DNA from: Fibrobacterota bacterium
GTDB taxonomy: Bacteria > Fibrobacterota > Fibrobacteria > UBA11236
Assembly (NCBI GenBank): GCA_019509785.1
Contig: JAEKLQ010000073.1
Span: forward strand, 1-33,858
DNA length: 33,858 nt
Reading direction: 5' to 3'
Shown: piece after piece, positions 1-33,858 of the stretch
How the letters are laid out: every line of letters begins with the position of its first letter
Numbering within the stretch: the first letter of the stretch is position 1
Made by a program: the position numbers and the translations under genes
The notes under the pieces: model-generated
Seen by the model: only the letters and a program-made list of their open reading frames with translations
What the model was told of the DNA's origin: nothing
The model's database searches: none

Positions 1-529
1 CCTCGGCGACGGATCCGGCGTCATCCCCCTTGAGCATGGACCGGTAGGTCTTCTCCGCCTCTTCCAGCCGGCCCAGCTGGGCGTAGGATTGCGCGGCCAT
101 CTGGCCGGCCTCGCCGGCTTGGGCGCTGGCGGGGTATTTCTTGCGGACCTGCTCGTATTGGGCCAGGGCCTTCTCGAATTCGCCGAGCGTGTAATATTGA
201 TTCCCCTTCCAGGTGAGGATCTCGGGAACCTTGTCGTCCTGCGGGGAAACGGCCAGGTAATTGTCCAGGGTCTGTAGGTAGAGATCGCTGGCGTAGGCCG
301 AAGGCGCCTTGGTGGAATCCAGGCCCTTAAGCCCCGCGTCCACCGTGCCGACGCTATCGCCCTTCGCCGCGGTCAGCTTCACCTCCGCCAAGGGAGGGCC
401 CGCGTCCTGCTTCGCATCCGCATGATGACCGCGTAGGACAGCGCACCCGGCCAACGGCAGGGCCAGGGCCGCCCAAGCGGCCAGCCGGAACCGGGATCCC
501 GCCCGCGCCTTCCGATTATCGCTTCCCAT
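1..529 (-). CDS. TPR-containing lipoprotein, C-terminus beyond window
   Basis: Translation from the ATG at 529 gives a basic N-region, a hydrophobic stretch and the lipobox L-A-G-C (Cys at about residue 29), so this is a predicted type II signal-peptide lipoprotein. After a linker, residues from about 70 onward read as tetratricopeptide helices (for example YYTLGEFEKALAQYEQV, then SYAQLGRLEEAEKTY), like YbgF/BamD-type periplasmic TPR proteins. The frame is open to base 1, so the 3' end is missing. The start overlaps the stop of the 1205-residue TPR gene (516) by 14 bp, implying translational coupling as the last visible gene of a five-gene operon. Function is inferred as an outer-membrane-anchored scaffold working with that large TPR protein. 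The specific partner is unknown. Confidence 0.8.
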   Translation of the reverse strand, partial: MGSDNRKARAGSRFRLAAWAALALPLAGCAVLRGHHADAKQDAGPPLAEVKLTAAKGDSVGTVDAGLKGLDSTKAPSAYASDLYLQTLDNYLAVSPQDDKVPEILTWKGNQYYTLGEFEKALAQYEQVRKKYPASAQAGEAGQMAAQSYAQLGRLEEAEKTYRSMLKGDDAGSVAE

Positions 530-3500
530 TGGCGCCCTTCTTCTTCTTCGCTTCGAGAGCCTTCCCGAGTTCCAGCGCGCGTTGCCGGGCCGCATCGATC
601 TTATCGGTCGGCCGCTTGCCCGCATCCGCCCCGTCATCCAACTGGATCTTGGCGCCCTCCCCCGCCCCCTTCGGCGCCCCGCCCTCTTCGGCCTTGCGCA
701 GCATTTCCTGCGCGGCCACGATGGCGTTGTACGCCGAGGCCTTCTTCAGCTTGTCATCGCCCATGCGCGAGACCCGCATGTACTTCTTGGCGGCGGCCGC
801 GTAATCTTCCAGGGAGTAGTAGGCTTCCGCCTCCTGGTATTCGTACTTGGGCAGCTTGGGATTTTCCGGATAGATGCGCAGGAAGGTCTCGAAGGCATCG
901 ATGGCCTTGCGCAGATAAGTCTCGCGCATGCGCGCGTTTTCGCCCGAGGCGCCGTCCAATTGCTTGGCCTCGTATAGGTAATGGCGGGCCACCAATTCGA
1001 TGGCTTGCTCGCTCACCGAATCGGCGATATCGCGCGCGTCCTGCTTGGCCAGCTTCTTGTACCATTCCCCGCTGCGGCAATAGAGGCGGAAAATCTTCTC
1101 CCGTACTTCCGCCGCGCGTTGGTAATTCTGCTCTTTCTCGTAGGCGCGCGCCAGTTCCATGATGGCCTCGGGCATGCGCTCGTAATCAGGATATTCGTTC
1201 ATCAGGGCCTCCAGGGCGCGTTTGGCCCGATCCAACCGGCCCGCCTGGGTATAAATGATGGCCATCCTATGGAGCAACTTGGCGCCCAGGCGGGCGTCGC
1301 CCAGCTTGTCGGCGAAGGCCTTGCTTTGCTTCAGGCCTCCGTCCCCCGTGGTGTCGCTTTCGGCGATGGACAAGGCGGCGAATTGCAAGGCTTCGCTGGT
1401 CAGGACCGACTTGGCCTGGGAGGAAACGTCCTTGTGCGCCGACTCTTCCAGGATGAAGGTGAAGGAGCTGATGGCGGTCTTATAAGCGTTGGCGCGGTAG
1501 CGGGTCCACGCCAGCTTGTACAAGGCTTGCTCGAAGTACTTGGAATCGGCGTAATCCAGCACCTTGTCGTAGGCCTCGGCGGCCTTCTCGAGCTGGTTGT
1601 CGTTGAAGTAATACTCGCCGATGTAAATCAACGCCTGCTGGGCGTAGAGCGCCTGCGGGTACTTGGAGGCCAATTCTTCCAGGTACTTGAGGCCCGCCTT
1701 CGGCTCGCCGCGCAAGGTGCGCGAATAGCCCAGGTAATACAAGGCCGCGGGACGGTACGGGGAATCCGGGAACTTCTCGATCAGTTCCAGCCAAGGCAAC
1801 TCGTACGCGTCCGGATCCACCGTGGGTTCGGCTTGGGGCACGGGGAGCTTCCCCCCCGCTTGGACTTCCACCCATTGATAAGCCGCCAGCCTCTTCTTCA
1901 GGCCATCCTCTTCCTGGCCGTAATTGAGATATCCCTTCTGGAAGAGCAGCCAGTCCATGATCCCGGCCGAATTCGGGTCTTCGGAGAGGTTGCGGATGCG
2001 CCGTAGGATTTCGTCGGACTTGCCCGCCAGGCGCTCCGAAATATCGTCGGCAAGCTTGCGGGAATCGCGCGCCAGTTCGATGCGTTTGCGCGAAAGGGCG
2101 GTATCCCCCTTCAAGGCCGATATCTTCAGGTTCAGGCTCTTCTGGGAATACTTCAGGAGGTCTTCCAACCAAGCCTTATGCATCACGTGGATGTCCAGGG
2201 CCAGGGCGCGGCTCTCGAAGAGCTTGCGCTTGACCTGCATGCGGAACCCGAGCGTATCGGCGCCGGCGGAGGATGCCTCCGCGTCGCCGGGCGTGGTTTC
2301 CGATAGCTTGGCCAATACGGCCTCGCGCTCCTGGTTGAAGGTGGCATCCGAATACTCGCCGGACTTGTAATGCGCTTCCACGAAATCGCACATGCCCAAG
2401 CCTTGTTGGTAAAGCCCGGCGATGGCTTCGGGCGAAAGCGGCTTTTGGCGGGCCAGGGCCGTATTCGCCTTTTCCAGCTTGGCCCGGATCGCCTCCGCCT
2501 GTTCGGGAGAGATCAACTTGCCGTCCTCGCGCGCTTTCAGCTTCCTGCCCAATTCCTTGAGCAGATCGGACTGCTTATCCACCTGCAATCGGAAGTCCCA
2601 TTCGCTCTTGGCCCGCAGCATCACCTTGCGGATGAGGACGTTGAATCCCTCGATGGCCCACGGGTTGTCGGGATACTGGGCGATCAGCTTCTTAAGGATG
2701 AATTCGCCCGCGTCCAAATCGCCCATGCGGATATTGCTCCACACCATCCCGAAGAGGGCCTCGGCCTGGAAGCCCTCCTGATCCAGCAGGTTCTGGTAGC
2801 CCTTCAAGGCTTGTTCGTAATGGCCTTCCTCATAGTTCAAATGGGCCAGCGCCAATTCGGCCTCGCCATGGAGGCGCTTATCGAGCTGGGATTCGCTCAC
2901 CAAGGTCGTCAGCACCCCGCGGGCCGCGGCCGTGCGCTTCTGCCGCACCAGGGATTTGGCGTATACGAAGAGCGACTTGAACCAATGCCCGTTCTTGGCC
3001 CCGTCGGCCTCCATGATTTTCTCCAGCGTCGAGTCGCGGCCCAGGGCGTAGGCGCTTTGGACCGCGAGGTAGCGGGCGGGCGGGAAGAGTTTGCCGTCCA
3101 GGGCATTGGTTGCCATGAACGCGGCGTACTTCGCCAGGACGGAATCGTCCTGGCGCGATTCGAACAAGGCCTGCAGCACGCCGAGGCAGGCCGGTCCGTA
3201 CATGCGGCTATCGGCGCCGACCCGGGCGTAAGCCTGGGCCGCCTTCAGGGGCTTGCCATCCACCATGAAGCCCGCGCCCAGCCAATAATCGATCTTCCCG
3301 ATGGAAATGCGGCCTTGGAAACGGCCGCTAAGGCGTTCCAGATCCGCTTGCACCATTTCGATGGACTTGCCCGCGAGGCGGCCCTTGATGCGGGCCAGAT
3401 CCAGGTTGGCCATCTTTTCCCATTCCGGCTTGCCGGCGCGCGCCGCCAGGGAATCCTTGTAATCGTTCAGCTCGCCGTAGAACCTTTGCGAAGCGCGTCC

Positions 3501-4133
3501 GGTGTTGGCCATCAGGACCTTGAAGAAATCCTCTTCGATGAGGCCGGCCTGGGCTCCCGCCGCGGAGAGCCCGATGCGCATACGGTACTCGGCCAACAAG
3601 GCGAAAGCCTCGTTCCAACGCTTGTTGAGTTCGCGCTGCACCGTCACCAGGCGCGCGATGCGATCCACGTTATCCTTCATCAGCAGGTCCACCATATCGC
3701 GGTTGGGCGTTTCCTGGAGCATTTCCTTGGAGATGAAGAAGGCGTCGTCCAGAGGCTTTTCCAGCTCCGCCACGCGCTTGCGGGTGGAAGCCAGCTTCTT
3801 CTCCAGGCCTTCGATCATGCGATCGAGGCGGACGTCGTCCTCCGGGCCCAGATGGGTCACCGGCGTCGGGTAGAGCTGGAGGTCGCGGAAGTCCTCGCCC
3901 ATATAGCCCAGGCGTTCCAGCTCTTCCGAGATGAGACGTAATTTACGCCGTTCTTCGCGCAGCCGGTTCGCCATGGCGTCGGCCCGGGACCAAAGCGCCT
4001 TATCCGCGGAAGCGGAGGGCGTGTTCGGTCCGGGGCTGCCGCCGGCGGGAGCGCAAAGGACGGTTATAAGGACCAGGAGCAGCAGCCGCATCAGCGGCCG
4101 AAGCATCCTAGTTGAGATCGACGGCTTTGCCAT
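516..4133 (-). CDS. large periplasmic TPR-repeat protein (1205 aa)
   Basis: The N-terminus has a basic segment followed by the hydrophobic run LLLLVLITVLCAPAGG, a signal peptide. The rest is almost entirely helical and rich in TPR-like repeats (for example HYEQALKGYQNLLDQEG, PYRPAALYYLGYSRTLRG, NQLEKAAEAYDKVL, DRAKRALEALMNEYP, DYAAAAKKYMRVSRM), clustered at about residues 420-510 and 790-1150, with charged, coiled-coil-like stretches at about 40-120 and 510-700. The ATG at 4133 has a strong AAGGAGG only 3 nt upstream; an in-frame ATG at 4106, just after the upstream stop, would give a more typical signal peptide, so the start is uncertain by 9 codons. It overlaps the upstream outer-membrane gene by 26 bp and the downstream lipoprotein by 14 bp. 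Length and context resemble a protein scaffold of an envelope-spanning complex. The exact role is unknown. Confidence 0.88.
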   Translation of the reverse strand: MAKPSISTRMLRPLMRLLLLVLITVLCAPAGGSPGPNTPSASADKALWSRADAMANRLREERRKLRLISEELERLGYMGEDFRDLQLYPTPVTHLGPEDDVRLDRMIEGLEKKLASTRKRVAELEKPLDDAFFISKEMLQETPNRDMVDLLMKDNVDRIARLVTVQRELNKRWNEAFALLAEYRMRIGLSAAGAQAGLIEEDFFKVLMANTGRASQRFYGELNDYKDSLAARAGKPEWEKMANLDLARIKGRLAGKSIEMVQADLERLSGRFQGRISIGKIDYWLGAGFMVDGKPLKAAQAYARVGADSRMYGPACLGVLQALFESRQDDSVLAKYAAFMATNALDGKLFPPARYLAVQSAYALGRDSTLEKIMEADGAKNGHWFKSLFVYAKSLVRQKRTAAARGVLTTLVSESQLDKRLHGEAELALAHLNYEEGHYEQALKGYQNLLDQEGFQAEALFGMVWSNIRMGDLDAGEFILKKLIAQYPDNPWAIEGFNVLIRKVMLRAKSEWDFRLQVDKQSDLLKELGRKLKAREDGKLISPEQAEAIRAKLEKANTALARQKPLSPEAIAGLYQQGLGMCDFVEAHYKSGEYSDATFNQEREAVLAKLSETTPGDAEASSAGADTLGFRMQVKRKLFESRALALDIHVMHKAWLEDLLKYSQKSLNLKISALKGDTALSRKRIELARDSRKLADDISERLAGKSDEILRRIRNLSEDPNSAGIMDWLLFQKGYLNYGQEEDGLKKRLAAYQWVEVQAGGKLPVPQAEPTVDPDAYELPWLELIEKFPDSPYRPAALYYLGYSRTLRGEPKAGLKYLEELASKYPQALYAQQALIYIGEYYFNDNQLEKAAEAYDKVLDYADSKYFEQALYKLAWTRYRANAYKTAISSFTFILEESAHKDVSSQAKSVLTSEALQFAALSIAESDTTGDGGLKQSKAFADKLGDARLGAKLLHRMAIIYTQAGRLDRAKRALEALMNEYPDYERMPEAIMELARAYEKEQNYQRAAEVREKIFRLYCRSGEWYKKLAKQDARDIADSVSEQAIELVARHYLYEAKQLDGASGENARMRETYLRKAIDAFETFLRIYPENPKLPKYEYQEAEAYYSLEDYAAAAKKYMRVSRMGDDKLKKASAYNAIVAAQEMLRKAEEGGAPKGAGEGAKIQLDDGADAGKRPTDKIDAARQRALELGKALEAKKKKGANGKR

Positions 4134-5346
4134 CGGCCTCCTTGCGTCTCATTTCCAATCGCCTCTTTCTTTCCGCCGCGTCGAGCTGTTCGGCATCGAC
4201 CGCGGGCTTGGACAAGGTCTCGTCCAGGTTCACGCGCTTGCGCTTGTCCTGGTAGCGTTTCAGCAGGAACGAGCGGTACAGCTCGCTCGAGGGCTGGGTG
4301 AACCAAAGCGGATAGCGGACCTGCCAGAACACCTTCCACTGGGGGAAGAAGGGCGAATACCCGTCGGTCGCGCCCGCTTGGCAAGGATTGTCCACGGCGC
4401 TGCAAGGCCCCAGTTCGGGGCCGCGATCCGAACTCAAAAGCCAGGCCATGCCTCCTTGCAGTTCCAGCCCGTTCTTGTATTTCAGCTTGGCGCCGGCGTT
4501 GACGTAGACCGGCGTCTCGCGGATATTCACGTCGAAGGTCTTGCCTACCACGTAGAAGCGCTTCCAATCGCCAAGTTCCCGGCCGTATAGATCCCCGCGG
4601 ATCTTTTTCATGATCTGGACCGTAAATGGCTGGGCCTCGACTTCGGCGAAGAAGTCCGTGCTATAGGTTTTCATTTCCACCCCCAGGGACATGGGGAGGG
4701 TGGAGAAATCCTGATCCGGGATCTGGACCTTGCGTTTGCCCGCCTTCACGCGCGCCGCATTGTCGTCGTTCACGTAAGAAGCGAATTCGCCTTCCCAGGC
4801 CAGGTTCCCGTACAGCTTGAAGGGCAGCCAGGAAGAGATGCGGATCAACTCCAGATCGGCGGAGGTCGTGAACTTCCACGAGGTGATGGTCTGGTCGTTG
4901 CCGAGGATGAAACCCTCGGGCCCGAACCCTTCCGTTTTCACGCGGAAGCCGTTGGAAGGGAAGTTGTCCATCATCACCTTGCGCAGCTCGGCGGTCTCGG
5001 CGAGCCCCAGGAATCGTAAGGACTTGTTGTCCGGCGTCGTCAGCTTGGCGCGCGCGTACATGAACCCGGGCTGGAGGACGTAAGAAAGGGCGTTGAGGCC
5101 GCCGGATACGTCCAGGTAATCGGTGAGGCCGTAGTTCAATTCCACGTGCGGCAAGATGGGCGGGATCTTCTGCGCCGCCGCGTTGTCCCACAGGAAGGAG
5201 CGGCCATAGATCGCCAGATGCAGGTTGCCCGCCCCCGCGGTCGAGGAGGACATGGATGTTTGCAGCCCGTCCTGGCGGGAACGCAAGGTTTGGCCGAAGG
5301 CGGCCTGGGCCAATCCCAATAGGGCGATGAGCAACGCGTTCTTCAT
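4108..5346 (-). CDS. predicted outer-membrane protein, paralogue of upstream gene
   Basis: A 412-residue protein with a clear signal peptide (MKNALLIALLGLAQAAFG, cleavage likely before QTLRSR). The body has alternating polar/aromatic segments typical of beta strands (LRFLGLAETAEL, LPFKLYGNLAW, FYVVGKTFDVNI) and no hydrophobic helices, so an outer-membrane beta-barrel or a surface beta-protein is likely. The last ~60 residues are highly charged and helical, unusual for a barrel C-terminus, and may be periplasmic. It shares motifs in the same order with the 400-residue product upstream (RSR near the mature N-terminus; LTTPDNKSLRFLG versus LTMPGNDNLRVFG; DLELIRISSWLPFKLYGN versus DLDWIKVMPTLPLKCYFN), so the two are tandem paralogues. 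Its ATG overlaps the upstream TGA in an ATGA tetranucleotide. The function is not recognised. Confidence 0.85.
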   Translation of the reverse strand: MKNALLIALLGLAQAAFGQTLRSRQDGLQTSMSSSTAGAGNLHLAIYGRSFLWDNAAAQKIPPILPHVELNYGLTDYLDVSGGLNALSYVLQPGFMYARAKLTTPDNKSLRFLGLAETAELRKVMMDNFPSNGFRVKTEGFGPEGFILGNDQTITSWKFTTSADLELIRISSWLPFKLYGNLAWEGEFASYVNDDNAARVKAGKRKVQIPDQDFSTLPMSLGVEMKTYSTDFFAEVEAQPFTVQIMKKIRGDLYGRELGDWKRFYVVGKTFDVNIRETPVYVNAGAKLKYKNGLELQGGMAWLLSSDRGPELGPCSAVDNPCQAGATDGYSPFFPQWKVFWQVRYPLWFTQPSSELYRSFLLKRYQDKRKRVNLDETLSKPAVDAEQLDAAERKRRLEMRRKEADGKAVDLN

Positions 5347-6545
5347 TGCAACAAGTCCTCGATCTGCTTCAACTCGCCGCGGATCTGCTTACGCTTCTCC
5401 ACGGCCTTATCCTGGTCGTCGTCCAGGACGCCCTGCATGTCGTCCTTGGACGGTGTCACCGCTTTGCGTTCCTCCAGGCTGATCTCGTCGAGCTTCAGCC
5501 CCGCGGGTCCGGCGGCCGAATCCTTCGCGGTCGCCCTCGGCCCGGGATTCTTGGCCGCGGCCAGGCGCAGCCGCTTGCGCTCCTCGTCGTTGAAGATGAG
5601 GGCGCGGATGGCCTCGGCGCGGGTTTCGTTGTATACCAGCGGGGATTGGAACCCGATGGCGATGCGCGGAGGCTTGCTCGCCGCCCGATCGTAGAAGGAG
5701 ATCGGATGCAGCGGATCCAGGCTGGCTTCGGCGGTGAAGCTGATGCGATTGCCCAGCATGGTCCGGTATCCGACGCCCATTTCGTAGAACGGGGCCAGGA
5801 AGCTTTTGGACGGGTCGGGATTGAAACGGGTGGCCAGCGGGCGGTACAGCAAGGTCGAAACCCGCGCCCAATAGCCTTTCCGGTTGCCCTTGTACTCTGC
5901 GGCGAATGCGATGCGGTGCTGCGTATATGCATGCGCCAGCGTGTAGTCGTCCAAGTTGGAATAATTGAAGTAGCACTTCAGCGGGAGGGTCGGCATCACC
6001 TTGATCCAATCCAGATCCGCCATGACGGTGAAGAACAACAAAGGATCGAATCCCGGCGTGGTCTCCCCGCGGGAATAGATGTCCTCTTCCGTCGACAAGG
6101 TCGCGTTCAATGCCACACCGAACCCGAACACGCGCAGGTTGTCGTTGCCCGGCATGGTCAGTTGCAGGCGCGCCGTGGCGGCGCCCAGCTTTTCCCCGTC
6201 CCAGGGAACGCCGGACACCTCCAGGTGCAGGAAGTTCGCGAGCCCGATGATCCCGCCCACTTCGGGCACCATCACGAGTTCACGCTGCAGACGATTTCCC
6301 GACCCGTACAGCAGGCGGAAATCATCGCGGTAAACCGTGTCGACTTGCTTCGCGAGCACGTCGTTGGCGACCGGCCGGATGCGGAAGTACGAACTCAATC
6401 CGCCCGTAAGCCAGATGTCCCCGAGCCCGACGGTGTTGGACGCTTGCATCCCCGGCACCGATTCGGCGCGGGATCGCATTTGCGCGGCCATGCACGTCTG
6501 TGCGAGGAGTCCGGCCGATACGAGCAAGACGAGTGCTTTACTCAT
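5343..6545 (-). CDS. predicted outer-membrane protein (first of tandem paralogues)
   Basis: A 400-residue protein beginning with a signal peptide (MSKALVLLVSAGLLAQTCMA, cleavage likely before AQMRSR). Residues 30-310 look beta-rich without membrane helices, consistent with a barrel. From about residue 315 to the end the chain is charged and partly coiled (EERKRLRLAAAKN, then DKAVEKRKQIRGELKQI), the same layout as its downstream paralogue. It overlaps the small DNA-binding gene upstream by 8 bp and the paralogue downstream by 4 bp, so the genes are almost certainly one transcript. No enzymatic motif is visible. A role as one of a pair of outer-membrane components for the TPR proteins downstream is inference. 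Confidence 0.85.
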   Translation of the reverse strand: MSKALVLLVSAGLLAQTCMAAQMRSRAESVPGMQASNTVGLGDIWLTGGLSSYFRIRPVANDVLAKQVDTVYRDDFRLLYGSGNRLQRELVMVPEVGGIIGLANFLHLEVSGVPWDGEKLGAATARLQLTMPGNDNLRVFGFGVALNATLSTEEDIYSRGETTPGFDPLLFFTVMADLDWIKVMPTLPLKCYFNYSNLDDYTLAHAYTQHRIAFAAEYKGNRKGYWARVSTLLYRPLATRFNPDPSKSFLAPFYEMGVGYRTMLGNRISFTAEASLDPLHPISFYDRAASKPPRIAIGFQSPLVYNETRAEAIRALIFNDEERKRLRLAAAKNPGPRATAKDSAAGPAGLKLDEISLEERKAVTPSKDDMQGVLDDDQDKAVEKRKQIRGELKQIEDLLQ

Positions 6546-6795
6546 CGTTGACCGGCCTCAGGGTATCGGGCTTGAAGGTTTTGCCTTCGCGTTTGCGCCT
6601 TCGCTGGTGCTCGCGGAGTAGCTCGATCTCTTCTGGAGAGAACAAGCGCCAGCCGCTGGAGTTGGTGCGGAATCCCGCGAGCGCGGGATTCTCCTCCAGC
6701 CAACGCTTAAGGGTGGAGACGGAGACGCGTAGCGCCTTCGCCACCTGCCCGGTGGTGTGAAAGGGTTGTTGATTGGAACTGTTCAGGCTGTACAT
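6538..6795 (-). CDS. small MerR/excisionase-type helix-turn-helix protein
   Basis: An 85-residue protein with a single winged-HTH DNA-binding domain of the MerR/BldC/excisionase type. The recognition region reads HTTGQVAKALRVSVSTLKRW (about residues 13-32), followed by a wing with GWRLFSPEEIELL (about 49-61) and a basic tail. It lacks the long dimerisation helix and effector domain of full MerR regulators. The ATG at 6795 is preferred over a TTG ten codons upstream because GGAGG lies 5 nt before it. It is the first gene of the operon and overlaps the next gene by 8 bp, so it probably regulates the operon it heads. The cluster of inverted repeats just upstream (6863..6950) is a candidate target. 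A phage excisionase is a less likely reading, as no integrase is nearby. Confidence 0.85.
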   Translation of the reverse strand: MYSLNSSNQQPFHTTGQVAKALRVSVSTLKRWLEENPALAGFRTNSSGWRLFSPEEIELLREHQRRRKREGKTFKPDTLRPVNDE

Positions 6796-6862
6796 CTGAA
6801 CCTCCGTTTTAGGGACGTGATCCAATCGTACCGGGCGGAAGCCGTAAGCCCGTATTTTTTCA

Positions 6863-6950
6863 AGGGGTTAAACCGCCCGCGAAACCCCTCGATGAACGGT
6901 TCGCGAAACCGTCACAAAAGCGGCAAAACATGCCGTAAGGAAAACCCTTA
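6863..6950. promoter_or_regulatory. cluster of four short inverted repeats upstream of the HTH operon
   Basis: Four consecutive dyads lie in under 90 bp: AGGGGTT/AACCCCT (6863-6869 and 6883-6889), ACGGTT/AACCGT (6896-6901 and 6907-6912), CGGCA/TGCCG (6921-6925 and 6931-6935) and TAAGG/CCTTA (6936-6940 and 6946-6950). The last three each have a 5-nt centre. They sit 68-155 bp before the HTH start codon. They could be operators for the HTH protein or hairpins in the leader RNA. I found no convincing -35/-10 pair. The rest of the 6796..7182 gap holds a palindrome CCTGCGCAGG (7007-7016) and a GGCCC/GGGCC dyad (7145-7158), but no gene. Confidence 0.45.
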
Positions 6951-7182
6951 ACAACCCCGCCGCAGAACCGTCCGCCGACCCGCATTCCAGGCTGAATGGA
7001 GTACTACCTGCGCAGGCTTCCCTAGGGGATCCGTCGCGCCCATGGAAGGACCCCAAATCCCTCCACTTCCCTGGAAAAGTCAGGTAGGGCTTTCCCGAGC
7101 AAAGAGGGGTTGCGCCGCATGGGTCGAGTGGAGGATGATTGAACGGCCCATACGGGCCTAAAAACCCAAGCGAGGTTGGCCG

Positions 7183-8280
7183 ATGCCTTTCCTGAAAACC
7201 TGTTCTCCCCTCTTGGTCGCCGCAGCCGTCCTCTCCTTTTCGCCGACCACGCGCGCCCAGGACAACGCCCTCGGCAAGGTTTCGCACAACTTGTACGAGA
7301 TCAGCAAGCCGCATTTGAAGGATCCGCTGCAATGGCCCAGCATCTGGAGCTTAGATCCCCAGGTCGGCCTGCCGGTCGGAATGCAACCGATACGAAAAGC
7401 ACAAACGCAGGAATCGGGATCGGGCGAAATGGAGACGGCGAAATCGGCCAAGCCGAGGAATGATTGGCGGGCGAGCGAGGAGAGGCGTACCCGCGGCTAC
7501 CTGAAGAAGGTCGGGCCGCTGATGCCGGATGAAAAAGAAGATCTCGCCCCCCTGGACGCCCCCAAGCCCGTCCAGGCAGGCCCCATGAAGCATTACCTCT
7601 CGCAATCCATCGCGCTGATCGCCCCTATCCTGGCCGAGCCCTCGCGGGGAGCCTTCTTCCCGGGCGAATGCAGGCTCACGTACAGCTCTTCCAACGAATC
7701 GGAGATCCTGCAAATGTTCGATGAGGTGGTCCTCGAGGCGGGCCAGGACGCGGGAGTGAAAGCGGGCGATCTGTATCGGACTTACGAGGTCGGCGAAGCC
7801 TACCGCACCTACGGATCCGGCCGGGGACTGGGCCGGTTGATCGAAACCAACGGCATCGTCGAGGTGATGCGGGTCGGGCGCAAAAGCGCGACCGCCAGGC
7901 TGGTCAAATGCTACGGAACCGTCTCGCGCAGCACCCGCGCCTGTCCCCTGTCATCCCCTCCGGAAGTGGCCGCCACGTCCTACCAGGTCGCCACCGACGG
8001 GAAGCTGGCTTCGCAAGTGGTTTGGGTGGCCGCCGATCAGCAATTTCCGCAACCTTATGGTTACGCCATCGTAGACCGCGGCGCGGGTAAAGGATATCGG
8101 CCGGGCGACATGGTCCTATTCCTCAACCGCTCCGGCGGGAAAATCACCGACAAGGTGCTCGGGGACGGGATCGTGGTCCATGCGGGGGACAAATCCTCCA
8201 CCATCCTGATCCGGGACCTGCTGCCGGGCATCATCAACCGCGGCGATTACGCCGTGATCGTGCAAAGCGCCGTCCTTTAA
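7183..8280 (+). CDS. secreted protein of unknown function with two similar C-terminal modules
   Basis: A 365-residue protein with a signal peptide (CSPLLVAAAVLSFSPTTRAQ, cleavage after the A of TRA). GAGG sits 7 nt before the ATG. The N-terminal third is low in recognisable motifs. The C-terminal part appears to hold two related beta-rich modules: one with GVKAGDLYRTYEVG then GIVEVMRVGRKSATARLV (about residues 190-250), and one with GYRPGDMVLFLNRSGG then GDGIVVHAGDKSSTILI (about 300-350). The 'G-x-x-x-G-D' start and following strand resemble the C-terminal region of FlgT-like and similar envelope proteins, but this is only a pattern similarity. It is transcribed divergently from the HTH operon and away from it. 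I do not recognise a family. Confidence 0.8.
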   Translation: MPFLKTCSPLLVAAAVLSFSPTTRAQDNALGKVSHNLYEISKPHLKDPLQWPSIWSLDPQVGLPVGMQPIRKAQTQESGSGEMETAKSAKPRNDWRASEERRTRGYLKKVGPLMPDEKEDLAPLDAPKPVQAGPMKHYLSQSIALIAPILAEPSRGAFFPGECRLTYSSSNESEILQMFDEVVLEAGQDAGVKAGDLYRTYEVGEAYRTYGSGRGLGRLIETNGIVEVMRVGRKSATARLVKCYGTVSRSTRACPLSSPPEVAATSYQVATDGKLASQVVWVAADQQFPQPYGYAIVDRGAGKGYRPGDMVLFLNRSGGKITDKVLGDGIVVHAGDKSSTILIRDLLPGIINRGDYAVIVQSAVL

Positions 8281-8295
8281 TCGTCCCCCGTATAG

Positions 8296-8319
8296 GCCGA
8301 AGCATCGGCATTTTATAGT
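8296..8319 (+). promoter_or_regulatory. possible hairpin and -10 element between 7183..8280 and the kinase region
   Basis: GCCGA-AGCA-TCGGC (8296-8309) forms a short hairpin, followed by ATTTTATAGTTTT. This could be a weak terminator for the gene ending at 8280. The same stretch contains TATAGT (8314-8319), a good -10 hexamer 5 nt before an ATG at 8325. No -35 match was found at 16-18 nt spacing. Confidence 0.35.
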
Positions 8320-8388
8320 TTTCCATGGGAATCCCGTCCCGGATCAAGATGTGCTTCACGGGGCGCATGACCGGCGCGGTTCTCGCCT

Positions 8389-8670
8389 ATGACGACCTTC
8401 CTCCTCAACTTCATGTACGCGGTGGCCATCGACAGGCAAACGCAAGAGCCCAGGCGCGTGGTGTTTTTCCTGTTGTACTACGTGATCGGATTCTTCGTTA
8501 CGTTTATCGTACTGACCATGGTGCTACTGTGCCTGGAGGTCTACGATTTCCCCTTCGCCCGGAATTTCATCTACCGGGAACTGGGGGAGCACGTGCTTTT
8601 GGGGTTGGAGCTTCCGCACGGTCAAGGACGAGCGCATCCTGATCGAGAAGTCGCTGGAAAACCGCAATGA
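8389..8670 (+). pseudogene. frame-shifted N-terminal segment of the histidine kinase (membrane anchor)
   Basis: This 93-codon frame has genuine coding character (mostly G/C third positions) up to about 8600. It encodes a strong transmembrane segment, VVFFLLYYVIGFFVTFIVLT (about residues 24-43). It then turns into junk (LELPHGQGR) before its stop. At the same place the kinase frame, one base over, becomes coding well before its first available start codon (reading FRTVKDERILIEKSLENRN from about 8612). Removing one base from the TTTTGGGG run at 8597-8604 joins them as EHVLWGWSFRTVKDER. The natural gene is therefore probably 8389..10630, and the break is either a sequencing/assembly indel or a real frameshift mutation. 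No Shine-Dalgarno precedes the ATG at 8389. Upstream, 8325-8388 in a third frame also looks codon-like, so a second indel cannot be excluded. Confidence 0.6.
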
Positions 8671-8686
8671 GGAATTCGCCGACGCA

Positions 8687-10630
8687 GTGCAAGGCGTGCT
8701 CGACAAGACCAAGGCCGAACGCTTAGCGCGCCTGCAGGAGCAATTGCAACGCTCCAGCTCATCGTCCACGCCGGACAATTACCTGTTCCTGGGAACCGAC
8801 CTGCTCGAGAATCCCCTGGTGCAATCGTTGGCCATCTTCCGCGGCGACGATATGGTTTTCCCGCGCCGCTTGGCCTATGGCGATAGCCTGCCTCCCGCGC
8901 CCGCCCAGGCGCAGCAAATCGCCGGACCCGCGGTGGAAGCCGCCCCGGTGGCCATGATCCCGGCGCCGGCCCCGGTCCCGGCCCAAGCCAGCTTCGAAGA
9001 TCTGGATCTGCCGCCGCGCGCGCAGGAAGCCGTCGAAACCATCCAGGCGGAATACCGGGCGGGCCGCTACCTGCATGCCGTGCGCATGATCCGCGCCTTC
9101 TCGCACGCGTCCGATACCCTCTTTTCGACCCGCGCGGGCTCCTTATACCGCTACGGACTATGGCTGGTGGAAATCAAATGCCTGATCGCCCTCAACCTCA
9201 CCGAAGAGGCGGTCACGCGCGGGCGCGAACTGATCCAAGCCTTGCTGCGCGGCAACGGATTCTCCAGCTACCACCAGGTCAAGTTCTACCTCGGCGAAAC
9301 CGTCAACTTGCTCACCTCGGTGGAAACCCTGCCTAGGGAAATCCGCGATTACTTCTGGTCCGTGCACCAGAAGGCGGAGATCTATCTCGTGAACGCGGAG
9401 TTCATCGGGCAGGAGTGGAAGGTCCCGCCGGAGCAGCTCATGCGGGCGCAAGCCCTGGATTCCCAGAACCCCATCCAGATCGAATACCTGGAAGGCATAC
9501 CCTACCTGATCATCGGGTACCCCTGGCTGGATCGGGAGACGCGGGTGATCGCGCGCTTGAACGAATCGGTGTTCAACGAAGCGGTGCAAACCGAAATCCT
9601 GCAATCCAAGAAGAGCGCGTGGAAGGCCATGGCCTTCGCCCTCGTCTCAGCCCGGGATCAAGTGGTGTTGACCACGGATTCCCTCAGCGATCGCAAGGTG
9701 GCCATGGAACGCAACCTGGCCGGGGAATTCCCGGCCTGGAAGCTCGTCATCTTCAAGATGAAGGACAGCGAGGTGATCGCCCTGGGCCGGCGCAAGCTTA
9801 CCCTGCTCTATTCCCTGGTGGCCTTCTCGCTGGCCATCCTGCTCATCGGCAGCTTCTCGGTGCTGCAAGGTTTGCGGAACGAACGCCGCCTGGTGCGCAT
9901 GAAGTCCAACTTCCTCTCGGCGGTCTCCCATGAGCTCAAGACCCCCCTGACGGCCATCCGCATGTTCGCGGAAATCCTGGAGAGCGGGCGGCAGACCCAG
10001 GAGGACAAGCGGAAACGTTACGCGTCCCTCATCGGCGAGGAGGCGATGCGCCTGCACGGGATGATCGAGGGCATACTCGATTTCACCCGCCTGGAGGAAA
10101 ACCGGTCCAAGCTCGATTTCACCGACATGGATCTGGCCAAGGCGGTGCAAGAGGTAGCGGGCCTGATGGCGGCCGCTTTCGATAAGGCGGGCATCCGCCT
10201 GATCCTGAATCTGGATCCGGGCAGCGTCATTCGCGGGGACTTCGACTCCATCCGTTCGGTGGTGCAGAACCTGCTGGAGAATTCGCTCAAGTACGGCAAG
10301 CCGGGAACCTCGGTGGAAGTGCGTCTCGAGAGCGGCCCGGACCGGGCCTTACTGCGCGTGAAGGATCAGGGGATCGGGATCTCCGGGGCGGATTTGAAGC
10401 ATATTTTCGACAAGTTCTACCGCGCCGGGGACGAGATGACCCGCAAGACCAAAGGCAGCGGCCTGGGGCTCGCCATCGTGAAGCAGATCCTGGACTCCCA
10501 TGGCGCGCAGATCAAGGCCAATAGCAAGTTGGGGGAAGGGACCGAAATGATCATTACGTTCTTCAAAGGCAAGGCGGCCCGGCGCGCGGATCGGGCCAAA
10601 CCGGGAATCGAAGGGGATACCGATGCATAA
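8687..10630 (+). CDS. membrane sensor histidine kinase
   Basis: From the GTG at 8687 (647 aa, numbering used here) the protein has a coiled region, a predicted extracytoplasmic sensor region (about 30-365), a transmembrane helix (LYSLVAFSLAILLIGSFSVL, about 370-390), then a HisKA domain with phospho-acceptor His in SAVSHELKTPLTAIR (H415). The HATPase_c domain follows, with N box NLLENSLKYG (about 528-537), G1 VKDQGIGIS, F box FDKFYRAG and G2 GSGLGLAIV. All catalytic motifs are intact. The first membrane helix is missing from this frame and is encoded in the segment at 8389..8600, so this start is probably internal to the true gene. It overlaps the response-regulator gene by 8 bp, which fixes its partner. 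The sensor region matches no fold I recognise. The stimulus is unknown and is plausibly an envelope signal. Confidence 0.93.
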   Translation: MQGVLDKTKAERLARLQEQLQRSSSSSTPDNYLFLGTDLLENPLVQSLAIFRGDDMVFPRRLAYGDSLPPAPAQAQQIAGPAVEAAPVAMIPAPAPVPAQASFEDLDLPPRAQEAVETIQAEYRAGRYLHAVRMIRAFSHASDTLFSTRAGSLYRYGLWLVEIKCLIALNLTEEAVTRGRELIQALLRGNGFSSYHQVKFYLGETVNLLTSVETLPREIRDYFWSVHQKAEIYLVNAEFIGQEWKVPPEQLMRAQALDSQNPIQIEYLEGIPYLIIGYPWLDRETRVIARLNESVFNEAVQTEILQSKKSAWKAMAFALVSARDQVVLTTDSLSDRKVAMERNLAGEFPAWKLVIFKMKDSEVIALGRRKLTLLYSLVAFSLAILLIGSFSVLQGLRNERRLVRMKSNFLSAVSHELKTPLTAIRMFAEILESGRQTQEDKRKRYASLIGEEAMRLHGMIEGILDFTRLEENRSKLDFTDMDLAKAVQEVAGLMAAAFDKAGIRLILNLDPGSVIRGDFDSIRSVVQNLLENSLKYGKPGTSVEVRLESGPDRALLRVKDQGIGISGADLKHIFDKFYRAGDEMTRKTKGSGLGLAIVKQILDSHGAQIKANSKLGEGTEMIITFFKGKAARRADRAKPGIEGDTDA

Positions 10631-11330
10631 GATCCTGATCGTGGAGGACGAAGAGGCCATCCGCCTGGGGCTCGCCGACTTGCTCGAGATCGAAGGGTTC
10701 TCCGTCGACGTCGCGTTGGACGGCGAAGAAGCCATGGAGAAGGTGAAGAGTTTCCAGCCTCACCTGGTCATCCTGGATCTGATGCTGCCGAAGGCCAACG
10801 GGTACGACGTCACCCGTTTCATCCGCAAGTCGCACCCCCAGACCTTCATCCTCATGCTTACCGCCAAGAACGAGGAGATCAACAAGATCCAGGGCCTGGA
10901 GATCGGCGCGGACGATTACGTGACCAAGCCCTTCTCGGTGTTCGAGCTGATGGCCCGGGTCAAAAGCATGTTGCGGCGCGTGAACCAGGATTCCGCCGCC
11001 GGCCCTTCGCCTTCCCCCGACGTGCTGGAATTCGCCGACGTGCATGTGGATTTCCGCAAGTACGAAGCCTCCCGCGGGGGCAAGCCTATGGAACTGTCGG
11101 CCAAGGAATTCCAGATCCTGAAATATTTTTCCGCGCGCAAAGGGGAGGTGGTTACCCGCGAGGATTTGCTGCAAGCCATCTGGGGCTATTCACCCGACAA
11201 CATGCCCACCACGCGCACCGTGGACAACCAGATCGTGAAATTGCGCCAGAAGATCGAAACCGACACGGAGAATCCGGTCCACATCAAGAGCGTGCGCGGC
11301 GTGGGCTATAAATTCGATCCCCAGGCATGA
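10623..11330 (+). CDS. OmpR/PhoB-family response regulator
   Basis: A 235-residue two-domain regulator. The receiver domain has the acidic pair in VEDEE, phospho-acceptor D52 in LDLMLPKANG, the switch Thr in LMLTAKN (T80) and the conserved Lys in YVTKPFSVFEL (K102). After a linker the C-terminus is an OmpR-type winged helix (ELSAKEFQILKYFSARKGEV, then SVRGVGYKF). The ATG lies inside the 3' end of the kinase gene (8-bp overlap), so the two form a cognate pair. Its stop overlaps the start of the propeller gene in ATGA, putting the propeller protein in the same operon. Target genes are unknown, and no repeated operator is obvious in the window. Confidence 0.97.
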   Translation: MHKILIVEDEEAIRLGLADLLEIEGFSVDVALDGEEAMEKVKSFQPHLVILDLMLPKANGYDVTRFIRKSHPQTFILMLTAKNEEINKIQGLEIGADDYVTKPFSVFELMARVKSMLRRVNQDSAAGPSPSPDVLEFADVHVDFRKYEASRGGKPMELSAKEFQILKYFSARKGEVVTREDLLQAIWGYSPDNMPTTRTVDNQIVKLRQKIETDTENPVHIKSVRGVGYKFDPQA

Positions 11331-13918
11331 AACGATTCCCTTTCCCGGCCCTGGTTCTGGCGGTTGCGCTTTGCTTTCCGGCCGCTCCGCTACGCGCCCA
11401 GGACCGCGATCTGGGCTTTAACTCCGAGCAATTGGAGATCGAAGCCGCCCGGCACCTCTTCCGCATGGAAGGCAATCCGGAAGCGGCGAGCAAGCGTTTG
11501 CAGGCCCTGTTGGCGGGATCGCGAAACGAGGAAATCCTGACCCAGGCGCGCTTCCTGCTCGGACGTATCCTGGATCGCTCCGGAGCGGCCGCACCCGCCG
11601 CGGAGTATTATCGTTCGGCCCTCAACGGACGCGGGCTGCAAGCCCCGGAAAAGCTCTGGCTGTTCAAACGGCTATTGGCCATGGATCCGTCGTCGGTCCG
11701 TCCCGCGGTCTCGGACGCATCCGCGGGATCGGGACCTTCGCATATTTTCCCGGCGCTGCGCGGCAAGCGCACGGTCTATGCCCTGGAGTTCCGTGGCCCT
11801 CCCGACGGCCAATGGGAGCGCTCCAAGGAACTCGGCTGGCAGGACGAAAACGCCGACTACCACCCCTTCGATCTCCGCCTCACGGGGCGGGAAGAAGTGT
11901 TGGACGCCGATCCCGAACGGGTGCTGGTGCTGAACCAGGAATCCCGGCGCGTGGCCCTCCTGCCCCTGGGGGATGACGCCTCGGATAAGCCCAGGGCCGA
12001 GGTCGCGGCGGGCCCGCGTATCGATGCGGGCGCCTTGCTCGCGGGCGAAAGCGACGCCTTCCTCCTGGTCGGTTCCGGTTCGCTGCGCGTATTCCGCGCC
12101 GGCAAGCTGGCCTGGGAGACCCCGTTGGAACAGGAAGGCTGCGTGTGGACCGCCGCCCCCGATCGCACGCCGCGCGGCATCCTGCAATGCGCGGACAACC
12201 AAATCTACCTGGCCGACTTCCGCAAGAAATCCCTAAAGCCTTTGCCCGGCATCTCGGACAAAGCCTTACAGGTGGCTTGGCAGGGCGAGTACCTGGCCGT
12301 GCGTTACATCGATCGCTTCGAGGTCCGCAAGGCCCCGGGCTTCGAAACGGTCAAGTGGGCCATGCCCGGCCTGCTACAAGAAAAATTGGTCCTGGGCGGG
12401 GACCGGGCCTACCTGGTCACCGCCAAAGGGCAGATCAAGGCCTATGATCTCCCCACCGGCCATCTGGATTGGCAGCGGGAAGCCCAAGCCAGCCAACTCG
12501 CCGTTTTCGGCGACGCCTTGTTCGCGACCACCTTCGCCCAGTCCGTAGCGGCCTTCGACTCGCGCGGCGAGCCGCAATGGAGCTACGAGTTCGGCTGGGA
12601 TCATGAGCCCGCCTTGCTTCCCAACGAAGAATGGCTCGCCCTGCATTTCCCCGACGGAAGGCGCATCAAGCTCAATCGCGGGCTCTTGCGCGTAACCGGC
12701 AATTCCGACGGCTTCAAATTCATGGACTTCCGGGCCCGCGAGGCGGAGAAGGATTGGAAGGGGGCCCTCGGCGCCCTGAGCCAAGTCCTGACCCTCGAGC
12801 CCGGCAACGGCGAAGCCTGGCGCCTGCGCGCCGATGCGTTGCGGCTGACCGGAGCGCCCCGTAGCCAACAAACCCAGGCCTGGATCGAAGCCGCCCGCTC
12901 GCAGGCCACCCCCAGCTGGTCCAACGGTCCCGTGCTCAAAGCGCTCTCCGGGAATTTGGGGGCCAACTGGGTGTGGAAACGCCAATACGGCCCCAAGTTC
13001 TATCCCAATCTGGTCCCCCACAAAGACCTGTCCTTCTACCTGGAGAACGACAACCAAACCTTGGTCCTGCTCAACCACGAATCGGGGGAATTGTTCAACT
13101 CCTTCCGCTTCTCGGAAGAGCTGGATATGAAGGTCGCGCTTTGGAAGAACGACACCCTCTGCGTCAGCAGCCCTTCGCGCATCTATCTCTTATCCCCGTC
13201 CTCGGGATCGGGGGGCCTCGGGCAAATCCCCCTCAAGAATCCGGTCTGCCAGGCGCAAGCGCTCGGCGGCGGAATCGTATATAGCGATTGGTACGGCGGC
13301 CTTTCCTTCATGGGCCTGCCCGATCGCACCCTTCGTTGGGAAAGGCAACTGGGCCAAAGCGGCCTTTACCTGGGCAAGTCACGCACCGCCGACTACCTCG
13401 ATGTCATCGACCTGGAAGGCCACTACTTCGCGGTCCAACCCGCCTCGGGAAAGGTCCTATGGCAGGCCCGCCTGCCCGCCGGGACCATCACCGAAACCTT
13501 CTCCAACAAGGACTTCATCTACGCCGGGTACAGCCAGGGGACCTTGGTGGCGGTCGATCGGAACAAGCAGGCGGTCGCCTGGTCCGTCGATTTCGGGGAA
13601 CAGATTTTCAGCCTCTCCGGCAATCGCGACAATACCCTGGTGGTCACCACCGCTTCCAAGAAGCTGGCCTGCGTGCAAGCGCAGACGGGCGCCATCCTCT
13701 CCGAAGTCCGCATCCAGTCCTATCTGTTCAACCGGCCCACCGTCTTCGATCATGGCTATTGGATCGGGACCACCGAACCGGCCTTAGAAAAGCGGAACTT
13801 CAACCATGAATTGATCCTGAAATACAAGCTACCGGATCTTCCCGGCAGCCCCATCCTGTTCGGCAACTCGGTGTTCATCGGGACCTTGGACAATTTCATC
13901 CTGGGCTTCCCGAATTAA
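11327..13918 (+). CDS. secreted TPR and PQQ-like beta-propeller protein
   Basis: An 863-residue protein with a signal peptide (FPALVLAVALCFPAAPLRAQ). Residues 30-120 are helical and TPR-like. Residues ~140-460 and ~545-863 form repeated beta blades of the PQQ/quinoprotein type, with recurring 'A-x-D-x-x-x-G-x-x-x-W' features (KAYDLPTGHLDWQREA, AAFDSRGEPQWSYEF, FAVQPASGKVLWQARL, VAVDRNKQAVAWSVDF). Between the two propeller parts a TPR unit is visible (DWKGALGALSQVLTLEPGNG, about 470-490). No alcohol-dehydrogenase catalytic residues or heme motif were seen, so a binding/scaffold role is more likely than an enzyme. It is translationally coupled to the response regulator, so it may feed information to the kinase sensor domain or be its main output. 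No terminator follows. Confidence 0.88.
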   Translation: MKRFPFPALVLAVALCFPAAPLRAQDRDLGFNSEQLEIEAARHLFRMEGNPEAASKRLQALLAGSRNEEILTQARFLLGRILDRSGAAAPAAEYYRSALNGRGLQAPEKLWLFKRLLAMDPSSVRPAVSDASAGSGPSHIFPALRGKRTVYALEFRGPPDGQWERSKELGWQDENADYHPFDLRLTGREEVLDADPERVLVLNQESRRVALLPLGDDASDKPRAEVAAGPRIDAGALLAGESDAFLLVGSGSLRVFRAGKLAWETPLEQEGCVWTAAPDRTPRGILQCADNQIYLADFRKKSLKPLPGISDKALQVAWQGEYLAVRYIDRFEVRKAPGFETVKWAMPGLLQEKLVLGGDRAYLVTAKGQIKAYDLPTGHLDWQREAQASQLAVFGDALFATTFAQSVAAFDSRGEPQWSYEFGWDHEPALLPNEEWLALHFPDGRRIKLNRGLLRVTGNSDGFKFMDFRAREAEKDWKGALGALSQVLTLEPGNGEAWRLRADALRLTGAPRSQQTQAWIEAARSQATPSWSNGPVLKALSGNLGANWVWKRQYGPKFYPNLVPHKDLSFYLENDNQTLVLLNHESGELFNSFRFSEELDMKVALWKNDTLCVSSPSRIYLLSPSSGSGGLGQIPLKNPVCQAQALGGGIVYSDWYGGLSFMGLPDRTLRWERQLGQSGLYLGKSRTADYLDVIDLEGHYFAVQPASGKVLWQARLPAGTITETFSNKDFIYAGYSQGTLVAVDRNKQAVAWSVDFGEQIFSLSGNRDNTLVVTTASKKLACVQAQTGAILSEVRIQSYLFNRPTVFDHGYWIGTTEPALEKRNFNHELILKYKLPDLPGSPILFGNSVFIGTLDNFILGFPN

Positions 13919-13987
13919 GAGACCCCTTAAAGCCGCCCATCCGCACAATTTCCGCAATACCGCCCTACGAATTTTTATCTATTGGGC

Positions 13988-14791
13988 ATGGTCAAATCCC
14001 GCTACTTGGTTCCCAATCTGTTCACCGGGCTCAACTTCATGCTCGGGATCTTCTCGATCATGGTCATGCACGAAACCTTCACCAGCCCCGATCCGGGACG
14101 CCCCATCCTCGGCTTCGGGAAGGCTCCGCTTATCCTGGCATCCTGGATGATCATCTGGTGCGTGCTTTTCGACAAGCTGGACGGTTTCGCCGCCCGCATC
14201 CTCAAGGCGTCCTCCGACTTCGGGGCCCAATTCGATTCCCTCGCCGACATGGCCGCCTTCGGCATCGCACCCGGATTCCTGGTGTATTTCTACCTGCAAA
14301 CCCTGGACTACGAATGGTTCGCCAGCCACCGCCCCCTCATGCTGGTTTCGGTCTCCGTGTATATGCTCTGCGCCTCCATGCGGTTGGCGCGCTACAACGC
14401 CATCGATTCCGAGGAGTTGGTCAACTATTTCCACGGTCTGCCTTCCACCTTCGCGGGCGGATTCATCTCCATGAGCGTGATCCTCTACGCCAAGCACGGA
14501 CTGGCGGGCCGCATGCCGGGCAGCCTGCTCATCCTCCCCCTGCTCCTCATCTTCGCCGGCATCCTCATGGTCAGCCCGCTTTACCTGCCCAAGCTCGTAT
14601 CGCGTAAGAACAAGCTTTTCAATCTCGTCCAAATCGTCCTCATCCTGGTCGGATACATTTGCGGATTCGGCATGATCATTCCCGAGTTCCTGTACGGAAT
14701 GCTCCTCCTCTATGGCGTGTTCGGATTCGGCATCGGCTTCCTGCAAAAAGGCATGATCCAGGGCGCCGCATCCACTCCCAACACCGACTAA
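13988..14791 (+). CDS. pssA: CDP-diacylglycerol--serine O-phosphatidyltransferase
   Basis: This inner-membrane enzyme would make phosphatidylserine from CDP-diacylglycerol and L-serine, the first step toward phosphatidylethanolamine. The CDP-alcohol phosphatidyltransferase signature is complete: D62-x2-D65-G66-x2-A69-R70-x8-G79-x3-D83-x3-D87. Several hydrophobic helices surround it, and the 267-residue length fits the bacterial type II family. Assignment to serine rather than glycerol-phosphate or inositol as acceptor rests on overall resemblance (NLFTGLNFMLG start, IDSEELVNYFHGLPS), so it is likely but not certain. The ATG at 13988 is preferred to a TTG two codons earlier; no Shine-Dalgarno is visible, and an AT-rich element (ATTTTTATCT, 13971-13980) lies just upstream. 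The 3' end overlaps the convergent lipoprotein gene by 4 bp. Confidence 0.92.
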   Translation: MVKSRYLVPNLFTGLNFMLGIFSIMVMHETFTSPDPGRPILGFGKAPLILASWMIIWCVLFDKLDGFAARILKASSDFGAQFDSLADMAAFGIAPGFLVYFYLQTLDYEWFASHRPLMLVSVSVYMLCASMRLARYNAIDSEELVNYFHGLPSTFAGGFISMSVILYAKHGLAGRMPGSLLILPLLLIFAGILMVSPLYLPKLVSRKNKLFNLVQIVLILVGYICGFGMIIPEFLYGMLLLYGVFGFGIGFLQKGMIQGAASTPNTD

Positions 14792-16065
14792 GGAGTACAG
14801 TCCGCCAATTCCCCCGGCGGACCCGCTTCCGGGCGCGCCAGGCACCAGGCTTCCGGCTTGGCCCTTTGGCTTACCGCCATCGCCGAGAGCCTCGTTATCC
14901 ATCCGTCCTTCATGGGAAGCGCGCTGGCGGAATCCGCAGCGACGGAAGAATAGCGTAAGCTGTCCAGCATCAGGGAATCCCCCGCGCACAGAAGCAGCAG
15001 GGACGATGCCGTGTTCACCAGGGAGAAATCCGTATAGGCGTAATCGGCCCGCGCGGCCGGCCGGCCGAATACCAACGAGCCTCCGGGAGACAAATACGTC
15101 TCCGCCGGAAACGCGTAGGACCGCGTGGCTCCCGCGCCCCGGTCCCGGCCCAAGCGGCACCCGGAAAGCGATAAGGTATCCGCGCTGCGATTGAAGATCG
15201 AAAACCATTCGCCTAGCGAACCCGAATCCTTCTCCGCAGGCGCGGCATAGAATCCCGAAACCACGATTTCCCCGGCATGGAGCGGCGCGCGACGGGTAGC
15301 GGGGAAACCGGTCCGTACCAATGCCTGCTTCGGTGCCGCCAGCCCTAATGACAAACCCGCGGAAGCTTCGGTAGGCAGCAGGGTGAGATCCCAATTGGCC
15401 TCTTCCCCCAAGGGCAAAAGCACATCCGCCCTTTCGGCCCCGTACAACCGGCGGCCGGCGCTATCGGTCAGGGTCATCGAGACCATGTAGCGGACGTCCC
15501 CCGGCACCTCGTCCACGCGGAAAGAACCGAATTCGTCCTGCACCTCCAGGTCCGCCGAATACTCCCCCGCCGTTCCCTTCAGGGTCAATCGGCCCCCGCG
15601 TATCGGCGTCGGCAGCCCGACGGGCAGGTGGAAGCGCGAAACCACGCGGGAGAATTGCGGATCGCAGCGCAACGAGGCTTCCAGGCGCGCCTCGCGCCGG
15701 AACGGGAATTGGCCTTTGCCGATGTAAAGAACCTTCCCTTGGCGGAACAGCCAGGCGCTCACCAAACGATCGTCGCCGGCGGGCAATCCTTCCAAATCCA
15801 CCGTCAGGGAATCGCCGCCGCGCGCGAATTCGATGGGCGCCATGTCCTCGCCCGTAATCCGGATCCGCAACGAATCGATTTCCGGAACCGGCTCCGCTTG
15901 CGACTTCAACAACGCGGCCGGGGCCAAGGACAACCGCAATCCGGCTCCCGCCCCGATTGAGGCCGCGCCTTTTCCTCCATCCTGGATGCATCCCCAAAAG
16001 CCGGCGCAAGCCAGCGCCATCGCCACCCGGAATCCGTTCCCGCAAGCCATCCCGATCACGCTCAT
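14788..16065 (-). CDS. lipoprotein with C-terminal lamin-tail domain
   Basis: Starting at the ATG at 16065 (AAGGAG 6 nt upstream) the protein has a hydrophobic signal and lipobox W-G-C (Cys about residue 26), giving a 425-residue lipoprotein. Residues ~40-260 are beta-rich and resemble carboxypeptidase-regulatory or Ig-like modules without clear motifs. Residues ~285-400 fit a lamin-tail domain (LTD), an Ig-like fold often found on secreted bacterial proteins: EIVVSGFYAAP, GEWFSIFNRSADTLSLSGC, TYLSPGGSLVFGR and ASSLLLLCAGDSLMLDSLRY. A longer reading from 16152 is possible but would bury the signal peptide. It converges with pssA, their stop codons overlapping in CTAA. A surface-exposed adhesion or binding role is inference. 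Confidence 0.82.
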   Translation of the reverse strand: MSVIGMACGNGFRVAMALACAGFWGCIQDGGKGAASIGAGAGLRLSLAPAALLKSQAEPVPEIDSLRIRITGEDMAPIEFARGGDSLTVDLEGLPAGDDRLVSAWLFRQGKVLYIGKGQFPFRREARLEASLRCDPQFSRVVSRFHLPVGLPTPIRGGRLTLKGTAGEYSADLEVQDEFGSFRVDEVPGDVRYMVSMTLTDSAGRRLYGAERADVLLPLGEEANWDLTLLPTEASAGLSLGLAAPKQALVRTGFPATRRAPLHAGEIVVSGFYAAPAEKDSGSLGEWFSIFNRSADTLSLSGCRLGRDRGAGATRSYAFPAETYLSPGGSLVFGRPAARADYAYTDFSLVNTASSLLLLCAGDSLMLDSLRYSSVAADSASALPMKDGWITRLSAMAVSQRAKPEAWCLARPEAGPPGELADCTP

Positions 16066-16201
16066 CTTCAGCTCCTTTCCGGCGACGCGACCCGCGCCGC
16101 CGCGAAGGGAAGCATAAGAGTGCCGGGCGGCCGCATCGGTGCGCGCGGCCACGGCAGGGCCGCGAGGGCGAACTCGATTCGTTGGCCCCGGGGACGGTAA
16201 T

Positions 16202-16207
16202 TATATT
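16202..16207 (+). promoter_or_regulatory. -10 element (TATATT) immediately before the MBL start
   Basis: TATATT matches the -10 consensus at five of six positions and ends 6 nt before the ATG at 16214. A start of transcription at or next to the ATG would make the mRNA leaderless. No Shine-Dalgarno is present between it and the ATG, which fits. No consensus -35 was found at the usual distance. Confidence 0.45.
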
Positions 16208-16213
16208 CTTCCC

Positions 16214-17068
16214 ATGCGGGTCACCTTCCTCGGCACGGGCACTTCCCATGGCATTCCCGTGATCGGCTGCGCCTGCCAGGTCTGCACCTCCCCCAATCCC
16301 AAGAACCGCCGTAACCGCATCGGCGTCTGGCTGCACGAAGGCCCCCCCCATGTCGGCCGGGACCTTTCCGAAAGGGCCCGCGGGACGGCTCCCGAAGACG
16401 CCCCTTCCCCGCCGCCAGAAATCCCGCGCGGACTTTCCGCCGTGATCGACGTATCGAGCGAATTCAGGACCGCGGCCCTGGCCAACGGCCTCAAGCATCT
16501 CGACTTCGTCCTGCTAACGCACGCGCATAGCGACCACGCCTCGGGCATGGACGACCTGCGCATCTTTTCCCAGGCTAGCGGCAAAGCCATGCCCATCTAT
16601 GCCGACATGCGCACCTTGGATGAAGTCCGCCAGCGGTTCTCCTATGCCTTCGATAATCGCAAGGCCTACGGCGGCGGCGTGCCGCAATACGAATTGCGCC
16701 CGGCCGGCCTACCCTTCCGCCAAGGTAACTGGACGATTACCCCCCTTCCGGTCATGCACGGGCCAGAGCCCATCCTCGGCTTCCGGGTCGGCAATTTCGC
16801 GTTCATCACCGACGTAACGGTCATCCCCGAAGCCACCCTGGAACTGCTCCAGGGACTGGACGTGCTGGCCTTGGACTGCCTGCGCCCGCGCCCGCATACC
16901 ACCCACCTTTCTTACGATCAGGCCGTGGCCTATGCCCGGCGCATCGGCGCCCGGCGCACTTTCATGATCCACATGACCCACGATTTCGATCATGAGGAGC
17001 TGGAGCGGATGCTGCCCGCGGGGATGCGGGCGGCCTTCGACGGGTTGACCGTGGAGATCGCGGAATAG
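16214..17068 (+). CDS. metallo-beta-lactamase-fold hydrolase, PhnP-like phosphodiesterase
   Basis: A 284-residue MBL-fold protein. It starts MRVTFLGTGTSHGIPVIGC, typical of the PhnP/RNase Z-like branch, with C19-x-C21-x2-C24 as in PhnP's extra zinc site. The metal ligands are H103-x-H105-x-D107-H108 (LTHAHSDHASG), H182 (VMHG), D200 (FITD) and H231 or H253/H256 near the C-terminus (LRPRPHTTHLS, IHMTHDFDH). A proline-rich insertion at about residues 42-72 sits before the first core strand. PhnP acts on 5-phosphoribosyl 1,2-cyclic phosphate, but no other phosphonate genes are nearby, so the substrate here could be another cyclic phosphodiester. The ATG at 16214 is preferred over an upstream alternative because the family N-terminus begins exactly there. 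Confidence 0.9.
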   Translation: MRVTFLGTGTSHGIPVIGCACQVCTSPNPKNRRNRIGVWLHEGPPHVGRDLSERARGTAPEDAPSPPPEIPRGLSAVIDVSSEFRTAALANGLKHLDFVLLTHAHSDHASGMDDLRIFSQASGKAMPIYADMRTLDEVRQRFSYAFDNRKAYGGGVPQYELRPAGLPFRQGNWTITPLPVMHGPEPILGFRVGNFAFITDVTVIPEATLELLQGLDVLALDCLRPRPHTTHLSYDQAVAYARRIGARRTFMIHMTHDFDHEELERMLPAGMRAAFDGLTVEIAE

Positions 17069-17077
17069 TTTTCTGGG

Positions 17078-17482
17078 CGCGTCGGGCCGTCGCTTGAGGT
17101 CCTTCCGCGCTTTGGATTCGGGCGTCCGCATGGGGTTGCGGTCCGCGGTCGGGGTTTGGCCTGGAGCGCGCGGCTGCATGTCCCGGGCAGGGCCGGGGGT
17201 CCGTTCCGCCTCGGATGCTCACTCATCGCAGAGGCGGTCTGTTCACGGGCTGGAGAAGGGACGCCCGCTGAACCAAGGTGTATGTCTCTCGCCGGCTGCA
17301 GCGGGCTGGCCGTCCCCTGGATCTGAACCCTTCTCCAGCCCGTGTGCGCTCGCAACTCGGCGGACCGGACCCCCAGACCCGCCCTACCCCGCGGAACGCG
17401 CGATCCAGGCCCAACCCCGTCCGCGCTTCGCGGGCCATGGGAGGCCACGGGCACGTGGAGGACTCCGCGCGGACTGGACGCG
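17078..17482. repeat. ~405-bp imperfect palindrome filling a convergent intergenic gap
   Basis: The gap between the MBL stop (17068) and the rfbC stop (17539) holds two inverted, diverged copies of a ~160-180-bp sequence around an axis near 17284. Matching blocks from the outside in: CGCGTC (17078-17083) with GACGCG (17477-17482); 17151-17172 with 17397-17418 (GGGGTTTGGCCTGG versus GGGGTTGGGCCTGG, then x-CGCGCG); 17195-17210 with 17359-17374 (15 of 16 paired); CACGGGCTGGAGAAGGG at 17244-17260 with its perfect complement at 17328-17344; CCCGCTG (17264-17270) with CAGCGGG (17299-17305). Three of these pairs share exactly the same axis. No convincing gene lies inside. It could be a folded RNA, a palindromic mobile element or an old inverted duplication. 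Confidence 0.8.
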
Positions 17483-17538
17483 GCCTAATTGCCCGCGCGC
17501 TCTGTGGGTTTATCCCTGGGGGGCGAGGTGCTTTTCGA

Positions 17539-18090
17539 TCAGGTTAGGAGCTTGCGCTTGAATTCGTGGAAGGATTGGTTTTTCTTGTCGCGTTCGGAGA
17601 GGATGGGGACGATGCCTTGGAGGGGCCAGGCGACGGCGAGGTCGGGGTCGTTCCAGGCGATGCCGGCTTCGGTGGATGGGTTGTAGAGGTTGGAGCATTT
17701 GTATTGCACTTCGGCGGTCTCGGAGAGCACCAGGAAACCATGGGCGAAGCCGACGGGGATGAATACCTGCATCATTCCGGCATCGTCCAATTCGGCGCCG
17801 TAGTGCTGGCCGAAGGTCGGCGAGGATGGGCGGATGTCCACGGCGACGTCCCAGATTTTTCCGCGGGTGCAGCGGATGAGCTTGGCCTGCCCGGGATGGG
17901 TTTGGAAGTGCAGGCCGCGCAAGGTGCCGCGCATCGAAGCGCTGTGGTTATCCTGCACGAAGGCATCCCGGATGCCCGCCGCTTCGAAGGCGGAGCGGTT
18001 ATAGCTTTCCTGGAACCAGCCGCGGTCGTCCCGGAAGACTTTCGGGGAGAGCAAAAGCAATCCTTCCAATGGCGTCTTTATCGCATCCAT
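17539..18090 (-). CDS. rfbC: dTDP-4-dehydrorhamnose 3,5-epimerase
   Basis: A cytoplasmic cupin-fold epimerase that acts on dTDP-4-keto-6-deoxy-glucose on the route to dTDP-L-rhamnose for surface polysaccharide. The 183-residue length is normal for the family. Signature features: FRDDRGWFQESYN, the catalytic His in RGLHFQ (H61), GKIWDVAVDIR, PVGFAHGF, the Tyr pair in VQYKCSNLYNP (Y130, Y136) and the acidic residue in IAWNDPDLAVAWP (D148). The ATG at 18090 is preferred to a TTG three codons upstream because it matches the usual family start. The other rhamnose genes (rmlA, B, D) are not in the window, so the gene stands alone between a palindrome and a divergent SGNH/TPR gene. Confidence 0.95.
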   Translation of the reverse strand: MDAIKTPLEGLLLLSPKVFRDDRGWFQESYNRSAFEAAGIRDAFVQDNHSASMRGTLRGLHFQTHPGQAKLIRCTRGKIWDVAVDIRPSSPTFGQHYGAELDDAGMMQVFIPVGFAHGFLVLSETAEVQYKCSNLYNPSTEAGIAWNDPDLAVAWPLQGIVPILSERDKKNQSFHEFKRKLLT

Positions 18091-18136
18091 GGCGCGCAAA
18101 AGTAGCTAATCGGGCCCGGTCGGGGCCGGGCCAGGT

Positions 18137-18165
18137 TTGAAAAACGCACCTGGATTTGCCATTTT
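18137..18165 (+). promoter_or_regulatory. candidate promoter for the SGNH/TPR gene
   Basis: TTGAAA (18137-18142) and CATTTT (18160-18165) are separated by 17 nt, and the -10 ends 9 nt before the ATG at 18175, so the transcript would have a leader of only a few bases. The -10 match is weak. Confidence 0.4.
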
Positions 18166-18174
18166 ACCGGAAGC

Positions 18175-20286
18175 ATGGCGGCACGCGTTTCGATCTGGGC
18201 CAAAGCGGCCCTCGCCATTGGCACTCCGCTCTTCGTCTATTCCCTGTGCGAAATGGCCCTATGGGCCGCCGGCGTCAAGCCCTTAAGTCTTACCGAAGAT
18301 CCCTTCGTGGGATTCGCGGCCTCCCAGCCTTTGTTCATCCGCGGCAGCGGCGATAGCTCGGGCCTCATGGTCACCAACCCGGTGAAGTTTACGCATTTCA
18401 ATCCCCAATCGTTCCCCATCAAGAAGGCCCCGGGAACCTTCCGCATTTTCACCGTGGGGGGATCCACCTGCTACGGTCATCCCTGGCGCGATCCGGTTTC
18501 GTTCAGCGGATGGTTGCGCGATCTGCTGCCTAAAGCCGACTCCAGCCGCAAATGGGAAGTCATCAATTGCGGCGGCATCAGCTATGCGAGCTACCGCGAA
18601 GCCATGCTCATCGCCGAGGCGATCCAGTACCAGCCCGATCTCTTCCTCGTCTACAGCGGGCATAACGAATTCCTGGAAGAGCGCACTTACCGCGGCACCA
18701 CGGGCATGCCCAAGTTCATCCGCGAGCTGAGCGGCCTTCTCGAACATACGCGAACCTATTCCGCCCTGCGGCGCTTGACCCGTCCGCGACCCGCGCCTGC
18801 CGCCGCCGAAGCCAAAGTTGCGGAACGCGGCGCCCGGGGAAGTTCGTACCAGATGGCCGGCGAAGTGGACGACATCCTCGCCAATACCGTCGGCCCGACT
18901 TCCTATACCCGTAACGATACGTTGCGCCAGGACATCTTCGCGCATTTCCGCGCCTCCCTGGGGCGCATGGCCGACATGGCCCATTCCGTCGGCGCCGAGG
19001 TGATCTTCCTGACTACCCCGGGCAATGAAAAAGACTGTTCGCCTTTCAAGAGCGAACCCAAGCCGGGCCTTTCCCCGGACGATGCCGGCCGCATCGCCGA
19101 CTTGCGCCGTCGCGCCCAAGGCGCCGCCCCCGCAGCCGCCGCCCAGCTGTTGGATTCCGCCGCCGCTTTGGACGATCGCGATGCCGCCTTGCTCTTCGAA
19201 GCCGGCAAGGCCGCCTATGCCGCGGCCAAGTTCGCGGACGCCAAGCGCCTCCTGCGGAAATCCCTCGACGAAGACGTCTGTCCCTTGCGCGCGCCCACGC
19301 CCCTGCGCGACATCGTCCTGAAGACGGCCAGCGAGCACAAGGCCCAAGCCCTCGATTTCTCCGCCTTGCTGGAAAAGAAAACCCGCGCCGATTCCGGCAA
19401 CGATGTCTTGGGGGAGCCCGATTTCGTCGATCACGTGCATTTGTCCATCGACGATTACCGTTACATGGCCCTGGCCATTCTCGGTAAAATGGCCGCCCTA
19501 GGAATGGTCAAGGCGGCTCCCGGATGGGACGAAACCGCTTTCAAGGGAAACCGGATCGTGGACTCCGTAGCGGCCCGCGTCATGTCGCATATGGGACCGC
19601 GCGAGCTGGGCGAAGGGTTGCATAATCTGGCCAAGGTGGTGAATTGGGCCGGCAAGCACGACGATGCGGCCCGCATCGCGGAGCGCGCCCTGGCGGTGGA
19701 CACAGAAAGTTTGGAGGCCATCTGGAGCTCCCTTTTCGTGGGAGCCGCCCGCGAGCGCGCGGGACGCGAGGCCGAAGCCATTCCCCATTACCGCCGGGCC
19801 GTGCGTTTGGATACGACCAATCCGATGTCGCATCATTACCTCGCCGACGCGTTGGGCCGGTTGGGCGATCGCAGCGGCGCCGCCTCCGAATACGCGAAAG
19901 TCGTCGAGCTTGATCCCGGCGATGCCGACGCCCAGGGCAAATTGGGGATCTTGCTCGCGACGGGCGGCCGACCGGTGGACGCCGTTCCCCATTTGCGCGC
20001 GGCCCTGAACCAATGGCCGGACCGCGCCGACCTCAAGACCACTTTGGGCGATGCCCTGCTGAAGTCGGGGGACGCCGGCGAAGCCGAATCGGATTTCCGG
20101 GCCGCCTTGGCCCGCAATCCCCGGGACGCCCGCGCCCTGGCGGGCCTGGCTCATATCGCCGAAGCCAAGGGCGATATGGCGGGGGCCATCAATCTCTACG
20201 CCCAGGCCTTGGCCATCGATCCTGATCTCACCGAAGCCAGAGCCGCCTTGAGCCATGCCTTAGGCGGGATGCCTCTCAAGCAGTAA
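18175..20286 (+). CDS. membrane-anchored SGNH-hydrolase-like protein with C-terminal TPRs
   Basis: A 703-residue protein. A hydrophobic helix at about residues 8-32 probably anchors it in the inner membrane. The following domain has all four SGNH/GDSL blocks: FTVGGSTCYG (nucleophile Ser, S97), INCGGISYASY (Gly, about 133), VYSGHNEFLEE (G162-H-N164-E, oxyanion Asn) and DFVDHVHLSIDDYRYMA (D419-x-x-H422). This fits an esterase or acyl-modifying enzyme facing the periplasm. A segment at about 310-360 and the C-terminus from about 470 to 700 are helical TPR repeats (AIPHYRRAVRLDTTNPMSHH, EYAKVVELDPGDADAQGKLG, NLYAQALAIDPDLTEARAAL). It resembles multi-domain SGNH/TPR proteins of Planctomycetota and FCB-group bacteria. 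The substrate is unknown; polysaccharide O-acyl groups are a guess from the nearby rfbC. Confidence 0.87.
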   Translation: MAARVSIWAKAALAIGTPLFVYSLCEMALWAAGVKPLSLTEDPFVGFAASQPLFIRGSGDSSGLMVTNPVKFTHFNPQSFPIKKAPGTFRIFTVGGSTCYGHPWRDPVSFSGWLRDLLPKADSSRKWEVINCGGISYASYREAMLIAEAIQYQPDLFLVYSGHNEFLEERTYRGTTGMPKFIRELSGLLEHTRTYSALRRLTRPRPAPAAAEAKVAERGARGSSYQMAGEVDDILANTVGPTSYTRNDTLRQDIFAHFRASLGRMADMAHSVGAEVIFLTTPGNEKDCSPFKSEPKPGLSPDDAGRIADLRRRAQGAAPAAAAQLLDSAAALDDRDAALLFEAGKAAYAAAKFADAKRLLRKSLDEDVCPLRAPTPLRDIVLKTASEHKAQALDFSALLEKKTRADSGNDVLGEPDFVDHVHLSIDDYRYMALAILGKMAALGMVKAAPGWDETAFKGNRIVDSVAARVMSHMGPRELGEGLHNLAKVVNWAGKHDDAARIAERALAVDTESLEAIWSSLFVGAARERAGREAEAIPHYRRAVRLDTTNPMSHHYLADALGRLGDRSGAASEYAKVVELDPGDADAQGKLGILLATGGRPVDAVPHLRAALNQWPDRADLKTTLGDALLKSGDAGEAESDFRAALARNPRDARALAGLAHIAEAKGDMAGAINLYAQALAIDPDLTEARAALSHALGGMPLKQ

Positions 20287-20354
20287 GAAGGACCGCAAGG
20301 CAGTCCTGCCTATGCAATCACGGGGGCGAAATCGATCCCGCGCTATTCCTTGCC

Positions 20355-23153
20355 TTACTTACCTAGCATTTTCGCGAACTCCAGATTGAGCATGGCCCCC
20401 GCCTTTTTGGCTCCGGCGCCGCTTAAGTGCATGTCGTCGTAGGCATCGGCGTCGGTAAAACCATGATCGCCGTTTTGGTTGAGATCGATCAGATGGAAGC
20501 CGGGATACTTCGCCTGGAGGGCGGAAAGCTGGTCCAGGATGCGGCGGGCCGTATCCCAGCTTGGGCCCCATACGCTGAAGCTGTGCATCCCCTTATAAGC
20601 CGGACTTTGCGGGAAAACCACGAATGCCACCTGCACGTTACCTTGCGACAACTCCGCCACGAGACGCTCCAGGACGGGGAAATTGCCCTGGTACTCGGCG
20701 TTGGAAACGTCCCAGTCCGGCCCGGCCCATTCCGATAGATTGCTGCCCCAGCCGTTGGTGGGAAATGAGTATAAGCCCAAGGAATCGATGCCTATGCTCG
20801 GGTAAGGCGCGCTCACCGCGAGTTCCCGGAATCCGGAAGGTAATCCCAATGGCCAGAAATCATGGTTCTCGTCGTAAACCAGTCCCTTGCTGCCCTCTAC
20901 CGCGTTGGTCCAACTGAAGTCGTTATCGTGAAGGTTCAACCAACCGAGCGGAACGCTAATGGCGACCAACCGCAGCTTCGGGCAACGCGTCATCACGTAA
21001 TGCCGCAAGACGAAATCCACGCCCTTTAGATCGCCGGCGCCGTAAGCCAGGTTGAAACCCTTTACGCATGTCACTTGGGAGGGATCCAATCCGTCCGTCA
21101 TTTGCGAGCTACCGACGAACGCAGCCTCAAGTCGATCGTTGTTTTCCCAGAAGAGATGCATCTTGAACGCGAAAACCTCCCGCGTAGCGGTGGTCAAGGG
21201 ATCGTCATACCAACCCAGGCTATCCGCGGACAACCCTCCCTGGGGAATGCCGCGCGAAGATCCGAGCCAAAAGGCGGGTTGCATGATCTGGGTTCCCGTG
21301 ACGATCCGGAGCATGGTCGAATCCTTAAGGTCGAGCAGATAAAGGTGCCGGCGCGCTTGGCTGGCGTCCGTCGCCCCGGTCACCGCGATGTCCGGATCAT
21401 TGGTCCATTCCAGGTCCTCGAAACCCGATTCATCCGGCGGCGACTTATACCATCGCATCACGTCCCCGTCTGGCCCCGCCATGAAGGCCACCTGATGGAT
21501 GTCGTAGGAACCGCGGGTCAGGGCGCTGACGCCGGGGTATCCGAAGTCCAGAAACAGGGTGCGCCCGGTGGAATCCGGGGAGATGGAAACGTTGCAAACC
21601 TGCGATGTATCGCCCGGCGCTTTGCCGTTCTTCGGCGCGGTGAAAAGGACCTTCGCTTGGCCGGAGGCGAGGTTTTCCAGCTTCAGTAGCCGGTATCCCG
21701 TGGCAAGGTAGCGGCCATCCGCGGAATACCCGTCATGGAAGCCCCCCTGCGCCGCCAGGGGACGGGGGTCCCCTTGCGGAGCGCCGCCGGAAACCTTTTG
21801 CAGAAACGTTTTGCCGTCTGCCCACCGCGAGCTGGCGTCATCGATGGCCGAGTTGGTATAGATCAGGAAGGTATCACGTGTGACAGGATCCACCCACCAG
21901 CGCGGGATGAATCCCGGCCCGATTTTCCGGCAAGGCGACGAGGTCCCATCCAAGGCCCGTACGTACAGGTCGGAGCCGGTATCGACGCCTTCGAGCCGCG
22001 TTCCGAACGCGACCCAATTGCCATCCGGTGAAATCGTGGGATGGAACACGTCGTCGCGGTCGGTAAACTCGATCAGCTTGGCCGGGGTCTTGGAATAGTC
22101 GACGTATGCCAAGTGCCGAAGGGTGGGCGAGGCGTTCACGAAGACCAGCTTCGCCGCCCGGCCGCCAACGAGGTCTTGCGGCCTTTCTTGGTTCAGTATC
22201 ACCTTGCCCGTAGCGATGGGTTGGCCATCGGCAGTAGAGAAAAAGGGCTTCGCGATCGCGCCCAGGGCGCAGCGGAAGCCCACGTATTCGGTGGCCGCCG
22301 ATGGTATGGTGGCGTAAGTCGCGGAGCGGTTGGCCGGGCGCAGTTCGCGTAGGCCGTATTTAAAAGCCCCGCCTTTAACGGGAATTTCGCCCTGGGGCCC
22401 GGGATCCCGCCCACCGGCGAAATCCGAGACTGCTCCCGAGGGATACTGCCCCTTCCAGTCGCCGATCCACTCCATGACGTTTCCGGCCATGTCGTGCAAC
22501 CCGAAGGCGTTGGCCGCCAAGGTCCCGACCGGATGCGTCGCCCCGGCCGAGTTCGCCGTGGACCAAGCGAAAGCGGAGGCCAAAGCCGAATCCTTCATTT
22601 CGCCCCAAGCGAACGTCCCTGACGAACCGGCCCGGGCCGCGTACTCCCATTCGGATTCGGTAGGCAGGCGAAAGCCTTGCCGTTCCAAATGCGGTTCCAA
22701 ACCGGGCAGGTCATATGCCGAACCGGAGGGCGACCTTTTCACGAGGGCATACTCGTATACGGTATCGAGCCCGGCGGCTTTGCTTCTGGCGTTCGCGAAT
22801 AGGGCCGCATCGAACCAGGTCACGCCATACACCGGATAGTCGCGTCCGGACCCGAAAGCGGCCGTTGCCGGAGCGGATCCCATCAGATCGGCGTAGGCGC
22901 CTTGGCTCACCTCGACGGTATCCAGGTAATAATCGTAGGTAAATGCACTCTTGAACGCCGGCAGCTCATCGGCCTCCGCCGACTGCGCGTCCCCGCCTTG
23001 CATAAAGGTACGGCCCGCCGAGCGGATCAAGGCCATTCCCGGAATCCTTTGCGGTTCTGGATGGGTAGTTTCACTCTGGTCCCAAATGCAACCGACGATT
23101 GCCAGGGCGATGATGCAAAACCAGGGGGAAAGCCACCGGATTTCGATGCGCAT
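20355..23153 (-). CDS. TIGR02171-like lipoprotein: FGE-sulfatase domain + propeller + SGNH-like domain
   Basis: A 932-residue lipoprotein (hydrophobic N-terminus, lipobox I-V-G-C, Cys about residue 22). Residues ~40-300 form a formylglycine-generating-enzyme/SUMF1-like domain: TVEVSQGAYADLMG, YPVYGVTWFDAALFAN, GFRLPTESEWEYAARAG, FGLHDMAGNVMEWIGDW, VKGGAF and EYVGFRC. Residues ~340-640 look like a TolB/WD-type propeller (FHPTISPDGNWVAFGTR, SADGRYLATGYRLLKLEN). Residues ~670-932 are SGNH-like: AFVGSSQMTDG (Ser), a conserved VAISVPLGW strand and DAYDDMHLSGAGAKKAG (D-x-H). Length, lipobox and architecture match what I recall of the Fibrobacter paralogous family TIGR02171, whose function is unknown. 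It starts 4 nt after the stop of a small lipoprotein gene (23158..23634), with no separate Shine-Dalgarno, so coupling is likely. Confidence 0.88.
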   Translation of the reverse strand: MRIEIRWLSPWFCIIALAIVGCIWDQSETTHPEPQRIPGMALIRSAGRTFMQGGDAQSAEADELPAFKSAFTYDYYLDTVEVSQGAYADLMGSAPATAAFGSGRDYPVYGVTWFDAALFANARSKAAGLDTVYEYALVKRSPSGSAYDLPGLEPHLERQGFRLPTESEWEYAARAGSSGTFAWGEMKDSALASAFAWSTANSAGATHPVGTLAANAFGLHDMAGNVMEWIGDWKGQYPSGAVSDFAGGRDPGPQGEIPVKGGAFKYGLRELRPANRSATYATIPSAATEYVGFRCALGAIAKPFFSTADGQPIATGKVILNQERPQDLVGGRAAKLVFVNASPTLRHLAYVDYSKTPAKLIEFTDRDDVFHPTISPDGNWVAFGTRLEGVDTGSDLYVRALDGTSSPCRKIGPGFIPRWWVDPVTRDTFLIYTNSAIDDASSRWADGKTFLQKVSGGAPQGDPRPLAAQGGFHDGYSADGRYLATGYRLLKLENLASGQAKVLFTAPKNGKAPGDTSQVCNVSISPDSTGRTLFLDFGYPGVSALTRGSYDIHQVAFMAGPDGDVMRWYKSPPDESGFEDLEWTNDPDIAVTGATDASQARRHLYLLDLKDSTMLRIVTGTQIMQPAFWLGSSRGIPQGGLSADSLGWYDDPLTTATREVFAFKMHLFWENNDRLEAAFVGSSQMTDGLDPSQVTCVKGFNLAYGAGDLKGVDFVLRHYVMTRCPKLRLVAISVPLGWLNLHDNDFSWTNAVEGSKGLVYDENHDFWPLGLPSGFRELAVSAPYPSIGIDSLGLYSFPTNGWGSNLSEWAGPDWDVSNAEYQGNFPVLERLVAELSQGNVQVAFVVFPQSPAYKGMHSFSVWGPSWDTARRILDQLSALQAKYPGFHLIDLNQNGDHGFTDADAYDDMHLSGAGAKKAGAMLNLEFAKMLGK

Positions 23154-23157
23154 TGGC

Positions 23158-23634
23158 TTAAAGCACGATCGAGAACGGCTTGGGTGTCACCGCTCTCTGG
23201 TTAGGGTCCGAATCGTTCTGGTAATTCTGGACCTTGACCAATACATGGGTCCTGGCCGCGAGATTGAAATCGATACCCTTCGCCGACAGCGTGACGGGAA
23301 TTTTCCAGGCCAAATCGCCCCATTGGGCATCCTCGGTACCGACGGATCCGCTCTTGAGGCTTATCCATGTGGCTCCCGAGTCAGGCGAAAGAAAGATGGT
23401 CACCGAACTGATCTCGTCCACGCCCTTGCCTTGGGCCTTCCATCGCACATGCAAGCTATCCCCCGTATGATAGGTTTCGCCTCCTAATGGCTCCAGCAAC
23501 AGCAATTGCGCATCGGGATCCTTAGCCGGACCCGTACTACTCCCGCCGCAGGCGATCAGAAGCGGACCGGCGATGAGCAAGAGAAGACCAAGCCGGCAAC
23601 GGCCGAAGTCTTTCAAACGGGACAAACAAGGCAT
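23158..23634 (-). CDS. small lipoprotein with Kre9/KNH-like Ig-type domain
   Basis: From the ATG at 23634 (TTGGAG then 5 nt) the product is 158 residues, with a signal and lipobox I-A-C (Cys about residue 29) followed by a Gly/Ser linker. A longer reading from 23697 would place a second hydrophobic run ahead of the signal, so the shorter start is preferred. The mature region is one beta-sandwich-like domain: LEPLGGETYHTGDSLHVRW, SVTIFLSPDSGATWISL and AWKIPVTLS. This 'W ... V-x-I-x-L-S-x-D-S-G-x-x-W' pattern is like the N-terminal domain of Kre9/KNH cell-wall proteins that also occurs in bacterial surface proteins. It is cotranscribed with the TIGR02171-like gene 4 nt downstream and may be its surface partner. 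Confidence 0.78.
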   Translation of the reverse strand: MPCLSRLKDFGRCRLGLLLLIAGPLLIACGGSSTGPAKDPDAQLLLLEPLGGETYHTGDSLHVRWKAQGKGVDEISSVTIFLSPDSGATWISLKSGSVGTEDAQWGDLAWKIPVTLSAKGIDFNLAARTHVLVKVQNYQNDSDPNQRAVTPKPFSIVL

Positions 23635-23805
23635 ATATACTCCAAGAAAGGCGGGTATTCCCACTAATGGCAAAACCCATGCCGGGCGGGGGCGCACGCT
23701 CGGCCGCCTTTACTCTGCCACGTTACATGGCTGGTAACCTTTTACCGCATCCTAGTGTCTAAGGCGCCGGGGAAGATTCCCAAAGGACAATAAGGAGACG
23801 GGGAC

Positions 23806-26496
23806 ATGACCATAGGATCGAAGTCGCCAAACACTGAGTTCGCCATCGACATCATGGGCAGATATGTTTGCAACTCGTTTGACGAAGCCATGGCCAACTC
23901 GAATCCCGAGTTTCGCGCGTCCGCGAAGGATGTGAACGGTAATCCTCTTCCGGCACGCGGTGATATGCGTCCATTCGACTTCATCATCATCGGCGGCGGA
24001 ACGTTCGGGGGAGCTGTCGCTGAGCACCTCCTTTTCCGCAGCGCCGCGCGCGCGGAGCGTATCCTTGTTCTTGAAGCCGGGCCATTCGCTCTGCCAGAGC
24101 ATATCCAGAATGTCCCCTCTATCTCTGGGGTGGGCGATGTATGGGGTTTCCCATGGAACGGCAACATTCCCTTTAACGGCCTCGCATTTTGCGTGGGAGG
24201 ACGCTCCGTTTTTTGGGGAGGATGGTCTCCGCGCCTACTGGATTCGGAGACTTCACCTTGGCCGAAAGCCGTGCTCGATGATTTGAATGCGACGACCCTG
24301 AAAAACGGCGACGAAGGCTACTTCCGCCAATCAGGCCGGCAGATTGGCGTCACCGAAACGAATGACTTCATCTTCGGGGAGTTGCATTTCGCCTTGCGGG
24401 ATGCGCTGTTCGGGGCATTGGAGGGGAACAAGGTCAGCGAGGCCATGGGCCTTTCCTCACTGCCGGATTCCCCGATGGTGGAGATCCTTGGCAGGGATCC
24501 TACCATAGAGGAGCTAGCACTGATGCTCGGCATCCCGGTTCCTAGTCCCCAACCCCCTAATCTGAAGAAGCAGCTACGTGATAAGCTGAAACTCGAAGCG
24601 CCGTTGGCTGTTCAAGCCCGGCCAGGTCACGGGGGCTTTTTCCCATTGAATAAGTTCAGTTCGGTACCCCTGCTCATCAAGGCCTCGCGGACCGCTAATA
24701 GCGAAGCGGGAGGGGATGATGTCCGCAAACGCCTAATGATCGTACCGCGTTGCCATGTCTCCCGTCTTAGTACGGTCAGCGACGGAATGGGAGGCAAACG
24801 CGTGGACGGCGTCCTTACCGAGCACGGGGTCATTCCCGTATCCCGCGATTGCGAAGTCATTGTCGCCCTGGGCACCATCGAGAGCACACGGCTCGCGCTG
24901 AATTCTTTCGGCCAAGACGGGCGGATCGGCGCCAACCTCATCGCCCACCTTCGCTCCAATGTCACCTTTCGCGTGCCGCGGGAAGCATTCACGGCGCTCG
25001 ATCCCAATCTACGGGCATTGCAGTCATCCGCGCTCTTCATGAAGGGACGGCATCAGTTTAAGAAGCCTGACGGATCACCGGACGGGGTGGGGCATTTCCA
25101 TTTTCAAATAACCGCGACCGGCCTGGATGCCGTCAATGCCAACTCCGAGGCCGAGCTATTCCAGAAAATCCCGGACATCGACGCGGTCAAAAGCCATCTG
25201 AACGCCAGCGACACGCACGTTATGATTACCATCCGGGCCATCGGCGAGATGCAGACGGATAATCCGGCGAGCAATATTACGCCCGATCTCAATCCCAACC
25301 AGGTCGACTTCAACGAGAGGAAGGTGTTCGTGAACCTCAATGCGAGCGACCGCGATCTCGAGTTGTGGGAAGCTATGGACGCCGCGTCCGATCAATTGGC
25401 GGCTATTTTCGCGAACGGCAGGAAGATCGATATTTTCACAGGCAATACCGGTGTATTACTGGCGCCGGGTGTCGATGCCTCGACGTACGCAGTCCACGTC
25501 CCGCACCTAAGCAAAGGCAAGAATGGACAAATCGGGAACAATCCCGATCGTCGTGACGGACTGGGAACCACCCACCACGAGGCTGGGACGCTTCGCATGG
25601 GCAGCGATCCGGCCAAATCAGTGACGAATAGCGACTGTCGTCTTCACAACGTCAGCAACGTGTACATTGCCAGCCCTGCGCTGTTCCCATCGACGGGCTC
25701 GCCGAACCCGATGCTCACCGGTATCGGCATGGCACGACGGCTCGGCGACTTCCTGCTTCCCCCGCCGCCGATTCCCTCATCCGGTGTCACGTATCTCTTC
25801 GACGGCAGCCAGAAGGCGGCCGACTTCTTCTCCAAGTGGCTGATGGCCGGAGGCGGCTCGTTCCGTATCGTGGGACGCGCTCTCATCGCCCAGCCGGGCA
25901 CGGGAGGCATCGGCCTTCTTTACTACGCCGCCCAGCAATTCGACAATTTCACGCTCGATCTCGATGTGTGCCTCCCGCATCCACGCGGAAATCAAAACGA
26001 TAACAGCGGTGTCTTCGTCCGTTTCCGCGATCCGCGAAAGCCGGAGCTGCCGGGCACGCCAGGCCCGGACGTCCCCGGGAACGCTGCGACCGTCGCCGTC
26101 GACACCGGGTATGAGATCCAAATCGATGAAGAGGGACGCGGTGATACGCGGAAGGCGGACCCTGACGGGACGTTCCCCGAGAAAGATGGCCACTTCTACA
26201 ATCGAACCGGCTCAATCTACAAGGTGAAAACAGCCGGAACGGCGCCGGGACAACAGAACTACTCGAATACGCAGAACCTACGTCACGGCGTGTGGCACCA
26301 TTTCAAGATCAAAGTTACCGATCGCACCTACGAGGTAACGCTTAACGGGCATCCCGCGACGAAGTTCAAGGCCGATCCCAACGACCCGAACGAAAAATTC
26401 CGGGGACGGAAGCATAGCGAGGATCCCGAGTCCGGTTTCATTGGTCTTCAGGTCCACACCGGAAACGTCGCTTTCGCGAATATCCGGATTGCTTGA
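23806..26496 (+). CDS. GMC-family FAD oxidoreductase fused to a DUF1080-type domain
   Basis: An 896-residue protein; AAGGAG lies 8 nt before the ATG. Residues ~55-90 hold the FAD-binding GGGTFGG (FDFIIIGGGTFGGAVAEHL) and a second-strand ILVLEAGP. CVGGRSVFWGGW (about 127-138) is the GMC flavin-loop region. The C-terminal GMC domain has the active-site THHEAGTLRMG and the closing SPALFPSTGSPNPMLTGIG (about 586-640). After a Pro-rich linker (LLPPPPIPSSG) residues ~660-896 form a DUF1080/3-keto-disaccharide-hydrolase-like concanavalin fold: LFDGSQKAADFFSKW, NSGVFVRFRDP, YEIQIDEEG, GVWHHFKIKVTDRTYEV and SGFIGLQVHTG. No signal peptide is visible. Codons look somewhat less G/C-ending than those of neighbouring genes, hinting at transfer. 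A sugar or alcohol oxidase whose keto product the second domain binds or cleaves is a plausible inference. Confidence 0.9.
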   Translation: MTIGSKSPNTEFAIDIMGRYVCNSFDEAMANSNPEFRASAKDVNGNPLPARGDMRPFDFIIIGGGTFGGAVAEHLLFRSAARAERILVLEAGPFALPEHIQNVPSISGVGDVWGFPWNGNIPFNGLAFCVGGRSVFWGGWSPRLLDSETSPWPKAVLDDLNATTLKNGDEGYFRQSGRQIGVTETNDFIFGELHFALRDALFGALEGNKVSEAMGLSSLPDSPMVEILGRDPTIEELALMLGIPVPSPQPPNLKKQLRDKLKLEAPLAVQARPGHGGFFPLNKFSSVPLLIKASRTANSEAGGDDVRKRLMIVPRCHVSRLSTVSDGMGGKRVDGVLTEHGVIPVSRDCEVIVALGTIESTRLALNSFGQDGRIGANLIAHLRSNVTFRVPREAFTALDPNLRALQSSALFMKGRHQFKKPDGSPDGVGHFHFQITATGLDAVNANSEAELFQKIPDIDAVKSHLNASDTHVMITIRAIGEMQTDNPASNITPDLNPNQVDFNERKVFVNLNASDRDLELWEAMDAASDQLAAIFANGRKIDIFTGNTGVLLAPGVDASTYAVHVPHLSKGKNGQIGNNPDRRDGLGTTHHEAGTLRMGSDPAKSVTNSDCRLHNVSNVYIASPALFPSTGSPNPMLTGIGMARRLGDFLLPPPPIPSSGVTYLFDGSQKAADFFSKWLMAGGGSFRIVGRALIAQPGTGGIGLLYYAAQQFDNFTLDLDVCLPHPRGNQNDNSGVFVRFRDPRKPELPGTPGPDVPGNAATVAVDTGYEIQIDEEGRGDTRKADPDGTFPEKDGHFYNRTGSIYKVKTAGTAPGQQNYSNTQNLRHGVWHHFKIKVTDRTYEVTLNGHPATKFKADPNDPNEKFRGRKHSEDPESGFIGLQVHTGNVAFANIRIA

Positions 26497-26573
26497 GGGA
26501 TACGCGCACCACCGGGCGAACACTTCTACGGCTGGGTAGGATTCGGCGGGTTTTCTTCGGGAAGGGCAGAAAC

Positions 26574-26630
26574 AAAAAAGGCCCTCCGAGGTTGCCCGTT
26601 CTCTAGGAGAACCAACAACTCAGAGGGCCT
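26574..26630 (-). terminator. intrinsic terminator after tRNA-Met (possibly bidirectional)
   Basis: On the minus strand AGGCCCTCTGAG (26619-26630) pairs with CTCGGAGGGCCT (26579-26590) at 11 of 12 positions, followed by TTTTTT (26574-26579). The loop contains a second perfect stem, GTTCTC/GAGAAC. The structure begins 5 nt after the tRNA CCA end. Read on the plus strand the stem is followed by AATTTT, so it may also stop transcription from the GMC gene. Confidence 0.85.
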
Positions 26631-26635
26631 AATTT

Positions 26636-26712
<77 letters not shown>

Positions 26713-26730
26713 CCGATTAGGTGTGGGGAG

Positions 26731-26759
26731 AATATAGGAGGAACCATCACTCCTGGCAA
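26731..26759 (-). promoter_or_regulatory. sigma70-type promoter of tRNA-fMet
   Basis: On the minus strand TTGCCA (26754-26759) and TATATT (26731-26736) are separated by exactly 17 nt. The predicted transcription start, near 26724, lies about 12 nt before the mature 5' end at 26712. This is the cleanest promoter in the window. Confidence 0.8.
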
Positions 26760-26996
26760 GTCCTTAGTCCTCTGGAATTTATCGACAGCAATCCGCCTTT
26801 GCCTGGGGATTCCGGCGGGATGCGGCCGAGCCGCCGTACATTTTCCTTGCCCTCATCCGGTTCCGAAGGAATATAGGCTAGTGGCTCGCTCCATGCCGGT
26901 CATGAGCCGTTCCTCTGGAACTGGACCGGCCCGTATTCGCCTGACGAGGGGGAACCTGGAAGTCCGCGGCAAGTCCCGCCCGAGATCAGTATTAGT
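26760..26996. other. intergenic stretch with no recognised gene
   Basis: Together with the promoter and dyad listed after it, this makes up the ~300-bp gap between the tRNA promoter and the SCO gene. It holds short inverted repeats (TTCCTT/AAGGAA around 26846-26873; GGCTC/GAGCC around 26883-26909) but no coding frame or RNA that I recognise. Composition changes sharply to AT-rich at about 26987. Confidence 0.5.
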
Positions 26997-27024
26997 TTGA
27001 TCTATTTATGGTTAATACTATAAA
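26997..27024 (+). promoter_or_regulatory. promoter of the SCO gene
   Basis: TTGATC (26997-27002) and TATAAA (27019-27024) are 16 nt apart inside an AT-rich island, 37 nt before the ATG at 27062. The AT-rich island stands out against the GC-rich genome. Confidence 0.6.
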
Positions 27025-27027
27025 CTT

Positions 27028-27040
27028 AATCGGTCCGATT
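27028..27040. promoter_or_regulatory. operator-like palindrome at the SCO transcription start
   Basis: AATCGGTCCGATT is a perfect palindrome around a central T, beginning 4 nt after the -10 element, where a bound repressor would block initiation. Flanking bases extend the symmetry imperfectly (CTTAATCGG ... CCGATTTTAAG). The regulator is not identified. Confidence 0.45.
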
Positions 27041-27061
27041 TTAAGTAAATTGAATTAACTA

Positions 27062-27967
27062 ATGAAGGCTCCGAAGCGCGTTGGGTGGACGGCGACCGCG
27101 GCGATTATACCCATTCTCGTATGCTCGCAGGCGTATGCCGACTTTCCCGATCCGGACTCCGTCCTGCCCGCCTCCCAATCCCTCCCCCCCGCCCTCATCG
27201 ATGTCGGGATCGATGAGCACTTGGAGAATTCGATCCCTCTGGAAGCGGAATTCCGAGATGAAGCGGACCGCCCCGTGCGCTTATCGGAATTTTTCCGGGC
27301 GGGGAAACCAGTCCTCCTCAATTTCGCGTATTACCGTTGCCCCATGCTCTGCAATCTGGTCCTGGCCGGCATGGTGGAAGCGCTGAAAAAGTCCGAATGG
27401 ACTCCCGGGAAGGAATTCGAGGTTGTGACCGTCAGCATCGACTCCAAGGAAGGCGGCGCCCAGGCGGCCGCCAAGAAGAAATCCCATATCGAAGCCCTGG
27501 GACGCCCTGAAGCCGCGTCGGGATGGCATTTCCTGACCGGCACCGACCGGCAGATAAGACGGCTTGCGGACGCCATCGGATTCCGGTACCACTATAATCC
27601 CGCAAGCGAAGACTTCTCCCACAGCGCCGCCATCTACGCCATTTCCCCTCGGGGGAAGATCTGCCGCTACTTATACGGGGTGGCCTACCCCCCTCAGGAT
27701 CTTCATCTCGCGCTGTTGGAAGCCAAGGATGGAAAGGCCTTGTCCGTGGGCGAAAAGCTCCTCTTATTCTGCTACCACTACGATGCTGACGCCAAGGGCT
27801 ATGTCCTGTTCGCCAAAAACTCCATGCGGATCGGGGGATATCTGGTCCTGGGTGCGCTGCTTTTGCTGCTAGGCGGGCTTTGGAGGCGTGAGTTGAAAAG
27901 CCGGAAGGAAAATCCGCTCCCGCGGCCCGAAGCCCGCGTCGGCAAGATTTATCGGCAAGAAGGTTAA
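27062..27967 (+). CDS. SCO1/SenC-family copper-binding thioredoxin-fold protein
   Basis: A 301-residue protein with a signal sequence (TATAAIIPILVCSQAYADF), a thioredoxin-like SCO domain at about residues 50-225 and a C-terminal transmembrane helix (about 258-274) followed by a basic tail. The copper ligands are present: C93 and C97 in YRCPMLC and H187 in EDFSHSAAIY. SCO proteins deliver copper to the CuA centre of cytochrome oxidase or act in thiol redox balance. No oxidase genes are nearby. The C-terminal anchor is unusual compared with N-anchored SCO1 but common in a bacterial subgroup found next to oxidase operons. The ATG lacks a good Shine-Dalgarno. It has its own promoter and dyad, suggesting regulation by copper or redox state. 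Confidence 0.93.
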   Translation: MKAPKRVGWTATAAIIPILVCSQAYADFPDPDSVLPASQSLPPALIDVGIDEHLENSIPLEAEFRDEADRPVRLSEFFRAGKPVLLNFAYYRCPMLCNLVLAGMVEALKKSEWTPGKEFEVVTVSIDSKEGGAQAAAKKKSHIEALGRPEAASGWHFLTGTDRQIRRLADAIGFRYHYNPASEDFSHSAAIYAISPRGKICRYLYGVAYPPQDLHLALLEAKDGKALSVGEKLLLFCYHYDADAKGYVLFAKNSMRIGGYLVLGALLLLLGGLWRRELKSRKENPLPRPEARVGKIYRQEG

Positions 27968-27974
27968 ATTAATC

Positions 27975-27989
27975 GTTAACCAGGTTAAC
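27975..27989. promoter_or_regulatory. GTTAACCAGGTTAAC palindrome between SCO and ClC
   Basis: A perfect 15-bp palindrome around a central A, 9 nt after the SCO stop codon codes end and about 75 nt before the ClC start. A further TTAA-containing half lies just upstream (GGTTAA at 27963). It has no T-run, so it is not a terminator. An operator for the ClC gene is possible. Confidence 0.4.
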
Positions 27990-28063
27990 TATCACCCAAG
28001 CAATAGATAGTTTTACCCCGGACACGGCCACATTTTTACGCCTTTGAATCGGATCCGCCCAAG

Positions 28064-29866
28064 ATGAAAGTCCGTCCTCCTGAATGGCTGAAATTCCTTC
28101 TGCTCCGGCAATATTGGCATCGCACCGGCGGAGTGCTGGGTTTCGCGGTGCTGCTCGGATTCCTGGGGGGACTGGCGGCGGCCCTCTTCAAATTCACCCT
28201 CGAGTTCGTGCAAAAGTCCGTCCTCGACCGCTTCGCGGGATTTCCCTTTTCGGAGTCCGGACATCATATCCTGCCGCATTGGCTTTTCTTCATGGTGCCA
28301 GCCGTGGGAGGGCTGCTCTCGGGATTGCTCGTCTATACCTTTGCGCCCGATGCGGCGGGCACCGGCACCGATGGCTTGATCGACGCCTTCCATAACCGCG
28401 GCGGGCACATCCCCTTCCGGGTCGCGGTGGTGAAATTCTTCGCCTCCATCATCACGCTCGGGAGCGGAGGCAGCGCCGGATACGAGGGCCCGACGGCCCA
28501 GATGGGCGGCGGCTTGGGGTCCCTGGTGGGAAGGATATTCGGGCTTCCCGATCGCGTCCGCCGCATCATGCTCCTCACGGGAACGGCGGCGGGATTGGGC
28601 GCCATATTCCACGCGCCGCTCGGAGGCGCCTTGACGGCCGCCGAAATCGTCTACCGCGAGGACTTCGAATCCCAGGGCTTCCTGCCTTTCACGATAGCGT
28701 CGGTGGTCGCTTTCACCTGCTTCTCCCTCGTTACGCATCAGCACACCACTTACCTGCATTTCCCCTTGCTTCCCTTCGCGAACGCCTCGGAGTTGATCAA
28801 CTTCGCGTTGGTAGGCCTCCTCTGCGTGCCCTTTTCCTGGATCTTCGTCCGTACTTACAGGGGCGTACAGGCGTACGCCGAAAGCCTGCGCATGCCGAAT
28901 TATCTGAAACCCGCGGTGGGTGGTTTGCTGGTAGGCCTGCTCGCCTACGCTTGCCCGCAGGCGGCCGGGACGAATTGGTCCTACTTGTCCGACGCGGTTT
29001 CCGGATCCTTCGCCTTCCATTCCCTCCTCTTCATCGCCTGCGCGAAAATACTGGCCACCTCGCTGACCATCGGCTCGGGAGGATCCGGCGGGGTTTTCGG
29101 CCCGTCCCTATTCATCGGCGGTATGCTGGGAGGCGCGGTCGGTTTCGGCTTGCAGGCACTGCACGCGTCCTGGGTCACCAACCCCGGTTCCTACGTGCTG
29201 GTAGGCATGGGGGCGTTCTTCGCTGGCGCGGCGAAAGCGCCTTTGGCGGGACTGATCATGGTATGCGAGATAACCGGGAATTACGGCCTGTTGCCGCCTC
29301 TGCTGATCGCATCCACCTTGCACCTGGCGCTTTCGCGGAAATGGTCCCTGTATTCCAGCCAGCGCCACGACAAATTCTCTTCGCCCGTCCATGAACACGC
29401 CTTGAAGGTGGACGTCCTGAAAAACATCCCTCTGCACGTGGTATTCCAGCGGGACGGGGACATGCCCATCCTGCATCCCGACTGGAAAATCAAGGAAGCC
29501 TTCGTGAAGATTGGCGCGTCCGACTGCGAAGTCTTTCCCGTGGTCGATGAATACGGCAAGCTAGCCGGATTGGTTAGCGCGGCAAGCCTGCACATGGCGG
29601 CCGCGGAATCCTCCCCGGAAAATCTGGTGCTGATCGGCGACCTGATGACGGACGATTATACGCTGACGACGGAAATGGATTTGCGCTCGGCGCTTTCCGT
29701 TTTCCTGGAGTCGAGGGCAGTCCAGCTTCCGGTCGTGGATGCCGGCGGGAACATCCTCGGGATGCTGCGGCTGCACGATATCATGACCCAGTATGATCGC
29801 CTTACCAAACCCCGCGATGGGTCGTCCGTCCTCGCCGGTAAATCTATCCCCTTCCCGGTGGAATAG
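28064..29866 (+). CDS. ClC-family chloride channel/antiporter with C-terminal CBS pair
   Basis: A 600-residue integral membrane protein moving Cl- (or exchanging it for H+) across the inner membrane. The ion-pore motifs are present: AGTGTDGLIDAFH (early GSGxP-like segment), GSGGSAGYEGPTAQ with the gating Glu (E141), and GSGGSGGVFGPSLFIGG (GxFxP motif around residue 345). More than ten hydrophobic helices fill residues 20-440. The soluble C-terminus has two CBS domains (about 460-510, FPVVDEYGKLAGLVS; about 525-590, LPVVDAGGNILGMLRLHDI), which in this family bind nucleotides and modulate activity. The canonical GREGP is GYEGP here. The gene follows SCO by 96 bp and may share regulation with it. 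Whether it is a channel or an antiporter cannot be decided by eye. Confidence 0.94.
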   Translation: MKVRPPEWLKFLLLRQYWHRTGGVLGFAVLLGFLGGLAAALFKFTLEFVQKSVLDRFAGFPFSESGHHILPHWLFFMVPAVGGLLSGLLVYTFAPDAAGTGTDGLIDAFHNRGGHIPFRVAVVKFFASIITLGSGGSAGYEGPTAQMGGGLGSLVGRIFGLPDRVRRIMLLTGTAAGLGAIFHAPLGGALTAAEIVYREDFESQGFLPFTIASVVAFTCFSLVTHQHTTYLHFPLLPFANASELINFALVGLLCVPFSWIFVRTYRGVQAYAESLRMPNYLKPAVGGLLVGLLAYACPQAAGTNWSYLSDAVSGSFAFHSLLFIACAKILATSLTIGSGGSGGVFGPSLFIGGMLGGAVGFGLQALHASWVTNPGSYVLVGMGAFFAGAAKAPLAGLIMVCEITGNYGLLPPLLIASTLHLALSRKWSLYSSQRHDKFSSPVHEHALKVDVLKNIPLHVVFQRDGDMPILHPDWKIKEAFVKIGASDCEVFPVVDEYGKLAGLVSAASLHMAAAESSPENLVLIGDLMTDDYTLTTEMDLRSALSVFLESRAVQLPVVDAGGNILGMLRLHDIMTQYDRLTKPRDGSSVLAGKSIPFPVE

Positions 29867-30023
29867 GAACCGCGGCCAGGATCGGGATTTCCGCTCCGCC
29901 GCAAGGACCCGCTTCCGGTATAGTGACGCTTCCGGAAGAGTGCCGATTTACGTCCTATCGCGGGAAAATTAGCTTAACCTCAGCCGCGCCCCTTTCCAGG
30001 CGGCTGCAGGGAGGCGAAAGCAT

Positions 30024-30554
30024 ATGACAGCGTACCGCGACCGCTTGTTCCGGGCCATCAAGCTCGATCCCGATTTGTACGAAGAAGTCGAGGCCGATCA
30101 TGAGGCCAACGGGCAGGCCGCCCTCACCGTGGTCCTTTCGAGCTTGGCGGCGGGCGTCGGCGGAGCCGTGAGCGGCGGATGGTACGGGCTGCTTCTGCAC
30201 ACCGCGGTGGCGTTGATCGGATGGGTGGTCTGGGCTTTCCTCAGCTACTTCATCGGAACGCGCTTGCTGCCGGAACACCAGACCTCGGCGGACATGGGCG
30301 AACTGCTGCGCTGCACGGGTTTCTCCAGCGCCCCGGGAATGATCCAAGTCCTGGGTTTCCTTCCCGGCCTGGGAGGGGTTATCCGGCTGGTGGCGGCCGT
30401 TTGGATGTTGGCCGCATTCGTGGTGGCGGTGCGGCAGGCCTTGGACTACACCAGTACGCTGCGGGCCTTGAGCGTATGCGCCATCGGGTGGATCATACTG
30501 ATGGGCCTCAACGTGGTTCTGTTCATGGTCAGCTTCGGGCGATTCACCTTATAG
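30024..30554 (+). CDS. Yip1-domain-like integral membrane protein
   Basis: A 176-residue protein with a short polar N-terminus (RDRLFRAIKLDPDLYEEVEAD) then about five hydrophobic helices (for example LLHTAVALIGWVVWAFLSYF, VIRLVAAVWMLAAFVVAVRQ and GWIILMGLNVVLFMVSFGRF). The order, with GTRLLPE and LLRCTGFSSAPG between helices, is like the bacterial YIP1/DUF1282 family of unknown function. GGAGG lies 9 nt before the ATG. A TATAGT (29919-29924) and a CTTCCGGAAG palindrome (29929-29938) upstream may belong to its promoter. It ends 4 nt from the end of the convergent gene at 30559. Confidence 0.8.
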   Translation: MTAYRDRLFRAIKLDPDLYEEVEADHEANGQAALTVVLSSLAAGVGGAVSGGWYGLLLHTAVALIGWVVWAFLSYFIGTRLLPEHQTSADMGELLRCTGFSSAPGMIQVLGFLPGLGGVIRLVAAVWMLAAFVVAVRQALDYTSTLRALSVCAIGWIILMGLNVVLFMVSFGRFTL

Positions 30555-30558
30555 CGGG

Positions 30559-31305
30559 TCACTCCGCCTCATCGCTTTCGGCGGCCCGGGGTCCGTCGAT
30601 TTCCAAAAGCAGATCCCGCACGGCGCGGTCGGTCTCGAGAAACAGCAATTTTTCGGATAAATGATTGAGGGCCAACCGCGTGACGTGGAAGGCTTCGCCC
30701 AGGGTCGAAAAGACCGGAGCCAGTTCCATCCGGCGGGCCAGCCAATGCCCTCCCGCCATGCGGTAATAGGCGCTGCCCAATTCCTCGTAAAAGCGGAATC
30801 CGGGGGCGGCCCGACGTTCCCGCTGGCGTTGGACGCGGCCGGGAAAAAGCCCCGCTTGGAACAAGGCGAAATTCCCGATGTGGCATTGCAAGGCGAACCG
30901 TTCCTCCTGCTCCAGTCGTTCCAAGGCTTCCAGCATCTCGTGCAAATATTCGAGCGACCCTTCCCCGTCGGCGCGGGGCTGGGCGAGCCTTTGCAACTGG
31001 GAGAACTCGGCCAACACCTCGGCCACGTAATCGGCCACGTCCCGATCCTGGATGTCGGAGCGAAGCAAGGCATGCCGCACCAGCACGTAGAAGTAAAAGT
31101 GGAGGGAAACGGAGAGGCAGCTGGGCAGGTCGAGGACGGCGCGGAACAGTCGCGGTTGATCGAGCAAGCGGTCCATGTCGTCCGCGTCCTCTAGTAAGCG
31201 GATAAGCCCGGCCGACCCGTCCGCGCGGAGCGGCAAAACCGTGGCGACAAATGCGTAATCGGCGGGAGTGAACTGCGCGCGGCAGTTGGGGCGGATAACC
31301 TTCAT
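30559..31305 (-). CDS. uncharacterised cytoplasmic helical protein
   Basis: A 248-residue protein with no signal or membrane segment, predicted mostly helical. GGAGG lies 10 nt before the ATG. Recurrent features are LIRLLEDADDMDRLLDQPRL, CLSVSLHFYFYVLVRHALL, a run FEELGSAYYRMAG-like (exactly FYEELGSAYYRMAGGHWLA) and an acidic end. I have the impression of a conserved hypothetical family in environmental Gram-negative bacteria, but I cannot name it and give no function. It faces the Yip1-like gene tail to tail with a 4-nt gap. The 5' flank (31306-31434) holds no recognised element. Confidence 0.75.
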   Translation of the reverse strand: MKVIRPNCRAQFTPADYAFVATVLPLRADGSAGLIRLLEDADDMDRLLDQPRLFRAVLDLPSCLSVSLHFYFYVLVRHALLRSDIQDRDVADYVAEVLAEFSQLQRLAQPRADGEGSLEYLHEMLEALERLEQEERFALQCHIGNFALFQAGLFPGRVQRQRERRAAPGFRFYEELGSAYYRMAGGHWLARRMELAPVFSTLGEAFHVTRLALNHLSEKLLFLETDRAVRDLLLEIDGPRAAESDEAE

Positions 31306-31434
31306 GGACCCGGATCCTCCATAGGCTAGTCACCGTCCCATCGGGTCACCGACCCGGGGAGGCTCTCTTAACTTATCGCTAAAAGACGCTCAGGAATCAA
31401 GCGAGTCCTGCGCAAATACCCCAAGAGGAACGCA

Positions 31435-32292
31435 TCAATGCGGCTCGGCCGCCCATAATTCCTGCAACTCCGCGGGGATTTTCTCGAAAACCGTCCCTAA
31501 GGCCCTGTCCAGGCGGCCATCCAAGGATTCGTCCAAATCCACGGTGGACTCGCTTTCCTCGTAATCGAGGACCCATTCGGGGCGGCCCTCCGCCACGTTC
31601 CACAGGAGCAAGTAGCAGCCCCATTCCAGGCCGCCGAGGTGCATGTTGGATCCCATGGGCTTCACCTTTACATGCACGCGGGCCGGGAGCAGCAGATGCG
31701 TCGCCCCCAGGATGCCTCCCAACTTGTCCATGCGCCGGCGCATGGGCGGATCGGTGAAGCGATCGCGCGGCCGGTAGACGACCGCTTCGCCCGGATCGGA
31801 AAGCCACTTATCCCACGGAAGGCGCAAGCTATCGAGATACGGCATCAGGTCGACCCACTTCGCCACCAAGGGATCGGAAGGGGCGACCAACTCCACATGT
31901 TGGCCCGGGAAGCGGGCTTCCATGCGCTGGCGCAAGTAATTTTCAAGATAAAATTCCATCCCGTTGGCGGAGAGCCGGTGGCAGGAATCGCACGGGAGGG
32001 TTTCCGAGTAGTCCTTTACATCGATGGGAAGAACCGCTAGGCGCATCGGCTCGCTTTGACCCGTCTTCCCCGGGACATCTGCCTTCGCCTTCTGGGCCGC
32101 GGAGGTCCGGCGATCGGCAGGCGCCGAAGGCGCTGCCGCAGGGCGCCCGTGGCCGGCCAAGGCGGGCCAGAACAATTGCCGATCGGAAAACACGGCTTTA
32201 CGCACGCTAATCTCCGCTTGGGTCTGGAAGGCCATCAGCAGCATGAGGGCCAGGGCGTGGGGCGGGCGGAAGCGAAGGAAACGGCGCGGCAT
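31435..32292 (-). CDS. secreted protein of unknown function with one CxxCH motif
   Basis: The preferred ATG at 32292 gives 285 residues starting with a good signal peptide (RPPHALALMLLMAFQTQA, cleavage likely before EISVRK); a longer reading from 32358 would hide it. The mature region has a low-complexity Ala/Pro stretch, then PIDVKDYSETLPCDSCHRLS, which contains C-D-S-C-H, the c-type heme attachment pattern. After that the chain reads as a single alpha/beta domain (FYLENYLRQRMEARFPG, LGATHLLLPARVHVKVKP, EWGCYLLLWNVAEG). A single CxxCH may be fortuitous. It lies downstream of the ChaN-like gene (82-nt gap), probably in the same operon. Confidence 0.72.
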   Translation of the reverse strand: MPRRFLRFRPPHALALMLLMAFQTQAEISVRKAVFSDRQLFWPALAGHGRPAAAPSAPADRRTSAAQKAKADVPGKTGQSEPMRLAVLPIDVKDYSETLPCDSCHRLSANGMEFYLENYLRQRMEARFPGQHVELVAPSDPLVAKWVDLMPYLDSLRLPWDKWLSDPGEAVVYRPRDRFTDPPMRRRMDKLGGILGATHLLLPARVHVKVKPMGSNMHLGGLEWGCYLLLWNVAEGRPEWVLDYEESESTVDLDESLDGRLDRALGTVFEKIPAELQELWAAEPH

Positions 32293-32373
32293 AGGATCAA
32301 AACTACTCAAGCCGGCGGCATCGGAACAATGCCTGGAAGGAAAAGCAAGGCGTCGCAAATATGATCGGGGCGG

Positions 32374-33858
32374 CTAAGCGCTGGCCGCCATGGGCCGGTC
32401 CTGTTCCACATGGGCGCCGGGCAGGGCGGGACGGATGCGCTTAAGCTGCTGGACGAAGCGCGCGTACGAGGCGAAGGCGAGGCCGGGATGCGCGAAGCTC
32501 TCGTAAAACAGGGCGCGGATGTCCTTGAGGGGGACCAGGCCCTTCTTCACGGCGTAATAAAGGCGGTTGCCCAGCATATATCCCAATTGGGTGCTGAACG
32601 TCTGCGGCAGCGCCGTGCGATCGGCGAAGACTTCGGCGAACTTCTTCCGGAAATCCATCTCGCGCAGGGACCGCTTCTCCAAATGCAAGTGCTGCAAGAT
32701 GAGCCGGGCGATGCGCACGGTCTCCGCCTGGTTGGGCGATTCCATGCCCTTACGGACCTTGCCTAGGAATAGCCGCAGAGCGGACTCGCTGGGGGCTTTG
32801 CGCTTCTCGTTGATCATCTTCGAACCGAAAAAGCCCAAGGCCTCGGTCAGCACGTTGGCGTAGAACCTTTCATGCCCGATAGGCAGACGGTCCAGGGGGC
32901 CGCGCAAGATGGCGTGCATGAAATGCGTGGCTTCTTCGGCGGCCTGGTTGATGCTCGCGTTGGGAAGATAGATGAGGTAGGCCGGCGAGCCGTTCTCCGC
33001 GTATTCCAGCAGGAAGCCCTCGCTGCGGCGGATCTTTTCCTTGATGCGGCGCATTTGCCCGCGCAAGGCGGGAATGCCCTGGATGATCTCGGTGAAGTCC
33101 AGGTTGCGGGAAGAGTAGACCGTAAGCCGTTCCATTGCGTCCATCGGGAAACGGAATTGGAAGAGGGAGTCCAGATCCTGGACGATGGATTGGATCTGGT
33201 TGAAATAGTTTTCGCCGGACAGCTCCGCCCAATTGCCCTTCACGGGTAGCCATCCATCCTCCGCGTACTCCAGCCAATCGAGGTAGGACTGGAGCTTGGT
33301 GGCGGGAACGGTGTTCATGAGGCAGAAGCTGTCAGCGGCGATCTGGAGGACGTCGGCCTCCTCCTTGCGCTCTCCAGCCAGCTTCCAGTAAAGGTTCTCC
33401 GCATTTTGGTAAATGATGGTCCTTTGCGGTGTTACGCCCAAGGGTTCCAGCCGGGTTTCCACCTCCCGCGGCAGATGGTTCGGCGAAATATGGTAATCGC
33501 CATCCACCACGTAGACCAAGGCCCCGGGATGGCGGATCAGCGCCTGCCCGATGACCTGTGCCGAATAGGCATCCCTGATCTGAAGGGAGCGTTCCGGATC
33601 TTCCGCCTCGGTATTGATGCCCAGGACGGGGATTCCGCGCTCCCGGCAGAAGTCGAGGATATGCCGCCATGGGTTCCAATTGTAGGCCCATTTCCGCGCA
33701 TAGCCGATCTTGTTCAGGAAGGCTTTCTCTTCCAGCCCGCCGGCCATGAATTGGTCCACCCACTTCTGATCCTTACCATGGAACATCTCCAGGCAAAGGA
33801 TCAGCCGGCGCTCCGGGGGAAGCTTGCCGCTTAGCTCTTTGAGCATGGCCAGGATGCT
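32374..33858 (-). CDS. ChaN/DUF399-family protein with long C-terminal extension, N-terminus beyond window
   Basis: The frame is open to the window edge and residues before the first Met read S-I-L-A, so the true start lies outside. The visible N-terminal ~180 residues match the ChaN-like/DUF399 domain: LILCLEMFHGKDQKWVDQFM, GYARKWAYNWNPWRHILDFC, IPVLGINTEAED and YVVDGDYHISPNHLP. Family members are iron-regulated, heme-binding lipoproteins or cytoplasmic relatives. About 300 further residues follow, with no recognised domain; they are helical and include NQAAEEATHFMHAILRG and conserved-looking aromatic blocks. This makes the protein much longer than ChaN itself. Heme binding is plausible but not shown, and the presence of a signal peptide cannot be judged. 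Confidence 0.82.
   Translation of the reverse strand, partial: SILAMLKELSGKLPPERRLILCLEMFHGKDQKWVDQFMAGGLEEKAFLNKIGYARKWAYNWNPWRHILDFCRERGIPVLGINTEAEDPERSLQIRDAYSAQVIGQALIRHPGALVYVVDGDYHISPNHLPREVETRLEPLGVTPQRTIIYQNAENLYWKLAGERKEEADVLQIAADSFCLMNTVPATKLQSYLDWLEYAEDGWLPVKGNWAELSGENYFNQIQSIVQDLDSLFQFRFPMDAMERLTVYSSRNLDFTEIIQGIPALRGQMRRIKEKIRRSEGFLLEYAENGSPAYLIYLPNASINQAAEEATHFMHAILRGPLDRLPIGHERFYANVLTEALGFFGSKMINEKRKAPSESALRLFLGKVRKGMESPNQAETVRIARLILQHLHLEKRSLREMDFRKKFAEVFADRTALPQTFSTQLGYMLGNRLYYAVKKGLVPLKDIRALFYESFAHPGLAFASYARFVQQLKRIRPALPGAHVEQDRPMAASA

Follow-up and report, generated by a model that had tools for sequence, protein, structure and literature searches.

A family of large intergenic palindromes, probably a mobile-type DNA repeat, in one uncultured Fibrobacterota genus

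Known palindromic repeats and the hairpin in the window

REP units are palindromes 20-40 bp long that carry a GTAG or CGTC tag and are thought to move as single-stranded hairpins by means of a Y1 transposase acting in trans (PMC3116915, PMC2817692, PMC3733652), and REPINs are inverted doublets of palindromes that are likewise mobilised in trans (PMC3116915). Among the intergenic repeat units, RU-1 (ERIC) measures 127 bp and RU-2 168 bp (PMC2759123). Template switching, described for RNA genes, yields compensatory changes of several bases at once and does not pass through G-U intermediates (PMC8794818).

The palindrome analysed here lies at 17075-17500 (426 nt, + strand) of the window, by which we mean the whole analysed stretch of 33,858 nucleotides. 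Folding and repeat finding identified it as a single long imperfect hairpin that closes end to end, and it was assigned to subfamily I of the repeat family described below. The original prediction of inverted arms around a constant axis, with paired coordinates adding up to 34569, was reproduced by an inverted repeat at 17185-17210/17359-17384 (26 nt, 85%). The perfect 17-bp inner arm was also recovered at 17244-17260/17328-17344, and its coordinate sum of 34588 versus 34569 corresponds to the predicted shift of 19 nt. RNA folding of 17060-17500 gave -262.3 kcal mol−1 on the + strand compared to -223.6 ± 6.9 kcal mol−1 for shuffled sequences (z -5.6) and a z of -6.1 on the - strand, with nearly the whole stretch paired and none of 100 shuffles folding as well. 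Folded as single-stranded DNA, the palindrome reached a z of -5.2.

The 5' terminus carries the motif GGGCGCGTCGGGCC (17075-17088, +), for which a motif search of the genome returned seven exact matches, six at family copies and one within a gene; with up to two mismatches, the matches stayed at chance level. The 3' terminus GCCCGCGCGC (17491-17500, +) pairs with the 5' terminus in both the RNA and DNA folds. TCT flanks the copy on both sides (17072-17074 and 17501-17503) as a possible 3-bp target duplication. Between the termini, the conserved family core of 205 nt (17180-17384, +) scored 193.7 and 153 bits with the covariance models R1 and R2, respectively, while the BLAST match to the family in the window extended over 17072-17433. 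Alignment of copies revealed a conserved core segment CTCGGATGCTCACT (17210-17223, +; consensus CTCGGATGCTCGCT) and, opposite to it, a second one, GCGCTCGCAACTCG (17346-17359, +). Further inwards, the conserved inner helix strand GACGCCCGC (17260-17268, +) pairs with GCGGGC of 17301-17306.

Two conserved neighbours converge on the palindrome, a gene for a metallo-beta-lactamase fold protein (Lactamase_B_2; 16139-17068, +) and a dTDP-4-dehydrorhamnose 3,5-epimerase gene (17539-18099, -; 3' end at 17539). The open reading frames over the palindrome itself (17094-17561, +, and 16990-17454, -) had no Pfam match. The hairpin had no meaningful match in Rfam, neither at gathering nor at permissive thresholds (to E 0.5). 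The sole Rfam match in the window was a tRNA gene at 26639-26712 (-).

Size, distribution and placement of the family

The copy number was checked by searching the source genome (G000; 5.4 Mb in 106 contigs, assembly 96% complete) at the nucleotide level, which returned three more nearly full-length copies with 74-77% identity and several partial ones. The covariance model R1, built on nine aligned cores, detected 37 clear copies in G000 as well as further ones in three genomes of the genus. With R2, built on 61 copies, 46 copies were counted in G000, and 19, 6, 5, 1 and 0 in the same-genus genomes G005, G004, G002, G003 and G001, respectively. Searching 675 kb of G000 stretches lifted its count from 46 to 49, and approximately 80 copies were found across the genus in total, with a core of approximately 205 nt and whole hairpins commonly of 250-450 nt. 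The palindrome is thus multicopy and folds beyond shuffled controls, rather than being a single-copy sequence with chance-level pairing. An inverted duplication arising at the window locus alone, one of the options originally offered, would account for the palindrome itself; however, the same core and the whole hairpin recur at approximately 80 sites, and with the family this reading is already refuted and practically impossible.

No copies were found in the other 162 genomes when a phylum set of 168 genomes was scored with stricter filters, and plasmid and phage collections gave no match. A literature search on Fibrobacteres and palindromic or hairpin repeats returned no description of such a family. 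We conclude that the family is real and apparently undescribed, and that it belongs to one uncultured Fibrobacterota genus.

None of the 62 analysed copies lay inside a convincingly scored predicted gene, although the sampled DNA is approximately 88% coding; one copy (L070) overlapped a weakly scoring open reading frame. The gene predictions for this placement came from a simple codon-usage script rather than a trained gene finder. With respect to their neighbours, 18 copies were sense-sense, 23 antisense-antisense, 10 antisense-sense and 7 sense-antisense, and no orientation bias was evident. The predicted position between converging genes therefore describes the window copy well but fails as a general rule, as most copies lie between co-directional genes. 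A reading of the hairpins as 3' UTR elements or terminators was rejected because of the mixed orientation. The third-position GC skew was uninformative for a replication-strand bias (19/33, Spearman 0.04).

In single copies, the nearest gene lies a median 54 nt from the 5' end of the hairpin, compared to 233 nt from its 3' end (p 3e-6). All 16 close pairs, with copies at most approximately 550 bp apart (nine in G000, six in G005 and one in G004), are convergent with their 5' ends outward. The gaps between the paired hairpins (approximately 142-534 bp) are too small for a gene, and no sequence was common among these spacers. The loop of one copy contains an insertion of approximately 160 bp with 79% identity to the spacer of a hairpin pair elsewhere (L007:1701-1849, L094:1751-1899), so that another repeat is lodged inside the element.

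At argG, uvrB, gpmI and an SRPBCC-like gene (L141, L153, L159 and L135), the hairpin 5' end abuts a promoter-like region; at all of these except uvrB, a TACATT/TATATT-like box lies approximately 5-7 nt from the hairpin end. Upstream of a leuA-like gene (L147, L142-L145), a short leucine-rich leader open reading frame, ending in ...ALLLGLTG in G000, is followed by a GC hairpin and a T-run; the arrangement is conserved in the genus and looks like a leucine attenuator. Furthermore, two near-perfect and closely similar dyads around ATGTATTGACAATC (L213:15656-15690 and L216:18483-18525) are probably the operator site of a regulator.

Compared to the described systems, the family shares with REP, BIME and REPIN sequences the dispersed intergenic palindromes, the many copies per genome and the inverted doublets. 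It differs from REPs in its unit of 205 nt (core) to approximately 450 nt, in its tens rather than hundreds of copies and in its ends, as no GTAG tag was noticed and the letters CGTC in GGGCGCGTCGGGCC are paired instead of forming an unpaired tag. It also differs from REPs and REPINs in that the assembly lacks a Y1_Tnp gene. Similar to MITEs, RU-1 and RU-2, the copies are non-coding, intergenic, hairpin-forming, multicopy and present or absent between relatives, and, as in a MITE, the ends pair with each other as terminal inverted repeats and no Pfam domain was found in the open reading frames. However, the family is larger and its doublets occur in one orientation only, and neither the target-site duplication nor the parent transposon of a MITE was demonstrated. 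Overall, the family is ordinary in kind, but unusual in its size, its one-way doublets and its DNA-type covariation.

Covariation in the arms

Covarying base pairs are commonly regarded as proof that an RNA is functional. Selection at the RNA level predicts that G-U pairs greatly outnumber A-C pairs on the transcribed strand, an A-C being a G-U mirrored on the other strand. Over 62 distinct copies, both sides changed in 57 of the 62 pairs. Double-change cells numbered 793 compared to 226 ± 14 in shuffled data, and 92.6% of the cells were paired versus at most 48% when the alignment was slid. In the arms, the covariation consists of Watson-Crick double changes.

At first sight, these data suit a structured non-coding RNA or an RNA acting in cis (as a terminator, a regulatory hairpin or a stabiliser of the 3' UTR) that is transcribed together with its neighbours, a large structured RNA being another of the original options. 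The stable fold on both strands, the conserved core segments around variable stems, the strong covariation and a few inner columns with G-C/G-U/A-U series all fit such an RNA. However, the balance of the two mismatch types in the arms does not follow the RNA prediction. When arm was compared with arm in a strand-symmetric alignment of each copy, 103 G-U and 78 A-C mismatches were counted (p 0.07), and in the model alignment the 56 pairs without fixed G-U gave 45 G-U and 52 A-C. Counted likewise, an RNase P control from the same class reached, in contrast, 329 G-U to 20 A-C. As the model alignment is structure-fitted and leans towards G-U, the parity of the two in the arms is all the more telling. 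Orientation relative to co-directional genes made no difference either (27:23 vs 39:23, p 0.44). At sites shared between species, 258 paired positions had changed on both sides, versus 41 changes to G-U and 27 to A-C.

As G-U is not in excess over A-C in the arms, the pairing seems to be kept at the DNA level, and maintenance of the arms as DNA, rather than as an ordinary structured RNA, is most likely. Together with the lack of a meaningful Rfam match for the hairpin, the lack of a credible one among the family copies and the mixed orientation to neighbouring genes, this makes the RNA explanation improbable for the element as a whole. All columns of the structure-fitted alignment taken together gave 143 G-U and 57 A-C, an excess confined to six columns, which were chosen for their G-U content, so that the split describes the data but does not test them independently. 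These six columns are mostly inner, or else adjacent to the loop or to the conserved core segments, and an RNA role is possible for this inner core.

Age, spread and maintenance of the copies

At the window site, the five relatives (G001-G005) carry the same convergent genes, roughly 20-100 bp apart and free of any hairpin. The simplest reading is that the window copy was gained in the G000 lineage, loss in all five relatives being conceivable as well. The hairpin upstream of gpmI in G000 is also missing in the five relatives. The uvrB and argG hairpins, on the other hand, are common to G000 and G005, whereas in the other relatives these sites lack the hairpin or have a different palindrome in its place. 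Another family of long palindromes, with CGTCGGGCGTCGGGCGTAAA-like ends, was observed at intergenic sites of G005 and G002 (L029, L139 and L146), among them the argG and uvrB sites that in G000 carry the present family.

Approximately nine loci have copies in sister species in the same relative orientation, which suggests that some copies are old and retained. The hairpins at such shared sites are hardly more alike (identity 0.564) than random copies from different genomes (0.548), so that descent with saturation, conversion and re-insertion at the same site cannot be separated by sequence; the shared orientation favours vertical descent.

The option of a palindromic mobile element or genome-specific intergenic repeat thus agrees best with a family that is multicopy, intergenic, genus-restricted and faced by an empty site in relatives. 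In our judgement, the family is rather likely a non-coding, non-autonomous, REPIN/MITE-like palindromic DNA repeat that has dispersed between the genes of a single Fibrobacterota genus. It would be mobilised in trans, in a REP/REPIN- or MITE-like manner, by a putative enzyme recognising the hairpin or its GGGCGCG-type end, and the two-hairpin unit is possibly the mobilised form. A Y1_Tnp gene (PF01797; RAYT/IS200-type), the only transposase type searched, was not found in the 96%-complete G000 assembly, where a missed gene is possible; PF01797 was present in 5 of 14 control genomes. An origin from RAYT/IS200 elements is therefore unsupported. No target-site duplication was found at the other inspected copies, and the non-coding flanks of the relatives were not alignable.

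The arms of this REPIN/MITE-like repeat would be kept complementary by a process at the DNA level and not by RNA selection. Either template switching or quasipalindrome correction copies one arm from the other, or a DNA hairpin is selected for, and the data fit both alike. Like template-switch hairpins, the family shows compensatory changes that span several bases and lack G-U intermediates, the outcome that arm-to-arm DNA copying predicts. It differs from them in being a dispersed repeat that is not RNA-gene-like, with arm-to-arm copying as a proposed process.

Copies at shared sites retain the conserved core segments despite heavy divergence, which counts against a useless element, since such an element would need selection, conversion or re-insertion to keep its core. 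A domesticated DNA site is to be considered, in which a putative chromosome-organising or regulatory protein binds to the hairpin or cruciform, or else to the core as a duplex, and selection retains the copies. Such a site is compatible with a mobile origin. It would suit the approximately nine loci that keep site and relative orientation in sister species at approximately 56% identity, and the several copies whose ends lie approximately 5 nt from what may be the -10 box of a promoter; however, presence and absence are lineage-specific and one same-genus genome (G001) is without a detectable copy, and we regard domestication as a tentative possibility. Similarly doubtful, though conceivable, is a combined scenario in which template switching keeps the arms complementary across species divergence and the retained copies are sites for a putative host or recombination protein.

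The family adds an unusually large palindromic repeat to a phylum for which none was found in the literature, and its approximately 80 copies are natural replicates for measuring how long palindromes are maintained. Strong covariation, combined with a DNA-like balance of G-U and A-C and a mixed orientation, makes it a worked case for telling RNA from DNA. If template switching holds true, RNA-like covariation would arise here without an RNA.
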